A stretch of DNA of 64,000 nt, taken from contig PGZV01000005.1 of NCBI GenBank assembly GCA_002841495.1, forward strand, positions 1-64,000, read 5' to 3'. A model generated the notes under the pieces. It was not told the origin of the DNA. It ran no database searches and saw only the letters and a list, made by a program, of their open reading frames with translations. Source of the stretch: Firmicutes bacterium HGW-Firmicutes-2. Lineage in GTDB: Bacteria; Bacillota; Clostridia; Lachnospirales; Vallitaleaceae. This document shows, in pieces, positions 1 through 64,000 of this stretch (position 1 is the stretch's first letter; each line of letters starts with the position of its first letter). A program made the translations under genes and the position numbers.

Positions 1-2
1 CA

Positions 3-77
3 GGAAAGCTAGGCAATAAGATGAACACATATATCAACATAAATGGTGATATGTATGAGGATGATAGAACCTATTAA
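3..77 (+). CDS. 3' end of an upstream gene (partial)
   Basis: An open frame runs from the window edge and ends with TAA at 75-77, giving a 24-residue tail ending MYEDDRTY. It stops just before the ribosome binding site of the TPR gene, which suggests it is the last part of the preceding gene of the same operon. Too little is present to name it. The reading rests only on the open frame and the spacing. Confidence 0.4.
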   Translation, partial: GKLGNKMNTYININGDMYEDDRTY

Positions 78-100
78 TAAAAAAAGTAAGGAGAATGGAT

Positions 101-1429
101 ATGGGGGCATTATTAGAAACAGAAACGAGTATGACAGAGTATGAGGAGTTCAATCTCCAAGGATTAACATTACTAGGTGCAAAAAAGTATGATGAAGCGA
201 TTGTATACTTTGAAAAAGCACAAAAAATCAATCCAATGTTCATAGATACATACATTAATATGGGAATAGTATACGCATCCATAGAAAAATACGAAGAAGC
301 TGAAGAGAATTTTAGAAAAGCATTACTGATAGACAAAACAAACCCACTTGTATATTTCCATATTGGCAATATACAATTTATCAAAAACAATTTTGATAAG
401 GGGATAGAGTCTTATAACAAGGCAACAGCCTATGGTTACGAGGATGCACAACTAAATTATAACCTTGCGCTTGTTTATGAAGAATTAGAAAACTATCCAA
501 TGGCCATAAGAAATTATTCAAAAGCAATAACAAAGGAACCTTTAAGGCCAGATTTTAGGCTTAAGAAGGCCGGTATTTATATTAATCTGAAGAATTATGA
601 AGAAGCAATTCAGACTCTGGAAGAACTAAACGTTTATTGTCCGGATATTTTTGAAGGCTACCATTTGAGATTTGAGATTTACTGTGTCTTAAAGAAATAT
701 GAAGAAGCGGAAGAAGTTATTAAAAAATCTATTGAATTGTTTCCGGAGGATGTTTCTCTTGTATATGATAAAATCCGTCTATGTAATATTAAGGGAGAAT
801 ATGATCTTGCTCTTGAAATAATAGATGAAGCAGAAAAAATGGAAGGCAGTGAAATCGAATTAAGAAATCTTATTTTTGAAAGGGCGAAAGCGTATGCTCA
901 AAAAGAAGACTTAGAAGCAACACTAGAAAATCTAGAAAAGCTTAAAGCACTAGAAGATGGCTATATAGATTACGAGGGCAGATACTTCTTAATGAATGCA
1001 TATTTAGGCGTCCAGAATTATGAGAAGGTACTTGAGAATGTAGAAGTACTGTCATATGAAACTGAACAATCGTCTTATACAATGGCGGCAACGTATTATA
1101 AGCCGTTTTGTTTAAACAAATTGGGTAGAACCCAAGAAGCCAAGGCATTATTCGAAGAAGCTTGTAAATTGTTTAGAATGATTACGATTAAAGAGCCGGG
1201 AAATATGGATGCATATATGTTTAGAGTCCTTTGTCACAAGGATTTGAAAGAATATGATAAATCGATGGAACTTCTTGATTACATACTCGTACTAAATCCT
1301 AAAAGTGCAGAGGCTTATGCAATCAAAAGCAGCATATATGAAGATTTGGGACAAGAAGAGAAAGCCAAAGAACAGCTCGCAACCGCAAAAGAATTAAACC
1401 CGTTAATCAATATAGGTGGCGAGCAATAG
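101..1429 (+). CDS. TPR-repeat protein
   Basis: This 442-residue protein is built almost wholly of tetratricopeptide repeats of about 34 residues, with recurring patterns such as YDEAIVYFEKAQKINP, YEEAEENFRKALLID and YDKSMELLDYILVLNP. There is no signal peptide or membrane segment, so it is probably a cytoplasmic scaffold or chaperone. The ATG at 101 is preferred over the in-frame ATG at 95 because AAGGAG at 88-93 is about 7 bases from it and only 1 base from the other. It opens the WXG100/kinase/Tad gene run, and a role in handling secreted substrates is an inference from position only. Confidence 0.85.
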   Translation: MGALLETETSMTEYEEFNLQGLTLLGAKKYDEAIVYFEKAQKINPMFIDTYINMGIVYASIEKYEEAEENFRKALLIDKTNPLVYFHIGNIQFIKNNFDKGIESYNKATAYGYEDAQLNYNLALVYEELENYPMAIRNYSKAITKEPLRPDFRLKKAGIYINLKNYEEAIQTLEELNVYCPDIFEGYHLRFEIYCVLKKYEEAEEVIKKSIELFPEDVSLVYDKIRLCNIKGEYDLALEIIDEAEKMEGSEIELRNLIFERAKAYAQKEDLEATLENLEKLKALEDGYIDYEGRYFLMNAYLGVQNYEKVLENVEVLSYETEQSSYTMAATYYKPFCLNKLGRTQEAKALFEEACKLFRMITIKEPGNMDAYMFRVLCHKDLKEYDKSMELLDYILVLNPKSAEAYAIKSSIYEDLGQEEKAKEQLATAKELNPLINIGGEQ

Positions 1430-1443
1430 GGAGAGGTTAGCAT

Positions 1444-1737
1444 ATGCCGGATTTTAGAGTTGATATAGATGCATTTACAGAAGCGATGAATGATTATAAA
1501 AAGGCAATGGATGAGATGGTTCGAATCAAAGAGAATTTGACGGAAAAAGTTGATATTTTAAACAATGAAAGCTGGAGATCCGCTGCCGGAGAGAAGTTTT
1601 TTGCTTTATTCCAGAACGATTGGGCTGACAGTGTAGATAAATATAATTTGGTTATAGAGTTTATGATTGAGTTGTTAAAAGAAGCACAAGATAGATATAT
1701 AGAGGTACTAGAGGATGGGGAAAAATTGATTTATTAG
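1444..1737 (+). CDS. WXG100-like small helical protein (variant motif)
   Basis: This is a 97-residue, mostly helical protein with the size and helix-turn-helix hairpin layout of the WXG100/ESAT-6 family. The central turn reads SWRSAAG with Trp at residue 44, so the strict W-x-G is relaxed. It lies 14 bases after the TPR gene and shortly before a canonical WXG100 protein of the same length. The two may form the usual family heterodimer and be exported without a signal peptide. I see no clear YxxxD/E export motif at the C-terminus. Confidence 0.75.
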   Translation: MPDFRVDIDAFTEAMNDYKKAMDEMVRIKENLTEKVDILNNESWRSAAGEKFFALFQNDWADSVDKYNLVIEFMIELLKEAQDRYIEVLEDGEKLIY

Positions 1738-1791
1738 ATATCAAAGACGAAAGTCGTGATAAATATAATGATGAAAAAGGAGAATTTAAAA

Positions 1792-2085
1792 ATGGCTCAA
1801 ATTAGAATTACACCACAAGAACTAAGAGATGGGGCAACATTTCTAGGGGAAAGAAAATCACAGATAGTTGATGAGGTTGGATCAATTATTAGTAAAATCG
1901 ATGAAATCGCTAACAACTGGGAAGGTGCAGCACAAAGTGCTTTTCTTGAAGCGTTTGAAACAATGAAACCTATATTAAAAGAACAATTTCCGGAGGTAGT
2001 TGAAGGCATCATGAGTCAATTAAATGGCGCAGCAGAAGCTATTGAACAAACGGACTTAGAAGTATCAAAAGCATTTAAAGGGTAA
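1792..2085 (+). CDS. WXG100 family protein
   Basis: This 97-residue protein carries the canonical turn WEG (Trp43, Gly45) between two amphipathic helices, which is the signature of type VII secretion substrates such as EsxA. The start at 1792 (MAQIRITPQ) is chosen because AAAAAGGAGA lies directly upstream; an earlier ATG at 1756 lacks such spacing. A strong hairpin follows the gene, so it may be transcribed at a higher level than the genes behind it. No EssC-type ATPase is visible in the window, so its exporter is unknown. Confidence 0.88.
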   Translation: MAQIRITPQELRDGATFLGERKSQIVDEVGSIISKIDEIANNWEGAAQSAFLEAFETMKPILKEQFPEVVEGIMSQLNGAAEAIEQTDLEVSKAFKG

Positions 2086-2092
2086 ATTTTTT

Positions 2093-2138
2093 AAGAAGCT
2101 CTGGCATCTCATATATGGGAGGTGCCGGTAGGCTTCTT
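2093..2138 (+). terminator. Stem-loop after the WXG100 gene
   Basis: AAGAAGC at 2093-2099 pairs with GCTTCTT at 2132-2138, and the inner arms (TGGCATCTC against GGGAGGTGCC) extend the stem with small bulges around an ATATAT loop. The tail is only weakly T-rich. It could be a partial terminator or an mRNA-stabilising structure that lets the small proteins be made in excess of the kinase and pilus genes. Confidence 0.6.
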
Positions 2139-2158
2139 ATTAATGGAGGGGAAATGAG

Positions 2159-2728
2159 ATGGAGCCAAAAGAATTAAAAGCATATAACTTCTTGAATAAG
2201 GTATATGCACAAAAAGATCAATCAAATAAAGGTCTAAGAACAGCATTAAAAGTTGGTATAGCCTTATGGGCCATTGTAGTAGTTTTTAAATTATTAATGG
2301 GTGATTTTTCAATTGGTTCCACCTCTTTTATCATTATCATCTATTTTATTATTAGAATGAGGGAGACCGGAACAGGCGGATTTAAAGAAACATCGTCAAG
2401 TTTTATGTTTTTTGAGGATCATATGTTATTGGTAAACCATAACATTGAGAAAAAAGACCGTATGGGGCTTAGAAAAGAACAGTATCGTTTTGATTATGAC
2501 CGAGTAAAGCTATTGGAATTTAATACAGCATTAAATTGTATTAGGATTACATGTGGCGCTCAGGTCATTAGCAGTTTTGTAAATCAGTCAAAAGAAATAA
2601 TAAAAGATTATACAAATGACGTCAAACACAATCAAGATTATGTCTATATTCCAGATGAAATAAGGGAAGATTTTTTTCAAGACATTAAGCGTTTTACCAA
2701 TCAGGATATCCTTATGGTTAATCAGTAG
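2159..2728 (+). CDS. Membrane protein of unknown function
   Basis: I do not recognise this 189-residue protein. Two hydrophobic segments near residues 30-48 and 55-67 form a short hairpin, followed by a cytosolic domain of about 120 residues with alternating hydrophobic strands (FMFFEDHMLLV, VKLLEFNTALNCIRITCG), a layout like YcxB/PH-like membrane proteins. GGAGGGG lies just upstream of the ATG. It sits between the WXG100 genes and the kinase and is probably co-transcribed with them. Confidence 0.65.
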   Translation: MEPKELKAYNFLNKVYAQKDQSNKGLRTALKVGIALWAIVVVFKLLMGDFSIGSTSFIIIIYFIIRMRETGTGGFKETSSSFMFFEDHMLLVNHNIEKKDRMGLRKEQYRFDYDRVKLLEFNTALNCIRITCGAQVISSFVNQSKEIIKDYTNDVKHNQDYVYIPDEIREDFFQDIKRFTNQDILMVNQ

Positions 2729-2754
2729 AATCCCTTTATAGAGGAGACATAATA

Positions 2755-4407
2755 ATGCAATATATATACATTTATATAAGTCTTATATTAGTAGCAATCA
2801 TCATAGTGTTAGTTGGCTATATAGTCAAATTGAAAAACAAGATCAAACATGAACAAACTTCAAGTAAGCTAACCACCACATCAATAAGTGACTTAAATAC
2901 AACACGATTAACGGAGGAAATGGGTACCATCTTATTAAGTGATACTTGTGGTGAACAAGAATTACAAACCGCTTTACAAAGTAATCTTACAGAAACCAAT
3001 GCATCTAATACGATGAGTCAAACATTACCACGTGAGGGTCCTTCTATAAAAGAAGGGGATTTGTTAAATAACAAGTATAGAATTGACCATATTCTAGGAA
3101 GTGGGTCCCAAGGTAGTGTTTATGTATGTACCAATGTTGAGCTTGGAAATCAGTGGGCTGTAAAGCACTTTAGCGGATCGATGAATGAAAAAGATATACT
3201 GGTTAAGCTAAACCATGTATCTCTGCCTAAGATTGCAGATCTTTTTGAAGATAAAAGAGGTATCTTTATCATTGAGAGTTTAGTTGAAGGTCAATCGCTA
3301 TATACCCTATTAAATGAAGGCGAGAATTTTCAAGAAAAAGACGTCATTAATTGGATGGTTCAGATATGTGAGGCATTACAATATATTCATAATAAAAATA
3401 TATTGCATATGGATATTAAACCACAAAACATTTTGATCACTGAGGACAACAAAGTTATATTAATCGATTTTGGGATTGCAACTTATATTGATAAAGATGA
3501 AGAAGATTATATAACATATGGTTATAGTCCGATATTTTCTTCACCGGAACAAGAAGGCGGATTGAAGAAAGTTGATGAGCGAAGTGACATCTATGCTTTA
3601 GGCGCTACAATGTATTATCTATTTACAAGAATTTCACCTAAGAACAATCATAACATTAAAGATTTCTGCCCTTTTTTATCAGATGAATTCGCATCTATTA
3701 TTCATACATGTCTAGAAAAAGATTCTCAAATGAGGTTTTTTTCAGCCAATGAACTTAAAAAGATTCTGTTAGATTTACAAAATAAGAATACAAGAATGAA
3801 TAAGAATACGACCATACACATCGGTATTACTGGAACATGCGTTGGTGCTGGTGTTACACATACAGCGTTTTTATGTGGAGGCGTACTTGCGCAACAAAAA
3901 TATAAAACGGCAGTAGTTGAGATGACAGATGTGAATTGTTTTAAGTTTATAGTCGAGAGTGAAAAAGACTATGATGAGGACTTATTTACTACGATGAATC
4001 ATATCGACATCTATAAGTATCAGGAAGACATGAAAAACATGCAAGAGGTTTATAAAAAAAATTACGATTATATCATCTATGATTTTGGCAGTATGACATT
4101 TTTTGGAGAGGACAGCAGTGATAAAAAAAGCCTCTTGAAGCAAGCAAATTTTACTGAGTTTATTAGGTGTGATAGAAAAATTGTCGTTGTAGGTATGCAG
4201 TTCTGGCAAGTAGACGGTATAAAAGCAATCTATGAAAAATCAGAACTATTTAATCATCATAATTTCGTTTTTGCATTCCCTATTATTAATGGGGCAAAGA
4301 CATTTAAAAAGCGGTTTAAAAGCGTGAAGTGTGTGGATATTCCTTGTTGTGAACCATTTAAGAAGAGTCAAGAAGTGGATAAAATAATAAATAACATTCT
4401 AAACTAA
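2755..4407 (+). CDS. Ser/Thr protein kinase fused to a ParA/MinD-like domain
   Basis: This 550-residue protein has an N-terminal membrane segment (about residues 3-25), a low-complexity linker, and a Hanks-type kinase domain from about residue 110 to 340. Kinase motifs visible are LGSGSQGSVYV (glycine loop), HMDIKPQN (catalytic loop), DFGIA (metal binding) and SSPEQ in the activation segment. After about residue 350 follows a Rossmann-like domain with a ParA/MinD look: GITGTCVGAGVTHTA in the P-loop position but without the usual lysine, and YDYIIYDFG in the Walker B position. The second domain is therefore probably not a normal ATPase. Its place before CpaB/CpaE suggests it phosphorylates or positions the secretion apparatus, which is an inference. 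Confidence 0.85.
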   Translation: MQYIYIYISLILVAIIIVLVGYIVKLKNKIKHEQTSSKLTTTSISDLNTTRLTEEMGTILLSDTCGEQELQTALQSNLTETNASNTMSQTLPREGPSIKEGDLLNNKYRIDHILGSGSQGSVYVCTNVELGNQWAVKHFSGSMNEKDILVKLNHVSLPKIADLFEDKRGIFIIESLVEGQSLYTLLNEGENFQEKDVINWMVQICEALQYIHNKNILHMDIKPQNILITEDNKVILIDFGIATYIDKDEEDYITYGYSPIFSSPEQEGGLKKVDERSDIYALGATMYYLFTRISPKNNHNIKDFCPFLSDEFASIIHTCLEKDSQMRFFSANELKKILLDLQNKNTRMNKNTTIHIGITGTCVGAGVTHTAFLCGGVLAQQKYKTAVVEMTDVNCFKFIVESEKDYDEDLFTTMNHIDIYKYQEDMKNMQEVYKKNYDYIIYDFGSMTFFGEDSSDKKSLLKQANFTEFIRCDRKIVVVGMQFWQVDGIKAIYEKSELFNHHNFVFAFPIINGAKTFKKRFKSVKCVDIPCCEPFKKSQEVDKIINNILN

Positions 4408-4422
4408 AGGGGGTAGAGATTG

Positions 4423-5409
4423 ATGGCAAGAATAAGAATAAAAGATGGTAAAAAACTAATCGTCGTGCTTGTATGTTTGATTTTTACCGGTGGTATAGTT
4501 TTTGTGGGGCTACCCAAAATCATTGAAAGAGAAGAGGCGCTTATTGAAGTCGTAAAAGTAAAAGACCAGATAGAGGCAAATATACAAATCACCTCAGAGA
4601 TGTTAACAAAAGTGGAAGTGGGTAAGTATAACCTTCCGGGTAACGTTATAACAGATACGAAAGAGATTGTCGGAAAGTATAGCAAGGCGACACTGTTTCC
4701 TTCTGATAATCTGGTTTCTGAAAAATTCATGGAACTAAGAGATAATAAAGACAATTTTTTATATAATCTTGAGGATGACAAAGTATGTATTGCTGTAACA
4801 GTACCAACACTTGCAGCGGCATTATCCGGTAAAGTTCAAGAAGGCGATGTTGTTAAGATCTATGTGTATAAAAAAGAGGCAAGAGAAGGGGCTCAGACAC
4901 TTGAGAATACAGGTACTGCGACAATAATTGATTTTCCGGAGTTGAGTTATGTAGAAGTTGTAGGTATTACAAACAGTAAAACAGAAGATATTAAAGAGGT
5001 TACAGAGACACTAGAAAAAGAGAAAGAACTCAATATGAAAAGTTATTCTAATCACAACAACATACCAAGTACGATTATATTCAAATGTTATCCGGAACAA
5101 GCCAAAAAGCTGGTTGAAGCAGAAAACTTAGGTATCATACATATAGCGTTTGTAACAAGGGATGTTGCAAAAAAAGAAAGTCTCATATTAGAACAAAAGA
5201 AGCTATTAGATATCAAAGCATCACCGGTAGCAAATATGAAAAACACAGATTCGGCTGAAACAATAGGTTCGACTGGGAGTGTTGATCCTGGTGAAACAAC
5301 ACATACAACGGGGACAATAACGCCAAGTATCATAAATGAGCCGGTTAATAATGCATTGAATAATAATACAAATAGTGGGAATGTTGATCATGGTTTTGGC
5401 TTAGATTAA
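4423..5409 (+). CDS. cpaB: SAF-domain pilus assembly protein, CpaB/RcpC-like
   Basis: This 328-residue protein has an N-terminal membrane helix (about residues 13-30) and then a SAF-type domain beginning VKVKDQIEANIQITSEMLTKV, as in CpaB/RcpC of Tad pilus systems. The C-terminal tail is rich in Gly, Thr, Asn and Ser and looks disordered. The ATG at 4423 is preferred over the TTG at 4420 because AAAGGGGGT lies 8 bases upstream. In Gram-negatives CpaB works with the secretin; here no secretin exists, so it probably shapes the periplasm-like wall zone or the pilus base. Confidence 0.8.
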   Translation: MARIRIKDGKKLIVVLVCLIFTGGIVFVGLPKIIEREEALIEVVKVKDQIEANIQITSEMLTKVEVGKYNLPGNVITDTKEIVGKYSKATLFPSDNLVSEKFMELRDNKDNFLYNLEDDKVCIAVTVPTLAAALSGKVQEGDVVKIYVYKKEAREGAQTLENTGTATIIDFPELSYVEVVGITNSKTEDIKEVTETLEKEKELNMKSYSNHNNIPSTIIFKCYPEQAKKLVEAENLGIIHIAFVTRDVAKKESLILEQKKLLDIKASPVANMKNTDSAETIGSTGSVDPGETTHTTGTITPSIINEPVNNALNNNTNSGNVDHGFGLD

Positions 5410-5425
5410 TTAGGGGGATTATAAA

Positions 5426-6208
5426 ATGGGAAGAGTAATTAGCTTATGGGGTATGAATGGAAACGGCAAAACCATTTTATCCATTCATACAGCTATGGAG
5501 TATTCGAGAAGAGGGCATTTAGTGGGTATTCTAAGTTGTAATACAGCTTTTGGATATTTGCAAAGATTGTTAGGAACATCTATTAGTAAAGAAAAATCCC
5601 TTTCAAATGGTTTGTTGAAACCACAAGATCATATCATTAAAGAATGTATTAACCATGTGGAAAAACTGGATATTTTTATTATTTCTTTAGCGGACGAAGA
5701 TGATGTTATGACATTGACAAACGTTAACGAAGAAGATGTAGAAAACGTTATCATAACGTTGAAAAACAAGTTCGATTACCTAATTGTAGATGGTACCGAC
5801 AGGCCAAATGATGTCTTAGTCTATACAGCATTTAAACAGTCTGACCATATCATAGAGGTGGTTAAACCTACATTGCAAGGCATGACCTATCATAATGCCC
5901 ATTCAATCCTCATCAATAAAATAATAGATCCGCAGAAATCTGACTTTGTATTGAATGCCGACCAAGGTTATATTAGAAAGTCGGATATTTTAGATAATTG
6001 TATCGGATTACCTTGTTATGAATTTCCATATGATCCTAGTTTTGAAGAGAAGGAAAACATTGGTGAAATACATCTTGTAAAGAAAAAAAAGTACTTAAAT
6101 GCGATAAAGCAATTTGTTGATTATATGGATGAAAAACAAGGGCCTATAAAGGTATCCAATACAGAAGAAACTAAGGTAAAAGAGGTGGAGAAAATTGCAG
6201 GAGAATAA
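5426..6208 (+). CDS. cpaE: CpaE/MinD-like P-loop protein of the Tad system
   Basis: This 260-residue protein starts with a nucleotide-binding loop (GMNGNGKT) and a Walker B-like segment (KFDYLIVDGTD), matching the CpaE/ParA family. The signature first lysine of the deviant Walker A is absent. The family localises Tad machinery. It lies 16 bases after cpaB and overlaps the next gene by 14 bases, so the genes are translationally coupled. It may pair with the ParA-like domain of the kinase at 2755-4407. Confidence 0.78.
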   Translation: MGRVISLWGMNGNGKTILSIHTAMEYSRRGHLVGILSCNTAFGYLQRLLGTSISKEKSLSNGLLKPQDHIIKECINHVEKLDIFIISLADEDDVMTLTNVNEEDVENVIITLKNKFDYLIVDGTDRPNDVLVYTAFKQSDHIIEVVKPTLQGMTYHNAHSILINKIIDPQKSDFVLNADQGYIRKSDILDNCIGLPCYEFPYDPSFEEKENIGEIHLVKKKKYLNAIKQFVDYMDEKQGPIKVSNTEETKVKEVEKIAGE

Positions 6209-7694
6209 ACTTACAACCAACCTTCAAGGCATATCCAGTTCGTATGACAAGTTGATTTTTAATGAACAGGGGAAAGATACAAATGAAGCAATGGATGATA
6301 AAGATCGACAAGGAAAATATATAAATGCATTAAATACTATTAGAGAATTACTTACCAAAAATGATACAGCAGAACTTATTCATAGCATCGATGATGATCA
6401 AGCAAAGAAAATCGTCAAGAAAAAAATACTGGACTATTTGAAACATGAAGAGTTAAATGTTGAAGGGTTTTCTGACCCAACAAAGCTGGCGGAAGAATTA
6501 TATAAAGACATAACCGGACTATCTTTTCTAGAAAAATACCTAGAAAGAGATGATGTAGAAGAGATTGATGGTAATGCATGGGATGATATTGAGATTATTA
6601 CCCTTAAGGGATGGGAAAAAATTGAAGATAAATTTCAATCAAAACATCATGCGATTGACATCGTTAGAAAAATGGTTGAGCTAGGTGGCAAAAATCTTAA
6701 CAATAAAACACCTCAAGTTGATAGTTTTTTAGGTACCGGCCTAAGAATATCGGCGGCAATTAGTCCGATTGTTGATGAAGAAGTTGGGATTATTTTTTCA
6801 ATTAGAAAACAACGCATGAAGGTGTTTTCCAGAGAAGATTTCATGGAGATTGGAACCTGCCAAGAAGAGGAATATGATCTTATTAAATGCTTACTTTCCA
6901 ATGGTATGTCCATTGGCATTGGCGGTGAAACAAATTCAGGTAAAACGGCTTTTATGCAAAGTATACTTTATGATATTGCTAAAGAAGGAAAAGATAGAAT
7001 CTGTACAATGGAAGAAGATACAAGAGAAATATCATTAATATATAAGGATCAAGATAAGAAGAAAACAATTAGTAGGGTCATACATACAAAAACAAGACCT
7101 TCTGAGGATGAGAAAAGAAATGTTTCTCCAGATGACATATTAAAGCTTCTATTAAGATTTAATCCAAATATCATTGCACCTGCTGAGATGAGAGGGAAAG
7201 AGGCCATGACGGCTCAAGAATCTGCAAGAACGGGTCATGCAGTCATAACTTCCTTTCATGCTGAAGATGTAACAGGTGGTTACTTTAGAATGCTGACGAT
7301 GTGTATGATGTCCGGAACAAATCTGTCAGAAGATTTACTGCTTGGTCTGCTTGTACGGGCATTCCCTTTTATGGTAATTATAGAGCAATTACCGGATAGA
7401 ACAAGAAAAGTAACGAAGATTTTTGAAGCCACAGGGTATGAGGCTAGGGAAAAGAAAATCAAGGGAAGATTGTTGTATCAATATAAGGTAATGGGAAAAG
7501 AAGTGGATGAGACAGGAAGAATAACAAAAATCATCGGTAAACACGAAAAGGTTCATCACATAACAGATAAAACGGCAGCAAAGCTATTTAACAAAGGTGT
7601 TGGCATCGACACCATTAGAAGATTTGCAGGCGAAGCTTGGAGCAGAGAATCTGTTGAATTGCAAAAAGTCATGGATGATTTTATATTTGAATAG
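6195..7694 (+). CDS. tadA: Tad pilus secretion ATPase, CpaF/TadA
   Basis: This 499-residue type II/IV secretion ATPase powers pilin assembly. Visible motifs are the Walker A GGETNSGKTA, the Asp box segment, Walker B NIIAPAEMRGKEAM, and the His box TSFHAED. The N-terminal 130 residues form the usual CpaF leader domain. The start is the TTG at 6195, because AGGTGGAG lies directly upstream and no better start exists. It acts at the inner face of the membrane with TadB and TadC. Confidence 0.93.
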   Translation: MQENKLTTNLQGISSSYDKLIFNEQGKDTNEAMDDKDRQGKYINALNTIRELLTKNDTAELIHSIDDDQAKKIVKKKILDYLKHEELNVEGFSDPTKLAEELYKDITGLSFLEKYLERDDVEEIDGNAWDDIEIITLKGWEKIEDKFQSKHHAIDIVRKMVELGGKNLNNKTPQVDSFLGTGLRISAAISPIVDEEVGIIFSIRKQRMKVFSREDFMEIGTCQEEEYDLIKCLLSNGMSIGIGGETNSGKTAFMQSILYDIAKEGKDRICTMEEDTREISLIYKDQDKKKTISRVIHTKTRPSEDEKRNVSPDDILKLLLRFNPNIIAPAEMRGKEAMTAQESARTGHAVITSFHAEDVTGGYFRMLTMCMMSGTNLSEDLLLGLLVRAFPFMVIIEQLPDRTRKVTKIFEATGYEAREKKIKGRLLYQYKVMGKEVDETGRITKIIGKHEKVHHITDKTAAKLFNKGVGIDTIRRFAGEAWSRESVELQKVMDDFIFE

Positions 7695-7706
7695 AGGTGA
7701 GCGCTT

Positions 7707-8633
7707 GTGAATACAACTTTGATATATATTATTATTTTTGTAACGTTAACACTTCTAATATTTACGGTCATTGATGCTAACGATATATTTGAAATTACAT
7801 TGTTTGAAAAAAATATGTCAAGAAGACTGAAAGACATTAAAAGAGATCAACTTACAAAGAGAAAAAAAGGTTTTTTTGAAAGACAGAGAGAAGAAATTGT
7901 AAATACTTTAAGCAGTGGAAAATCCGATATGACATATGACAAATTCATGAAAATTACGATTCTAAGTGGGGTATGTGGATTTTTGATTGGTTTGATACTG
8001 AAAAACGGATTTTTATCCATTATATTGACAATATTTTTGACGTATATACCGCTACAGATACTTAAATTTATTCAACTAAGGCAGAAAAAGATTATCAATA
8101 ATAATTTGCCTTTTGTGACATCAATCGTTACGAATAGTTATTTGCAAAATGAAAACATTAAGTTAGCGGTAAAAGAAAATATGAGCAGAATGGTAGAACC
8201 ATTTAGAACGATATTCAATGAGTTTTACATTGAAAGTACGGTCATCAATCCCAACCTTCAAGAGACAATCGGCCATCTTAAGAATAGAATTGACAATCAT
8301 GAGTGGGAAGATTGGTGTTTGGTGTTGATTGATTGTGTGGATGATAAAGATAACAAACACTTACTGCCGGCAATCGTGCAAAAAATGTCGGATATGCGAA
8401 TTATGCAAAGAAAAGCAGACATTGTTGTAGAATCTGCACTCACCCAATATTTTACAACGGTTATAATAACCATTGCGATTATACCTGTTTTCAAAATATT
8501 ATTAACAGATGTGTACCACTATTTGGTGAATACAATAATTGGTAAGTTTTGTATAGCGCTGGTGTTTACCATTATTTTTGCAGGTACCGTATATTTATTA
8601 AATAAAAACAAACCCATTGATAAATTACAGTAA
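7707..8633 (+). CDS. tadB: Tad pilus inner-membrane platform protein, TadB-like
   Basis: This 308-residue protein has an N-terminal membrane helix, a pair of helices around residues 90-125, a cytosolic domain of about 110 residues, and a C-terminal helix pair ending near residue 300, which is the layout of T2SS_F/TadB proteins. It starts with GTG at 7707 behind GAGGTGAG. It follows the ATPase directly, and TadC follows it, the standard order in Tad loci. Sequence similarity to well-studied TadB is low, so the name rests on layout and order. Confidence 0.75.
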   Translation: MNTTLIYIIIFVTLTLLIFTVIDANDIFEITLFEKNMSRRLKDIKRDQLTKRKKGFFERQREEIVNTLSSGKSDMTYDKFMKITILSGVCGFLIGLILKNGFLSIILTIFLTYIPLQILKFIQLRQKKIINNNLPFVTSIVTNSYLQNENIKLAVKENMSRMVEPFRTIFNEFYIESTVINPNLQETIGHLKNRIDNHEWEDWCLVLIDCVDDKDNKHLLPAIVQKMSDMRIMQRKADIVVESALTQYFTTVIITIAIIPVFKILLTDVYHYLVNTIIGKFCIALVFTIIFAGTVYLLNKNKPIDKLQ

Positions 8634-8659
8634 CGGTGGGGCATTGGAGGTGAGAGGAT

Positions 8660-9553
8660 ATGCGGTTTTTAATGAACATGGCTTTATGTATGCTCATTTT
8701 TACGATTTTATATAGTTTGATTAGTGCTTTTGTAATCATACCAAATAGAAAAGCATCTAAGTATATACATAGAGCCAAGATAAAAAAAGAAAAAACGGTT
8801 CATATTATGGATGTACTGCTTATGCCTATGGTTAAGGTTATCAGACTTCTTGTATATATGTCACCGGACAAGACGCGAGAAATGGCCTATCGTTTGAAAA
8901 AGGTGGGTATAGACGAAGATCCAAGAACCTATGAAGCCATCTGTATAACGAAGAGTTTGTTAATTTTTGCTTCTGGTATTGTGTTCTATATATTAGGTAT
9001 TAAGATCAGTATGATCGGTGTTCTAGGATTAGCACCCATTTACTACATTCAGAAGAAAGATTATATTAACAAAAAAATGCAAAGTAAGGAGAAGCAAATC
9101 AGCTGGGAGCTGCCCTATTTTGCAAGATATTTCATCAGTAACATTAAAAGCGGTAAAGATGTTATTAAAACACTGAAAATATATTATGAAAAAAGAACGG
9201 CATCAGCATTAAGATATGACCTTGAACTAACCCTCTCAGAGATGACAACCGCAGACGTCGTTTCAGATGAGAGTTCTAGGGTTAAAGCTTTAGAGAATAT
9301 GGACATAAGGATATCAATACCGGAAATGAGTGATCTGATTCGAGGCATAATTGCAGTGGAAAAAGGAATTGATCAAACATCCTATTTTGATATTGTAGAG
9401 AAAAACATGAAAGAACTAGCTCTCGCCAATTTAGAAAAAAAATTAAAAAAGTATCCGAAGAGAGTCAACTTTGTGAGTATGGTCGTTGCCGTATCCAGCC
9501 TTATTATCATTTTTATACCTTTTATCATGTTTTTAATGAACAGTAATATTTGA
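8660..9553 (+). CDS. tadC: Tad pilus inner-membrane platform protein, TadC-like
   Basis: This 297-residue protein has an N-terminal helix, a central hydrophobic pair (about residues 95-130), a cytosolic domain, and a C-terminal helix (VSSLIIIFIPFIMFLMN). Layout and order match the T2SS_F protein TadC. The region IRGIIAVEKGID resembles the conserved part of the F domain where ordinary members have a Q-x-G pattern. It should form the membrane platform with TadB. Confidence 0.75.
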   Translation: MRFLMNMALCMLIFTILYSLISAFVIIPNRKASKYIHRAKIKKEKTVHIMDVLLMPMVKVIRLLVYMSPDKTREMAYRLKKVGIDEDPRTYEAICITKSLLIFASGIVFYILGIKISMIGVLGLAPIYYIQKKDYINKKMQSKEKQISWELPYFARYFISNIKSGKDVIKTLKIYYEKRTASALRYDLELTLSEMTTADVVSDESSRVKALENMDIRISIPEMSDLIRGIIAVEKGIDQTSYFDIVEKNMKELALANLEKKLKKYPKRVNFVSMVVAVSSLIIIFIPFIMFLMNSNI

Positions 9554-9617
9554 CACAAGAAAAACAACCTATAATGGTTGATTATAATGGCACAAAGTGC
9601 CAAAGGAGGAGAAAGTT

Positions 9618-9848
9618 ATGAGAATCTATATGTTATTAAATGAAGTGAAAGAAAGTGTTATTGGAAAGTTTAGAAACTTAATGATTGATGAAAGAGGCGA
9701 TGACGGAGGAACAAGAGGTGTAGGGTTTGTAGCGGGGATATTTGTTGTAATTACAGTCATTGGACTCATAGTAGCCGGAATAAATGCGGCGTTACCTAAC
9801 TTAATAACGGATATGTTTGATAAGGTGAGCGATACTCTTGGACTCTAA
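9618..9848 (+). CDS. Small Flp-like pilin
   Basis: This 76-residue protein has a short positively charged leader, the segment DERG-DDGG, then one long hydrophobic helix (GVGFVAGIFVVITVIGLIVAGI) and a short tail. This is the plan of a Flp-type prepilin cut after glycine by a prepilin peptidase, though the cut site is less canonical than EQG-ATA. The ATG at 9618 has AAAGGAGGAG upstream. It is probably the major subunit of the pilus, judged from its size and place. Confidence 0.72.
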   Translation: MRIYMLLNEVKESVIGKFRNLMIDERGDDGGTRGVGFVAGIFVVITVIGLIVAGINAALPNLITDMFDKVSDTLGL

Positions 9849-10314
9849 GATTGGAATTAAAATAGTGAAAAACAAATTTGAAAAGCTCATACACGATGAG
9901 CAGGGATATGTTTATGTTATTGTTGCTATTATAATTCTTCTAAGTGTCATTTATTGTGGTATCTCTTTGTATGAACCATTGGTCACAAGAGATAATGTGT
10001 TTCATGTTGCAAGCGTAATCGTTAATGAAATTCAAAGTGTTGGAGAGATAGACACGGAGATAGAAAATATGGTGGATGCGCTTTGTTTTGAGATGAATAT
10101 TAGTCCTAATATTTATTATGAAGGTAATTTTATTAACAGTACAAGAGGAACAAGGCTTATTCAGATTGGTGAACCCTTCTATGTGAATGTGGAATTAACG
10201 ATGCCAATAACATTGATGGATCCCATGTTCAGTAACCCTATTACTCATGATCTTGTCATAAAGAAAAGATTAAAAGGTGTTGGGCAAGTGTATTGGAGAC
10301 CGAGTGAAATGTAG
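9838..10314 (+). CDS. TadE-like pseudopilin 1
   Basis: This 158-residue protein has the leader LIHDEQG-YVYVIVAIIILLS, a clean prepilin-type processing site followed by one membrane helix, then an extracytoplasmic domain of about 120 residues. It begins at a TTG inside the end of the pilin gene, with AAGGTGAG upstream, so translation is coupled. TadE/TadF pseudopilins help start or regulate pilus assembly. Confidence 0.7.
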   Translation: MDSKIGIKIVKNKFEKLIHDEQGYVYVIVAIIILLSVIYCGISLYEPLVTRDNVFHVASVIVNEIQSVGEIDTEIENMVDALCFEMNISPNIYYEGNFINSTRGTRLIQIGEPFYVNVELTMPITLMDPMFSNPITHDLVIKKRLKGVGQVYWRPSEM

Positions 10315-10322
10315 GTGATAAA

Positions 10323-10802
10323 ATGGATGAAAAGAATGATGCGGGAACCTCAATACCTATGCTGTTTGGAGGCATTTTCCTATTTTTAGTGATCATTATG
10401 ATCATAATTGAAGTGCAGAATGTTTATGCAACACAAAGAAAAGTTAAAAAAGAATTACAAATAGCTGCGAATATTGCCATCGTTAAATCTATGGACGATG
10501 AATATAGAATAGATGGTGTATCGCAGATGGATGTAAGTATGATTGAATATGATTTTGAAGATTATTTGGTGGATGCACTAGACTTGTCGATGTCGACAAT
10601 GGAACATCGTAATGGCAACTATGAATATGCCGTTAATATTTTAAGTATTACGCCAACAGAAAACCCACCTAAACTGGAAGTAGGTGTGGTGGTATTCTTA
10701 AAGCCTATATTCTTGCAAGGATTATTGGAGGAGTATGTTGGGCCTAATATTAGATTTGAAATACCTATTGATATAGTAAGTAAAAACCAAAGATTGGACT
10801 AG
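10323..10802 (+). CDS. TadE/TadF-like pseudopilin 2
   Basis: This 159-residue protein has a short acidic leader ending NDAG, then a hydrophobic helix (IPMLFGGIFLFLVIIMIIIEV) and an outer domain with mixed strands. It is the second pseudopilin-like gene in the row, 8 bases after the first. The glycine before the helix fits prepilin peptidase cleavage. A unique function cannot be read from the sequence. Confidence 0.65.
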   Translation: MDEKNDAGTSIPMLFGGIFLFLVIIMIIIEVQNVYATQRKVKKELQIAANIAIVKSMDDEYRIDGVSQMDVSMIEYDFEDYLVDALDLSMSTMEHRNGNYEYAVNILSITPTENPPKLEVGVVVFLKPIFLQGLLEEYVGPNIRFEIPIDIVSKNQRLD

Positions 10803-10807
10803 ACATA

Positions 10808-11236
10808 ATGGTATTAATAAGATGGGGATTTATATTCATTGTTTCAGTTATGGCAACCGTTACGGACATTAAGTTTGGAAAAATTAGTAATAGATTAAGT
10901 GGCATCACCTTTATAATCAACTTAGTATTACTTATGGTAGATTATAATATAGAATATGTCATAGCTTTTGTAATAAGTCTAATTGCAAATATATTTTTAT
11001 TAGATGTGTTATATAAGGGTGGGGATGCGAAGATAATGATTAACATAGCCTTTGCAATTGGTTATAAGGCCCTATATGTATTTATATCGATGCTTATGAT
11101 ATTAATCATCATTTATGTCATTAAGATGATCATGAATTTTATCAAGAATAAGGCATTTAGAACGGCGGGTACAACCATATGTTGTCCGTCTATTCTTGGT
11201 GGTGTGATTTGTACATTTTGGATTTTTTATATTTGA
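10808..11236 (+). CDS. A24-family prepilin peptidase (TadV/CpaA type)
   Basis: This 142-residue polytopic membrane protein has both catalytic aspartate motifs of the A24 aspartic prepilin peptidases: TDIKFGKISN near residue 20 and GGDAK near residue 74. The short length, without the N-methylase domain, matches TadV/CpaA. It should cut the pilin and pseudopilins encoded just upstream. It is the last gene of the run; the next genes are on the other strand. Confidence 0.85.
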   Translation: MVLIRWGFIFIVSVMATVTDIKFGKISNRLSGITFIINLVLLMVDYNIEYVIAFVISLIANIFLLDVLYKGGDAKIMINIAFAIGYKALYVFISMLMILIIIYVIKMIMNFIKNKAFRTAGTTICCPSILGGVICTFWIFYI

Positions 11237-11248
11237 TACCTTAAGACT

Positions 11249-11503
11249 TCACCCACCGGCTGATAAGAACATCATCCTATAGGCATCCATTTGGATGTCT
11301 ATAATATTTTGGTCCCCTTCGAAGTATATCTCCGTCCTTGGCAGATGTATAATCCCATGTACTTGGTCATCTGAAGGTATGAGCTTGACATGCCAATGGT
11401 CGCCGTAATAATCATTTTCTGAGCAGGATGTCGAAACAGCATCAAAATAATCTTTTATGTAATGAAAGGGTATTCCACTTACAATTCGATTATTTGGTTT
11501 CAT
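11249..11503 (-). CDS. Small hypothetical protein coupled to an AraC regulator
   Basis: I do not recognise this 84-residue protein. It is soluble and rich in His, Asp and Tyr (YYGDHWHVKLIPSDDQVHG). Its start overlaps the stop of the AraC-type gene by 4 bases, so the two are translated together. The proximity to the tungstate genes makes a role in metal or cofactor sensing possible, but nothing in the sequence proves it. Confidence 0.55.
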   Translation of the reverse strand: MKPNNRIVSGIPFHYIKDYFDAVSTSCSENDYYGDHWHVKLIPSDDQVHGIIHLPRTEIYFEGDQNIIDIQMDAYRMMFLSAGG

Positions 11504-12351
11504 ATGAGATGATCCTGTTTGTATTTCATGGTGTATTGTTTAGGCGTCAGTCCGAGATGATGCTTAAAGAGTTTAATGAAATAGGAAATACTTTCAAAAC
11601 CAAGATCATAACTGACCTCGGATACGTTTTTGTGAAGCAACAATTCCTTTGCCTTATTGATTTTAAGTAAGTTGTGATAAGCTTTGGGTGTCAGCCCTGT
11701 TGCTTTCTTGAAAAGGGGTATCAAGTTAGAGGGGGACATGTTCAGTTCATAGGCTATCTCGTTCACCGTCATATCTGAACCTGAGAGATGGTCTTTGAGG
11801 CATTGAACCGCATACGCCACAGGCTCTTCTTTTTTTCGGGCACGAAGGGGCATCTTATAGTTTTTAATCAAGGTATAGACCATTTCCTGAGAAACCAGAT
11901 CAATGAGGAATTCTTTGTTCGGGTCCTGGCTCATACTGTAGGTGTTGATTCTTTCTATCTGTGACTTAATTTGAGCCATCAATTGATTGCGCACAACCGG
12001 TTTGTCAGCCGTTGTTACTTCATACTCGAATTGATGCTCAATGCGTTTAATCATATCATCCAATAGATTGTCGTTGATCTCATAGACAATGGCTTTGGTA
12101 TCTTCTTTCATTTCCATTTTGACGCTGGAATTTGGGGGCAATAAAATAAAATCAGAGGTGGAATAAGTGAACTCATTACCATCATTGATTTTAACATGTT
12201 TTGAACCTTCTACTATGGTACAAAGCCGTGTGTATTGGTAAGATTTATAAGTGGCTTTATAGTCTTTTGCAAGATCATAATATAGGATTTTGATGTACTC
12301 CGTTTCTATACCATCGTTCTTCTCAAAATAGCGATCAAAATTTTGAATCAT
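11500..12351 (-). CDS. AraC-family transcriptional regulator
   Basis: This 283-residue protein has an N-terminal cupin-like sensor domain (GSKHVKINDGNEFTYSTSDFILLPPNSSVKME) and a C-terminal double helix-turn-helix of the AraC/XylS type (VNEIAYELNMSPSNLIPLFKKATG and VSEVSYDLGFESISYFIKLFKHHLG). It is divergent from the tungstate operon, which is its most likely target. The promoter region between them holds an inverted repeat. TAGGAGG precedes the start. Confidence 0.88.
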   Translation of the reverse strand: MIQNFDRYFEKNDGIETEYIKILYYDLAKDYKATYKSYQYTRLCTIVEGSKHVKINDGNEFTYSTSDFILLPPNSSVKMEMKEDTKAIVYEINDNLLDDMIKRIEHQFEYEVTTADKPVVRNQLMAQIKSQIERINTYSMSQDPNKEFLIDLVSQEMVYTLIKNYKMPLRARKKEEPVAYAVQCLKDHLSGSDMTVNEIAYELNMSPSNLIPLFKKATGLTPKAYHNLLKINKAKELLLHKNVSEVSYDLGFESISYFIKLFKHHLGLTPKQYTMKYKQDHLI

Positions 12352-12434
12352 CCGTCGGCCTCCTAGGTCACAAAGCGTCTGCCTACTATCACCATAATAG
12401 CATAGCTACCCTATATTATCAACGGATGACGCTC

Positions 12435-12452
12435 CTGAGACAACTTTCTCAG
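12435..12452. promoter_or_regulatory. Inverted repeat between the AraC gene and tupA
   Basis: CTGAGA at 12435-12440 and TCTCAG at 12447-12452 form a 6-bp inverted repeat with a 6-base spacer, inside the 205-base divergent intergenic region. TATAAT-like sequence at about 12520 could be the -10 of the tup operon. The repeat may be an operator for the AraC protein, though it could also be chance. The rest of the intergenic stretch shows nothing more that I can support. Confidence 0.35.
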
Positions 12453-12556
12453 AAGATTTTTATAATTATGCGCTATTTTTTCTTAATAATCCGATAGTTT
12501 TTTGGACAGAATTACTATATAATTAAAATAAGATATGTTTAAACAGAGGGGATCGT

Positions 12557-13366
12557 ATGAATAGAAAAATCATTGGAATTATCATCCTATTGACTTTGAT
12601 TTTATCAGCGTGGGTTTTTGTGAATATGAATAAAGAACCAGAATTCATATTACTGTCAACAACAACAAGTACACAAGACAGTGGATTGTTGGATTATATT
12701 TTACCGGATTTTACGGCGCAAACCGGCATTGAAGTGAAAGTTGTGGCGGTTGGTACAGGAAAAGCCCTTCAAATGGGGCGTGATGGTGAGGCAGACGTCT
12801 TACTTGTCCATGCAAAATCCAGTGAAGTGGCGTTTGTAGAAGAGGGTCATGGTGTGGAGCGTTTTGATGTGATGTACAACGATTTTATACTGGTGGGACC
12901 ACAACCTCTTGAATACACGGGTATAGGTGAAACTCTAAAAGGCATTAAAAATTATGACGGGAAATTTGTCTCACGGGGTGACGATTCAGGCACCCATAAA
13001 AAAGAATTAAACCTATGGGCATCGGCAGGCATCGAGCCAGAAGGCGATTGGTACATATCAGCAGGAAAAGGTATGGGCGATGTACTCCAGATGGCCAATG
13101 AACTGCGTGCTTTTACCTTAACAGACCGAGCTACCTATCTTTCAATGAAAGATACATTAGAACTGGAGATTGTTTTTGAGGCCGACGCCCTTCTATTAAA
13201 TGAGTACGGTGTTGTTGCCGTGGATCCTTCTAAGAACAATGAGATTAACAACAGTGGTGCCAATGCCTTTATAGCGTGGCTTCTATCCTCTGATACACAA
13301 GAGATGATCGGTGAATTTGGTCATGACCTATATGGTCAAGCTTTATTTTTTCCGAATGCAAAATAA
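12557..13366 (+). CDS. tupA: Tungstate-binding ABC transporter lipoprotein-like receptor TupA
   Basis: This 269-residue extracytoplasmic receptor has an N-terminal membrane/signal segment and the TupA signature TTTSTQDSGLLDYILPDF followed by VKVVAVGTGKALQMGRDGEADVLLVHA, which lines the oxyanion site. The later SRGDDSGTHKKE segment is also typical. TupA binds tungstate with very high selectivity over molybdate in characterised members. It heads an operon with the permease and ATPase, consistent with the AOR enzyme encoded downstream. There is no Cys lipobox, so it may stay tethered by its N-terminal helix. Confidence 0.92.
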   Translation: MNRKIIGIIILLTLILSAWVFVNMNKEPEFILLSTTTSTQDSGLLDYILPDFTAQTGIEVKVVAVGTGKALQMGRDGEADVLLVHAKSSEVAFVEEGHGVERFDVMYNDFILVGPQPLEYTGIGETLKGIKNYDGKFVSRGDDSGTHKKELNLWASAGIEPEGDWYISAGKGMGDVLQMANELRAFTLTDRATYLSMKDTLELEIVFEADALLLNEYGVVAVDPSKNNEINNSGANAFIAWLLSSDTQEMIGEFGHDLYGQALFFPNAK

Positions 13367-13381
13367 TGAAGGAGCTTTTCG

Positions 13382-14021
13382 ATGGCGCTATTAATGGAAG
13401 GATTAAAAGAAGCATTATTATTGTTGTTTCGATTTGATAGAGAAGTCTATGGGATAATAGGATTATCCATCGGGCTTTCTTTTACTTCCACAATATTCTC
13501 GGCAATCATAGGGATTCCCTTGGGCTTGTATCTTGGAATTAAGCCCTTCAGGTTCAAGAAAACCTTCACCCGAACCATCTATACCATGATGAGTTTACCA
13601 CCGGTGGTGATCGGTCTCTTGGTGGCCTTGTTCCTCTCAAGGAGTGGCCCTCTCGGATCATTGGGTCTTATATTTACACCGACTGCGATGGTGATTGCTC
13701 AGATGATTCTCATCACCCCTATTATATTAGGTATTGTCTACAACGATGCAAAGCAACAAGACGCTGAAGTTGCTTATAACCGAGATGCGGATTACACTTT
13801 TGATTGCTTTAGTGACAGGATTTGGAAGAGCCACCTCTGAAGTGGGTGCCGTTATGATTGTAGGCGGTAATATTAAAGGCCACACAAGGGTCATGACCAC
13901 ATACATCGCCATGAACAGCTCTATGGGTAACTATGCTGTGGCGATTTCCATGGGGATTGTACTTTTACTGATTTCCTTTATGGTTAACACCATACTTTAC
14001 CATTATGTAGCGGGAGAATGA
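13382..14021 (+). pseudogene. tupB: Tungstate ABC permease TupB, frameshifted with internal loss
   Basis: The first frame (13382-13840) encodes the N-terminal helices through MAQMILITPIILGIVYNDAKQQ. The second frame (in phase with 14021) resumes with KTLKLLITEMRIT...TGFGRATSEVGAVMIVGGNIKGHTRVMTTYIAMN, which is clearly the C-terminal half of TupB. At the join near 13745-13775 the frame shifts, and roughly 16-20 residues usual in this family, covering the EAA-loop region that contacts the ATPase, are missing. A loss of about 50-56 bases would explain both. This is either a true mutation or an assembly error; the rest of the operon looks intact. Confidence 0.82.
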
Positions 14022-14022
14022 T

Positions 14023-14652
14023 ATGAATATTCAGGTTACGAATCTCATAAAAAAATATCAAGACAAAACCGTTGTGGATATGAACAGCATTGGATTTCTA
14101 AGCGGTAACATATATGGTGTTACAGGGGACAATGGTGCGGGTAAAACCACATTGTTAAAAATCCTAGCAGGACTTGAAAACCATGATTCAGGTAGCATCG
14201 TTTACAACGATCAACCCCTTGGACCAAGCCTGATGAAAAAAATCACTTATCTAAGCCAAACGCCTTATCTTATGAGAAGCAGCGTCTATGAGAACATTAT
14301 CTATCCGCTGAAAATCAGAAATGTGGACAGTAAAATCATAGAAAAAAAAGCCTTTGAAATTATGGAAGAGTTGCAAGTGACAGAACTGAGAGATCAATTG
14401 GCCACCCAATTATCCGGCGGAGAATCACAGAAAGTAGCTCTTGCAAGGGCCTTGGTATTTGATCCGGAAGTCTTGTTGTTGGATGAACCGACAGCCAGCA
14501 TTGATCCGGCTACCACCATGACAATTGAAGAAGCCATTACAAAAAGAAACAAGCTTCAGAATATGACCATAATCATGATTTCTCATAACATAGATCAAGT
14601 GAAGCGTGTGTGTGATGAGATTGTATATATGAAAAAAGGTAAAAGAATATAG
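14023..14652 (+). CDS. tupC: Tungstate ABC transporter ATPase TupC
   Basis: This 209-residue ABC ATPase has Walker A GDNGAGKTT, signature LSGGESQKVALARAL, Walker B VLLLDEPTASID and the switch His in MISHN. It is short, as usual for TupC, without a C-terminal regulatory domain. It starts one base after the tupB stop region. It should energise tungstate import with TupA and TupB. Confidence 0.9.
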   Translation: MNIQVTNLIKKYQDKTVVDMNSIGFLSGNIYGVTGDNGAGKTTLLKILAGLENHDSGSIVYNDQPLGPSLMKKITYLSQTPYLMRSSVYENIIYPLKIRNVDSKIIEKKAFEIMEELQVTELRDQLATQLSGGESQKVALARALVFDPEVLLLDEPTASIDPATTMTIEEAITKRNKLQNMTIIMISHNIDQVKRVCDEIVYMKKGKRI

Positions 14653-14657
14653 ATTTG

Positions 14658-14727
14658 TAAGTTATAGAAATTAAGTTATAGAAATCAAGTAATAGATATT
14701 AAGTTATAGATATTAAATCATAAAAAT
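14658..14727 (+). repeat. Five tandem 14-bp repeats between tupC and moeA
   Basis: Five consecutive 14-bp units start at 14658, 14672, 14686, 14700 and 14714. Units 1 and 2 are identical (TAAGTTATAGAAAT); units 3 and 4 differ at few positions and unit 5 is most diverged. Each unit starts with a stop-like TAA or CAA and none is coding. They could be protein-binding iterons, a spacer that insulates tupC from moeA, or plain slippage DNA. Confidence 0.85.
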
Positions 14728-14750
14728 ACATTATAGGGAAGGACCTCGCT

Positions 14751-15992
14751 GTGAATATTTTCAATATGAAATCACTCCATGATGCTAAAGCCATCGTACT
14801 TTCAAAAGACAATACCATAGAACTTAAAAGCGAAAGCGTCCATTTGCTAAATAGCCATGGCCGCATTGTGAGTGAAACTTTGTACGCACAGGTGGATATA
14901 CCGGCATTTAACCGTTCTACAGTCGATGGTTATGCCGTTAAAGTTAAAGATATATTGGGCGCCTCTGATAGCATACCCTCTATCTTGACGCCAAAAAGTG
15001 AAGTCTTAATGGGCGAAGCCGCTACAATGGTTTGTCACCTGGGTGAAGCGGTCTATGTACCAACCGGTGGCATGTTACCGGAAGGCGCAGATGGTATGGT
15101 TATGATTGAACATACAGAGATATTAGATGATCAGACCCTCCTTATTAAAAAACCCATAGCTTATGGCGAGAACATTACTTATAAAGGCGATGACTTAAAA
15201 GAAAAGGATGTTATTCTAGAAAAAGGTGAGAAGATATCAGCTTATGATATGGGCATACTTGCCGGTGTGGGCTTTGGTCAAGTCAAGGTTTTAAGTAAAA
15301 TCAAAGTGGCTATACTTTCCACAGGCGATGAGATCATCGACTGTGACCAAGTGCCAAATCCTGGACAGATTCGGGACATCAACGGATATACTTTATCAGG
15401 TGCGGTTATGGCTTGCGGCGGTGAGGTAGTTTATAAAGCCCTTATCAAAGATGATTTTGAAGCTTTAAGAGCGGCACTGGAGTATAGCGCCCAGATTGCA
15501 GATCTGGTCATTTTATCCGGTGGTAGTTCGGTTGGTACTTGTGATTATACCAAATCAGCCATTGAATCCTTTGAAACTGGAGAGATTCTAATGCACGGTA
15601 TATCTGTAAAACCTGGAAAACCAACGATCGTCGGTAAGGTAGAAGGTAAGATGGTCTTCGGCTTACCCGGTCATCCGGCAGCATCGGCCATTATCTTTGA
15701 AATACTGGTAAAGCCATATATTAGAAGTTCACAGATGCGACCATCAGATGATTTTAAAGTCCGTGCGATCATGACCACCAATCTTCATGCTGCGCCCGGA
15801 AAAGATACTTTTGTCATGACGGTTTTACACCGTGAGGAAGGCATCTATTACGCCACGCCGATACAAGGCAAATCCGGCCTTATGACCTTGCTTACAAAGG
15901 CAACAGGTTATATTCAGATCACCAGTGAACAAGAAGGTCTATACAAAGGCCAGGAAGTAGAAGTCACTCTAATCAAGGAGGTGTCAAGTTAA
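14751..15992 (+). CDS. moeA: Molybdopterin molybdenumtransferase MoeA
   Basis: This 413-residue protein inserts metal oxyanion into adenylylated molybdopterin. Visible MoeA features are FNRSTVDGYAV, the VYVPTGGMLPEGADGMVMIEHTE segment, the STGDEI motif, the GGSSVGTCDYTK motif, and the VKPGKPTIVGKVEGKMVFGLPGHPAA segment. The GTG at 14751 is chosen because TAGGGAAGG lies upstream. The stop TAA overlaps the ATG of the second moeA-type gene by one base. With a tungstate importer upstream it probably loads tungsten. Confidence 0.93.
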   Translation: MNIFNMKSLHDAKAIVLSKDNTIELKSESVHLLNSHGRIVSETLYAQVDIPAFNRSTVDGYAVKVKDILGASDSIPSILTPKSEVLMGEAATMVCHLGEAVYVPTGGMLPEGADGMVMIEHTEILDDQTLLIKKPIAYGENITYKGDDLKEKDVILEKGEKISAYDMGILAGVGFGQVKVLSKIKVAILSTGDEIIDCDQVPNPGQIRDINGYTLSGAVMACGGEVVYKALIKDDFEALRAALEYSAQIADLVILSGGSSVGTCDYTKSAIESFETGEILMHGISVKPGKPTIVGKVEGKMVFGLPGHPAASAIIFEILVKPYIRSSQMRPSDDFKVRAIMTTNLHAAPGKDTFVMTVLHREEGIYYATPIQGKSGLMTLLTKATGYIQITSEQEGLYKGQEVEVTLIKEVSS

Positions 15993-17862
15993 TGGGAAGA
16001 GATAACGTATACATTACCAACATTCCCCTTGAAGAAGCACTTAAAACTTACCTAGAAGCCTTGCCCAGTCCTGTAGGGACACAAATTATTGGCGCAGATG
16101 AAGCTTTACATAGAACAACAGCCAAGGCAATTTTTGCCAAACGTTCCTCGCCAGGTGACCATTGTGCAGCCATGGACGGTATTGCGGTGGTTGCAGAAAG
16201 AACCCATGGTGCTAACGAAAGAAATCCTTTGAAGTTGAAGCTTCATGATGATTATGAATACGTTAATACGGGTAACCTTATGCCTAGGGGTAAAGATGCA
16301 GTCATTATGATTGAAGATATCGCCCCTCTAGAAGATGACCAAGTGGAGATTATTGAAGCGGCCTATGCTTGGCAACACATTCGCCAAGTGGGAGAAGACA
16401 TTATTAGTGGAGAGATGATTCTACCAAGTAGGCACAAGATTAGACCTCTAGATCTAGGGGCACTGCTTAGTGGCGGTGTAGATCATATAGAGGTTCTTAA
16501 TAAAATGAGATTGTTCAATCCATGGAAGCTCTGGAAAAAGGTAAAATACTAGATACCAACTCCAGTGTCATCAAAGGCTTATTGTTAGAGTTGGGTTGTG
16601 AACCTATAGTCTATGCGCCTGCAATAGATGATCCGGCCATACTAACAGCAGCTATAAAAAAGGGCATAGAGGAAAATGATTTTCTCATGACCATCGCCGG
16701 TTCCTCAGCAGGGTCAAAAGACTTTACTGTAAATATTATAGAAGAGCTTGGCGACGTGATTGTTCATGGTGTAGCCATTAAGCCAGGTAAACCGACGATT
16801 CTTGGGATGATTGATGGCAAGGGTATTGTAGGTCTTCCAGGCTATCCGGTTTCAGCTTTTTTTGCCTTTGAAAAATTTGTTAGACCATTAATTGAATCCT
16901 GGTATGGATTGCCCCATGCCCATCAACAAGTTAAGGCCAAACTGACCCAAAGAATTATATCCTCAGTTAAAAATGAAGAACTCATAAGGGTTACAGTGGG
17001 TCAAGTGGAGGATCAGTGGATTGTGACACCCCTAAGTAGAGGTGCCGGCGCCACCATGAGTCTGGTAAGGGCCGACGGGATATTAACGGTTCCAAGACTT
17101 TTTGAAGGGATTGAGTCCGGTGAATGGGTTACAGTCGAATTAATGAAAGCACTTGAGGACATCGAACAACGTTTGGTAATCATCGGCAGTCATGATCTAC
17201 TGATTGATATCATCGCCGATGAAATGCCGATATCTTCAACCCATGTCGGTAGCTTTGGCGGACTCATGGCTATGAAGAAAAAAGAATGTCATATTGCACC
17301 CATTCATCTCATCGATGAAACCACAGGGATTTACAACATATCCAGCGTTAAGAAAATGTTCCCGAAGGGGGATATGTCACTGATTCAAGGGGTTAAGCGT
17401 CTTCAAGGCCTGATGGTAAAAAAAGGCAATCCAAAAGGTATTACGAAGTTTGAAGACTTAATCAAAGAGGGCATTGTCTTCGCTAACAGGCAAAGAGGCG
17501 CCGGTACACGACAACTTCTGGACTTTGAATTAAAAAAGAGGGACATAGATCCAGAGAACATAGAAGGTTATCATAGGGAGTTAACCACCCATATGGCAGT
17601 AGCTGTAGCGGTCTTATCTGAAGGTACGGATGTGGGACTTGGCATCTATGCGGCGGCAGAAACCATGGGCCTTGATTTCATTCCCATTGGGTATGAAGCC
17701 TATGACTTTTTGGTTTCAGATAAGGTTTTGGAAGAACCTAGAATAAAGAATTTTATTAAGGTCTTGAAGTCCGAGGGATTTAGGCATAAACTAGAATTAA
17801 TAGGTGGTTATACCTATAATGACGCGGGAAGCATACTTCAGATAGGAGCACAGGATGATTGA
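15992..17862 (+). pseudogene. MoeA fused to a periplasmic-binding-like domain, frameshifted
   Basis: Frame one (15992-16552) gives the MoeA N-terminal domains (CAAMDGIAVVAERTHG, YVNTGNLMPRGKDAVIMIED). Frame two, in phase with 17862, resumes at EIVQSMEALEKGKILDTNSS and continues through the MoeA core (IAGSSAGSKDFT, IKPGKPTILGMIDGKGIVGLPGYPVSA) into a C-terminal substrate-binding-like domain (about residues 390-620; RQRGAGTRQLLDFEL). At 16505-16515 the family motif PTGDE is lost. A deletion of 28 bases would restore exactly the missing residues and the frame. Members of this fused family occur beside MoeA in Clostridia. Confidence 0.85.
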
Positions 17863-18811
17863 CAGTTATGGTAGGAAAATCAATTATTTAAGATTATCAG
17901 TGACCGATCGATGCAACTTAAGGTGTCAGTATTGCATGCCGGAAAATGGCATCGAGAAAATGGAACATAAAGATATCCTCTCCATTGAAGAGATGGATAC
18001 CATCGTCGGCATATTTGCAAAAATGGGCATCACTAAAATAAGACTAACCGGTGGTGAACCACTGGTGCGTGGCGGTATTCTTACGCTGATAAAGAAAATC
18101 AAAGCCCATCAGGAGATTAAAGAAGTTGCCCTCACCACCAATGGGCTACTCTTAAAAGAGATGGCTAGGGATTTGAAAGATAGTGGTCTTGATCGTGTGA
18201 ATATTAGTGTGGATTCACTTGACCCGGAGAAATTTTCAAGGATGACACGGGGTGGTCATTTGGAAGATTTGCTTGCAGGTATCAAAGAAGCTAAGCGTGT
18301 GGGGTTGACCCCCATCAAGCTAAACGTGGTGCTTATCGGCGGTTTTAACGATGACGAGATTCCGGATTTTGTTGCCATGACAAAGGATCAAGCCATAGAT
18401 GTCAGGTTCATCGAACTTATGCCCATTGGCGAAGTAGCAAGATGGTCAAAAAGCAACTTCCTTGCCAATCAAACGGTACTGGAACGGGTGCCTGAATTAA
18501 CACCAGTAGAAGATGAAGACCCTGCATCACCGGCAAAGTATTACAGACTCCCCGGTGGAAAAGGCAAAGTCGGTCTGATTAGTCCAATCACCTGCAAGTT
18601 CTGTGAGGACTGTAACAGGATTAGGCTGACACCGGAAGGCAAGCTTAAGTACTGTCTGCATTCTGACGAAGAATTCGACCTTAAAAAAGCACTAGATGAA
18701 GGCGTAGATCTTAGTAAATATATCATAGAATCCATACAGAAAAAACCGAAGGAACATAATCTGGAGAACGGCAAAAGCATCATAAGGAACATGGTGCAAA
18801 TCGGAGGCTGA
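17855..18811 (+). CDS. moaA: GTP 3',8-cyclase MoaA
   Basis: This 318-residue radical-SAM enzyme makes the first pterin intermediate from GTP. It has the SAM cluster motif CNLRCQYC near residue 20, the LTGGEPL motif, the second cluster cysteines CKFCEDCNRIRLTPEGKLKYC, and the conserved C-terminal double glycine (MVQIGG). Its start overlaps the previous gene by 8 bases. The full length is usual for the family. Confidence 0.96.
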   Translation: MIDSYGRKINYLRLSVTDRCNLRCQYCMPENGIEKMEHKDILSIEEMDTIVGIFAKMGITKIRLTGGEPLVRGGILTLIKKIKAHQEIKEVALTTNGLLLKEMARDLKDSGLDRVNISVDSLDPEKFSRMTRGGHLEDLLAGIKEAKRVGLTPIKLNVVLIGGFNDDEIPDFVAMTKDQAIDVRFIELMPIGEVARWSKSNFLANQTVLERVPELTPVEDEDPASPAKYYRLPGGKGKVGLISPITCKFCEDCNRIRLTPEGKLKYCLHSDEEFDLKKALDEGVDLSKYIIESIQKKPKEHNLENGKSIIRNMVQIGG

Positions 18812-18823
18812 AAAGGAGGCAAT

Positions 18824-19297
18824 ATGGGTCTAACACATTTTAATGAAAATGGCAGAGCACACATGGTAGAAGTGACGGATAAGTCAGATACCTATAGAGT
18901 TGCCCTTGCAAAAGGACAGATTGTCATGAAGCCATCTACTATTGAAGCTATTCGATCATCAGACATTAAAAAAGGTGATGTTTTGAATGTGGCGCAAGTG
19001 GCAGGTATTATGGGGGCAAAAAAAACCAGTGATATCATACCTATGTGTCATCCCTTGATGCTCACAGGCGTGAATCTTGAGTTTGAGATACAAGATGATC
19101 GGATTATAATCTTAGCTACGGTTAAAACACATGGCAAAACAGGTGTAGAGATGGAAGCATTGACAGCAGTCTCTGTGGCCGCACTGACCATCTACGATAT
19201 GTGCAAAGCCATTGACAAGGATATGGTCATTGGGCAGGTACGATTAATAGAAAAAACCGGTGGTAAGTCGGGGCACTATAAAAGACAGGGGGATTGA
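18824..19297 (+). CDS. moaC: Cyclic pyranopterin monophosphate synthase MoaC
   Basis: This 157-residue protein completes cyclic pyranopterin synthesis after MoaA. Typical segments are [30 protein letters not shown] and [28 protein letters not shown], and the C-terminal KTGGKSGHY. It starts 12 bases after moaA behind AAAAGGAGG. Regular length. Confidence 0.96.
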
Positions 19298-19299
19298 CA

Positions 19300-19746
19300 A
19301 TGGGTGAAATTGTTGGAAAAGTACGTGCGATTAATATCAGCAAGGAAAAAGGTGTTATAAAAGAATCCATACCGGAAGGCATGTTTCAAGAGGACCATGG
19401 CCTTGTGGGAGATGCACACGCAGGTAAGTGGCACCGTCAAGTCAGTTTGCTGGCTCAAGAAAGCATTGATAAAATGACGAAGATAGGGATTGAAGGGCTT
19501 TGCAGTGGCAAATTTGCAGAAAACTTAACGACAGATGGTATTATACTTCATACATTGCCTGTAGGTACCAAAGTGAAAATAGGAGAATCCTTTCACGAAG
19601 TAACCCAAATCGGTAAAGAGTGTCACACCGGTTGTGCCATCAAAGCTCAAGTCGGTCAGTGCATTATGCCCAAAGAAGGTATATTTACAAGAGTCTTAAA
19701 AACAGGTAAAATAAGAGTAGGCGACCCAATCGAAATTATAGAATAA
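19300..19746 (+). CDS. MOSC-domain protein
   Basis: This 148-residue protein is a stand-alone MOSC (molybdenum cofactor sulfurase C-terminal) domain, as often encoded in clostridial Moco clusters. Typical segments are LVGDAHAGKWHRQVSLLAQES, GKFAENLTTDGI, and the cysteine-bearing IGKECHTGCAIKAQVGQCIMPKEGIF. The ATG at 19300 lies 6 bases after CAGGGGGA; the previous gene ends at 19297. MOSC domains bind the cofactor and can handle sulfur; the exact reaction here is not known. Confidence 0.9.
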   Translation: MGEIVGKVRAINISKEKGVIKESIPEGMFQEDHGLVGDAHAGKWHRQVSLLAQESIDKMTKIGIEGLCSGKFAENLTTDGIILHTLPVGTKVKIGESFHEVTQIGKECHTGCAIKAQVGQCIMPKEGIFTRVLKTGKIRVGDPIEIIE

Positions 19747-19754
19747 AAGAAGCC

Positions 19755-19892
19755 AAAATCCGAGTCAATGGTTCTAAAGCTATAGCCATGAACCATTGAC
19801 CAAAGGGTAGGACGGGAAACTGTACTGCCTCCCATTCTTGGAAAGGATTTGGAAATAAATGTAACGTTTATTTGCACTGGATTTTCGGTGCA
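19755..19892 (+). promoter_or_regulatory. Putative Moco/Tuco riboswitch in the AOR leader
   Basis: The leader between the MOSC gene and AOR is strongly structured. AAATCC (19756-19761) pairs with GGATTT (19845-19850); GTCAATGGTT (19764-19773) pairs perfectly with AACCATTGAC (19791-19800); AAATAAA/TTTATTT (19853-19873) and GCAC/GTGC (19874-19891) form later hairpins. The conserved-looking segment GGGAAAC then ACTGCCTCCC then GGAAAGGATT resembles the Moco riboswitch motif as I remember it. TGCCTCC at 19826-19832 is exactly complementary to the AOR Shine-Dalgarno GGAGGCA at 19906-19912, so translation could be blocked by alternative pairing. Confidence 0.68.
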
Positions 19893-19916
19893 CCAAATTT
19901 GAGAAGGAGGCAAAAT

Positions 19917-21707
19917 ATGTACGGTTACCAAGGTAAAGTTCTAAGAATTGATCTAAGTAAAGGTGTTTCAAAGGTAGAAGATTTGAATCTGGAAGAGGCA
20001 AAAAAATTCATCGGTGGTCGCGGTCTAGGCACGAAACTATTCGTGGATGAAGTATCCCCATCAGTGGATGCTTTAAGTCCGGAGAATAAGATTCTTTTTG
20101 CAACAGGTCCATTAACAGGTACACCTACACCAACTGGGGGACGTTATATGGTTGTAACCAAGTCACCCCTTACCGGTACAATTGCATCATCAAACTCTGG
20201 TGGATACTGGGGTGCTGAACTTAAATTCTCAGGTTATGATGTGATTATTGTAGAAGGTCGATCAGAAAAACCTGTATATGTCATGATTGAAGACGATCAA
20301 GTTGAGATCAGAGACGCAGCCCATGTATGGGGTAAGGTTGTATCCGAAACCACAGAAACACTTTTAAAAGAAGTACCTGAAAAGTCCAGAGTCCTTACGA
20401 TTGGACCAGCAGGAGAAAAGCTTTCTAACATGGCAGCGGTTATGAATGACGTTTCTAGAGCAGCAGGCCGTTCAGGTGTTGGTGCGGTTATGGGTTCCAA
20501 AAACTTAAAAGCAATTACTGTTCGTGGTACAAACAAAGTGGCCATCGCTAATGAAGAAGCGCTTAAGGCTGTAGTGAAAGATTGCAACGCAAAAATCAGA
20601 GAAAACGGTGTTACAGGACAAGGCTTACCGACTTATGGAACAGCTGTACTTGTTAACATCATCAATGAAGGCGGCGTATTCCCTACGAATAACTTCCAAT
20701 TATCTCAATTTTCCGAAGCGGAAGATACCAGTGGTGAACTCCTTGCTGAAAAATATTTGACAAAAAAAGACCCATGTTACAGGTGCCCCATCGCTTGTGG
20801 ACGTTATTGTAAAGTCGATGATATTGAAGGCGGCGGTCCTGAATATGAAACCATTTGGGCATTTGGTGGTGACTGTGGTGTATCAGATATGCCATCCATC
20901 ATTAAATCCAACTTCTGGTGTAATGAATATGGTCTAGATACAATATCAACAGGTGCGACCATAGCAGCAGCTATGGAACTCTATCAAAAAGGCTTTATTA
21001 AAGATGAGGACTTAGACGGTTTATCATTAGACTTTGGTGATAGTGATGCTGTTGTTGAATGGACCAAGCGTATTGGCCAAAGAGCAGGTTTTGGTGATAA
21101 AATGGCAGAAGGTTCTTATCGATTAGCAGATTCTTATGGTGTGCCTGAGCTATCCATGTCCGTTAAGAAACAAGAATTGCCGGCTTATGACCCAAGAGCT
21201 ATTCAAGGTCAAGGACTTCAATATGCAACGTCAAACCGTGGTGGTTGTCATGTAAGAGGTTACCTCATTTCTCCTGAGATTTTAGGTTTACCTGAGAAAC
21301 TGGACAGATTCACCATTGAAGGTAAAGCAGCTTGGGTTAAGATTTTCCAAGACTTTACAGCTTTTATTGATTCATCAGGGCTTTGCCTATTCACATCCTT
21401 TGCAATGGGTGCCGGTGATTATGCGGCAATGACCAATGCAGTTATTGGAACCGAGTGGACAGCAGATGACGTGCTTCTTGCTGGTGAACGTATCTGGAAT
21501 CTTGAAAGGGTATTTAACCTTGATGCTGGTGTTGATCCTTCACAAGATACACTACCTAAGCGACTTCTTGAAGATCCTATTGCAGAAGGTCCATCAAAAG
21601 GTAATGTGGCAAGACTTTCAGAATTGCTACCTGAGTATTATGAACTTCGTGGTTGGAGTACAGATGGTATCCCTACACAAGAGAGAAAAGGGTTGCTTAA
21701 AATCTAA
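19917..21707 (+). CDS. aor: Aldehyde:ferredoxin oxidoreductase (tungsten enzyme)
   Basis: This 596-residue enzyme oxidises aldehydes to acids with ferredoxin as electron acceptor, or the reverse in acid reduction. It has the AOR N-terminal domain (GYQGKVLRIDLS, GGRGLGTKLFVDEV, TGPLTGTPTPTGGRYMVVTKSPLTG), the iron-sulfur cysteines CYRCPIACGRYC near residue 287 and the last cluster cysteine in SSGLCLF near residue 487. The ATG at 19917 follows GAAGGAGGC. The tungstate importer and cofactor genes upstream and the radical-SAM partner downstream fit a tungsten bis-pterin enzyme of the AOR family. The substrate range cannot be read from the sequence. Confidence 0.95.
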   Translation: MYGYQGKVLRIDLSKGVSKVEDLNLEEAKKFIGGRGLGTKLFVDEVSPSVDALSPENKILFATGPLTGTPTPTGGRYMVVTKSPLTGTIASSNSGGYWGAELKFSGYDVIIVEGRSEKPVYVMIEDDQVEIRDAAHVWGKVVSETTETLLKEVPEKSRVLTIGPAGEKLSNMAAVMNDVSRAAGRSGVGAVMGSKNLKAITVRGTNKVAIANEEALKAVVKDCNAKIRENGVTGQGLPTYGTAVLVNIINEGGVFPTNNFQLSQFSEAEDTSGELLAEKYLTKKDPCYRCPIACGRYCKVDDIEGGGPEYETIWAFGGDCGVSDMPSIIKSNFWCNEYGLDTISTGATIAAAMELYQKGFIKDEDLDGLSLDFGDSDAVVEWTKRIGQRAGFGDKMAEGSYRLADSYGVPELSMSVKKQELPAYDPRAIQGQGLQYATSNRGGCHVRGYLISPEILGLPEKLDRFTIEGKAAWVKIFQDFTAFIDSSGLCLFTSFAMGAGDYAAMTNAVIGTEWTADDVLLAGERIWNLERVFNLDAGVDPSQDTLPKRLLEDPIAEGPSKGNVARLSELLPEYYELRGWSTDGIPTQERKGLLKI

Positions 21708-21714
21708 TCCTTAA

Positions 21715-21748
21715 AGATTGAGGGGTTCCGAAAGGGACCCCCTTTGTT
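21715..21748 (+). terminator. Rho-independent terminator after AOR
   Basis: GGGGTTCC at 21722-21729 pairs with GGGACCCC at 21734-21741 around a GAAA loop, followed by CTTTGTTATT. It ends AOR transcription. The first structured repeat begins right after it. Confidence 0.85.
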
Positions 21749-21749
21749 A

Positions 21750-21859
21750 TTCTCTAGGAAAGTCCTCACTATGTTAATGCGTTGAAGTGTCGCATTAACA
21801 ATCAAGGAAGCCTTTCCTGCCGGAACAATTTGCTTTGCAAAACGAGGCATAGCCTCTTT
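21750..21859 (+). repeat. Dispersed structured repeat, copy A
   Basis: This is a full copy of a roughly 110-bp element also found at 21864, 28755, 34799 and 37813. Order of parts: TTCTCTAGGAAAG; a stem TTAATGCG/CGCATTAA (21773-21798 region) with loop TTGAAGTGT; CTTTCCTGCCGGAACAA, whose CTTTCC can close with GGAAAG; a small hairpin TTTGC-TTT-GCAAA; and a terminator-like hairpin GAGGC-ATA-GCCTC with TTTG. It lies between the AOR terminator and the next copy. Confidence 0.85.
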
Positions 21860-21863
21860 GTTC

Positions 21864-21919
21864 TTCTCTAGGAAAGACAATGCTATGTTAATGCGTTGAA
21901 GCATCGCATTAACTATCAA
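21864..21919 (+). repeat. Dispersed structured repeat, copy B (3'-truncated)
   Basis: This copy starts TTCTCTAGGAAAG right after the terminator-like hairpin of copy A and keeps the TTAATGCG/CGCATTAA stem with loop TTGAAGCAT. It then diverges after ACTATCAA, lacking the CTTTCCTGCCGG half. It sits 37 bases before the radical-SAM gene. Confidence 0.8.
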
Positions 21920-21955
21920 CTTGTATATTAGGAAGGTTATAAAACGGAGGTAAAA

Positions 21956-22996
21956 ATGGCAATCAAAAAGGTAAATCTAGAATTAACCGATCGGTGCAAT
22001 CTTAATTGTACCATGTGCTATAGAAAATCATGGAGCGAAGCACCACAGGACATGACAACTGAAGTGCTGGATAAGATATTAAATGAACTCGTAGGTATGG
22101 AGACCCTAGAAGAAGTGGTTGTAGGTGGGATTGGTGAGCCTACGGTTCACCCAAGGATTAAGGAAGTGCTTGAGCGACTCAGTCGATATAGATTAATGCT
22201 CACAAGTAATGGAACATCCTTTACAGAAGATCTGATGACATCCCTCATCGATCATGTGGACCAACTGGTTATTTCCATAGATGGTTTATCAGAGGTATTT
22301 TTTGATATTAGGGGCTTTGAGCTTCAAGTTGTCATTGACAATGTCAAGAAGCTGAATGCATTAAAAATCGCTAGAAACAGTAAAACGCCTCAGCTTGTAT
22401 TTCAGATGGTAATCTCAAAAACCAATAAGCAAGATGTGTTTAAGCTCATGGATTTGGTCAGTGAACTTGGTGCCACCCAATTTATTGTATCTAATATTCT
22501 ACCTGCATCCTTAGAAGACAAAGACTTAATTCTTTATTCAGAAAATGATGTACCGGAGATGAAAGCCTTTTATCAGCGGATTCGTAACCATGGTCTGAAA
22601 AAAGGACTTGAAGTTCGATTGTCTGAATCGAAGCTTAAGACAGAGCGTAGGTGTAGGTTCGTTGAAAACGATACAACCGTCATCAATGCCAAAGGTGATG
22701 TCACACCTTGTTACCGGTTTGCCCATAGTGGTACAGAAGTTGTATTTGGAAGAAGCAAAAAGATTGAAGCTCATAGTTTTGGCCATGTGATGGCGGATAC
22801 ACTTGAGAATATTTGGGAGACCGATGCCTATAAGAAGTACCGTGCCATGGTTTACGACAACCATTACCCATCATGTACAGACTGTGATTTGGTGGATGGG
22901 TGTGACCTTGTAAGAGATACGACCAGTGACTGTTATGGTAATATGCCTTCCTGTGGCGACTGTCTGTGGGTGCGTAATCTGGTATATTGTATTTAA
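21956..22996 (+). CDS. Radical-SAM/SPASM maturase for the tungsten enzyme
   Basis: This 346-residue radical-SAM protein has the cluster motif CNLNCTMC near residue 18 and a Cys-rich SPASM-type C-terminus (CRFVE, CYRF, CTDCDLVDGCD, CGDC). It lies directly downstream of AOR, where the family of tungsten-cofactor oxidoreductase radical-SAM maturases is usually encoded. It probably modifies or matures AOR or its cofactor; the chemistry is not known to me. CGGAGG precedes the ATG. Confidence 0.82.
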   Translation: MAIKKVNLELTDRCNLNCTMCYRKSWSEAPQDMTTEVLDKILNELVGMETLEEVVVGGIGEPTVHPRIKEVLERLSRYRLMLTSNGTSFTEDLMTSLIDHVDQLVISIDGLSEVFFDIRGFELQVVIDNVKKLNALKIARNSKTPQLVFQMVISKTNKQDVFKLMDLVSELGATQFIVSNILPASLEDKDLILYSENDVPEMKAFYQRIRNHGLKKGLEVRLSESKLKTERRCRFVENDTTVINAKGDVTPCYRFAHSGTEVVFGRSKKIEAHSFGHVMADTLENIWETDAYKKYRAMVYDNHYPSCTDCDLVDGCDLVRDTTSDCYGNMPSCGDCLWVRNLVYCI

Positions 22997-23012
22997 CTAG
23001 AAGGAGAATTTT

Positions 23013-23237
23013 ATGGAATTTAAAGTAAGATTGTTTGCAACACTTAGAAAAGATAGAGGCCGTGAAATGATGGTGGAACTTGGGGAGGAATGGACGGCCA
23101 GAGCGGTTATTGATCAGCTTAAGATTGATGAAAAAGACGTAGCAATTCTTATGATCAACGGTCGTGATGGGCTGCTTGACACGAAGCTTATAGAAGGTGA
23201 TATTGTCTCTATTTTCCCACCTGTTGGAGGTGGCTGA
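23013..23237 (+). CDS. MoaD/ThiS-like sulfur carrier
   Basis: This 74-residue ubiquitin-fold protein has the MoaD pattern (VRLFATLRKDRGREMMVELGEEWTARAVIDQL, GDIVSIFPPVGGG). It ends with the Gly-Gly tail whose carboxylate becomes a thiocarboxylate. The next gene encodes its probable adenylating partner. Together they can supply the dithiolene sulfur for the pterin. Confidence 0.87.
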   Translation: MEFKVRLFATLRKDRGREMMVELGEEWTARAVIDQLKIDEKDVAILMINGRDGLLDTKLIEGDIVSIFPPVGGG

Positions 23238-23238
23238 T

Positions 23239-23916
23239 ATGGACCGTTATACAAAAAATAGAAATATGTTGAGTCAAGACGAGTGTGATGTATTAAAGAA
23301 TAAAAGCGTATGTGTCATTGGCTGTGGTGGCCTTGGTGGCTATGTGATTGAAATGCTGGGTAGAATTGGTGTAGGGAAGATTACCGCCGTGGACGGTGAT
23401 GTTTTTGATGTGAGTAATCTGAACAGGCAGCTTCTCTCGACAGAGGTGCATATTGGCTTAGGTAAAGCCATAACAGCCAAAGAGAGGATGGAAAAGGTCA
23501 ACTCAGATGTGGAATTATCGCCTGTCAGTGCTTATTTGACCAGGGAAAATGCCCTAGACATTGTTCGAGGACATGATCTTGTAATCGATGCCCTGGATTC
23601 CATAGAGACACGCTTTGTACTTCAAAAGGCAGCTTCAGAATTGGGTATCCCTATGGTTTATGGTGCAATTGCAGGTTGGTACGGTCAGGTAAGTACGATT
23701 ATGCCTGGTGATGATTTTCTGAGTAAAATCTATAGAAATCACGAAGGGAAAGGCCATGAAGCAGAACTGGGTAACCCTTCTTTTTCTCCGGCACTGGTAG
23801 CATCACTGGAAGTCAGTGAGGCAGTTAAGGTATTAATTGGGAGGGGCGAGCTATTAAATGGTAAGCTTCTACTTATAGATCTTTTTAACAATGATTTTGA
23901 AGTGGTTTTATTTTAA
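23239..23916 (+). CDS. ThiF/MoeB/HesA-family adenylyltransferase
   Basis: This 225-residue E1-like enzyme activates the C-terminus of a sulfur carrier. It shows the nucleotide loop CVIGCGGLGGYV, the segment DGDVFDVSNLNRQ, and VIDALDSIETR. The zinc cysteines of larger MoeB proteins and a C-terminal rhodanese domain are not present, giving a short HesA-like form. The ATG at 23239 follows GGAGGTGG, which lies in the end of the moaD-like gene. Confidence 0.88.
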   Translation: MDRYTKNRNMLSQDECDVLKNKSVCVIGCGGLGGYVIEMLGRIGVGKITAVDGDVFDVSNLNRQLLSTEVHIGLGKAITAKERMEKVNSDVELSPVSAYLTRENALDIVRGHDLVIDALDSIETRFVLQKAASELGIPMVYGAIAGWYGQVSTIMPGDDFLSKIYRNHEGKGHEAELGNPSFSPALVASLEVSEAVKVLIGRGELLNGKLLLIDLFNNDFEVVLF

Positions 23917-24009
23917 ATCGAAGCATGTCCTATAGAAAAAATTTAACGATTGTGATAAAATCATCAGAAGAGTAATAGGACTATTAAAATAGAAATAATG
24001 AGGTGGATT

Positions 24010-25083
24010 GTGGTAGAGAAGATGATGAAAAGTTTTGGCCTTCTGATGGTGATGATTCTATTGTTGATGGGATGTACGGATGTGCAGGCGCCTTCTGTAG
24101 AGGTTGATGAACAAGAGGAGGCTACGACTGCAGAAGAAGTGGCAGAAGATAATCCTGTAGAAGCGGTAGAAAATGAAAAAAATGTGGCTTCTATAATAAC
24201 CCTTGAAGACTTATCCGAGTTTCAAGATCATATGGTGGTCATGAGCGGCATCAGATATGAAGAAGAGGTCCTTTTTATGGCAGCCATTGAAAGTATATTT
24301 GAAGGACATTTGGTGTTTTATGAGGAAGAGATCTTAACCCTAGAGGCTTATATGGAAACCTCTTTTTTTGACAATACCAGTTTTCTGTATCAAGCTGACA
24401 TAGACAACAATGGAGAGGAAGACCTTGTCATCACGTATAAGTTTGCCGGAACGGGCATGTTTTCTTCTATAACGACTCTGTTTCTAAAAGACGGCTCATC
24501 GTATCGCCAAGTGATTATGGGTGAGGAACTTATTACGAATTTTCTTGATCTGGTTACCTATGAGGGACTGACCTATGTTTACACCTCTTCAAGTGGTGTT
24601 GATCTTATTTATATATGGGAAAATGAGGGTCTAAAGCAAATATTTGATGAGTTGACCTTGGCAGACAACAGCCATTTGGACATGGATTATACCTTATTGA
24701 ATCAACGCATACAGGAGACTTATGGTATTAAAGCACTTGCACAAAAGCTTCATGACCCAGACATGGATTTTTCTATGAGTACCGGTTATACCAATCTGGA
24801 GATTCTGACAACTTACTTTAAGTTCAAAGAATTTATTGTTAGTGACAATAAAGAAGATTTGGCAAATATGGTTGGCTTCCCTTTAGAAGTCGAGCGGGAT
24901 GGAGACCGAATTAAGCTCTATAATAAAGAAGATTTCTTGGAGCATTATGACTGGATTATCAACGAAGATATAAGAAGTATTGTTGCGTCCAGCACACATG
25001 AAGAGATTTTTGCATCTTGGCGAGGGGCCATGATTGGCAATGGTGAGATTTGGTTTACAGACCATATCTATGCCATATTTTAG
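24010..25083 (+). CDS. Lipoprotein of unknown function
   Basis: This protein of about 357 residues has a lipoprotein signal (SFGLLMVMILLLMGC), an acidic linker rich in Glu and Val, and a globular domain of about 270 residues with DIDNNGEEDLVITYK, a segment like a calcium-binding VCBS/FG-GAP or EF-type loop. GTG at 24010, ATG at 23998 and ATG at 24022 are all possible starts; GAGGTGG at 24000 fits the GTG. I do not recognise the globular domain. Confidence 0.7.
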   Translation: MVEKMMKSFGLLMVMILLLMGCTDVQAPSVEVDEQEEATTAEEVAEDNPVEAVENEKNVASIITLEDLSEFQDHMVVMSGIRYEEEVLFMAAIESIFEGHLVFYEEEILTLEAYMETSFFDNTSFLYQADIDNNGEEDLVITYKFAGTGMFSSITTLFLKDGSSYRQVIMGEELITNFLDLVTYEGLTYVYTSSSGVDLIYIWENEGLKQIFDELTLADNSHLDMDYTLLNQRIQETYGIKALAQKLHDPDMDFSMSTGYTNLEILTTYFKFKEFIVSDNKEDLANMVGFPLEVERDGDRIKLYNKEDFLEHYDWIINEDIRSIVASSTHEEIFASWRGAMIGNGEIWFTDHIYAIF

Positions 25084-25136
25084 AGTGTAGGTTGATAAAA
25101 ATAGCGAGCGGTAGAAGATGGAATGGGGGCATTTGG

Positions 25137-25931
25137 ATGAAACGACAGCTTATGGGTTACGGCGCGACATCAGATGTTTATGAGTGGCACGATCATACGG
25201 TTTTGAAGTTATTCAAACCTCATATTGAAGATCAGATGATCGACTATGAAGGTCTGATTCATGAGATTGTCTATGCCAAAGGTCTATCCATGCCAAGGCT
25301 TATAGAAGAAATAGAAGTAGAAGGGCGTAGAGGTTACATTTTTGAACGTATCAACGGGAAGACCATACTTTTTCATTTGACAAAAAAGATATGGAAGGCT
25401 TATTTTTACGGAAAATGTTTGGCAAAGACCCAACTGAACATCCATGAGAAAACAGCACCTCTTTTGCCGGATGTTAAGGAGCACCTTAGAAGAAGCATTA
25501 ATAAGGTGGTGGATCTACCTGTTGACTTGGTTGAAGCAGTGATGAAAACCATAAATGAATTACCCGATGGTGAAGCCATATGCCATATGGATTTTCATCC
25601 TCGGAACGTGTTTTATTATGAGAAAAAAGCAACGGTTATTGACTGGGTGACAGCAGCTAAGGGGCATCCTGCTGCAGATGTGGCAAGGACGTTCATCCTG
25701 TTAAAATACGAAGCGCTTCATAAAGAAGAACCTAGAGTTTTCATGTGGATGTTTTATTTTGCTAGGAAAATATTAATTTGGTCTTATTTGAAGGCGTATA
25801 GCAAGGTCTCAGGTATGGACTTTGACATGATAAAACCCTGGTTGCTACCTATGGCCATTGCCAGAATGAGTGAGAAGGTAGGTCAAGATGAGAGAGCCGC
25901 TCTCTATCAGGATTTTGTTGTTCTTGATTGA
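25137..25931 (+). CDS. APH-like (phosphotransferase-fold) protein
   Basis: This 264-residue protein has the aminoglycoside-phosphotransferase/choline-kinase fold. Visible motifs are GYGATSDVYEW (N-terminal loop), CHMDFHPRNVF (catalytic loop) and VIDWVTAAKGHPAADVART (metal-binding Asp and following helix). The ATG at 25137 is preceded by a GGGGG run. The substrate is unknown; antibiotic resistance should not be assumed, since many APH-fold proteins in Clostridia phosphorylate small metabolites. Confidence 0.78.
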   Translation: MKRQLMGYGATSDVYEWHDHTVLKLFKPHIEDQMIDYEGLIHEIVYAKGLSMPRLIEEIEVEGRRGYIFERINGKTILFHLTKKIWKAYFYGKCLAKTQLNIHEKTAPLLPDVKEHLRRSINKVVDLPVDLVEAVMKTINELPDGEAICHMDFHPRNVFYYEKKATVIDWVTAAKGHPAADVARTFILLKYEALHKEEPRVFMWMFYFARKILIWSYLKAYSKVSGMDFDMIKPWLLPMAIARMSEKVGQDERAALYQDFVVLD

Positions 25932-25960
25932 AGCAAATATTATTAGAGATGGAGAAATAC

Positions 25961-27205
25961 ATGAGCCATAGTTATTCAACCCGTGAACTGATTGACCAAG
26001 AATCCATAGAAATATATATGCAGCCAATTATTTCCCATCACGAGGGGTTTGCCATTGGCATAGAAGCTTTTGTAAAAGGCATTCATCCAAGAACCAAACA
26101 AGTCATAGAGCCCAATGCACTTTTTGAGAAGGCTATGGCAGAAGACTTAGATATGGCACTTGGACGGTTGGTCATTAAAAAGACGGTTCAAGTTTTTCGG
26201 CATATTCAGAATAAAAACCCCGAATCACTTCTTTTTATTAACATCAATGAAAGTATGATCCATGCCTGTGAAGAAACCCATGCTCTAAAGGACCTGATTG
26301 AAGCACATGGAATATCACCCAAATCTGTTGTGTTTGATATCGGCAATTATGAGAATATGACGGTGGAACAGATTCAGACATTTATTCATCAGCAGCGGAT
26401 TTTTGGATTTTATATCAGTATTGATGATATTGGAAAAGATTATTTTAATCTGGATAGAATTATACTTTTTAACCCGGATATTATAAAGATCAATCACCAA
26501 TACTTAGCAAAGTTAAATAACCCAAGTTATTCAGAACGTATACTTAGGCATATGGGGCAGATCGCCCATGAGATGGGTATGGTCGTAATAGAAACAGGTA
26601 TTGAGACGGAAAATGGTCTAATGCTGGCGTTTGAACAGGGTGCTCAATATTTCCAGGGCTACTATATTAAAGAGCCAGTCAGAGTCAGTGAAGAAGATTT
26701 TGTTGATTTGTTTGATTTACAGAAGGGCTTTGAGCTCATTCGAAGTCATGCCAAGACGGCGGTTATTGAAGACATGCGTCATTTTATGAATAAGATGGTG
26801 ATGTTTCTGGGTCAGCTAAAAGCCGAAAGTCATAATTGGCCCCAATATTCTATGGAAGAAAATGTGAGTCAGCTTTTTGCGGCTTATCCTTCTATTGAAA
26901 ACGGTTGGATCATCAATAGGGAGGGTGTTCAAGTAAGTGATGCTATGATTAACAACACAGGTTTTTCTTCTAGGAACGCGGACATTTTTAAGATTCATAA
27001 TAAAGGATATGATTACTCAGAGGAAGACTTGTATCGCTTTATCCGTGGCGGCAGTCTTGAGGTATGGATCACCAAGCCCTATATATCCTTATTAACCAAC
27101 AGCATATGTGTGACCACGTCATCTTACATCCAAGCTATTGGAGAAGAACCTCATATATTGTGTTTGGTGTTTAATTACGAACTTTTCAAAAAAAGTCATT
27201 TATAA
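25961..27205 (+). CDS. EAL-domain protein with C-terminal sensor-like domain
   Basis: This 414-residue protein has a c-di-GMP phosphodiesterase-type EAL domain in its first 250 residues. The EAL triplet itself reads EAF, but the Asn in FININES, the DD in SIDDIGKDY, the Lys in DIIKIN, the Glu in VIETGIET and the Gln in QYFQGYYI are kept; the usual TE pair after strand 4 is replaced by FDIGN. It may be active or act as a receptor. The C-terminal part (GWIINREGVQVSDAM) resembles the PAS/Cache-like domain of YkuI. GGAGA precedes the ATG at 25961; an earlier TTG at 25928 is possible. Confidence 0.85.
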   Translation: MSHSYSTRELIDQESIEIYMQPIISHHEGFAIGIEAFVKGIHPRTKQVIEPNALFEKAMAEDLDMALGRLVIKKTVQVFRHIQNKNPESLLFININESMIHACEETHALKDLIEAHGISPKSVVFDIGNYENMTVEQIQTFIHQQRIFGFYISIDDIGKDYFNLDRIILFNPDIIKINHQYLAKLNNPSYSERILRHMGQIAHEMGMVVIETGIETENGLMLAFEQGAQYFQGYYIKEPVRVSEEDFVDLFDLQKGFELIRSHAKTAVIEDMRHFMNKMVMFLGQLKAESHNWPQYSMEENVSQLFAAYPSIENGWIINREGVQVSDAMINNTGFSSRNADIFKIHNKGYDYSEEDLYRFIRGGSLEVWITKPYISLLTNSICVTTSSYIQAIGEEPHILCLVFNYELFKKSHL

Positions 27206-27242
27206 AATTGAGTGAAACTTAGTTTTGACCCTTTAACCAAAT

Positions 27243-28652
27243 CTATATCTTAAAAAGAACCCAACGACAGGAATCCAAGTCGTAGCGAATCTCGCAAAGC
27301 TTAATCATGGCGTTGATGGCAATCTCACACGTGAAGCGATAGACTTTGTTGCCGGCAACCCGGTCAAGTTCAGTGGTATAGATCTGAAGGACCCGGTAGA
27401 CCTGTCGTTCACCTTCGTGGGTTGTGATTTTGAACTTAACGGGATGGATACGACCGTCTTCTTCGGTCCAACTGATCATCTCGATAGGTTTTGCAATGGT
27501 TTTCATATATAACACCTCATCTATAAAATACTGGTCATGACAGGATAATCTTCCACGCCAATGCCACCGGTGACCGGAAGACAATTGAACATAATCATTG
27601 GTGTGTAGGTCACTGGCTCGTAAACCCAGTTTGCGAATAGGCGTACCGTCCCAAAGTTCGTCAAAAAGACGCCTTGCAACTTGGTGGATATAGCTGGTTG
27701 AATTCATAGCGACGCTAAGCTTGTATTGATGGCTCTTGTGACCAAAAGTGGCAGAGGTAATGCTCACGGCAATCAGACCGGCGCAAAAGCCTGCGGCCCT
27801 TAGGCGCATGCCTACGCTTTCGGCTAAGGACAAGAGAACCTGATAAGCGGTTGTCGCTTCAAGAACATCAAACTTAACGGTGGTCGAATTACCCATGCCT
27901 TTAACCAAGGGATGGTTATTTTTACGAACAGGGGAAGGGTCAACGCCGTTGGCATAGCTCTGAATCAGGTGGGCAAAGCTTTTGAAATGACCATAGAGCA
28001 TATCCGTATCGGCCTTTGCCAATTCACCAATGGTGGTGATGCCAAGATAATAGAGCTTTTTAGAGGTCTGTCGTCCCACCATGAATAAGTCAGAAACCGG
28101 CAGGGGCCATAGTTTCTCTTCCAGTTCATGAGAAAAAAGGGTATGAACAAGGTTAGGCTTCTTAAAGTCGGAAGCCATTTTTGCAAGAATCTTATTATGA
28201 GAGACACCTATATTAACGGTAAAGCCCAGTTCATCTGAGATGGCATCTTTAATGGTGTGCGCCAGTAGGACAGGGTCTTTTTTATCTGGTCCAATCTGAA
28301 AAAAGTCCACAAAACACTCATCCACACTAAACTGCTGGACAAGGGGCGAGTATCTTTGGATGATGTCAATCATGGCTTGACTGGCTTTCATATAAAGATT
28401 GTAGTCAGGAGGTACCACCATAAGGTTAGGACATTTCTGTCGTGCCGCCAAAAGGGGTTCCCCGGTATGGATGCCATATTGCTTGGCAGGTGTTGATTTG
28501 GCAAGGACAATACCATGTCTTGATTTTTCGTTACCACCGACAACAGAGGGGATAAACCTTAAGTCCACAGCATCACCTTGTTGTAGCCGGTAAGCAGCAC
28601 TCCAACTTAAATAGGCGGCGTTCACATCAATATGAAAAATATAGCGGTTCAT
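27243..28652 (-). CDS. dinB: Y-family DNA polymerase (DinB/UmuC type)
   Basis: This 469-residue translesion polymerase has the catalytic segments FHIDVNAAYLSW and SVDECFVDF, with the metal aspartates of the palm, and KMASDFKKPN nearby. It belongs to the clostridial UmuC-like variant with a longer C-terminal region. The start at 28652 follows GGAGGCC. A perfect LexA box lies in its promoter, so it is an SOS gene. Confidence 0.9.
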   Translation of the reverse strand: MNRYIFHIDVNAAYLSWSAAYRLQQGDAVDLRFIPSVVGGNEKSRHGIVLAKSTPAKQYGIHTGEPLLAARQKCPNLMVVPPDYNLYMKASQAMIDIIQRYSPLVQQFSVDECFVDFFQIGPDKKDPVLLAHTIKDAISDELGFTVNIGVSHNKILAKMASDFKKPNLVHTLFSHELEEKLWPLPVSDLFMVGRQTSKKLYYLGITTIGELAKADTDMLYGHFKSFAHLIQSYANGVDPSPVRKNNHPLVKGMGNSTTVKFDVLEATTAYQVLLSLAESVGMRLRAAGFCAGLIAVSITSATFGHKSHQYKLSVAMNSTSYIHQVARRLFDELWDGTPIRKLGLRASDLHTNDYVQLSSGHRWHWRGRLSCHDQYFIDEVLYMKTIAKPIEMISWTEEDGRIHPVKFKITTHEGERQVYRVLQIYTTELDRVAGNKVYRFTCEIAINAMIKLCEIRYDLDSCRWVLFKI

Positions 28653-28718
28653 AAACAGGCCTCCTAGTATATAGATCAAAGAGCTTCAACAAACTTCAAC
28701 TCAATAGAGTACATTCAA

Positions 28719-28748
28719 ATTATAACACGAACATACGTTCGTGTAAAT
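28719..28748 (-). promoter_or_regulatory. SOS promoter with LexA box for the polymerase gene
   Basis: On the minus strand TTTACA (-35), a 17-base spacer and TATAAT (-10) form a promoter. The spacer holds CGAAC-N4-GTTCG (28728-28741 on the plus strand), the Bacillus/Clostridium LexA consensus, with flanking ACA/TGT extending the dyad. LexA bound here would block RNA polymerase. Confidence 0.92.
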
Positions 28749-28754
28749 AGGGGT

Positions 28755-28879
28755 AAAAAAAGAAGCTATGCTTCGTTTTGAGATCTGCTCATATTTCTGA
28801 ACGGTTCGACAGGAAAGGTCTTTGACGTATTCTGACACGCTTTTAGGCTGAATACTAAAGTGTGACTTTCCTAGAGAAC
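28755..28879 (-). repeat. Dispersed structured repeat, copy C
   Basis: On the minus strand the copy starts TTCTCTAGGAAAGTC and continues to GACCTTTCCTGTCGAACCGTTC and a terminal hairpin GAAGC-ATA-GCTTC followed by seven T (28755-28774). The inner stem is GTATTC/GAATAC instead of the TTAATGCG stem of copies A, B and E, so C and D form a sub-family. It lies between the glycohydrolase terminator and the SOS promoter, and its own terminator precedes that promoter. Confidence 0.85.
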
Positions 28880-28915
28880 AAAAAAAGTCTCTAAGCTTAT
28901 ATCACTTAGAGACTT
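28880..28915 (-). terminator. Terminator of the ADP-ribosylglycohydrolase gene
   Basis: On the minus strand AAGTCTCTAAG pairs with CTTAGAGACTT (28885-28895 and 28905-28915 on the plus strand), followed by a run of seven T. It is directly joined to copy C of the repeat. Confidence 0.9.
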
Positions 28916-28944
28916 GCTTGACCCATTAATCATAGGGGTATTAT

Positions 28945-29826
28945 TTATTCAAAAACAGATAAAGCTTCCTTAATGGTATCCTTAGCGTTTAAGTCTTCAA
29001 TCCACTTAGAAGGAAGCTTGTCATAGCCCATATAAGCACCTAGAACCATACCGATGTACATGCCACGAGCTGCAGAATCACCACCGGCATAAGCGTTTTG
29101 AACCAGTGCTTCAACAAAATCATCCTCATATTTGACAATGAGATATATGGAAGCAGGGAATCCAAATTCAGCAGAACAACTTTGACCGATGGCTTTGATG
29201 GTAGGTACGGGTGGTTGGTCAATATTGGCCAAACCTTGGTCCACATAAGCCTTAATGATATCAGAGGATTCTGGATAAACCAGATCTAAGGCTTCGGATG
29301 GGGTCTTGCCGGATAAGATATATTTGAGTAACCGATAGGTAAAAAGGGCGATGGCATCTAAGGTCTCATTGTTGTGGGTCAGATGGGTTTGAGCTAGAAG
29401 ATCATCAACAGTCACATGGGTTAGAGCAAAAAGAGGTCCGCTTCTAACAAGACCACCAAGCTCCATAGAATCAGAACCGATGACCCCATCACCACGTGTT
29501 AGAATATCTAAAGAGGTTTTGGTTGCATGATCCAGATAGAGGGTGTTATATTTGATGAAATTTATCCAGTCTTCTTTAAAATGTGTCAAATCAAGACGTC
29601 GATAGCTTGCGAGATGTTTAAGAAGCATGAGAGATTGGTCACCATAATGGGTAAAATCTCCGGCACCCTTAATAGAATGATAAGGGGTGGCAGGTTCCAT
29701 AAAATCCGTTAAGGGGGCAAATTGTTGTTCGATTAGATCAGTATCATATATCCAGTGGGGACCGAGTGCTAAGGCATCCCCGATGAAAGCACCATAGATT
29801 AAGCCTTTTTGACGGTTGGTTAGCAT
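28945..29826 (-). CDS. ADP-ribosylglycohydrolase family protein
   Basis: This 293-residue protein has the DraG/ARH fold. Visible motifs are GAFIGDALALGPHWIYD near the N-terminus, HYGDQSLMLLKHL, and AYAGGDSAARGMYIGMVLGAYMG near the C-terminus, where the metal-binding Asp residues occur. It removes ADP-ribose from proteins or small molecules. The ATG at 29826 follows AAAGGAG. No ART toxin or DraT partner lies beside it. Confidence 0.88.
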   Translation of the reverse strand: MLTNRQKGLIYGAFIGDALALGPHWIYDTDLIEQQFAPLTDFMEPATPYHSIKGAGDFTHYGDQSLMLLKHLASYRRLDLTHFKEDWINFIKYNTLYLDHATKTSLDILTRGDGVIGSDSMELGGLVRSGPLFALTHVTVDDLLAQTHLTHNNETLDAIALFTYRLLKYILSGKTPSEALDLVYPESSDIIKAYVDQGLANIDQPPVPTIKAIGQSCSAEFGFPASIYLIVKYEDDFVEALVQNAYAGGDSAARGMYIGMVLGAYMGYDKLPSKWIEDLNAKDTIKEALSVFE

Positions 29827-30064
29827 AAAATCAACTCCTTTCAAAAGTTGGTAAGAATTGCTATAGATTCAGTCTAGCACAACCGAATTCATTTTAAAAG
29901 AGGTAAATGAGAATTGCAATCAAAATACGGAAGATATTGAAGGGTTTCCAAATTAAAGGAATTGATATATAATAAATGGCTAAGGTAAAATCAATAACGT
30001 ATGTAATAGTTCAGACTATTGGTCTTGATACTTTAACCATTGTTAACTTATAGAGAGGGTTATT

Positions 30065-30982
30065 ATGCTAAGAGATAAAATAATCAACAGAGAAAGTGGT
30101 ATGATTTTCTACGGATTGACACCTCCAAAGTCCAACAATACAGATGAGAAGATTGAAGCCATATCCAAAAAACACATTGCCAGGATTAAAGAACTGGATG
30201 TGGATGGTGTCATCGTTTATGATATACAAGATGAAACAGAACGTACCCATGAAGAACGGCCTTTTGAATTCATTCACACGGTGGACCCATCCTTGTACTC
30301 CAGACACTACTTAAAAGAACTAAATGTACCTCGAGTGGTGTATCGGTGTGTCGGTAACTATATCGAAGAAGCCTTTGTAGAATGGTTGAAAGACGGTGAA
30401 GATCAGTTTACTGTTTTTGTGGGAACAGCAGCGACCCATCAGGAAGTGGGACTTAAGCTTGACGAAGCCTACAAACTGAGACAACAACACAATGAAGACA
30501 TGCTCCTTGGTGCGGTCACCATACCGGAACGTCATAGACTTCTTGGTGATGAAGACGAACGGGTTGGCTTTAAAATGTCCAAAGGCTGTCGTTTTTTTGT
30601 GTCTCAAGCCGTCTATGACTTGGAAGCCTCCAAAAAATTCCTACTCGACTATAAACAGTATTGTTTGAAACATGAGATGGACATGGTGCCGATTATTTTT
30701 ACATTAACACCCTGTGGTTCGGCTAAAACATTAAAATTCATTAAATGGTTAGGAATTAGTGTACCTTCTTGGCTGGAAGATACCTTGCTGTCTTCAGAAG
30801 AGATGTTATCTAAGTCCATTCAGTTGATAACCGTAATCTACAAGGAACTAACGAAGATTGCTAAAGCGGAAGGCATACCGATTGGTTGTAATATTGAGAG
30901 CGTTTCCATACGTAAGGAAGAAATAGAAGCTTCAATTTTACTTGCCAAAGAGATTACTGCCTTTATCAAGCAACAAAAATAA
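30065..30982 (+). CDS. Methylenetetrahydrofolate-reductase-like TIM-barrel protein
   Basis: This 305-residue protein resembles the MetF/MTHFR superfamily by its overall length, the N-terminal YGLTPPK segment in the place of EFFPPK, and VDGVIVYDIQDE in the place of the usual barrel strand. It lacks an obvious flavin signature that I can name. It stands alone, without other Wood-Ljungdahl genes nearby. The family call is likely, the reaction is not certain. Confidence 0.55.
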   Translation: MLRDKIINRESGMIFYGLTPPKSNNTDEKIEAISKKHIARIKELDVDGVIVYDIQDETERTHEERPFEFIHTVDPSLYSRHYLKELNVPRVVYRCVGNYIEEAFVEWLKDGEDQFTVFVGTAATHQEVGLKLDEAYKLRQQHNEDMLLGAVTIPERHRLLGDEDERVGFKMSKGCRFFVSQAVYDLEASKKFLLDYKQYCLKHEMDMVPIIFTLTPCGSAKTLKFIKWLGISVPSWLEDTLLSSEEMLSKSIQLITVIYKELTKIAKAEGIPIGCNIESVSIRKEEIEASILLAKEITAFIKQQK

Positions 30983-30990
30983 TTCAACCC

Positions 30991-31071
30991 TTGACAGATA
31001 TTATCGGTAACAGTATAATCTAAATAAATACAATTAATAATGATTATCAATAAAGCCTTTTTGAAGGCTTT
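30991..31071 (+). promoter_or_regulatory. Promoter, Fur-like box and leader hairpin of the ABC importer
   Basis: TTGACA (30991-30996), a 17-base spacer and TATAAT (31014-31019) give a consensus sigma-A promoter. TAATAATGATTATCA at 31035-31049 matches 14 of 15 positions of the Bacillus-type Fur box TGATAATNATTATCA and would lie just downstream of the start of transcription. A hairpin AAAGCCTT-TTTG-AAGGCTTT (31052-31071) follows. Control by a Fur-family repressor is inferred from the match. Confidence 0.75.
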
Positions 31072-31117
31072 TCATTTAGTAAAATTCATCGAGCACGATT
31101 GAATTTAGGAGGACAGC

Positions 31118-31915
31118 ATGAAAAAAACAAAAAAAATAGTAGGTATTATAATATTAGTAGGTATACTTGTACTAGCTATAGCAGGATGTGGGAAAGAAGC
31201 GGAAGTACTGAAGGTAGGCATGGAACTAAAGTATCCGCCCTTTGAGACTGTTGATGAAGAAGGTAACCCAACAGGTGCTTCCGTTCGATTAGCAGAGGCA
31301 CTCGGAGAGCACTTAGACATGAGAGTTGAAATCATTGACACCCCTTACCCAAGCTTGATTCCTGCCCTTGAATCGGGTAGTATTGATATCATCATATCCT
31401 CTATGACCATTACAGCAGCACGTCAGGAGATTGTAGATTTCTCAGATCCTTATACCACCAGTCAACTCATGATGTTGGCCCATAAAGATTCTACAGTAAA
31501 GTCGCCGGCAGATTTGAATGATCCGGAAGTGATTATTGCTTCAAAGTCAGGTACCATAGGTGCTCTATGGGCAGCGGCGAATGCACCTTTGGCACAAGTG
31601 TTGACTTTGGACGAAGAAGTAACCGCAGTACTTGAAGTAGCCCAAGGTAATGCGGATGTATTTATTTATGACCCATTGTCGATTATCAGACATCAAGAAA
31701 ACTATCCTGACACGACAGAGGCTATCCTAGAACCATTGCCAAATACCCAAGGCTGGGGTATTGCACTTCGAAAAGGTGAGGATGAATTCAAGCAACAGTT
31801 AAATGATTTTATCCAAAAGGCAAAAACAGATGGCACCTATGATGCCATTCGCGCTGAGTTTTTAGAAGATAAAATCAAAGAATTCGAAGATCAAGGCTTA
31901 GACTTTTTCTTCTAG
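31118..31915 (+). CDS. Polar amino-acid ABC transporter receptor (lipoprotein)
   Basis: This 265-residue lipoprotein has the lipobox LAIAGC and the type 3 binding-protein pattern for polar amino acids (LKVGMELKYPPFETVDEEGNPTGASVRLAEAL, SGSIDIIISSMTITAARQEIVDFSDPY). It heads an operon with a permease and an ATPase. The substrate cannot be set exactly; cationic or amide amino acids are usual. GGAGG precedes the ATG. Confidence 0.9.
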   Translation: MKKTKKIVGIIILVGILVLAIAGCGKEAEVLKVGMELKYPPFETVDEEGNPTGASVRLAEALGEHLDMRVEIIDTPYPSLIPALESGSIDIIISSMTITAARQEIVDFSDPYTTSQLMMLAHKDSTVKSPADLNDPEVIIASKSGTIGALWAAANAPLAQVLTLDEEVTAVLEVAQGNADVFIYDPLSIIRHQENYPDTTEAILEPLPNTQGWGIALRKGEDEFKQQLNDFIQKAKTDGTYDAIRAEFLEDKIKEFEDQGLDFFF

Positions 31916-31933
31916 AGAAAAAGAGGTAATTGT

Positions 31934-32680
31934 ATGAAAAACATGAGAAAGACATTTGGGTTTGTGGCAGCACTGGTTATATATAGCGTGTTTTTCTATT
32001 ATGTCATGACAAAAGATATTGGAAGGGCTTGGAATTTTGAACCGTTTGGCGCTTATAGCTTTTTCATATTCAGAGGTTGGCTGACGACCATTTATATCAG
32101 TTTTATGGCTTTATTATTGGCCCTATTCATTGGTTTAATCCTATATTTGATGGAACAGACCAATTTCTCCGTATTACATTATTTGGCTGTCATCCATAAG
32201 AACATTATCTTTGGAACCCCCTTATTGGTTATTGCCATTGTAGCTTACTATTATATTGGTAATGCTTTTGAGATTAGATCCAAGATTCTGGTAGGTACCA
32301 TTACACTAGGTCTGTATATTGGGGCCTATGTATCCGACATCTACAAAGGTGCCATTGAATCCATTCATATTAATCAGTGGCAGACAGCCAAGATGTTTGG
32401 GTTTACTAGGTTCAAAACGTATAGACATATTGTCTTCCCACAAGTCATTATAAGTATTTTGCCACCCCTTGCAGGGCAGTTTGCGTTGACCATTAAAGGT
32501 AGCGCACTCTTATCCTTTATGGGTACAAGTGAATATTATAATCGGGTAAACAATGTTATTGCCAACACCTATTTAACCCGAGAGGGTTTTCTAATTATGA
32601 CCCTTGGCTACTTACTGATCACCATACCTTTGATTAAATTGGTACGCTATCTGGAAGTACGTCTGAATTACAAGAACTGA
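31934..32680 (+). CDS. Polar amino-acid ABC transporter permease
   Basis: This 248-residue HisM/GlnP-type permease has about five to six membrane helices, with the EAA-type loop region GAIESIHINQWQTAKMFGFTRFKTYRHIVFPQV before the last helices. It works with the neighbouring receptor and ATPase. Only one permease gene is present, so the pore is probably a homodimer. Confidence 0.9.
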   Translation: MKNMRKTFGFVAALVIYSVFFYYVMTKDIGRAWNFEPFGAYSFFIFRGWLTTIYISFMALLLALFIGLILYLMEQTNFSVLHYLAVIHKNIIFGTPLLVIAIVAYYYIGNAFEIRSKILVGTITLGLYIGAYVSDIYKGAIESIHINQWQTAKMFGFTRFKTYRHIVFPQVIISILPPLAGQFALTIKGSALLSFMGTSEYYNRVNNVIANTYLTREGFLIMTLGYLLITIPLIKLVRYLEVRLNYKN

Positions 32681-32689
32681 GGTGTACCT

Positions 32690-33412
32690 ATGAAACTTAA
32701 AATCGATAACTTAGTAAAAAAATATGACAACAAGGTTATTCTCAATGAATTGTCCATGGATATTCAAGACGTTCAAGTGTTGGCTCTAATCGGTGCTTCT
32801 GGTAGTGGCAAATCCACCTTACTCAGGTTGATTGCAGGTCTTGAAACGTTTGAAAGTGGCGACATTGCCATCAATGATGATTGGATGAGTCGGGAAGATA
32901 TCAGAGATTATAGGAAAAAGGTGGGCTTTGTCTTTCAAGATCACAATCTATTCTCTCATTTATCTATTTTTGAGAACATCAGTCTGATACTTGAAAAAGT
33001 GCACAGACAAAAAAGAGAAGTCTTTACATCGGAAATATTAAGTCTACTGACCTACTTTGGGTTAGAAGAACATAAGGATAAGTTGCCCCATCAAATAAGT
33101 GGGGGTCAATCTCAAAGAGCTTCTATTGCAAGGGCGTTGGCCATCAAACCGGAAATCATACTTCTAGATGAGCCGACTTCTTCCCTCGATCCCGTTTTAA
33201 CTTGGGAAGTATTGTACGCCATTAAGAAGTTGGTGGACGAAAAGAAAGACGTCATATTGGTTACCCACGAAATAGGTTTTGTAAAACACGTTGCGGACTA
33301 TGTCATTTTTTTGGATGAAGGACAAGTGATTGAGCAAGGTAGGGATATATTATCCAATCCGAAAACAGAAGCTTTACAAACATTTTTAGGTAAGGTTTTG
33401 AGCTTTGCATAA
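32690..33412 (+). CDS. Polar amino-acid ABC transporter ATPase
   Basis: This 240-residue ATPase has Walker A GASGSGKST, signature ISGGQSQRASIARALA, Walker B IILLDEPTSSLDP and the switch His in VTHE. It matches the GlnQ/HisP type. It ends before a clear terminator, so the operon is three genes long. Confidence 0.93.
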   Translation: MKLKIDNLVKKYDNKVILNELSMDIQDVQVLALIGASGSGKSTLLRLIAGLETFESGDIAINDDWMSREDIRDYRKKVGFVFQDHNLFSHLSIFENISLILEKVHRQKREVFTSEILSLLTYFGLEEHKDKLPHQISGGQSQRASIARALAIKPEIILLDEPTSSLDPVLTWEVLYAIKKLVDEKKDVILVTHEIGFVKHVADYVIFLDEGQVIEQGRDILSNPKTEALQTFLGKVLSFA

Positions 33413-33419
33413 AAAGATA

Positions 33420-33445
33420 AAAAAGTGCTAATATCAGCACTTTTT
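33420..33445. terminator. Terminator shared by the ABC operon and pyrI
   Basis: AAAAAGTGCT (33420-33429) pairs with AGCACTTTTT (33436-33445) around AATATC, with T-runs on both sides, so it can act in both directions between the convergent ABC and pyr genes. Confidence 0.9.
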
Positions 33446-33481
33446 TAATTTTTATGAAGTAGTTTTTATCTTCAATCACAA

Positions 33482-33913
33482 TTATAACTTGGCACGGGTA
33501 TTGCAAAACTCACATCGATACTCTTTGGTTTGGGGATTCACCAAATGAAAAGTGGTGTCCACGTTGTGCTCGGTGGTTGTGATGCACCTAGGGTTCTTGC
33601 AAGATAAGATACCGACGACTGTCTCCGGTAACTTGATTTGTTTCTTTTCAATGACCTGACCGTTTTCAATAATGGTGATGGTTAGATTGGGGTCAATGAG
33701 ACCCAATACATTAAGGTTCAAGTCAATGACATTATCAATTTTTATAAGATCCTTTTTACCCAGTTTATTGGAGTGGACATTACGAATCAGGGCGGTTGGG
33801 TAAGCCACGTCTTGTAATTTTAATTCTTTAAATATTTTATAACCAAGGCCGGCCTTAATGTGATCGATAACAATACCTCGGTGTATTCCGGTGATTTCCA
33901 ACATATTAAGCAC
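33482..33913 (-). CDS. pyrI: Aspartate carbamoyltransferase regulatory subunit
   Basis: This 143-residue protein has the PyrI allosteric domain ([18 protein letters not shown]) and the zinc domain with CKNPRC and CEFC, the four cysteines that hold zinc and contact PyrB. It overlaps pyrB by 8 bases, which couples their translation. It gives nucleotide control of the first pyrimidine step. Confidence 0.95.
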
Positions 33914-34778
33914 CTCCCAGTAGTTTTAGAATCAAGGCCATACGGACATACATACCGAATTTGGCTTGTTTGAAGTAGACCGCTCTTGGGTCATCATCCA
34001 CATCGGAGCAGATTTCGTCCACCCGCGGTAGAGGATGCATGACAATCATGTCCTCTTTAGCGGTGGCTAACTTGTCTTTTGTCAAGATATAATAACCCTT
34101 AAGTCGCAAGTATTCTTCTTCGTTAAAGAAACGCTCCTTCTGGATACGGGTCATATAAAGGATATCCAATTGGTCGATGACTTCATCCAGATTATCGGTT
34201 AAGGTATAAGAACCGGGATCCAAGTCCTCAAGGATATACTCAGGGATGGTTAGTTCGATAGGTGATATGAAGATGAATCGGATATTCTCATATTTATTGA
34301 GGGCCTTTACCAACGAGTGGGCGGTTCGGCCAAACTTCAGATCGCCACAAAGACCGATGACTTGATGGTTAATGGATTTTTTAAGGGATCTTATGGTGAG
34401 CAGATCCGTTAAGGTTTGTGTGGGATGTTGATGGCCACCGTCGCCGGCATTAATGACCGGTATGTTGGCGTTTTTGGAAGCCAGCTTTGGTGCACCTTCT
34501 TTAGGATGTCGTATGACGGCAATATCAGCGTAACAACCGACAGTACGTATGGTGTCGGCAATGCTTTCACCTTTGGATACAGAAGATGAATTGGGCTCGG
34601 AAAAGCCGACAACTTGACCGCCCAGCCTAAGCATAGCTGCTTCAAAACTGAAACGGGTCCTAGTAGATGGTTCATAAAATAGAGTTGAAAGAAGTTTTCC
34701 TCGACATATATCCAGATACTGTCCTTCATTGGCCATAATCTGATCGGCGAGGGTGAAAATCTCTTCCTGTTCTTCCAA
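33906..34778 (-). CDS. pyrB: Aspartate carbamoyltransferase catalytic subunit, 5' end lost
   Basis: PyrB joins carbamoyl phosphate and aspartate. The protein shows [21 protein letters not shown] (carbamoyl-phosphate site) and [11 protein letters not shown], and HPLPRVDEI at the C-terminus. The only start is a TTG at 34778 without a ribosome binding site, giving 290 residues. In-frame codons upstream encode VESNDFS, the usual early PyrB sequence, but they run straight into a stop inside copy D of the repeat. The normal start codon and ribosome site are absent, so the gene is probably damaged or mis-assembled at its 5' end. Confidence 0.88.
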
Positions 34779-34798
34779 AGAAAAATCATTGGATTCAA

Positions 34799-34893
34799 CT
34801 GCTCATATTTCTGAACGGTTCGAAAGGAAAGGTCTTTGACGTATTCTGCCACGCTTTTAGGCCAAATACTAAAGTATGACTTTCCTTGAGAAC
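34799..34893 (-). repeat. Dispersed structured repeat, copy D
   Basis: On the minus strand this copy runs from TTCTCAAGGAAAGTC to ATATGAGCAG and is nearly identical to copy C, sharing the GTATT/GAATAC inner stem and CCTTTCC. It lacks the final hairpin and T-run of copy C, and passes directly into pyrB coding sequence. Confidence 0.85.
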
Positions 34894-34920
34894 AAAAAAG
34901 ACGACACGGTCGCATCGTCT
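34894..34920 (-). terminator. Terminator after the small gene upstream of pyrB
   Basis: On the minus strand AGACGA pairs with TCGTCT (34899-34904 and 34915-34920 on the plus strand), followed by six T. It ends the 34926-35171 gene and directly abuts copy D of the repeat. Confidence 0.8.
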
Positions 34921-34925
34921 TTTGG

Positions 34926-35171
34926 TTACTGTGATAATAAGGCACTAACAAATCTGTTGGCATTATCTTCAAATAAGAAAAAGCCGATAGCATCGGTAGG
35001 TTCAGCTTTAAAACCACTTGAGGATGTCAAGACCTTCATAACATCCAGAACATCCATTTCAGATGCATTACAAAATTCAGCAAAGGTAAGGTTGACACCA
35101 TCTTTTTGGATATAAACGATAAAACCTATGGGTTCGGCCGTTATCATGGGTGAGAATTCTGTCGTATTCAT
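34926..35171 (-). CDS. Small hypothetical protein
   Basis: I do not recognise this 81-residue soluble protein (MNTTEFSPMITAEPIGFIVYIQKDGVNL). It has a ribosome site (GGAGGC) upstream and its own terminator downstream, which supports a real, singly transcribed gene. No membrane segment or cysteine pattern stands out beyond one Cys. Confidence 0.55.
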   Translation of the reverse strand: MNTTEFSPMITAEPIGFIVYIQKDGVNLTFAEFCNASEMDVLDVMKVLTSSSGFKAEPTDAIGFFLFEDNANRFVSALLSQ

Positions 35172-35258
35172 GTGTTTGCCTCCAATAAGAATAATCCGCA
35201 GAAGTGGCTAAGTCCAAACCGATGAACTATAAAAGTTAGGGGGTAGGAAAGCTATTAT

Positions 35259-35379
35259 CATTTTATCATTGGAACGATAAAATGTATAGGGTAAAATAAA
35301 AAAGAATACAGATAGTTGAACAGAAACTGAAGAGAGATAAGTCCTAAAGGTTTACTTAATCCTTAAGGTTTAGTATATT
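35259..35379 (+). promoter_or_regulatory. Hairpin and promoter before the HD-GYP gene
   Basis: CATTTTATC (35259-35267) and GATAAAATG (35276-35284) form a perfect 9-bp hairpin. Further on, TTTACT (35351-35356), 17 bases and TATATT (35374-35379) make a likely promoter for the HD-GYP gene. Two near copies of CCTAAAGGTTTA, 18 bases apart, overlap its -35 region. Confidence 0.55.
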
Positions 35380-35423
35380 TAAAGTAGCATTGAAAAGCAA
35401 ACAGATTATTGGGGAGTGATGAT

Positions 35424-36551
35424 ATGAGACTGGTACCCATAGGTTCTCTTAAAAATGATAGTATTGTAGCAAAAACCATATATAACGAAAGAGGCAGCGT
35501 ACTGCTTAAATCTAATGTCAGCTTGTCAACATCTTTGATAGAGAAGCTAAGAGACAATGGGATTATCAGTGTGTATATTCAAGACGACTACAGCTTAGGT
35601 GAAATACAGGATGTGATTTCTCCGGAGCTTAGAAACAAAGCGGTTAGAGAAGTGAAACAAGTTTTTGATATGGTCCAAAGGGATCTGCATGATCAGATTA
35701 TAGAGTTACAAAAAGGAAAAAAATCCATCAAGAAAAGGTTAGCTATGATGGCGGATCAAAAGTATTTTGATCAGATTAGTGGTATTATCGATGATATGAT
35801 GGAAGATATTGGAAAAAACAAAGATGCTATGGTAGGACTTGTGGATATCAAAAACATGAATGGTTTCTTATACCAACATGCTGTTCAAGTAACTGTATTG
35901 TCTTTGGTTGTGGGCATTGATATGAAGTTGGGTAGAATGAATCTAAAAGAATTGGCCATAGGTGCCATGCTTCATGACATTGGTCTGGCTATGATTGATC
36001 ATAATTTGTGGGTGTACAAAGAGGATTTTACCGAAGAAGAAAAAAACATCTACAAAAGCCATGTGGAGCTTGGTTATGAATTTATAAAAGAAAACACCAT
36101 GTTAACCGGCGCTAGCATTATACCTATTTTGGAGCATCACGAAACCTATAATGGTGAAGGTTATCCAATGGGAAGAAGAGGCAACAAAATCCATAAAAAC
36201 GCTAGAATCGTATCGGTGGCCAATGTTTACGATAAAATGACATCGGGTATCAACGGAATATTTATTCAACCCAGTGAGGCCATTGAATACATTATGGGCA
36301 ACTCAGGGGAAACAGGCCTTTTTGATATCGACATTGCCAGACGTTTTGTAAGACGGGTGGTGCCATATGCCATCGGCAGTTATGTAATGTTATCCAATAA
36401 TGAGATGGCTGTAGTAGTGGGCTATAACGTAAATAACCCACTTAGGCCCATCGTAAAAGTGATTGAAGAAAATAAAAAATTAGATGACCTTAAAAAAATT
36501 GATTTGATGGACCATGAAAATTATAAATTAACCATCATCAAGACTTTATAA
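35424..36551 (+). CDS. HD-GYP domain c-di-GMP phosphodiesterase
   Basis: This 375-residue protein has an HD-GYP domain with MLHDIGLAM (HD pair), the later LEHHETYNGEGYPMGRRGNKI containing the HHE and the GYP-type GEGYP, and ARIVSVANVYDKMTSG. The N-terminal part (about 130 residues) resembles the DUF3391-like leader. HD-GYP enzymes cut c-di-GMP with a metal centre. GGGGAG lies 8 bases before the ATG. Its end overlaps the convergent gene by 6 bases. Confidence 0.92.
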   Translation: MRLVPIGSLKNDSIVAKTIYNERGSVLLKSNVSLSTSLIEKLRDNGIISVYIQDDYSLGEIQDVISPELRNKAVREVKQVFDMVQRDLHDQIIELQKGKKSIKKRLAMMADQKYFDQISGIIDDMMEDIGKNKDAMVGLVDIKNMNGFLYQHAVQVTVLSLVVGIDMKLGRMNLKELAIGAMLHDIGLAMIDHNLWVYKEDFTEEEKNIYKSHVELGYEFIKENTMLTGASIIPILEHHETYNGEGYPMGRRGNKIHKNARIVSVANVYDKMTSGINGIFIQPSEAIEYIMGNSGETGLFDIDIARRFVRRVVPYAIGSYVMLSNNEMAVVVGYNVNNPLRPIVKVIEENKKLDDLKKIDLMDHENYKLTIIKTL

Positions 36552-37604
36552 GGCAAAAGCCGGAGATAACTCATCGAAAATAGCTTGAACGGTGGTCATC
36601 TGATTAACTCTAAAGGCATTGGCACCAACAAAAACCAAGCCTTCATCAACCCGACCTTCAACGGCATCGATGAGCGCTTTTGTAATACAAAAAGGTGTCT
36701 GGGCCGGATTACACTTATGAATACATTTATAGCAACGATCAATCTTAACTTTCTGTGTAGCTTCTACATGCTTAAGAAAAGGATTGTTAAGTGCTCGACC
36801 TGGTAAGCCGACAGGGCTCATCATGATTTTGATGTCTTCTTCTGTGGCATCTAGATAAGCCTTTTTATAAGATTCTGAGGCGTCACATTCCTCGGTAACA
36901 ACGAATCTTGTACCGATTTGTACGCCTTCAGCTCCGGCATCTAAGACTTCTATGATATCATGAACATCATAGATACCTCCAGCGGCGATGACCGGTATTT
37001 TAAGCCCAACTTCTTTAAGGTGGGCTGTTAGTTCAGAGACGATGTCCACCAAGCTTTGGTTGCTACCGTCTATCAATTCATCATATTTGAAACCAAGATG
37101 ACCGCCTGCTTTAGCACCTTCCACCACAATGGCATCCGGTATTTTGTCATATTTTTTCTTCCATCGTTTTATAATCAGCTGTGCACCTCTTAAAGAAGAG
37201 ATAATGGGGACAATCTTAACTTTTGAATCTTTGACGAGGTCAGGCAGATCAAGCGGTAGGCCTGCACCGGATATAATCATATCCACTTTGGCTTCAACTG
37301 CAACCTTCACAAATTCAGCATAATTTTGCATAGCAACCATAAGGTTGACGCCAATGACCCCAGTTGGCGCATTGGTTTTTGCTTTTATGATTTCATTTCG
37401 TAGAGCCCGTTTGTTGGCCTCTATTGGGTTGGCTTGAAAGTCTTCTTCCAGATAGCCGATTTGGGCACCTGAGATGACGCCAACGCCACCGGCATTGGCT
37501 ACAGCTGCTGCTAGTCGGGATTTGGATACGCCAACGCCCATGCCCCCTTGTATGATAGGTACTTTTATGGTTAAGTCTCCGATTTGTAGTGCTTTCGTAT
37601 GCAT
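36546..37604 (-). CDS. Nitronate monooxygenase/FabK-like flavoprotein
   Basis: This 352-residue TIM-barrel FMN enzyme starts MHTKALQIGDLTIKVPIIQGGMGVGVS and has SGAGLPLDLPDL, VEGAKAGGHLGF, and AAGGIYDVHDIIEVLDAGAEGVQIGTRFVVTEEC, as in nitronate monooxygenases and enoyl-ACP reductase II. A Cys-rich stretch near the end (CYKCIHKCNPAQTPFC) could bind a cluster or zinc; it is common in clostridial members. It stands alone, so a fatty-acid role is less likely. The ATG at 37604 follows GGAG. Confidence 0.85.
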   Translation of the reverse strand: MHTKALQIGDLTIKVPIIQGGMGVGVSKSRLAAAVANAGGVGVISGAQIGYLEEDFQANPIEANKRALRNEIIKAKTNAPTGVIGVNLMVAMQNYAEFVKVAVEAKVDMIISGAGLPLDLPDLVKDSKVKIVPIISSLRGAQLIIKRWKKKYDKIPDAIVVEGAKAGGHLGFKYDELIDGSNQSLVDIVSELTAHLKEVGLKIPVIAAGGIYDVHDIIEVLDAGAEGVQIGTRFVVTEECDASESYKKAYLDATEEDIKIMMSPVGLPGRALNNPFLKHVEATQKVKIDRCYKCIHKCNPAQTPFCITKALIDAVEGRVDEGLVFVGANAFRVNQMTTVQAIFDELSPAFAL

Positions 37605-37812
37605 AAGAATCTCCTTAATTACTTTGAGTGTCAAACTATTTTTATATTCTACCATAAAACATGTAGTATTGAAAGCTATTTCTAATGGTTATGAATATGA
37701 AATTTTTGTAAACAATAATTATGAGCTATGCATTAAGTTTAGGTTAAAAATTAAACACATACCTAGGATAAATTCTTGAAATTTGCTATACTGAGTCGTA
37801 CCCAGTTATTTC

Positions 37813-37914
37813 TTCTCTAGGAAAGTCTATGCTATATTAATGCGTTGAAGCGTCGCATTAACGATCAGGGAAGTCTTTCCTGCCGGAACAATATCTCTTC
37901 GAGATAACGAGGCA
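37813..37914 (+). repeat. Dispersed structured repeat, copy E
   Basis: This copy matches copy A: TTCTCTAGGAAAGTC, stem TTAATGCG/CGCATTAA, CTTTCCTGCCGGAACAA, then a small hairpin TATCTC-TTC-GAGATA and ACGAGGCA. The small hairpin has a stem unlike that of copy A but in the same place, so pairing is kept while sequence changed. The terminator hairpin is cut off, and the transporter gene starts 12 bases later. Confidence 0.85.
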
Positions 37915-37925
37915 GTTGAGTATGT

Positions 37926-39300
37926 ATGATAAAAACAAAAGATAAACTGACATATGGTATAGGGAATGTGTCAAACGGTATTATATTGCAGGCCTTAACA
38001 TCTTATTTGGTGTTTTTCGGAACCACCATATTAGGTTTATCAGGGACAATCATTGGTCTGGTAATCGCCGTCAGTGTGGTATGGGACGCGGTTAGTGATC
38101 TCTTGATCGGTCATATGTCAGACTATGCGATTAGCAAAAGATTTGGTCGAAGACATCTGTTTATGATTGTGGGTACCATTGGACTGGTCATCTTCAATGG
38201 ACTGTTATGGAGCATACAACCTTCTTGGTCTTATATCTTAAAAGTGGTGCTCTTATTTGTTTGTGTTATGATGGTCAAAACTTTCATGACCATATTGGTG
38301 ACGCCTTATAACGCTCTTGGTGCTGAACTGTCCAGCGACTATCATGAAAGAACGTCCATTCAGGCTTATAGAACCGTATTTTTTATTCTTGGGGTTGCTT
38401 TTACCACTGTTGCCGGTATGGTTTTCTACTTCAAACCAACATCTTTGTACCCATTAGGGCAGTTGAACCCCATAGCTTATCAGCAGCTGGGTATCAGTCT
38501 ATCTTTGATTGTTCTAATATGTGCCGGTATTGCTACGGTAACGACGCTTAAATATATTCCTTTTTTACCTAAGAACACCAAAGTGGAACAGAAAAGCACG
38601 ATTAAGCTCATGATCATGGAATTTAAAGTGATTCTAGAAAATAAGAATTATTTATATGTGGCAGGGGCTTATCTTTCTGCCAACATTGCAACAGCAATTG
38701 TCGATTGGTATCCTTTTTGGGGTTATGTTTGGTCTAAGTGTGCTTTCTCAACAGTTTTGGGTGGCATATACAAAAAGAAGAGATAAAAGAACATCTGCAT
38801 TATTGGCGGTTAAGCTGTCAATTCTAAGTTCCATTTTTTTCATAGCATTGGTGTTGTTTAGGGATTATGTCATTGCTCATCCAATATGGATGATGGCTTA
38901 CGTTATTCCTTCAGGTATCGGTATTGGTGGATTGATTACCTTACCGTTTTCCATGATTGCAGATACGGTGGATGAAGAAGAACTGATGACCGGCCATCGA
39001 TCGGAAGGTTTATATTATGGTGGTTTAACCTTCAGTTATAAGATTTCTCAATCGGTTGCTATATTTTTACTTGGGATTATTTTAGATCTGGTTGGCTTTG
39101 ATTCAAGCCTAGCCGTTCAACCAACGGCAACCGTTGTTGGCTTAGGACTTGTGGTTGCTTTTGGTACACTGGTGGCTTTGCTCATGGCATATCGTTTTTA
39201 CAAACGGTACAATATGACAAAGGAAAAGGCAGAAGCCATTAAGAAAGCCATTGAAGCTAATATTTCTATAAGACTAGAAAAACAATGCAAAATAAGATAA
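37926..39300 (+). pseudogene. GPH/MFS-type transporter, frameshifted
   Basis: The first frame (37926-38786) gives six helices and DYAISKRFGRRHLFMIVGT, the segment of glycoside-pentoside-hexuronide:cation symporters, up to YLSANIATAIV. The second frame, in phase with 39300, continues from IGILFGVMFGLSVLSQQFWVAYTKRRDKR to the end. Around 38695-38705 the frame changes and the second half of helix 7 and the following loop, about 20 residues, appear to be missing. This is the third such break in the window. A sugar or glycoside substrate is usual. Confidence 0.78.
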
Positions 39301-39340
39301 TATAATAATTATAATATTAATATGAAGAGGAGGAAGTAAA

Positions 39341-39508
39341 ATGGAAGCAGTAGCAGGCATTGGGTTATCAATTTTCTTAGTTATTTACGCATTTTTTGTT
39401 TTAGCACTCGTAGGGTTATCTTTATTTATAATGGTATTGGGTATTAAGATTGCCTTTAGAGCCATAAAAGCATTGGATATTTACATAGAAAAAAATATAA
39501 CTGCTTAA
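39341..39508 (+). CDS. Small single-span membrane protein
   Basis: This 55-residue ORF starts ATG GAA GCA at 39341 behind AGGAGGAAG and encodes one long hydrophobic stretch (IFLVIYAFFVLALVGLSLFI) and a short charged tail ending YIEKNITA. It stands between the broken transporter and the DUF2207-like gene. Its strong ribosome site and codon structure support expression. The function is unknown. Confidence 0.65.
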   Translation: MEAVAGIGLSIFLVIYAFFVLALVGLSLFIMVLGIKIAFRAIKALDIYIEKNITA

Positions 39509-39576
39509 GAGAAACCAGAAACATTTTAAATCAAAGTTTTATTTTCTGTAGAAAAATAGAAAATGAGGTGTGTCAG

Positions 39577-41478
39577 GTGATTAAAAAGTTATTTATGACA
39601 CTATTTTTAACGCTTATTATCGGTCTGATTGTTTTTGGCATCTATGAAAACCAACAAGGTATTCTTAATGCCGATGGTAGAAAATCCATACTAAAAGATC
39701 TGCACTACGAAGTGACAATTATGGAAGATGGCAAGGCTTATATTGAAGAATATCGTACCTATGCATTTCTTCAAGGTGATTTCTCCAGAGGCTATTTGGA
39801 CGTAGAAGGTTCTATTGATCAAGTAGCGGTTTATGATGGCGAGACGCCGTTTATAAAGATGGAGGGTTTTGATCCCAATAGGCCAGAAGGATATTATGCG
39901 GTTCAACCTTCAGGTAATGGAACAAGGGTTGAGTGGTATTACCGAGTAGATGAAAAAATGACAAAGACCTTTAAGATTACTTATATTATACCGGAAGTGA
40001 CCACAATCTATAATGATTGTGTAGACTATTTTCATAAATACGTTAGCAGCAGCAATGTGTACAAGATTAAGAATCTATCGGTAACGGTTCATCTGCCTGA
40101 AGGGGCCAATGCAGACAATACAGAGATCTGGGCTCATGGGCCCAGTGGTGGTGATATATCTTTTGTAGATCATCGTAAGGTTCAGCTTCAGATAAACAAT
40201 GTGCCACCTGGAGAATTTATTGAAGCACGTTTTCTAATGCCGATAGGTATTATAAACGGCGAACATTTACGTGTAGATCAAAACCGTTACGAAGCCCTTC
40301 GCGATATGGAGAATGAGGCAGCAGAAAAAAGTACAAAAGAAAGAAGAATTAATGGTATTGTTAATCTTGTAGCTATTATAATATCCGGCATAATCATTCT
40401 TCTGCCAATAAGCACGCTGTTTAGATATCACAGCAAACTTAAGCGATACAAGCCTGAATTGGCACCGAGCTATTACAGGGATCCACCTTCCAACATCTAT
40501 CCTGCAGAATTAGATCGGCTGATGCATTACTATAGCGGCAAAGAAAATACTTCTAATCAGATATCGGCTACGTTGTTGGACTTGATCCATAAAAAGGCGA
40601 TATATGCCACGATTACAGAAGAAGCATCTACTTTTGGGAACAAAAGAGATACGATTTTCACCAATTTGCTGACCCAGTGGGATGGGTTGGCACCCCATGA
40701 AAAAACAATAATGGAATTTATTTTCATCACTGTAGGTGGCGGGACGGGAACGGTCACTTTAAAAGGCATAAAAAAATATTGTTCGAATAAAAAGTTAAAT
40801 GGCGAAGCTTTTGGCTTTTATTTGGATTTTGAAAGTAAGGTCAGTAAGAAAATCAGTAGCAGAGGTTTTATTGAAACAAAGCGCAATGTATTACCAAAAA
40901 CTGTATCTTTATATGTTTTGGTCTATGTTGCTTTAATGATCGTACCTATGATTTTGGTGAGTCAGGTGAAAGCTTTAGAGCATTCGCCAATTTATTATAT
41001 ATCCATTGCTAGTGTTATTGGCTTTATGATTACGATTATTTTTGGCGGCAAAACCAAAAAGCTCTTAACCCAAAAAGGAGAAAATGAGTTAGCCTTATGG
41101 CAGGCTTTTAAGGGTTTTCTCTCAGACTTTACGACCTTTGAACAAAAAGAATTACCGGAATTGTTGATGTGGGAAAAATACCTCGTTTACGCAACGGTAC
41201 TTGGTGTGGCAGGCAAACTACTTAAGCAATTGTATGCTAGGTATCCCCAGCTTGCTAATGTGGGTTATGATTCAAGACTTCTGTATTTAGCTTATTATAA
41301 TAGAGATTATAATAACTTTGAAGGTTTTAATGATATTGGTAAGACTATGAGTGAAGCCATGAGAGATACAGTGAACATCGCTCAAAAAGCCGCATCCAAA
41401 GGTGGCGGTGGCGGCTTTTCATCCGGTGGTGGTGATGCCGGTGGCGGTTCTGGTGGTTCAAGTGGCGGGGTGGACTAA
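39577..41478 (+). CDS. DUF2207-type membrane protein
   Basis: This 633-residue protein has an N-terminal signal/membrane helix, an outer beta-rich domain (LHYEVTIMEDGKAYIEEYRTYAF), a membrane helix near residue 275, and a pair near 450-490, then a cytosolic part and a Gly/Ser-rich tail with many GGGS runs. This plan matches the DUF2207 (predicted membrane protein YciQ-like) family. The GTG at 39577 is chosen because GAGGTG lies 6 bases before. Function unknown. Confidence 0.8.
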   Translation: MIKKLFMTLFLTLIIGLIVFGIYENQQGILNADGRKSILKDLHYEVTIMEDGKAYIEEYRTYAFLQGDFSRGYLDVEGSIDQVAVYDGETPFIKMEGFDPNRPEGYYAVQPSGNGTRVEWYYRVDEKMTKTFKITYIIPEVTTIYNDCVDYFHKYVSSSNVYKIKNLSVTVHLPEGANADNTEIWAHGPSGGDISFVDHRKVQLQINNVPPGEFIEARFLMPIGIINGEHLRVDQNRYEALRDMENEAAEKSTKERRINGIVNLVAIIISGIIILLPISTLFRYHSKLKRYKPELAPSYYRDPPSNIYPAELDRLMHYYSGKENTSNQISATLLDLIHKKAIYATITEEASTFGNKRDTIFTNLLTQWDGLAPHEKTIMEFIFITVGGGTGTVTLKGIKKYCSNKKLNGEAFGFYLDFESKVSKKISSRGFIETKRNVLPKTVSLYVLVYVALMIVPMILVSQVKALEHSPIYYISIASVIGFMITIIFGGKTKKLLTQKGENELALWQAFKGFLSDFTTFEQKELPELLMWEKYLVYATVLGVAGKLLKQLYARYPQLANVGYDSRLLYLAYYNRDYNNFEGFNDIGKTMSEAMRDTVNIAQKAASKGGGGGFSSGGGDAGGGSGGSSGGVD

Positions 41479-41576
41479 CAAGAAGAGTGACTTCGTTACG
41501 CTTTATAACATTTTAATTCATATATAGACAAGTCAGTCTTCTTTGCGCATGTGCAGAGCACGCGCTAAATCAATTA

Positions 41577-41661
41577 TTTCTTTAATATTGAAAAGTTTTA
41601 CTTTTCAATATTAAAGAAAATGGGCTTTAGTCACTTTCTTTAATGTGACTAAGGCCCATTT
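41577..41661. terminator. Double hairpin between convergent genes
   Basis: TTTCTTTAATATTGAAAAG (41577-41595) and CTTTTCAATATTAAAGAAA (41601-41619) form a perfect 19-bp stem with a TTTTA loop. The second stem, AAATGGGCTTTAGTCAC (41618-41634) with GTGACTAAGGCCCATTT (41645-41661), has one non-Watson-Crick pair and contains the stop codon of the ArsR gene. Together they can end transcription from both sides. Confidence 0.88.
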
Positions 41662-41974
41662 CATATATGATTTGTACATGTTCATCATTGATACTGTAAT
41701 AAACCCATTTGCCGTCTTTTCGGGATTTGATAAGTCTTGCCCGTTTAAGTGTGCGCAACTGGTGAGATATTGAAGACTGGGTCATTTCTAAGACTTCTGT
41801 GATGGTCCCAACACACATTTCGCCTTCAAGGAGGGCACTGAGTATCTTGAGTCTTGTAGCATCTCCAAAAATCTTAAAAAAATCACCTAAAGCATCTAAA
41901 GTTTCCGACACCTCAAGGGCTTCCTTTACATGGTCAACAAAACCTTCATCGGCACAACATTTTGAATGATGCAT
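41627..41974 (-). CDS. ArsR/SmtB-family metal-responsive regulator
   Basis: This 115-residue winged-helix regulator has the N-terminal SKCCADEG, a Cys in GEMCVGTITEVL in the third helix as in CadC/CmtR-type sensors, and TQSSISHQLRTLKRARLI as recognition helix. Cysteines in both places suggest a soft-metal sensor such as for cadmium, lead or zinc. No metal efflux gene is beside it in the window. The reading of its stop inside a terminator stem is given in the preceding entry. Confidence 0.9.
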   Translation of the reverse strand: MHHSKCCADEGFVDHVKEALEVSETLDALGDFFKIFGDATRLKILSALLEGEMCVGTITEVLEMTQSSISHQLRTLKRARLIKSRKDGKWVYYSINDEHVQIIYEMGLSHIKESD

Positions 41975-41980
41975 GCGTAT

Positions 41981-42916
41981 CTACCTCCTTGGTTTGTGGT
42001 CGTTATTATTTTTTAAACCGATTTGACTGAGAAAATCATAGACAGTGTCTGTATATTGCGCATTGTCCACGATAATTGAATCAGCATGATCGCCATTCTT
42101 TGACAAATAAAGCTCTCGAATACCCTCTAATTTATGCTCATATAGATTCACAGAATGATTATAAGGAATATAGTGATCTTTTGCACCATGTATGAAGAGG
42201 ACAGGGGTATGAACGTATTCTATGTCGGCGATAGGAGATACATCATGATAAAAGCCTTGCCCCATAAGCTTGTTGACAAGAGATGCACCATATAAACCTA
42301 ACCAAACAGGTAACTTATGTTCAACTTTCATTCGGTACTTGAGTATGGTGAACAAATCCTGGTAAGGGCAGTCAGCTACAACAAAATCAAGGTTATCATA
42401 TGTAGCTATGTGTTGCAAGGCAATAGATGCTCCCATAGATTCGCCATGGGTACCAATAACAGCATTAGAACCTACTTTATCTCTAACCCAACAAACCACA
42501 TCTTCAAGATCGTGTTTCTCATAGTAACCATGGGTGGTGGTTGTACCACCGCTTTCACCGTGGTTCCTATGGTCGTAGGCGAGAACATTAAAGCCTAAGT
42601 CATAATAAAGTTGGAAGTATTTAAGAGCACCATAAATATTTGAGGTTACACCATGTGTGAGGATGACGGTTTTTGTGGCACCTTTGTAAGGAATCCAGTA
42701 GGCAAATAAATCATAGCCAAAAGAGGAAGGAATGATGACCGCTTCCTTTGCCATACTACGAATCAGTACAGCATTATAACTGCCTTGTTGTAAGTCGTAG
42801 TCATATGCCTCCTCATGGGTGAATATTGTTGGCTTGGTCACATTTTTATAGACATGATAGCTGAGTAAACCATAGGCACCGGTTAGCGCCATTGTTAATA
42901 AACCTAATCGCTTCAT
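41981..42916 (-). CDS. Membrane-anchored alpha/beta hydrolase
   Basis: This 311-residue protein starts with a short hydrophobic anchor (LLTMALTGAYGLLSYHVY) and has an alpha/beta-hydrolase domain with the nucleophile elbow GTHGESMGAS, the acid in HGAKDHYIPY, and the His near GDHADS. It resembles the YqkD/BEM46 group. It ends 6 bases before the ArsR gene on the same strand, so the two are probably co-transcribed. Substrate unknown. Confidence 0.85.
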   Translation of the reverse strand: MKRLGLLTMALTGAYGLLSYHVYKNVTKPTIFTHEEAYDYDLQQGSYNAVLIRSMAKEAVIIPSSFGYDLFAYWIPYKGATKTVILTHGVTSNIYGALKYFQLYYDLGFNVLAYDHRNHGESGGTTTTHGYYEKHDLEDVVCWVRDKVGSNAVIGTHGESMGASIALQHIATYDNLDFVVADCPYQDLFTILKYRMKVEHKLPVWLGLYGASLVNKLMGQGFYHDVSPIADIEYVHTPVLFIHGAKDHYIPYNHSVNLYEHKLEGIRELYLSKNGDHADSIIVDNAQYTDTVYDFLSQIGLKNNNDHKPRR

Positions 42917-43023
42917 AATTAAATACCTCCATAATTTTCACTCCACTTTCATTTTATAACAACCCTTCCTAAATCACAACCATTTAACCTTTATTTCCCT
43001 TAAACTATTGTATAGAATTACAC

Positions 43024-43090
43024 TTGACAAATTAGAAAGGAGAGCGTATTCTAAAAATGAACCAATTCATATTAGAACCCATTCACATTA
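43024..43090 (+). promoter_or_regulatory. Promoter and tandem operator-like repeats of the export operon
   Basis: TTGACA (43024-43029), 17 bases and TATTCT (43047-43052) form a promoter. Right after it, two adjacent 16-bp direct repeats lie at 43059-43074 (GAACCAATTCATATTA) and 43075-43090 (GAACCCATTCACATTA), identical at 14 of 16 positions. They sit where a repressor would block early transcription; the TetR protein encoded next is the obvious candidate. Confidence 0.7.
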
Positions 43091-43102
43091 AGTGCATGGT
43101 TT

Positions 43103-43753
43103 ATGCCTTTGCATTATCATAGAAAGTTGGCGAATGTTATTAACCTTAGAGAAAAGAAAAAAGAGCGGATTAAAATGCAAATTCTTGAAGTTGCCAAGAA
43201 GATTTTTGAAGAGAAGGGCTATGAAGACACAAGTATCAGTGAAATAGCAAGGCACTGTGATATCGGTGTAGGCACAGTTTACAATTACTTTGCGTCGAAA
43301 CCTGAACTCTATGTATCTATAATGGCGGATCTCGAGAATAGAAGTGAAGACTTTAAGTTTTATGAAGAAGTTCTGGAAATAGATGATTTAACAGATTTGG
43401 TGATGCGTTACGTGTTAAAGTATTTAGACCCATATATAAAAATGGATCAGAAAACGCTTTTTTCATTAATGAAGGCGATGATGAGTGTGAAGCTGCCATC
43501 CGGTATGATTCAAGGTCTTTTGAAGCTCGATCAATTAGTAATGAGCAAGTTGGTCAAAGCCTTTGAAGTAAGAAAGCAACAGGGAAAACTACCCTCTGGT
43601 TTTGATAGTCTGTTGCATTCGGAAAACATCTATTCTATTGCAGGATGTGAGGTACTTTATAGTATGTTTGATACCACAAGAGATATGGACACAGTCTATG
43701 AGCGCATAGAGCATAAAGTACATCTCTATTTCAGTACAAAGCTGGAGGTTTAA
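43103..43753 (+). CDS. TetR-family transcriptional regulator
   Basis: This regulator has the TetR N-terminal helix-turn-helix (VAKKIFEEKGYEDTSISEIARHCDIGVGTVYNYFASKPELY) and an all-helical ligand domain. The ATG at 43103 gives 216 residues; TTG at 43127 is another possible start since no good ribosome site is visible. It leads the ABC export genes and probably represses them. Confidence 0.87.
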   Translation: MPLHYHRKLANVINLREKKKERIKMQILEVAKKIFEEKGYEDTSISEIARHCDIGVGTVYNYFASKPELYVSIMADLENRSEDFKFYEEVLEIDDLTDLVMRYVLKYLDPYIKMDQKTLFSLMKAMMSVKLPSGMIQGLLKLDQLVMSKLVKAFEVRKQQGKLPSGFDSLLHSENIYSIAGCEVLYSMFDTTRDMDTVYERIEHKVHLYFSTKLEV

Positions 43754-43758
43754 GCAAA

Positions 43759-44469
43759 ATGGATAAGGAAAAAATACTGGAAGTACATGATTTGACCAAA
43801 GAGTATCAGATGGGTGAAGTGGTGGTCCATGCCCTTAGAGGTGTTAACATGGAGCTATATGCAGGTGAGTTTGTGGTCATACTCGGACCTAGTGGATCCG
43901 GAAAAAGCACCATATTAAACATTATCGGTGGTATCGATACCCCAACAAAGGGAAAAGTGAATTATAAAGGGACAGAGATTGGTGACCTAGATGAAAAGGC
44001 TTTGACCAAGTATCGTCGTGAAGCCATTGGTTTTGTGTTCCAGTTTTATAACTTGGTACCTAATTTAACGGCTAGAGAGAACATACTTCTGGCTTCAGAG
44101 CTATCTGATGAAGCCATTTCTGTAGATGATTTACTGAAAGAAATCGAACTTGAGGATCGTGGCAACCATTTTCCTTCTCAATTATCAGGTGGGCAGCAGC
44201 AAAGGGTAGCTATAGCAAGGGCTGTGGCAAAGAACCCTGCCATACTCTTATGTGATGAACCAACAGGTGCCCTTGACGTGACCACGGGTATCGGTGCCCT
44301 TAAGGTACTACGTTCCTTTAACCGAAACTATAAAAAGACAGTGGCCATAATCACCCATAACAAGTCTATAGGTGATATGGCAGACCGAGTTTTTTATGTT
44401 AAAGACGGTGTTATTGAGAAAGTTATAGTGAACGCGCATCCAATGAATCCGGAGGAGGTGAACTGGTGA
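43759..44469 (+). CDS. ABC exporter ATPase (MacB/LolD type)
   Basis: This 236-residue ATPase has Walker A GPSGSGKST, signature LSGGQQQRVAIARAVA, Walker B ILLCDEPTGALD and the switch His in ITHNK. Sequence layout matches the MacB/LolD group that pairs with FtsX-type permeases. It overlaps the permease start by 4 bases. Confidence 0.93.
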   Translation: MDKEKILEVHDLTKEYQMGEVVVHALRGVNMELYAGEFVVILGPSGSGKSTILNIIGGIDTPTKGKVNYKGTEIGDLDEKALTKYRREAIGFVFQFYNLVPNLTARENILLASELSDEAISVDDLLKEIELEDRGNHFPSQLSGGQQQRVAIARAVAKNPAILLCDEPTGALDVTTGIGALKVLRSFNRNYKKTVAIITHNKSIGDMADRVFYVKDGVIEKVIVNAHPMNPEEVNW

Positions 44470-46823
44470 TTCTTTTTAAGAAAGCCATTCGTTCCATGCT
44501 GCGGCATAAGAAAGCTTATATCTCCTGTATTGTGTTGATGGCTTTAGGTGTATGGACCTATGCTACTATGAATACCGCTTTATTTGAGATTGAAAAGGGA
44601 AAAGACGGTTATTATAATGAGCAGCGTCTGGGAGATGCATTTGCTAGTGTTGCTCAGATTCCCAAAACAGCATTGCCATACCTTGAAGCTATTGAAGGTA
44701 TTGCTCAGGTTGATGGCAGAGTTGTTGAGACTTTCCGGGTTATAATGCCGGACCATCCTGATGATGTCATTAAACTAAAAACTATCTCGACTATAATGGA
44801 CACCAACAATAGAAGGCTCAATGCCTATGTTAGAGAGGGCAACGATCTTGGTTCTATAGAAGACATTCTTATCGGTCATGATTTTTATCAGGCTTATGAA
44901 TTTGAACCGGGTGATCGTGTAACATTGATTATAAGGCAAAGAACTTATGATTTTACCGTACAGGGATCTATTTACTCTCCTGAGTACGTGTACATTGTAG
45001 AAAATCTAAATGAATTTTTTTCGGATACAACAAAGTATAATATAGCGTATATGGATGAAGTGGCTCTTATGAGTCTTCTTGGTATGGAAGGTCTTTACAA
45101 TGACTTATCTTTTTCTTTTGAGGAGGGCTATGAGTATGATGATGTTAAAAACGAATTGGAACATGCTTTAAAAAAATATGGTTTAATTGAGTTGTATGAA
45201 CGGGACGATCTTTTTAGTTATTTGATGTTAGAAGAAGAAATATCTAGCGGAAGATCCATGTCCACCACATTCCCTATGACGTTTGTTGCCATGGCGGCAG
45301 TGGTTTTATACCTTATGCTTAAGCGTATTATCGAACAGGATCGGACACAGATCGGAACACTTAAAGCCTTTGGTTATGCGAACACAACTATTTTGTATCA
45401 TTATATATTCTATGGATTTGTAACCGGTCTTATAGGTACCATAGTCGGCATACTCATTAGTATGGCAAGCATTGGACCTTATATTCAGTTTTATTTGGAT
45501 TATTACAAAATGCCTATAGGCACTGTAGTGACGGATTATCGATATTATTATGTAGGCGGTTTTATGTCGATTATTGGCGGGAGTGTGGGTGCCTACTTTG
45601 GTGCGAAAAACGTGGTGAAGCTTAAGCCGGCAGAAGCTATGCGACCCAAAGCGCCAAGACCCATTAAAAAAGACATTACCCAGATGTTACCTTTTCTTAA
45701 GCATATCCTAAATAGCAGAGGTTTTATGGCGGTTCGAAACATTACCCGTAATAAGATCAGGTCAGGTTTTGTGGTGCTGGGTATTGTGTTTTCCTATAGC
45801 ATGATGGTTATGATTGGTATGATGAATGGTTTTGTAGATATGATGTTTTATAATCAATTCACCCATGTGCTTAAATATGATGGAGAGATTGTATTAAATG
45901 AATCCGTACCCTACGCACAAGGTGTTCAGTCGGCTATGGCGATGGAGCAAGTGGATTATGTTGAAGGTCTACTAACCCTGCCGGTTATGATTAGCAACGG
46001 CTTTAAAAAATCAGGTACTCATTTAGTAGGTATTAAAGAAGGGAACTATTTATATAAGCTCTATGATGATGAGCGACACATCAATTTGAAGTTGAATAAA
46101 GATGGTGTTATATTAGGTAGTATACTGGCAAAAAACCTTGAGGTTAAAAAAGGTGATAGAGTTCTTATATCCAGTCCTTACTTGTCACAAGATCAGGAAC
46201 TCTATGTTACGGAAGTGGTTAGTCAAAGTATCGGTTCTAGCGCTTACATGGACTTATCTCTTTTAGGAGAATTAACAGGACAAGACATGAAGCTTAACAG
46301 TCTGATTGTCCAGTCGGGGGATATGGATGGTATTAGAAAAGAACTCTTATATAGTGGATCAGTGAGTAAAGTGGAAAGTAAGGATAAGACTCTAGAACTC
46401 TATGAAACCATGTTAGGTTCGTATGACTTTATGATTGTGGTTCTACAGTTTATTGCAATCATTATAGGGTTTACCATTATTTATAACACCGCGGTTATAT
46501 CTTTATCTGAACGAAGTAGAGAGTATGCCACCTTAAGGGTTCTAGGCCTTCATATCAAAGAAGTGAAAGAGATTATGAGTTTTGAATATTGGATTCTATG
46601 CTTTGTGGGTATTATATTGGGCATACCTTTTGCTCGGGTATTGAATCAAGGGTTGATTAACGCCATAGAGGTGGATGCCTTTGCTTGGCCATCAAAAATA
46701 CCAACCAGTGCATTCTTAATTGGTGCTGCAGGTTGTATGTTGGCTGTGGCGTTTGCCAATCTAACATCGGTAAAAGCTATAAAAAAACTAGATTTGGTTG
46801 AAGTGTTAAAGGAGAGAGAATAA
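44466..46823 (+). CDS. FtsX-type ABC permease
   Basis: This 785-residue membrane protein has a first helix, a large outer domain, then two FtsX core domains of about three to four helices each (around residues 260-390 and 655-780) with an outer MacB-like domain between. It starts at GTG 44466 behind GGAGGAGG. With the ATPase and adaptor it forms a tripartite-like exporter adapted to one membrane. The exported compound is unknown. Confidence 0.9.
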   Translation: MILFKKAIRSMLRHKKAYISCIVLMALGVWTYATMNTALFEIEKGKDGYYNEQRLGDAFASVAQIPKTALPYLEAIEGIAQVDGRVVETFRVIMPDHPDDVIKLKTISTIMDTNNRRLNAYVREGNDLGSIEDILIGHDFYQAYEFEPGDRVTLIIRQRTYDFTVQGSIYSPEYVYIVENLNEFFSDTTKYNIAYMDEVALMSLLGMEGLYNDLSFSFEEGYEYDDVKNELEHALKKYGLIELYERDDLFSYLMLEEEISSGRSMSTTFPMTFVAMAAVVLYLMLKRIIEQDRTQIGTLKAFGYANTTILYHYIFYGFVTGLIGTIVGILISMASIGPYIQFYLDYYKMPIGTVVTDYRYYYVGGFMSIIGGSVGAYFGAKNVVKLKPAEAMRPKAPRPIKKDITQMLPFLKHILNSRGFMAVRNITRNKIRSGFVVLGIVFSYSMMVMIGMMNGFVDMMFYNQFTHVLKYDGEIVLNESVPYAQGVQSAMAMEQVDYVEGLLTLPVMISNGFKKSGTHLVGIKEGNYLYKLYDDERHINLKLNKDGVILGSILAKNLEVKKGDRVLISSPYLSQDQELYVTEVVSQSIGSSAYMDLSLLGELTGQDMKLNSLIVQSGDMDGIRKELLYSGSVSKVESKDKTLELYETMLGSYDFMIVVLQFIAIIIGFTIIYNTAVISLSERSREYATLRVLGLHIKEVKEIMSFEYWILCFVGIILGIPFARVLNQGLINAIEVDAFAWPSKIPTSAFLIGAAGCMLAVAFANLTSVKAIKKLDLVEVLKERE

Positions 46824-48202
46824 TGAAAAAACATATTAAACTCATTGGAATTGGACTTGTTGCTCTTTTTGTTATTGGTTATTTCGTCTATGCTTATTTT
46901 CAGCCTTTAACGATTGAGACCATGACATTGGCTAGGGATCAGTCAGAGATTTATTTTATTGAAAAGGGTCATGTAGTCAATAACAAAGAAGTGTATTTAT
47001 ACCCTGCTATGGCAGGTGAAGTGAAAGATATTCATGTAAAAAGAGGGGATCAGGTTAGCGCAGGTGATGTGCTGGCGAGTATGGATAACACCCAGATCAT
47101 CCAGCAGATTCTGGCTCAGGAAGAGATGATAAAAGGTTATCAGGCTCAAAAAAATGGAGCCAAAGTGGATGTCCAAGTGAGTATGGATACGATGAGGCTC
47201 ACCAGAGCACAGCTGGTAGGCCAGTTAAATGCACTGGAAGCAGAAATCGGTACAGAAGATCAAAGGGCATTAGAAGCGATGTTGGTATCACAAAGTAAGG
47301 AAAGATATGAACAAGGTCTTGCCGATCTTGAAAAACATCGACTACTACTAGAAGAAGGTATCATTTCTGAGAGTGAACTTACGGCATTTAAGTCGATGGT
47401 AGACGGCTTAGAAGCCGATTATCAGATGAGTCAGGTGTCGGAATTATCAGGATCTGATTATTATAACAGCATGAAAAGTGCCATCCATGCACAAATAAGC
47501 AGTATAGATGCTACATTAAAAAGAGACCGTCTAACAACCACAGAAGCCTATTATCAGTCGATGATTGATAGTGCAAAAGCGAGTCTTACCGGATTAAAGG
47601 CACAGGCTGAAGAATTGGATATCAAAGCACCACATGCTGGTTATATCAGTGATATCATGGTAGATGGCACCAACCGTGTAAGTGGCATGGAACCGGCTTT
47701 TTTACTCATAGGTGATGGGGTAAGAGAGATACAAGTTAAAGTCAACACCAGAGACATTGAGTATGTTCGTGAAGGGGACGCTGTTGTACTAATCTATAAT
47801 CGGCGTTCCGGTGAAGTGGAATTAACAGGTACAATCACCTATGTAGCGGACAACGCTACTGTAGAACTATCGCCACTTGGTATAGAAGAGAGAAAAGTAT
47901 TGGTCACCATTGAGCCTGAGGTAAACGAATATCTGGAGACGGGTTATGAAGTGGATGTTAAGTTCATTGTTTTTAATGAACCGGATCAATTAATATTGCC
48001 TAACAGTGCCATATATAAAAAAGATGGCAAAGATATGGTCTTAGCCATTCGAGAGGGCAAGGTAGAAGAAGTGACGGTTACACTTGGCTATGAACTAACA
48101 GGGCGAACGGTTATTGAAGAGGGTGTTGAAGAAGGAGAAGTTATCATTACTGATCTTGAAGCTAAAGGCCTTAAGGTGGGTGTAAGGGCTAAGTCATCAT
48201 AG
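46823..48202 (+). CDS. HlyD/MacA-like membrane adaptor
   Basis: This 459-residue protein has an N-terminal membrane helix, a barrel-sandwich segment (YPAMAGEVKDIHVKRGDQVSAGDVLASMDNTQI), a long helical hairpin (about residues 95-255), and the second half of the lipoyl-like segment (DIKAPHAGYISDIMVDG), followed by a beta-barrel domain. This is the plan of MacA/HlyD adaptors. Its start overlaps the permease stop by one base. Confidence 0.9.
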   Translation: MKKHIKLIGIGLVALFVIGYFVYAYFQPLTIETMTLARDQSEIYFIEKGHVVNNKEVYLYPAMAGEVKDIHVKRGDQVSAGDVLASMDNTQIIQQILAQEEMIKGYQAQKNGAKVDVQVSMDTMRLTRAQLVGQLNALEAEIGTEDQRALEAMLVSQSKERYEQGLADLEKHRLLLEEGIISESELTAFKSMVDGLEADYQMSQVSELSGSDYYNSMKSAIHAQISSIDATLKRDRLTTTEAYYQSMIDSAKASLTGLKAQAEELDIKAPHAGYISDIMVDGTNRVSGMEPAFLLIGDGVREIQVKVNTRDIEYVREGDAVVLIYNRRSGEVELTGTITYVADNATVELSPLGIEERKVLVTIEPEVNEYLETGYEVDVKFIVFNEPDQLILPNSAIYKKDGKDMVLAIREGKVEEVTVTLGYELTGRTVIEEGVEEGEVIITDLEAKGLKVGVRAKSS

Positions 48203-48263
48203 AATACACTATGAATATGGTTTTTTATTTAGGTCCCAAGAAAACGAGAAAGCGAGAAAACGA

Positions 48264-48305
48264 GAAGAAGGGGCTGTCCACTGGACAACCCCTTCTTCTT
48301 GTAAA
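48264..48305. terminator. Strong terminator after the exporter operon
   Basis: GAAGAAGGGG (48264-48273) pairs with CCCCTTCTTC (48289-48298); inner TGTCC and GGACA extend it around a short loop, and TTGTAAATT follows. It lies between convergent genes. A short CGAGAAA-type repeat (CGAGAAAGCGAGAAAACGAG) precedes it and has no clear role. Confidence 0.9.
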
Positions 48306-48318
48306 TTATATCTTTATC

Positions 48319-49263
48319 TTATGAATTCTTTTTCCTTAGTACAGCACCGATGCCAGTTAGTGCAACACCGATTAGTGAGAATGCTTCAAGTGGAAGACCG
48401 CCGGTTTGGGGTAATTCTTCATCTTCAAGAATAGCTATAGGTAGTGCTTCAGCAATAGGCTCATCTAAGAATACTTCTTCGATAGGTTCATCTTCTATGA
48501 CGACAACTTCTTCCATCATTGGTTCAGGCAGAGCTTCTGCGATATCTTCGTCAGGAAGTTCGATTTCAGGTACTTCGACAACAGCGACTCTATTTCTTCT
48601 AGTGGTGGTTTCTATTTCATCATCAGTGTCTTCATCATCAGTGTCTTCATCATCAGTGTCTTCATCATCAGTGTCTTCATCATCAGTGTCTTCATCATCA
48701 TCAGTGTCTTCATCATCAGTGTCTTCATCATCAGTGTCTTCATCATCAGTATCTTCATCATCAGTGTCTTCATCATCAGTGTCTTCGTCATCAGTGTCTT
48801 CATCATCAGTGTCTTCGTCATCATTATCTTCATCATCAGATATTATTGCACCAACTTCTATTAAAATATTACTTATTGCAGGTATCTGATTTCCATTGTT
48901 TAATGGAGAAACTAAATTTTCATCATTTAGTATGCCATCATATTCATAATCATATTCATAAAGATGATAATTATTTCCACCTTTTATACTAATACTTATG
49001 ACATAATGTGTATCAGATTTCCACTCGAGGTATTCTTTTTCGTTACCATAAATACGATACTTAATACCCTCATAGCTATGCCAATTACCATTGCTATTGG
49101 GGCTGAAATTACCGTTTCCTGTATTACCGCTAATTTCAACAGGTTCAATACCTTCTTTTGAAATAGGATAATCATTCATTGCATTCACTGTTACGCTACT
49201 AGTTAACATCATTAAAAATACCAATATTAAACTCATTATTTTACGCCATCTTTGTTTTTTCAT
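48319..49263 (-). CDS. LPXTG-anchored surface protein with acidic repeats
   Basis: This 314-residue protein has an N-terminal signal peptide (KIMSLILVFLMMLTSSVTVNA), a domain of about 120 residues rich in Tyr, Asn and Gly, 14 five-residue units of DDEDT type, a Glu/Pro/Val-rich stretch and a sortase signal LPQTGG followed by a hydrophobic helix and RKKNS. It should be linked to the cell wall by a sortase. The start at 49263 follows AAGGAG. The 133-base leader of its mRNA and its SARP-like operator are described separately. The negative repeat could bind calcium or cations, which is an inference. Confidence 0.88.
   Translation of the reverse strand: MKKQRWRKIMSLILVFLMMLTSSVTVNAMNDYPISKEGIEPVEISGNTGNGNFSPNSNGNWHSYEGIKYRIYGNEKEYLEWKSDTHYVISISIKGGNNYHLYEYDYEYDGILNDENLVSPLNNGNQIPAISNILIEVGAIISDDEDNDDEDTDDEDTDDEDTDDEDTDDEDTDDEDTDDEDTDDEDTDDDEDTDDEDTDDEDTDDEDTDDEDTDDEIETTTRRNRVAVVEVPEIELPDEDIAEALPEPMMEEVVVIEDEPIEEVFLDEPIAEALPIAILEDEELPQTGGLPLEAFSLIGVALTGIGAVLRKKNS
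48617..48838 (-). repeat. 15-bp tandem repeats encoding DDEDT units
   Basis: The minus strand encodes 13 units of Asp-Asp-Glu-Asp-Thr plus one Asp-Asp-Glu-Asp-Asn unit; on the plus strand the unit is tcatcatcagtgtct-like. One unit carries an extra Asp codon. The near-identity of units at DNA level suggests recent expansion by slippage and length variation between strains. Confidence 0.92.
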
Positions 49264-49402
49264 AATAGATCGCTCCTTCTGAAAGTCGATGTCCATCTAC
49301 GGGACAGTTTATTTTCCAGCCTCGTTTTTTATTGGGACGTGGTTACCCTTATGTTTTACATTCTGTCACTATACTTATAGAAAATATCAATTGCATAGGA
49401 CT

Positions 49403-49458
49403 ATTATACCAAAAGGCTGTGACATAAGACGCACACCCTTGTGACATCCCTGTGACAT
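49403..49458 (-). promoter_or_regulatory. SARP-type operator and promoter of the LPXTG gene
   Basis: On the minus strand TGTCAC occurs three times (plus-strand GTGACA at 49452, 49441 and 49419), spaced 11 and 22 bases apart, i.e. one and two helical turns. The nearest copy ends 10 bases before TATAAT (49403-49408 on the plus strand), and no -35 hexamer is seen. Heptamer repeats with an 11-base period just before the -10 are the known layout of SARP binding sites. A SARP-like gene lies 500 bases away. Confidence 0.72.
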
Positions 49459-49555
49459 AAAAACCCTTACTATTAAAGGCTTCTCATAGAAAATCAGTTA
49501 TAATGCAATAGATGTTATGTTATAAAGACAACAAAGTGTATTTGTTGACAAAATA

Positions 49556-49595
49556 ATAAGAGGCTCAACCAGCACATCATGGTTGAACCTCTTAT
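49556..49595. terminator. Terminator after the 83-residue gene
   Basis: ATAAGAGG (49556-49563) pairs with CCTCTTAT (49588-49595) and inner TCAACCA/TGGTTGA extends it, with T-rich flanks on both sides. It separates the small gene at 49623 from the LPXTG promoter region. Besides this and the operator, the 49264-49622 stretch holds no other gene that I can support. Confidence 0.85.
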
Positions 49596-49622
49596 AAAAA
49601 AATTGAATTGAATAAAGCGAGA

Positions 49623-49871
49623 TTATGAAGCGCTAATATTTTTGGCCTGACCCCAGTCCCGCAAACATTGATCGTCTTCGGTATGTCTTGAGACAGCACT
49701 GCGTATAAGCGTTATCAGTTCAAGTTCACTTCTGAAATGAATCTTCTCTCCAGTGTCAAGCCACTGGATGACACCTTGGTAGCTATGATTTTCAGTGTGA
49801 AGTATCGTGACAAGAAAATTGGTGCCTTTTATAGGTTGGGTCTTAGATTCTTGAGATTGTTTGTTCATCAT
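49623..49871 (-). CDS. Small protein of the SARP-like neighbourhood
   Basis: This 82-residue protein contains GTNFLVTILHTENHSYQGVIQWLDTGEKIHFRSELELITLIRSA, a pattern I have seen in small clostridial proteins of unknown function. The ATG at 49871 lies 8 bases after AGGAGGT; the ATG at 49877 is also in frame. The gene is read in the same direction as the SARP-like gene and has its own operator-like promoter. Confidence 0.7.
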   Translation of the reverse strand: MMNKQSQESKTQPIKGTNFLVTILHTENHSYQGVIQWLDTGEKIHFRSELELITLIRSAVSRHTEDDQCLRDWGQAKNISAS

Positions 49872-49920
49872 ATTCATATACCTCCTAACAAGGATCACCA
49901 TAAAAGAGTAGGTGATATAT

Positions 49921-49953
49921 AGTATAGCAGATGCCCGTTACAACACCGTTACA
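49921..49953 (-). promoter_or_regulatory. SARP-type operator and promoter of the small gene
   Basis: On the minus strand TGTAAC occurs twice (plus-strand GTTACA at 49948-49953 and 49937-49942), 11 bases apart. The nearer copy ends exactly 10 bases before TATACT (AGTATA at 49921-49926). The hexamer TGTMAC and the spacing match the LPXTG gene operator. A further GTTACA at 49972-49977 overlaps the end of the regulator gene. Confidence 0.7.
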
Positions 49954-49972
49954 CCATAATTTATATTAACAG

Positions 49973-51205
49973 TTACAGTAATGGACTTAGGTTAAGGTTA
50001 GAGTCTGCTTTTATACTATCAATGTGATGGACCGATACAGAGGGTGCATGGACTTCTTGTTCAAGCACGCGTTTTAATACTTTTTCGGTAATAACCTTAT
50101 CAACTCCCGGTAATAGTATAACCATTTGTTGTTCATTCCATTGTGTGAATGTATCACCTTTTCTTAAATGGGTTATAAGCAATTCTTTTAATAATCGGAT
50201 ACGATGTTCCCGTTGGGCCAAAGTATCTTTGTTTGAGAAATTTAGCTTCAGAACGCCGATACTGAAGTCATTACCACTACGTTCACTTCGACGACGTTCG
50301 AGCTCATAGATCGATTTAAAGACATCCGGTTCGCAATAAAAGGCATTTTCGATAAGAATACTAGATTCCAGAACTTTGATAAGATCTTCTTCTGTGTAGA
50401 GGGATTGTTGCGTTTGTAGTAGCTTTTTATAAATGGCCTTCATTTCATCTGACGGCTTGATACCCATTTCACGATCATAGAACTCGGTTATGTACTCGTA
50501 ATGATTAAAAGCTTGACGTTGTTCGCCGATAGCAAGGAAGGCATCTATCAGATTAAGATGAAAGGATTCTTCGTAGATATCTATTTTTATAGCTTTTTGG
50601 CATAGTTTTATAATTGTGTCATAGTTATTTTGAGTTTTCAACAATTCAATAGCGCTGTAGATTGCTTTAACAAACAGTCTTCTATACTGATTACGGATGG
50701 GAAAAACCCAGTGTTGATCAGCGCACTCAGGTAAGTAATCTCCAAGATATAAGTCGATTGCTTTAAGATAAGCATCTAGTGCCAGTTCGGAATTGGAACT
50801 TTTTGATGAATCTCCCTCTAATAGAAGTGCTTCTAATAGGTCGGCATCTAATATAAGCTCGATTTGGACATTCCATTTGTAATAACCATTGGTATAAAGG
50901 ATTGTGGTTTCTTCGTCATTTTTGCCGTCTTCTTGAAGCGTTTGCCTAAGGCGATGCATTTGTCTACGCAGGGTGCTTCTAGGATCGTTGTATTCTTCAT
51001 AAATCCACAATTGGTCCATGAGCGCTTCCGGTGTAAAAGAGCGATCTCTATGGGTCAACATGAATTTGTAAAGCTCCCATATCTTTTTGGAGGTAGATGT
51101 GGACGTTATAAGCGAGTGACCATCTTTAATAACATCAAAATGCCCCAAAGTATAGACTGTAAAAATGTGATGTTGTTTATTTTTGGTTTGCTTTGATTTA
51201 GCCAT
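49973..51205 (-). CDS. SARP-like regulator (BTAD) with degenerate GGDEF domain
   Basis: This 410-residue regulator has an OmpR-type winged helix near the start (GHFDVIKDG..., SFTPEALMDQLWIYEEYNDPRSTLRRQMHRLRQTL), then a helical BTAD domain of TPR-like repeats (about residues 100-250), and a C-terminal domain of about 140 residues that aligns with GGDEF. In the last the active loop reads NEQQM instead of GGDEF, but RKGD (an RxxD motif) stands exactly five residues before it, where the c-di-GMP inhibitory site lies. It may therefore bind c-di-GMP. SARP regulators are known mainly from actinobacteria. The start at 51205 follows GTGAGG. Confidence 0.82.
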   Translation of the reverse strand: MAKSKQTKNKQHHIFTVYTLGHFDVIKDGHSLITSTSTSKKIWELYKFMLTHRDRSFTPEALMDQLWIYEEYNDPRSTLRRQMHRLRQTLQEDGKNDEETTILYTNGYYKWNVQIELILDADLLEALLLEGDSSKSSNSELALDAYLKAIDLYLGDYLPECADQHWVFPIRNQYRRLFVKAIYSAIELLKTQNNYDTIIKLCQKAIKIDIYEESFHLNLIDAFLAIGEQRQAFNHYEYITEFYDREMGIKPSDEMKAIYKKLLQTQQSLYTEEDLIKVLESSILIENAFYCEPDVFKSIYELERRRSERSGNDFSIGVLKLNFSNKDTLAQREHRIRLLKELLITHLRKGDTFTQWNEQQMVILLPGVDKVITEKVLKRVLEQEVHAPSVSVHHIDSIKADSNLNLSPLL

Positions 51206-51589
51206 AAAAGACCTCACAGAATTATTTGTTTCATAAAAAAGTTGCATAAATTAATAAATAAATTTTGCAACCGAACTGTCATAGCATTAGCCTTAGACTC
51301 AAGTTTTGCGACCCTAATTTTCAATAGGTGTGCCTATTATATTTAGATTGACCATAAAATGAAAGTCATAAGTATATACTATATTTTAACATTATATAAG
51401 GCATCTTACCATAAAAATATATGAATATTCTAGGTTGCTGTGAAATCATAACTGTGCAAATATGAATGTATCAAATATAAATGTAGAATAATCATAGAAT
51501 TAATGATAGAATTTCACGGAGGGGATTGTTCATCAGTTCCAAATAGAGAGACCAAGAGGTCTAAAATACACGGAGGTAACCAACTATTT
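51206..51589. other. Intergenic region between the regulator and the chemoreceptor
   Basis: This AT-rich stretch of about 380 bases holds the divergent promoters of the regulator and the chemoreceptor. I see no TGTMAC direct repeat here and no clear hairpin or gene, so the regulator does not obviously control itself by the same sites. GGAGG occurs at 51520 and 51572. Confidence 0.6.
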
Positions 51590-53311
51590 ATGAAAATCAT
51601 TCACAAGATCGGTTTTAGGCTGATAGCCATTGTTTTTCTGTTAATATTCTTATGCAGTACAGCATTACAGATCACATCTTTTTATATCATGTTTGATATG
51701 GTTAAATCATCTGCAATTGACAGAGCCGACAACACAAAAAACTATATGATCAGTCAGGTGGATTTTACAACCTTAGATGATTACAATCAAGAGACGGATC
51801 AAACCAAGGAAGGCTACCAAGAATTAAAACGACTTATAACAGGTTTGAAAGAATCCAGTGGTGCAAAATTTGTTTACATCTCTAAAGTAAATGAACAGGG
51901 TGAATGGATTTATGTGGTAGATGCTTATCATGAAGGTGACGCATTATATACCCCCCTTGGAACACCCATCGAGGAAGACTATGTGGAGATCTATGAGGCA
52001 TTAACATCAACAGGCATGGCTATGCCGGGCGAGTATGAGTCCGGTGAGTATGGTAAGATGATGAGCAGCTATTACCCGATAACAAACAATGAGGGAACGG
52101 TTGTAGCCGTAATTGGAACGGATTTTGATATTACCGCTGATTACGAACGATTTATAGATGGATTTATAAAAGGCCTTTTAATTTCACTTGGCGTTTTGGG
52201 ACTCTCACTGGTTGTCATTATGATGTTATCAAAGCAATTGGTGGACCCTATCAAAGCTATGGCAGATGCTTTTACTAGGATTGCTAGGTTTGATCTATCA
52301 CATGAATTTCAGCATAAGGCTCTAAAGTCTGAACTGGGTATATTACAAAGAAGCTTGAATCAGATGATTGGCAATAATAGAAAAATGATAACAGAAATAT
52401 CAGAAGTAACGGATAAAGTTATTGTATCTTATAAAGAAGTGACCCAAGCTATGAATATGCTATCAGAATCCGCTAATGAAAATGCTTTGCGCATTGGAAA
52501 ACTGTCGGATGGTGTGGTTAAAGAAGCAGAAGAAGCGATACTGGCTAAAAGTCTTGGTGAACGTTTAGATGAAGAAATAAGTGCTATGGATGCATGTATC
52601 AGCAAAGCCTCTAAAGGTATGGAAGTGCTAAAAATAAAAACAGCAGGTTCAGAACAAGAGCTTGAAAAACTATCTGAAAGTCTTCAAAATGCGGTTATTG
52701 GATTTGATAAAAATACCTTAAAATTTGTGAGTCTTGAAGAAAAATCCGGCAGTGTGGTGAACATTATCGAAACCATTAGAAGCATTGCCAGTCAGACCAA
52801 TCTGCTAGCCTTAAATGCTTCAATAGAAGCAGCAAGAGCAGGTGAAGCGGGTAGAGGATTTGCAGTGGTTGCCAACGAGATTCGTAATCTAGCGGAAGAT
52901 TCAAATAAATCCGTGACCGAGATTGAAGCGATTATCGGAAGTGTTTTAAAGGACATTGATGAGGCGATGATTACCAATAGGGATAATACAACACTCATCA
53001 GCGGATCAACAAGCAGATTAGAAGAGACTGTAACGGCTTACGGTGAGCTTAAGGATTCCATGGATCATGTTATGTCGGAAATAGAGGATCTGGACAAGAA
53101 GTCAGACATGGTTATGATGCATAAAAATGATGTTATGGATAAATTTGTGGTTATAAGTGATATATCTCAAGACGCCACCTTGCAAATACAAGAAATGACA
53201 GCATTGATAGAAGAACAAACAGCCAATACAGAAGTGGTCGTATCAAACATGGAACAATTGAAATCAAGTGTAGAAGAGATTGGTAAAGAACTTAAGGTCT
53301 ATAAGCTATGA
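51590..53311 (+). CDS. Methyl-accepting chemotaxis protein
   Basis: This 573-residue receptor has an N-terminal helix, an outer Cache-like sensor (about residues 40-190), a second helix near 195-215, a HAMP-like segment, and the signalling hairpin tip [38 protein letters not shown]. The ligand is unknown. The ATG at 51590 follows CGGAGGT by 12 bases; an upstream ATG at 51503 would add a non-typical leader. Confidence 0.92.
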
Positions 53312-53379
53312 TTGCCATTGAATTTATTACAGCGCTATGGTAGTATGATAAATAATTCAACTTATGGGAGGATGCTATT

Positions 53380-54585
53380 ATGAAACATCAGTTTGGAAGA
53401 TTTGGGGGTCAGTATGTCCCTGAACCTGTCATTGAAGCACTAAGAGAACTAGAGGAAGCTTATGAAGCGGCCATTGTCGATGAAAGCTTTATCAAAGACT
53501 ACAGGTATTATTTAAAAGAATATGTAGGGCGTGAGAACCCTTTATATTTTGCAGCCAATTTAACAAGTAGACTTGGTGGGGCTAAGATCTACTTAAAGCG
53601 TGAGGATTTAAACCATACAGGTGCTCATAAGATTAACAATGCTATCGGACAGATTCTCTTGGCAAAGAGAATGGGTAAGAAAAAAATCATAGCGGAAACA
53701 GGCGCCGGTCAACATGGTGTGGCTACAGCTACAGCAGCAGCAATGTTTGATATGGAATGTGAGATCTATATGGGTGAAGAAGATACAGTTAGACAACAAC
53801 TGAATGTTTTTCGCATGGAGCTTCTTGGAGCCAAAGTGGTGGCGGTCAAAGAAGGAACAAGAACCTTAAGTGATGCCGTAGATGCTGCCATAAAAACATG
53901 GGTAGAACGTATTGATGACACCTTCTATCTGCTTGGGTCAGTTGTTGGACCACACCCTTATCCTAGTATGGTACGTGAGTTTCAGAAGATCATTGGTGAA
54001 GAAGCCTTGACACAAATACAAGAAAAAGAAAAAAGACTTCCGGACTATTGTGTGGCCTGTGTTGGTGGTGGTAGCAATGCCATTGGATTATTTCACGCGT
54101 TTTTACCCTTTGAGGAAGTTGGCATCATTGGAGTTGAAGCGGCAGGATTGGGCGTGGACACGGATATGCATGCGGCAACAATGGCAAAAGGTAGAGAGGG
54201 TGTTATTCATGGTATGAATACCATTTATGTTCAAGATGATGCGGGAGAAATCAGCCCGGTTTACTCCATCTCTGCAGGCTTGGATTACCCTGGAGTAGGG
54301 CCAGAACACGCTTATCTAAAAGACACGAATAGAGCGACATATGTATCCGTTACAGATGATGAAGCGGTAAAAGCGTTCTTGTACTTGTCGCAGACTGAAG
54401 GTATCATTCCGGCTATTGAAAGTGCGCACGCCATCGCTTATGTTATGAAGTTGGCACCCACTTTATCTAAGGATAAAATCATTGTTGTGAATCTCTCAGG
54501 ACGTGGTGATAAAGACGTTGAGGCAATGGAAGCATACATTGCAGAAAAAAAGGTTAACATCATTCAAAAAGAAAAAATCGAGTAG
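53380..54585 (+). CDS. trpB: Tryptophan synthase beta chain
   Basis: This 401-residue PLP enzyme has [13 protein letters not shown] at the start, the Schiff-base Lys in [29 protein letters not shown] and GGGSNAIG. It makes tryptophan from indole and serine. No other trp gene is near, so it may work on salvaged indole or with a trpA elsewhere. GGGAGG precedes the ATG. Confidence 0.95.
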
Positions 54586-54614
54586 TAATATTCTGAAAAA
54601 ATAGAGTTACCAAA

Positions 54615-54643
54615 TTGACAAATATTTCACTAAATCATATAAT
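54615..54643 (+). promoter_or_regulatory. Consensus promoter before the candidate RNA
   Basis: TTGACA (54615-54620), a spacer of exactly 17 bases and TATAAT (54638-54643) give a fully consensus sigma-A promoter. The expected start of transcription, about 54650-54651, is the GGG that begins the structured RNA. Such a perfect promoter fits a highly transcribed RNA more than a regulator gene. Confidence 0.85.
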
Positions 54644-54650
54644 GATGATT

Positions 54651-54786
54651 GGGTTATAAATTGGGTTAAATGACACGTATAGAAAAATTATCTTCGGTAC
54701 AGCCTAACCGAATATAAAATTTCTGCTGTATTCGCGTATATCGCCAGCAGCTACGTTTGATTTGATTACGATTTATAACCTTTTTT
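54651..54786 (+). ncRNA. Candidate structured small RNA
   Basis: GGTTATAAAT (54652-54661) pairs perfectly with ATTTATAACC (54771-54780), and TTTTTT follows at 54781-54786. Inside are TTCGGT/ACCGAA (54693-54712) and CTGCTG/CAGCAG (54723-54750). The promoter start point coincides with the first base of the outer stem, and the U-run with its last base, so the unit looks like a complete RNA gene of about 135 bases. I recognise no known family surely; the 5' part (ATGATGATTGGGTTATAAATTGGG, split by helix P1) recalls c-di-GMP-II riboswitch sequence as I remember it, though the rest does not. Confidence 0.6.
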
Positions 54787-54910
54787 AAACATTTTGGCAG
54801 CATAAAATAGTTCCATAGACCCATGGAATATGTCAAAGGACTAAAATGTGTGGTATAATAGAAGGATACTAAAGTTCATGAGTTTGCCCTTGTTAGTAGA
54901 GGTGATGGAA

Positions 54911-56548
54911 ATGAAAGAAAAAATAGACTTTGATCAATTTAGACGTTTAATCTCTTCAATACTCTACCAAGATGAATCGGATGATACGATTTTGTCGAAT
55001 TTGGCAGGGCAAGCACTTGTGTTTGAAAGTATGGAAAGTATTGTACTTGATTTGTGGAAAATCAGAGAAGCGATGTTGAAGATGAGTGATGGAAATATAT
55101 CTTTTGAGATTGTTGGTGCAGGCCCGATTTTTGATGCCATCAAACAACTTCAGACAAAATTACAATACTTAAATACACAGATGGAGGCACTTTCAGAAGG
55201 CGATTTTTCCCAAGATACGGACTATTTTGGAGAGTTTTCAAGTGCCTTTTTGCTTATGAAAGAAAGACTTTTTGAAGATATGGAAGCTCTAGAACGGGCT
55301 CGACTTATGGAACAAGAGTTAAAACGTCACTTTAAAACAATTTTTCATATGATACCGGAACCTACAGTCATTTCAACATTAGAAGATTTTCGCATATTAG
55401 ATTTTAACAATGCCTATTTAAGTACCAGCGGATACTCGGTAGAAGATATGGAAGCGCTAAATGAAGAAAGTATCCACATCTACACCAACGATTCTGAAAA
55501 AAGAGATATTATAAAGACAATGTTGCATGAACAAGGTTATTGTGAAAACATTGAAGTTAAATTCAAAACAAAAAATGGTAGACTTCGGGTTGGGTTGGTG
55601 TCCGCCAGACTATATATGGTGGAAGACATTATGATGGTGGTTCATGTTATTCGGGACATAACTTTACTTAAAGCCTATGAAAGATCAATTAAAGACAGAG
55701 AGACACAGCTAGAACTCATATTCGAAAACTCCCCTATTGGTATCATTCAGTATAACGCGGAAGGGATGATTCTTAACATCAATCAGTATTTTTGCAATCT
55801 CATTGGTGCAATGAGAGAACAGATATTAAATCTCAATATGTTGTTGCTTCCTAACGAAAATCTAGCACAAGTGATTGAAAAATCCTTAACAGGTAATACG
55901 GCTTTTTATGAAGACTTATATAAATCAACCATAACAGGTAAGGAAGTGTATGTACGTGCTACTTTTGCTCCGGTGTTTGATGACTCAGGCCTTATGACGG
56001 GCGGTATCGGTATTGTTGAAGATTATACCGAGAAAAAAGAAATGGAAGAAGAAATCAGAAGATTATCGGTTATAGATAAGTTAACTCAACTCTATAACCG
56101 TCTAAAAATTGATGAAGTATTGGAAATGGAACTAGAGAGGTCTCAGAGAACACAATGGCCATTTGGCGTTATATTACTTGACATTGACCATTTCAAGCAC
56201 GTTAATGATAACTTCGGGCATCAAATTGGTGATAAAACCCTTTATGACTTGTCGAGATTAATGGAGAATAGTGTAAGAGAAATCGATATCTTAGGCCGAT
56301 GGGGTGGCGAAGAATTTATAGTCATTGCGCCAAAGACAGATATTCAAGGTACTTGTGTCTTAGCGGAAAAATTAAGGAAGAAAATAGAAGCATATAATTT
56401 TGACAAGATTGATGGCTTAACATGTAGTTTTGGTGTAGCTATATGGCAAGGGGATGAAGATCCTGCTACTGTTATTTCAAGAGTTGACAAAGCACTGTAT
56501 AAGGCGAAAGCAGAAGGCCGTAATCGGATTGCAAAAGTATTAAAATAA
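54911..56548 (+). CDS. PAS-PAS-GGDEF diguanylate cyclase
   Basis: This 545-residue protein has an N-terminal region with a HAMP-like EGDFSQDTDYFGEF, two PAS domains (about residues 150-275 and 280-400) and a GGDEF domain with LLDIDHFKHVNDNFGHQIGD and GRWGGEEF. REID lies five residues before GGEEF as inhibitory site. It should make c-di-GMP and be product-inhibited. No membrane helix is present. The ATG at 54911 follows AGAGGTG; a further ATG at 54905 is in frame. Confidence 0.92.
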   Translation: MKEKIDFDQFRRLISSILYQDESDDTILSNLAGQALVFESMESIVLDLWKIREAMLKMSDGNISFEIVGAGPIFDAIKQLQTKLQYLNTQMEALSEGDFSQDTDYFGEFSSAFLLMKERLFEDMEALERARLMEQELKRHFKTIFHMIPEPTVISTLEDFRILDFNNAYLSTSGYSVEDMEALNEESIHIYTNDSEKRDIIKTMLHEQGYCENIEVKFKTKNGRLRVGLVSARLYMVEDIMMVVHVIRDITLLKAYERSIKDRETQLELIFENSPIGIIQYNAEGMILNINQYFCNLIGAMREQILNLNMLLLPNENLAQVIEKSLTGNTAFYEDLYKSTITGKEVYVRATFAPVFDDSGLMTGGIGIVEDYTEKKEMEEEIRRLSVIDKLTQLYNRLKIDEVLEMELERSQRTQWPFGVILLDIDHFKHVNDNFGHQIGDKTLYDLSRLMENSVREIDILGRWGGEEFIVIAPKTDIQGTCVLAEKLRKKIEAYNFDKIDGLTCSFGVAIWQGDEDPATVISRVDKALYKAKAEGRNRIAKVLK

Positions 56549-56585
56549 TAAGATGAAAAGCATGCACTAAAATGGAAAAAGAAAC

Positions 56586-56617
56586 AAAAAAGAAAAGGTT
56601 TGGGGCCTTTTCTTTTT
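56586..56617. terminator. Terminator after the PAS-GGDEF gene
   Basis: AAAAAAGAAAAGG (56586-56598) pairs with CCTTTTCTTTTTT (56605-56617) around TTTGGG. T-runs on both sides let it act for the convergent membrane-protein gene also. Confidence 0.9.
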
Positions 56618-56659
56618 TTTGTTTCTTATCTTGGGAGATAGTTTCACTGCTTAAATGTA

Positions 56660-57508
56660 CTAAAAAATAGCAAGTACGATAAAGGTACATATGAATATCG
56701 CACCGGCAGGTGGGTCAATATGGGTGTCGTTGTGGCTGTTGAAGATTAGAGCAAAAACTTCTCCAACAATCATGGACAAGATACCAAAAGCCATACCGAT
56801 GTACGGATCACCGGAGGAAACGGCAGCTAGGCCTGCAATTAGGGTGATGTGGTGTGTTCCGGGAACAGGTAATCCCATTTCTGCAAAAATCAATGAGGCG
56901 GCACTAATGGTAAAACCAATCGCTGCAATATTCAAAGCAATGGCCATGTTAGATACAACTAAACCTAAGCCTGCTGCTAGAATCAGCATGAAAAGAAAGA
57001 ATTTACCAGTTGGAAAATAACGCCTAGCTTCACCTTTGGAGCTGTCGAAAGTTCCGATAAGACCTGTCTTACCAAAAATAAGTCTAACAATCAGTCCGGA
57101 GATGATAACCGTGAGTGCTATGGTGTCCGTTTGAAGTGCCAATACAGTTGAAAGCAAATAATTGACCGTATAACCAAGAGTACCAAAAATACCTCCAACA
57201 ATTAACACGGTTGGATCACCTAAGCCAAACATGGGTGTTACGATGTCGGTACCATTGGCATCGCCCATAAGCTTCTTCTTGTTGGCGGCAAAAGCAACTG
57301 CAGCGACGCCACCGGCAAAGGCGATATGTGGGCCAAAATAACCACCAAAAGCGATGTCATTAAGAATGGTGGCATCCCCACCGGCCAATATAACGCCGAT
57401 GCCTACTAGTCCGGTAAAACCTACGAAGATAAAGGCTCCCAAAGCCCCTATGGTAGCAGCAAATACGCCGCCGCCAAAACTAATTAATAAATGTAACAGT
57501 GTCATCAT
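56660..57508 (-). CDS. Multi-span membrane protein of unknown function
   Basis: This 282-residue protein has about eight hydrophobic segments and many glycines (ISFGGGVFAATIGALGAFIFVGFTGLVGIGVILAGG). Polar marks within it are GGYFGPHIAFAGG, GLGDPTV and GLPVPGTHHITLI, which could line a pore or site. I know no function. It is a single gene with its own terminator. The ATG at 57508 follows GGAG. Confidence 0.75.
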   Translation of the reverse strand: MMTLLHLLISFGGGVFAATIGALGAFIFVGFTGLVGIGVILAGGDATILNDIAFGGYFGPHIAFAGGVAAVAFAANKKKLMGDANGTDIVTPMFGLGDPTVLIVGGIFGTLGYTVNYLLSTVLALQTDTIALTVIISGLIVRLIFGKTGLIGTFDSSKGEARRYFPTGKFFLFMLILAAGLGLVVSNMAIALNIAAIGFTISAASLIFAEMGLPVPGTHHITLIAGLAAVSSGDPYIGMAFGILSMIVGEVFALIFNSHNDTHIDPPAGAIFICTFIVLAIF

Positions 57509-57657
57509 AATCTCCTTTGTTCTTTTATTTTCATCGGTGGACAAGTTGAATGTTTGAACCTCCCTTCATAATAATATCAACTTATACCGATAAATTCATA
57601 TAATATTGTTGTGTATATTAGGAACAAATGATGTATTAGTATTTATAATATATATAA

Positions 57658-57690
57658 ATCATATAAAAGTCAACACCTTTTATATATGAT
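57658..57690. promoter_or_regulatory. Hairpin-like dyad in a 385-base intergenic region
   Basis: ATCATATAAAAG (57658-57669) is complementary to CTTTTATATATGAT (57677-57690) apart from a two-base bulge. It lies in a very AT-rich stretch (57509-57893) between the membrane-protein gene and the DeoR gene. A TATAAT at 57858-57863 could be the -10 for DeoR. I see no gene in this stretch. Confidence 0.4.
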
Positions 57691-57893
57691 ATCAATATAA
57701 ATTATATATAATTGTACATATAGTTGTCGAAATAAGCATAAAATCTAAACATAACTCTAGATATTACCATAAAACAACTATGAATCGACATACCACTATA
57801 ACCTCTAATCAACCTAAAATGCTGATAAAATGATTATGAAAGATAGAAAGAAAATGTTATAATGAGAGATGAAATATACATCTAGGAGGGCTT

Positions 57894-58784
57894 ATGGATC
57901 AAATTGAACGACGCCAGGATATTATGAAAGAAATCAAAAAAAATGGTGCTGTCAAGGTAAAAGAGTTGGCAAAAACCTTTAGTGTGGGCGAAGCCACAAT
58001 CAGAAGAGATTTAAAGCAACTGGCTGAAGAAGACCGTCTGGTTGTTACTTATGGTGGTGCATATTTACGTGATATTCCAACTGATATTGCATATAAGAAT
58101 AGAGTACAATGGATGAATAAAAATCCTGCAGCTAAATATCCCGGTGAAGGCTCAAGAAGTTATGAAAACAGGCTGAAAGATTTGATGAGGACAAAAATAC
58201 ATTGCCCTGATCAAGTGATTCGAGAAATCATCATAGAAGACAGCATATTAAAAGACCGTTATAATAAAATTGTCGGTAAAGCCCATGGTTATATAAAAGA
58301 CGGTGATACAATTGCCGTTGGGAACGGCACACTCTCAGCGCTTCTACTTCAAAACATGGACCCCAAGTTAAAAATTAATCTCATTACACCGTCTCTGACC
58401 AATGCTTTAATTGCATCAGAAAAGCCTTTTATAAAAATACATGTACCGGGCGGCATACTGGATAACGACAACAAGATCCTAACAGGCGGTCAAATGGAAC
58501 AGTTTATCAAACAATTTAACATTGATATCGTTTTTGTTGAACCGGAAGGCATATCAAAAACGGATGGTATTACCTTTAGTGATTATGAAGAATTAAAGGC
58601 AACCAGCTTGATTATTGAGCAAGGTAAGAGGAATGTTTTACTCATTGAAAGCTCTAAAATGAATACCTCATCTTTTGCTAAATTAGAGCAATGGCAAGCT
58701 TTTGAGAGTTTGATAACAGATTCGAAACCGGATGAGGAAAACTGTAAGTATTTTGATGCTCAAGGCATTAGGTTGATTTATTAG
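57894..58784 (+). CDS. DeoR-family transcriptional regulator
   Basis: This 296-residue protein has the DeoR N-terminal helix-turn-helix (IMKEIKKNGAVKVKELAKTFSVGEATIRRDLKQLAEE) and a C-terminal sugar-phosphate-isomerase-like sensor (AVGNGTLSALLLQNM..., IVFVEPEGISKTDGITFSD). Between them is an unusual insert of about 55 residues. It precedes galE and may control sugar use. AGGAGG precedes the ATG. Confidence 0.85.
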   Translation: MDQIERRQDIMKEIKKNGAVKVKELAKTFSVGEATIRRDLKQLAEEDRLVVTYGGAYLRDIPTDIAYKNRVQWMNKNPAAKYPGEGSRSYENRLKDLMRTKIHCPDQVIREIIIEDSILKDRYNKIVGKAHGYIKDGDTIAVGNGTLSALLLQNMDPKLKINLITPSLTNALIASEKPFIKIHVPGGILDNDNKILTGGQMEQFIKQFNIDIVFVEPEGISKTDGITFSDYEELKATSLIIEQGKRNVLLIESSKMNTSSFAKLEQWQAFESLITDSKPDEENCKYFDAQGIRLIY

Positions 58785-58814
58785 TAACAAGAAATAGTCA
58801 TAGGAGGTAACGAA

Positions 58815-59840
58815 ATGACGGTAATGGTTACAGGCGGTGCAGGGTATATTGGTAGTCATACTTTAGTTGAATTATTAGAAGCATCCATAGACGTTGTGGT
58901 GGTGGATAACTATAGCAATAGTAAGCCGGAAGCACTAGGTAGAGTCAAGTGTATAACAGGTAAAGATGTCACTTTTTATGAGGTGGATCTTCTGGATGAA
59001 AAAGGCATGGAAGTAGTTTTTAAGAAGCATAATATTGAAGCGGTCATTCACTTTGCCGGATTAAAGGCGGTTGGTGAGTCGGTTGCCTTACCTTTAAACT
59101 ATTATCATAATAATATAACTGGTTCTTTAGTGCTTTTTAAGCTTATGAATCAATATGGTGTCAAGAAGTTGGTCTTTAGTTCGTCGGCAACGGTTTATGG
59201 ATTAAGCAACATCTCGCCTCTAATCGAAGAATTACCTCTGAGTACGACCAACCCTTATGGCACAACAAAGTGGATGATAGAAAAAATCCTTGAAGATATA
59301 TACCAAGCAGATCCCACATGGCGGATTGTATTACTACGTTATTTTAACCCTATTGGAGCCCATAAAAGCGGTTTGATTGGTGAGGATCCAAATGGCATAC
59401 CGAATAATCTTATGCCTTATGTTACACAAGTAGGTATAGGAAAAAGAAAGCAGTTGGGTATTTTTGGGAAAGATTATGATACACCGGATGGTACAGGTGT
59501 GCGCGATTATATACATGTGGTGGATTTGGCAAAGGGCCATTTGAGCGCGCTTGCTTACACGACAACGCAACAAGGCATTGAAGCCATTAACCTTGGAACA
59601 GGAAAAGGCTATAGTGTTTTAGAGGTGATTAATACTTTTGAAAAGGCTAACGATGTAAAGATTCCATATACCTTTATGGATAGACGTCCCGGTGATATTG
59701 GTACTTGTTACGCAGATGTGAGCAAGGCAAAAAAACTATTGGACTGGGAAGCGAAAAGAAGCTTAGAAGATATGTGTAGAGACGCATGGCATTGGCAAAG
59801 CATGTATCCGGAGGGTTATGAATCAGAAAATAACCCATGA
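58815..59840 (+). CDS. galE: UDP-glucose 4-epimerase
   Basis: This 341-residue enzyme has the NAD loop GGAGYIGSH, the catalytic SSATVYG and YGTTKWM (Ser, Tyr-x3-Lys), and PIGAHKSGLIGEDPNGIPNNLMPYV of GalE. It interconverts UDP-glucose and UDP-galactose for wall or exopolysaccharide. It follows the DeoR gene by 30 bases and is probably in its operon. Confidence 0.95.
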   Translation: MTVMVTGGAGYIGSHTLVELLEASIDVVVVDNYSNSKPEALGRVKCITGKDVTFYEVDLLDEKGMEVVFKKHNIEAVIHFAGLKAVGESVALPLNYYHNNITGSLVLFKLMNQYGVKKLVFSSSATVYGLSNISPLIEELPLSTTNPYGTTKWMIEKILEDIYQADPTWRIVLLRYFNPIGAHKSGLIGEDPNGIPNNLMPYVTQVGIGKRKQLGIFGKDYDTPDGTGVRDYIHVVDLAKGHLSALAYTTTQQGIEAINLGTGKGYSVLEVINTFEKANDVKIPYTFMDRRPGDIGTCYADVSKAKKLLDWEAKRSLEDMCRDAWHWQSMYPEGYESENNP

Positions 59841-59928
59841 CAAATAATGATATTTTTTAAGAACTATGGTAAAATGTCATTACATGATGGCTGCAACTAT
59901 AACCCTAATAAATAAGTGAGGTGACCCG

Positions 59929-61152
59929 ATGGGACGTCTAAGATCAATAGAATTGTATATTGCAATTGTTACGACCATTATTCTTGCTGTTTTGTCGGTT
60001 GCAATAACCTTTATTCTTGTTACCTTATATGATATTCAAGATCGTACCATGCTTATATCAATGGCAATAGCCATAAATGCGTTGCTCATGATCATATTTA
60101 ACATGTTGTTATCGGTGAGATTCATGAAAGCGACGAAGGATTTGAAACAAGATCTTCTTTTGAAGGAAATTTTATATGATCTATTCCATCAGACATCATT
60201 AAAGCATTCCATAGATGAGACGTGTGATTTGATTCTTAAAGCAGCGATTAGAGCCATACCTTATGCCAAACGAGGTACAATTATGGACGTTACTAGTCCG
60301 GATCTGGTACAATTCAAAGCCTATGAAGGTTATAGCCTTGATCAGCTTAACGGCATGAGATTAAACTTAAAAAATACTTACTTATATAAAGAGACGGATG
60401 GTAAGATGGATAGGACGATTATCATACCGGATACGGTATCTTATATTAGAAAGCAAAATAAATTGGCCCATATTGATCAGATTATAGTTGAAGATGAGGA
60501 GACAATCCGGTCAACCGTATGTACCCCCATTATGGTGAATGGTAAGGTCTTTGGTATGCTGAACGTAGACAGTTGTAAATATGATGCTTTTTCTCAGAAG
60601 GAAGTGGATACCCTTGAGATTTTTGCTTATGAGGTCGGCCGGATGATTCGTTATACTCAAGTTATGAATGAGAACATATACTTGTCTAGATATGATGATA
60701 TGACCAAAATCTATAATAGAGGTTACTTTTATGAGTTGCATAAGAAGATGTATGCCGATTCGGCGATTAAAGATTATATATTTATCGCCACGGATTTAAA
60801 CAATCTTAAAGAAGTCAACGATACTTATGGTCATGGTGTTGGAGACCGGTTGATACGGCATTTCACTAAAAATGTTTCAAGTTCATTGACTGAAAATTGT
60901 GTGTTTGGGCGATATGGTGGTGACGAGTTTAATATTCTATTACCCCATTGGACAAAGAATGAGGCTTATACATTGATTGAGAAAATCAATGAAAAGTTGG
61001 CAAATGATCCGATTAAGGCTGGCGAAGATATAATTTTCGTATCCTATAGCTATGGTGTCGTACAATGTCCTGTAGATGAAAAAGATTATAAGGAACTCAT
61101 TAAGCTTGCGGATCAAAAAATGTATGCTCATAAAAGAGAAATGGAAGCATAG
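59929..61152 (+). CDS. Membrane GAF-GGDEF diguanylate cyclase
   Basis: This 407-residue protein has two N-terminal membrane helices (about residues 10-60), a GAF domain (about 80-245; VCTPIMVNGKVFGMLNVDS) and a GGDEF domain with FIATDLNNLKEVNDTYGHGVGD and GRYGGDEF. No RxxD lies before GGDEF, so it seems free of the usual product inhibition. It should make c-di-GMP in reply to a small ligand. Confidence 0.92.
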   Translation: MGRLRSIELYIAIVTTIILAVLSVAITFILVTLYDIQDRTMLISMAIAINALLMIIFNMLLSVRFMKATKDLKQDLLLKEILYDLFHQTSLKHSIDETCDLILKAAIRAIPYAKRGTIMDVTSPDLVQFKAYEGYSLDQLNGMRLNLKNTYLYKETDGKMDRTIIIPDTVSYIRKQNKLAHIDQIIVEDEETIRSTVCTPIMVNGKVFGMLNVDSCKYDAFSQKEVDTLEIFAYEVGRMIRYTQVMNENIYLSRYDDMTKIYNRGYFYELHKKMYADSAIKDYIFIATDLNNLKEVNDTYGHGVGDRLIRHFTKNVSSSLTENCVFGRYGGDEFNILLPHWTKNEAYTLIEKINEKLANDPIKAGEDIIFVSYSYGVVQCPVDEKDYKELIKLADQKMYAHKREMEA

Positions 61153-61216
61153 AGTTAAGAGAGTAGAACTTGGCACAATAGTGGATACATACTAATTAAG
61201 TGAGAGGTGGCATATA

Positions 61217-61927
61217 ATGCGTTATTTACCGGAAAAAACGATTGAGTATCTTGAAAAAAATGGGTATGATGCCCAGAGAGACCATGATTGTTATGAGGCT
61301 CTAAAAAATTATCTTAAAGATGAAGGGCACAAAAAAAATCTTAAGGATTTTTCAAAAAATCTGTTAAACGATTATATGGCACTTATTGGTAAAATGGAGC
61401 TCCGTTTCGAAGAAATGTCTCAATTATCAGAAACGGATGCACTGACACAAGTCTTTAATCCGATGAAGATGCAAAGTGTTATCGACATTGAATGGTCAAG
61501 AGGGAAGCGTTATCATTCACCTTTATCCTTAATACTTTTTGAAATTGATGGATGGCATGAAATCATAGAAGAACACAATCAGGAGAAAGCTAATCAAACA
61601 CTTGCAACATTGGCCGGAATGATTAAAAAAAATATTCGTACAACAGATGTTCTAGGTCGTTGGTATGGAGAAGCCTTTATATTGGTTGTGCCCACAACCA
61701 ATAATGTACAAGCGGAGTGGTTGGCACAAAAACTTAGAAAAACGATTGAAAGTGCAACTTTTGATACGGTCGGTAGTCTGACTTGCTCCTTTGGTGTGGC
61801 AGATAGGGATGCAGCTATGGATGTGGATGATTGGGTCATGATACTAGAAATGGCTCTTAGAAAAGCAAAAGAAAAAGGTCGGAATTTGGTTGTCGACTAT
61901 GAAACTATTACTAATGAAGCTGAATGA
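61217..61927 (+). CDS. Degenerate GGDEF protein with an intact inhibitory-site motif
   Basis: This 236-residue protein has a short helical N-terminus and a GGDEF-family domain. The metal-binding motif reads LILFEIDGWHEI and the loop reads GRWYGEAF, so catalysis is improbable. Yet RTTD stands five residues before YGEAF, in the place of the c-di-GMP inhibitory site. It could be a c-di-GMP receptor. It follows the GAF-GGDEF gene closely. Confidence 0.85.
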   Translation: MRYLPEKTIEYLEKNGYDAQRDHDCYEALKNYLKDEGHKKNLKDFSKNLLNDYMALIGKMELRFEEMSQLSETDALTQVFNPMKMQSVIDIEWSRGKRYHSPLSLILFEIDGWHEIIEEHNQEKANQTLATLAGMIKKNIRTTDVLGRWYGEAFILVVPTTNNVQAEWLAQKLRKTIESATFDTVGSLTCSFGVADRDAAMDVDDWVMILEMALRKAKEKGRNLVVDYETITNEAE

Positions 61928-61942
61928 AATGGAGGTATTTGT

Positions 61943-62497
61943 ATGAAAAAGAGTAAAATAATTGGTGTAGCAGGTTTAGCAGCTATAGCTGGTGGTGGCT
62001 ATGCAGCGTATAAAACCATGACAAAGGTCAAAGTTCTTAAAGCATCTTATGATCAAGTTATAGCATTTAACGGATCTGAAAAAAAGTATGAAACATTTGA
62101 AGGTGATTCTTATGCAGCGGTATTTGCCGGTGTAGAGATTGACTTAAGTGAAGCGGAAATGGTAGGTGACAGTGCATCTCTTAGAATTTATGCTGAATTT
62201 GCCGGTGTGGAGATTACTGTACCCAAGGATTGGAATGTAAAAGTAGATGGTATTGCGGATAAGGCAGGCGTTAGCAACCAGGTGGATTATAGACCAGACG
62301 ACACCACATCGAAGCGCTTAACCATTGACTATAACATTAAATTTGCAGGACTTGAGATAAAACGTGTTGATCAGGATGATGCGATAGAAATTGAGATTGA
62401 AGATGAGCCAAGCTTCGGTAATCCGGATATAGATGATGTTGAAGTTGATACTGAAACAGAGACTGAAACTGAAGCTGAATTTCCAACCCAGTCATAG
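61943..62497 (+). CDS. LiaF-like/DUF2154-type envelope protein
   Basis: This 184-residue protein starts with a short hydrophobic segment (IIGVAGLAAIAGGGYAAY) and has three repeats of the beta motif FAGVEI/FAGLEI, as in the LiaF C-terminal (cell-wall-active antibiotic response) domain. The tail is acidic and Thr-rich. It lies 16 bases after the degenerate GGDEF gene, so they share an operon. It may sense or report envelope stress; no LiaRS is nearby. Confidence 0.7.
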   Translation: MKKSKIIGVAGLAAIAGGGYAAYKTMTKVKVLKASYDQVIAFNGSEKKYETFEGDSYAAVFAGVEIDLSEAEMVGDSASLRIYAEFAGVEITVPKDWNVKVDGIADKAGVSNQVDYRPDDTTSKRLTIDYNIKFAGLEIKRVDQDDAIEIEIEDEPSFGNPDIDDVEVDTETETETEAEFPTQS

Positions 62498-62508
62498 ATA
62501 ATTTAAAT

Positions 62509-62537
62509 GCCAATGCTAGTATAGGTTGGCTTTTTTT
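62509..62537 (+). terminator. Terminator after the LiaF-like gene
   Basis: GCCAA (62509-62513) pairs with TTGGC (62526-62530), followed by seven T. The stem is short but the T-run is strong. Confidence 0.75.
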
Positions 62538-62567
62538 ATTTATTTTGCTAGGAGAGAATGCTATAAT

Positions 62568-62584
62568 ATCATTATGATAATGAT
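62568..62584. promoter_or_regulatory. 17-bp perfect palindrome at the adenosyltransferase promoter
   Basis: ATCATTAT-G-ATAATGAT is a perfect palindrome around a central base. It starts right after TATAAT (62562-62567), so a bound protein would cover the start of transcription. It resembles Fur-family half-sites in inverted order, but is not the standard box. Confidence 0.55.
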
Positions 62585-62605
62585 TCTTAAAAAGGAGGCA
62601 CTGGA

Positions 62606-63151
62606 ATGAAAATATACACAAAAAAAGGTGATCAAGGTTATACCAGCAATATAAATGGAGAACCAATTAAAAAATCAGAGGCACTACTAGAGTTGCAAGG
62701 TACCATAGATGAAGGGAATGCGGCCATAGGTTACCTTAGATCCTTAATGGAAGGAAAGCATCCTGAGTTGGAAGATATGCTAAAAGACGTTCAATATGCC
62801 CTTTTTAGAATGGGTAGTGATATTACCTATGGCTTTACTCAAAGCCTTATTACAGAAGAAGATGTGTCAGTGCTTGAGACAGAGATTGACAGGATGACCG
62901 AGGTTTTTGGGACTCAGACAACATTTCTTTACTATAATGGTCATCAAACAGCTACTTTTTCTCAGTTTATAAGAAGCATAGTTAGACGTGGGGAAAGAGC
63001 ATTTGTTAGGGCCTATGTGGGTGATGATTATCCTATGGACTTGAAGTATCTGAACCGACTTGCAGACTATATGTATGCCCTCGGTCGCTATTTGAATCAT
63101 CTAAATGATGTTGCCGAAGAGAAAATGACCATTCGAGATAAGAGGGCTTGA
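62606..63151 (+). CDS. PduO-type cob(I)alamin adenosyltransferase
   Basis: This 181-residue protein has the PduO signature: YTKKGDQGYTSNINGE at the start and RRGERAFVRA near the end. It transfers adenosine from ATP to cob(I)alamin to make adenosylcobalamin. The usual T-G-D-x-G-x-T is here KKGDQGYTS. The ATG at 62606 follows AAAGGAGG. It stands alone without other cobalamin genes. Confidence 0.88.
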   Translation: MKIYTKKGDQGYTSNINGEPIKKSEALLELQGTIDEGNAAIGYLRSLMEGKHPELEDMLKDVQYALFRMGSDITYGFTQSLITEEDVSVLETEIDRMTEVFGTQTTFLYYNGHQTATFSQFIRSIVRRGERAFVRAYVGDDYPMDLKYLNRLADYMYALGRYLNHLNDVAEEKMTIRDKRA

Positions 63152-63240
63152 GTTTCAATTTGTTGTAAGATATGTTAGAATTGAATCTGATTATAATACA
63201 TGATTCCAGATAGAACGCTTGAATGAATCGAGGAAAAAAC

Positions 63241-64000
63241 ATGACGACAAAAGATTCGAAAATAGAATTTGCCCACCTACATGTCCATACCCAATACAGT
63301 CTGTTAGATGGCTCCAGTAAAATTGATGAACTCATAAGACAAGTAAAAGATTTGGGTATGAAGAGTATAGCCATAACAGATCATGGTGTAATGTATGGCG
63401 TTGTTGACTTTTACGACGAAGCCATTAAACAAGGCATCAAACCAATTATCGGATGTGAAGTCTATGTGGCGAATCGTAAGAGAACAGATAAAGAAACAGG
63501 TATTGATAATACCTACTATCATTTGGTACTATTGGCAGAAAATCAAGAAGGTTATCAGAATCTGATGCGTCTTGTATCAGACGGCTTTACGGAAGGTTTT
63601 TACTATAAGCCAAGAATTGATTTGGATTTACTTGAAAGATTTAGCAAAGGTATTATTGGACTGAGTGCCTGTTTAGGTGGTCATGTGCCCAATGAAATCC
63701 TTAGAGGCGACCGGACACAAGCAAAAGAAGTTGCTAAGACATATAATAGAATTTTTGGACAAGGGAACTTTTTCCTAGAGTTACAAGATCATGGATATGA
63801 GGAACAGCATCTTGTCAATAAAGCGTTGATTGAGATGAGTGAAGAACTCTCTATACCACTTGTTGCAACCAATGACGTCCATTACACGTATAAAGAGGAT
63901 GTGGAAGCGCACGATATCCTTTTGTGCATTCAAACCAATAAAAAGGTGACAGATGAAGACCGTATGCGTTATTCGGGCGGTCAGTTTTATCTAAAGTCAC
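63241..64000 (+). CDS. dnaE: DNA polymerase III alpha subunit, N-terminal part
   Basis: The window ends inside this gene; 253 residues are present. It starts with a PHP domain (FAHLHVHTQYSLLDGSSKI, AITDHGVMYGVVDFYDEA) and continues with the segments HLVLLAENQEGYQNLMRLVSDGFTEGFYYKPRID of DnaE. PHP domains can hold metal for proofreading-like activity. The ATG at 63241 follows CGAGG. Confidence 0.95.
   Translation, partial: MTTKDSKIEFAHLHVHTQYSLLDGSSKIDELIRQVKDLGMKSIAITDHGVMYGVVDFYDEAIKQGIKPIIGCEVYVANRKRTDKETGIDNTYYHLVLLAENQEGYQNLMRLVSDGFTEGFYYKPRIDLDLLERFSKGIIGLSACLGGHVPNEILRGDRTQAKEVAKTYNRIFGQGNFFLELQDHGYEEQHLVNKALIEMSEELSIPLVATNDVHYTYKEDVEAHDILLCIQTNKKVTDEDRMRYSGGQFYLKS

What the first reader, a model, noticed from the sequence alone, without database searches (positions are those of the whole stretch)
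48319..51205. Possible c-di-GMP-responsive SARP-like switch for a cell-wall protein
Seen: the regulator at 49973-51205 joins an OmpR-type winged helix, a BTAD domain and a GGDEF-like domain whose active loop is lost (NEQQM) while RKGD stays exactly five residues ahead, the place of the c-di-GMP inhibitory RxxD. Both promoters read in the same direction nearby, one for an LPXTG acidic-repeat protein and one for a small protein, carry TGTMAC direct repeats with an 11-base period, ending 10 bases before the -10. Known: SARP activators bind direct repeats of that layout. Inferred: c-di-GMP binding tunes expression of the surface protein.
Basis: partly seen in the sequence, partly recalled or inferred. 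Interest (0 to 1): 0.82.

Follow-up and report, generated by a model that had tools for sequence, protein, structure and literature searches.

The report
c-di-GMP switch for surface proteins
In a group of anaerobic bacteria, genes for cell-wall proteins appear to be switched on by an activator whose own messenger RNA senses the signal molecule cyclic di-GMP, and the activator itself carries a retired enzyme domain that may sense the same signal a second time.

Summary
The regulator (49973-51205, minus strand) is SARP-like: residues 13-267 match AfsR in fold, 289-403 match GGDEF domains. GGDEF itself is lost, but the I-site residues (RxxD plus the arginine 31 on) are invariant in 20 of 20 sequences compared. 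The TGTMAC repeats (11-bp period, last one 10 bp before the -10) recur at matching promoters in several genera. In this genome the only three exact repeat pairs precede an LPXTG gene and two paralogous small-protein genes.

In other Clostridia, c-di-GMP-I or -II riboswitches sit instead between small gene and surface gene.

Best reading: c-di-GMP turns the regulator on through the riboswitch, and the regulator activates surface-protein promoters. c-di-GMP binding by the protein is plausible but unproven. A pseudoknot leader RNA without Rfam match was found on the way. Nothing was tested at the bench.

The parts
51263..51344 (-). c-di-GMP-I riboswitch aptamer in the leader of the regulator mRNA
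   Evidence: Rfam RF01051, 61.2 bits, gathering 35; same place in G001 and G003 and G002
51235..51271 (-). Intrinsic terminator whose 5' arm (GTTGC) overlaps the 3' end of the aptamer: expression platform
   Evidence: Hairpin plus six T; conserved in 4 of 4 leaders compared
49973..51205 (-). SARP-like regulator: winged helix + BTAD + degenerate GGDEF (I-site R348, D351, R379; NEQQM in place of GGDEF)
49937..49953 (-). Promoter A operator: two TGTAAC repeats at 11-bp period, then 10 bp to the -10 TATACT (49921-49926)
49623..49868 (-). Small-protein gene A, unannotated family with a predicted beta-beta-beta-alpha fold
49419..49457 (-). Promoter B operator: four repeats (TGTCAC, TGTCAC, TGTGCG, TGTCAC) at 11-bp period, 10 bp before the -10 TATAAT (49403-49408)
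49289..49352 (-). Divergent copy of a conserved leader RNA without Rfam match
   Evidence: R1 29.1 bits, E 0.011; R2 27.7 bits, E 0.0012; alignment
48319..49263 (-). LPXTG cell-wall protein with acidic repeats
   Evidence: LPQTG sorting signal (TIGR01167, 21 bits, cut-off 15.9); 15-bp tandem repeat 48616-48839

Best explanation
This is a c-di-GMP-gated activator circuit for cell-wall proteins in Petrocella-like Clostridia. Step 1 (sequence shown, action inferred): without c-di-GMP the leader forms a terminator and the regulator is not made; c-di-GMP stabilises the aptamer, which holds the terminator's 5' arm, so transcription reads on (ON switch). Step 2 (layout shown, binding inferred): the SARP-like regulator binds tandem TGTMAC repeats one helical turn apart, the last one next to the spacer before the -10, and recruits RNA polymerase as AfsR does. 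It switches on small-protein gene A here, the LPXTG gene here, and the paralogous small-gene plus LPXTG locus on contig C18. Step 3 (possible, unproven): its retired GGDEF domain binds c-di-GMP at the I-site and tunes activity or dimerisation. Relatives wire the same parts differently: the riboswitch sits in the surface-protein leader, behind the regulator-controlled promoter, which would make an AND gate (inferred).
For: Riboswitch above the gathering score before the regulator in 4 of 4 genus members held. Terminator 5' arm inside the aptamer and conserved in all 4; without ligand the terminator state is 5.0-9.2 kcal/mol lower than a fold with four closing pairs of the aptamer enforced, so a tight ligand could flip it. 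Predicted fold of residues 13-267 is AfsR's (8k60_I Z 19.4, rmsd 3.6, 242 residues). Repeat arrays in 19 hand-picked promoter regions: automatic -10 at exactly 10 bp in 15 of 19; period 11 gives 10 of 18 regions against 0-1 at periods 7-10 and 12-16, first-order random sequences mean 0.035, at most 2 of 18. SARP geometry as printed in PMC10936776: repeats 11 or 22 bp apart, 3' repeat 8 bp from the -10 (passages); a 6-bp core plus 2 bp plus 8 bp equals our 10. c-di-GMP-I or -II riboswitches in 10 of 22 loci of relatives; in 13 of these genomes searched whole, 12 c-di-GMP-I matches fall in the loci against about 0.35 expected. An HD_5 (HD-GYP-type) gene is the upstream neighbour in the four loci where I tested it, L070, L074, L076, L078.
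Against: No binding or expression data exist. ON polarity rests on folding without ligand. In same-family genomes G004 and G006 no c-di-GMP riboswitch was found in the fetched loci around the regulator, so the riboswitch on the regulator is a genus-level trait. No repeat array was seen in the 330 bp after the regulator in L081, L084, L085 and L086. The riboswitch enrichment counts tandem and neighbouring copies in loci rich in surface genes, so these are not independent events. The HD_5 gene is not a constant neighbour: L072, L077, L079, L080, L082, L083 and the window have other genes there. OmpR/PhoB-type regulators also use 11-bp direct repeats (recalled).
Confidence: 0.74

Rival explanations
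1. The repeats are Pho boxes or operators of another OmpR-family regulator (PhoB/PhoP also bind 11-bp TGTCA-type repeats), and the neighbouring SARP-like gene is incidental.
For: Repeat sequence and period resemble PhoB boxes (recalled). The regulator's own winged helix hits PhoB far below that family's cut-off (24.7 of 296.2 bits).
Against: Neither of the two pst loci of this genome has a repeat pair within one mismatch in the fetched stretch upstream. The exact pair occurs only at the three target promoters. The array follows the regulator gene across genera.
Confidence: 0.1
2. c-di-GMP enters only through RNA: the degenerate GGDEF domain is a structural or dimerisation domain without ligand.
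For: The riboswitch alone is enough to explain control. Many GGDEF domains keep parts of these residues (recalled). The old A-site carries its own conserved pattern, W-N-x-x-Q (N357 in 16, Q360 in 18 of 20).
Against: Only seven columns of the C-terminal domain are invariant in 20 of 20 sequences, and three are the I-site residues R348, D351 and R379. c-di-GMP-bound GGDEF domains are among the closest structures.
Confidence: 0.5
3. The riboswitch is an OFF switch, so c-di-GMP lowers the regulator and the surface protein.
For: Class I switches of C. difficile generally work as OFF switches (PMC6200980 passages).
Against: The terminator's 5' arm lies inside the aptamer in 4 of 4 leaders, so aptamer and terminator exclude each other. 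I did not search exhaustively for a separate antiterminator.
Confidence: 0.15

Closest known systems
AfsR and other SARP activators (Streptomyces)
   Same: Winged helix + BTAD fold (Z 19.4); 11-bp direct repeats just upstream of the -10 (PMC10936776 passages)
   Different: C-terminal degenerate GGDEF instead of AfsR's NOD-TPR; Clostridia; surface-protein rather than antibiotic targets
EmbR (Mycobacterium)
   Same: Same N-terminal fold (2fez Z 17.8)
   Different: FHA domain (named in the passages) instead of a GGDEF-like one
C. difficile c-di-GMP riboswitches on sortase-dependent adhesins and response-regulator operons (PMC6200980, passages)
   Same: c-di-GMP riboswitches controlling adhesins; transcription regulators in riboswitch-controlled operons
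   Different: There adhesins are switched directly by class II aptamers; the regulators named are two response regulators and SigD; the terms BTAD and SARP do not occur in the text
BldD (Streptomyces; PMC4151990, search listing with start of abstract only)
   Same: Transcription factor controlled by c-di-GMP
   Different: Represses sporulation genes; dimerised by a c-di-GMP tetramer; unrelated domains (recalled)
PleD / DgcR I-site (PDB 2wb4, 6zxm)
   Same: RxxD five residues before the A-site and an arginine 31 residues after the first I-site arginine (DgcR: alignment; fold)
   Different: Here the A-site is lost and the domain is fused to a DNA-binding activator

Membership tests
SARP-type transcription activators | OmpR-type winged helix followed by BTAD | tested here: met
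   Pfam (BTAD in 20 of 20 and Trans_reg_C in 19 of 20 aligned sequences); AfsR fold
SARP-type transcription activators | Target promoters with 11-bp direct repeats, 3' repeat 8 bp from the -10 | tested here: met
   Layout only; rule from passages of PMC10936776
SARP-type transcription activators | Protein binds the repeats and activates transcription | not testable with these tools
   Needs footprinting and in vitro transcription
SARP-type transcription activators | Activator of antibiotic biosynthesis in Streptomyces and kin (narrow sense of the name) | tested here: not met
   Clostridial genomes; neighbours are surface proteins and small proteins. Hence 'SARP-like', not a SARP in the narrow sense
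c-di-GMP-I riboswitch (RF01051) | Covariance-model score above gathering | tested here: met
   61.2 vs 35 bits
c-di-GMP-I riboswitch (RF01051) | Expression platform coupled to the aptamer | tested here: met
   Overlapping conserved terminator, by sequence and folding
c-di-GMP-I riboswitch (RF01051) | Binds c-di-GMP | not testable with these tools
   In-line probing needed
Degenerate GGDEF c-di-GMP effector | GGDEF fold with lost active motif | tested here: met
   Residues 289-403, Z 13.4; NEQQM, not conserved as GGDEF
Degenerate GGDEF c-di-GMP effector | I-site residues kept | tested here: met
   R348, D351 and R379 in 20 of 20
Degenerate GGDEF c-di-GMP effector | c-di-GMP bound by the protein | not testable with these tools
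   Calorimetry needed
Pho box (PhoB/PhoP regulon) | Same repeats before pst operons of the genome | tested here: not met
   No pair within one mismatch upstream of either pst locus

The most novel reading that the evidence does not exclude
One second messenger is read twice in a single circuit. c-di-GMP first allows synthesis of a SARP-like activator through a riboswitch, then binds the I-site of that activator's retired GGDEF domain to set its activity. This would be the first SARP-type activator known to me that is ruled by c-di-GMP, and a coherent feed-forward switch that could filter brief c-di-GMP pulses before a costly surface protein is made.
Probability: 0.4. Interest if true: 0.9.

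Novelty: new variant of a known kind. Interest (0 to 1): 0.76.

Why it matters
It links three things that are usually studied apart: SARP activators, c-di-GMP riboswitches and sortase-anchored surface proteins. It gives a testable case of a second messenger acting at RNA level and perhaps at protein level on one regulator. Across genera the same parts are rewired (riboswitch on the regulator in one genus, on the target in others), a natural experiment in regulatory evolution. It also gives likely operators and a first setting for an unannotated small-protein family and a leader RNA without Rfam match.

Tried and rejected
Pho boxes: the two pst loci lack the repeats, so I rank this low. Counting near-matches genome-wide: with up to one mismatch there are 42 hits against 47 for the reversed control, so only exact pairs and arrays are informative. 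The spacer scan with a loose -10 was uninformative and was replaced by a stricter one. A hand-typed piece of aptamer consensus found nothing in the window although the covariance model does; the piece was ill chosen. I suspected the LPXTG leader of being a diverged c-di-GMP riboswitch: no c-di-GMP family hit at E<=5 in five leaders. Small protein: no credible Pfam, NCBIfam or PDB relative (best E 0.028 and 0.037 in one of 17 members each; 124, 132; a missing structural match proves nothing), so its role stays open; I guess an accessory factor for the regulator or for surface-protein output. Leader RNA: on the first ten copies (nine distinct) the pair count was weak, with the structure slid by +3 columns scoring higher in covariation (0.165 against 0.147); the support comes from the later tandem copies. 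Literature: searches returned no paper holding all terms; others returned 2, 2 and 1 papers, of which I saw only the listings, and by title and start of abstract none describes this system; 81 lists mostly C. difficile work; 85 lists Petrocella papers, and in PMC6647913 a word search found none of c-di-GMP, diguanylate, biofilm, adhesion, LPXTG. The 22 loci scanned for riboswitches leave out three of the 25 found (L090-L092, distant partial BTAD matches in other phyla); L069, L068, L071 and L073/L075 are the genomes G001, G002, G006 and G004 again. The 20-sequence alignment leaves out L087-L089 (partial) and L090-L092. In one search regions were chosen by hand; of the four misses, L074, L078 and L082 show a poorer -10 at 10 bp by eye and L077 one at 9 bp.
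Full report
What is there. On the minus strand between 51344 and 48319 the order is: c-di-GMP-I riboswitch, terminator, SARP-like regulator, repeat array A, small gene A, repeat array B, conserved leader RNA, LPXTG gene. The genome is in the same genus group as G001, whose contig C201 has the length of the Petrocella sp. FN5 contig behind L069 (76891 bases); so I call the genus Petrocella.

Regulator. Pfam finds the winged helix and BTAD. A model built on the window protein and 19 relatives (mean pLDDT 79.8) matches AfsR over residues 13-267 (8k60_I, Z 19.4, rmsd 3.6) and EmbR, and GGDEF domains over 289-403 (6eib_C and the c-di-GMP complex 3ign Z 13.4, rmsd 2.4; PleD with c-di-GMP 2wb4_B Z 13.3, rmsd 1.9). 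Profile search with the C-terminal domain alone reaches DgcR (6zxm) at E 8.3e-8. NEQQM replaces GGDEF. R348 and D351 (RxxD) and R379, 31 residues on, where DgcR also has arginine in the printed alignment (PleD R359, D362 and R390 by recall), are invariant in 20 of 20 sequences, the 19 others being 25-93% identical to the window's. Only seven columns of this domain are invariant. The former active loop is not conserved as GGDEF but keeps W-N-x-x-Q in most.

Riboswitch. RF01051 scores 61.2 bits at 51263-51344, just upstream of the ATG at 51205, which has a GAGGT ribosome site. The same place holds it in G001 (63.0), G003 (64.6) and G002 (54.8): 4 of 4 genus members held. The terminator 5' arm GTTGC is the last strand of the aptamer; both are conserved in all four. 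Without ligand the terminator state is lower than a fold with four closing pairs of the aptamer enforced, by 7.9, 6.6, 9.2 and 5.0 kcal/mol in G000, G003, G001 and G002. So ligand binding should favour read-through. This is inference; I did not model the ligand. The whole genome has 9 c-di-GMP-I matches. The other eight lie in six stretches that I fetched (two tandem pairs); five stretches lead into genes with a signal-peptide-like start, one of them with an LPNTAG-type end, and one into a methyl-accepting-type gene (read by eye).

Operators. Exact TGTMAC-N5-TGTMAC occurs three times in 3.52 Mb: at promoter B, at promoter A, and at C18:3754, before a second small gene (51% identical) followed by a second LPXTG acidic-repeat protein. 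Site B and the C18 site share the four-unit form with TGTGCG as third unit; so do G003 and, in another genus, G004 (L073). G003 and G001 carry a further array before a surface gene at the place that matches C18 (read by eye). Of the 22 loci, exact pairs follow the regulator in 9 (L068, L069, L070, L072, L073, L074, L076, L077, L078; in L078 after an intervening gene on the other strand) and weaker arrays in L079, L080, L082 and L083. L081, L084, L085 and L086 show none in the 330 bp inspected; L071, L075 and L087-L089 had no exact pair and were not inspected for weaker arrays. The last unit ends 10 bp before the -10 in 15 of 19 promoters by script. The published SARP rule, read in passages of PMC10936776, is 11- or 22-bp spacing with the 3' repeat 8 bp from the -10; [quoted passage not shown]

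The wider module. In six loci (L074, L076, L077, L078, L079, L082) a c-di-GMP-I or -II aptamer sits between the small gene and the next gene. That gene encodes a secreted protein with an LPXTG-type end (L076, L077), MucBP, thioester or SpaA domains (L076, L082), a transglutaminase-like domain (L079), or is cut by the end of the locus before an anchor could be seen (L074, L078, L082). In L080 an aptamer precedes a camelysin-like gene, and in L083 one that looks alike by eye. In all, 10 of 22 loci hold at least one c-di-GMP aptamer. In the 13 genomes that I searched whole, 75 c-di-GMP-I matches fall in about 33.1 Mb, so about 0.35 is expected in the 154 kb of their loci against 12 seen. An HD_5 (HD-GYP-type) gene sits upstream of the regulator in the four loci I tested, not in all loci. 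In L074, L076 and L078 the end of the aptamer (TGCC) faces a GGCA beside the ribosome site, which again suggests ON control, at translation; this was read by eye only.

Small protein. No credible Pfam or NCBIfam hit in 17 members (best E 0.028 and 0.037) and a predicted three-strand-plus-helix fold (pLDDT 73.9). At E<=1e-5 it occurs in 55 of 392 Lachnospirales genomes. In 25 loci inspected, neighbours include BTAD-type regulators (L100, L101, L111, L122) or large secreted proteins (L098, L099, L115, L117, L119), read by eye; the 20 of those loci that I scanned hold no Rfam match at gathering. Its function is unknown. In the window lineage the second small gene is missing between array B and the LPXTG gene, while G001 and G003 keep it.

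Leader RNA, a by-product. Between small gene and surface gene in Petrocella and G004, where other relatives have c-di-GMP aptamers, lies a conserved element without Rfam match. The improved model finds it in 14 of 392 Lachnospirales genomes: eight that gave training sequences and six others (G033, G083, G135, G236, G252, G355). In G060 it stands in tandem before secreted-protein genes, four of five of them 520 to 2436 residues long. There the loop-to-tail pseudoknot, with arms placed by fixed rules fitted to these copies, pairs completely in 12 of 12; for the seven short-form copies, swapping arms between copies gives 0.52 paired (2 of 42 swaps fully paired), while the five long-form copies vary too little to tell (0.88, 7 of 14). 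On the first ten copies alone the evidence was weak. Of eight hits in the six other genomes the pseudoknot is seen in two (L176, L180), partly in one (L182) and not in five. The element follows a c-di-GMP-I aptamer in G005 and G011 and by eye in G015 and perhaps G355. The window copy is divergent (27.7 bits).

Judgement. The finding's observation is confirmed. Its interpretation is partly right: repeats and SARP-like action are well supported by sequence, c-di-GMP control is strongly supported but chiefly by RNA, and protein binding remains open. Novelty rests on the combination; my literature searches covered only open-licence PubMed Central papers.

Noticed in passing
window 49289-49352 (-); L056 4093-4171; L170 591-740, 8481-8693, 14554-14761; L171 3761-3974, 10027-10109: Structured leader RNA without Rfam match (GGTTAACC...GAGGCTGAAAA plus a covarying loop-to-tail pseudoknot) before secreted-protein genes, tandem in genome G060, just downstream of c-di-GMP-I aptamers in G005 and G011 (G015 by eye); a candidate new regulatory RNA class.
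   Followed up: partly
window 49623-49868 (-); G000 C18:3872-4081: Unannotated 70-90 aa protein family (F..V....QG.IQW.DTG..HFRS.LE), in 55 of 392 Lachnospirales genomes, in some loci beside BTAD regulators or large surface proteins.
   Followed up: partly
window 49264-49457 (-): The second small gene, present in G001 and G003 between array B and the LPXTG gene, is missing here, so array B would drive the LPXTG gene directly.
   Followed up: partly
L072 13146 (-): A further exact TGTCAC pair, 10 bp before TATAAT, upstream of a large membrane-protein gene (10299-13067, YfhO-like by eye): a possible extra target of the regulator.
   Followed up: no
window 48616-48839: 15-bp tandem repeat (14.7 copies) coding the acidic DEDTD repeats of the LPXTG protein.
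   Followed up: no
window 19746-19864 (+): Molybdenum cofactor riboswitch (RF01055, 79 bits).
   Followed up: no
window 54848-56545 (+): PAS-GGDEF diguanylate cyclase with intact GGEEF, third gene beyond the regulator, in the same neighbourhood in G001 and G003.
   Followed up: no
L059 11244-15021: In G002 the stretch after small gene A holds, on the other strand, a HAD-like phosphatase and sugar ABC transporter-like genes (by eye) instead of the LPXTG locus.
   Followed up: no
L070, L072, L076, L077 downstream of the surface or small gene: GtrA-like and family 2 glycosyltransferase genes follow (Pfam for L076, others by eye), with a YfhO gene in L078; possible glycosylation of the surface protein.
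   Followed up: partly
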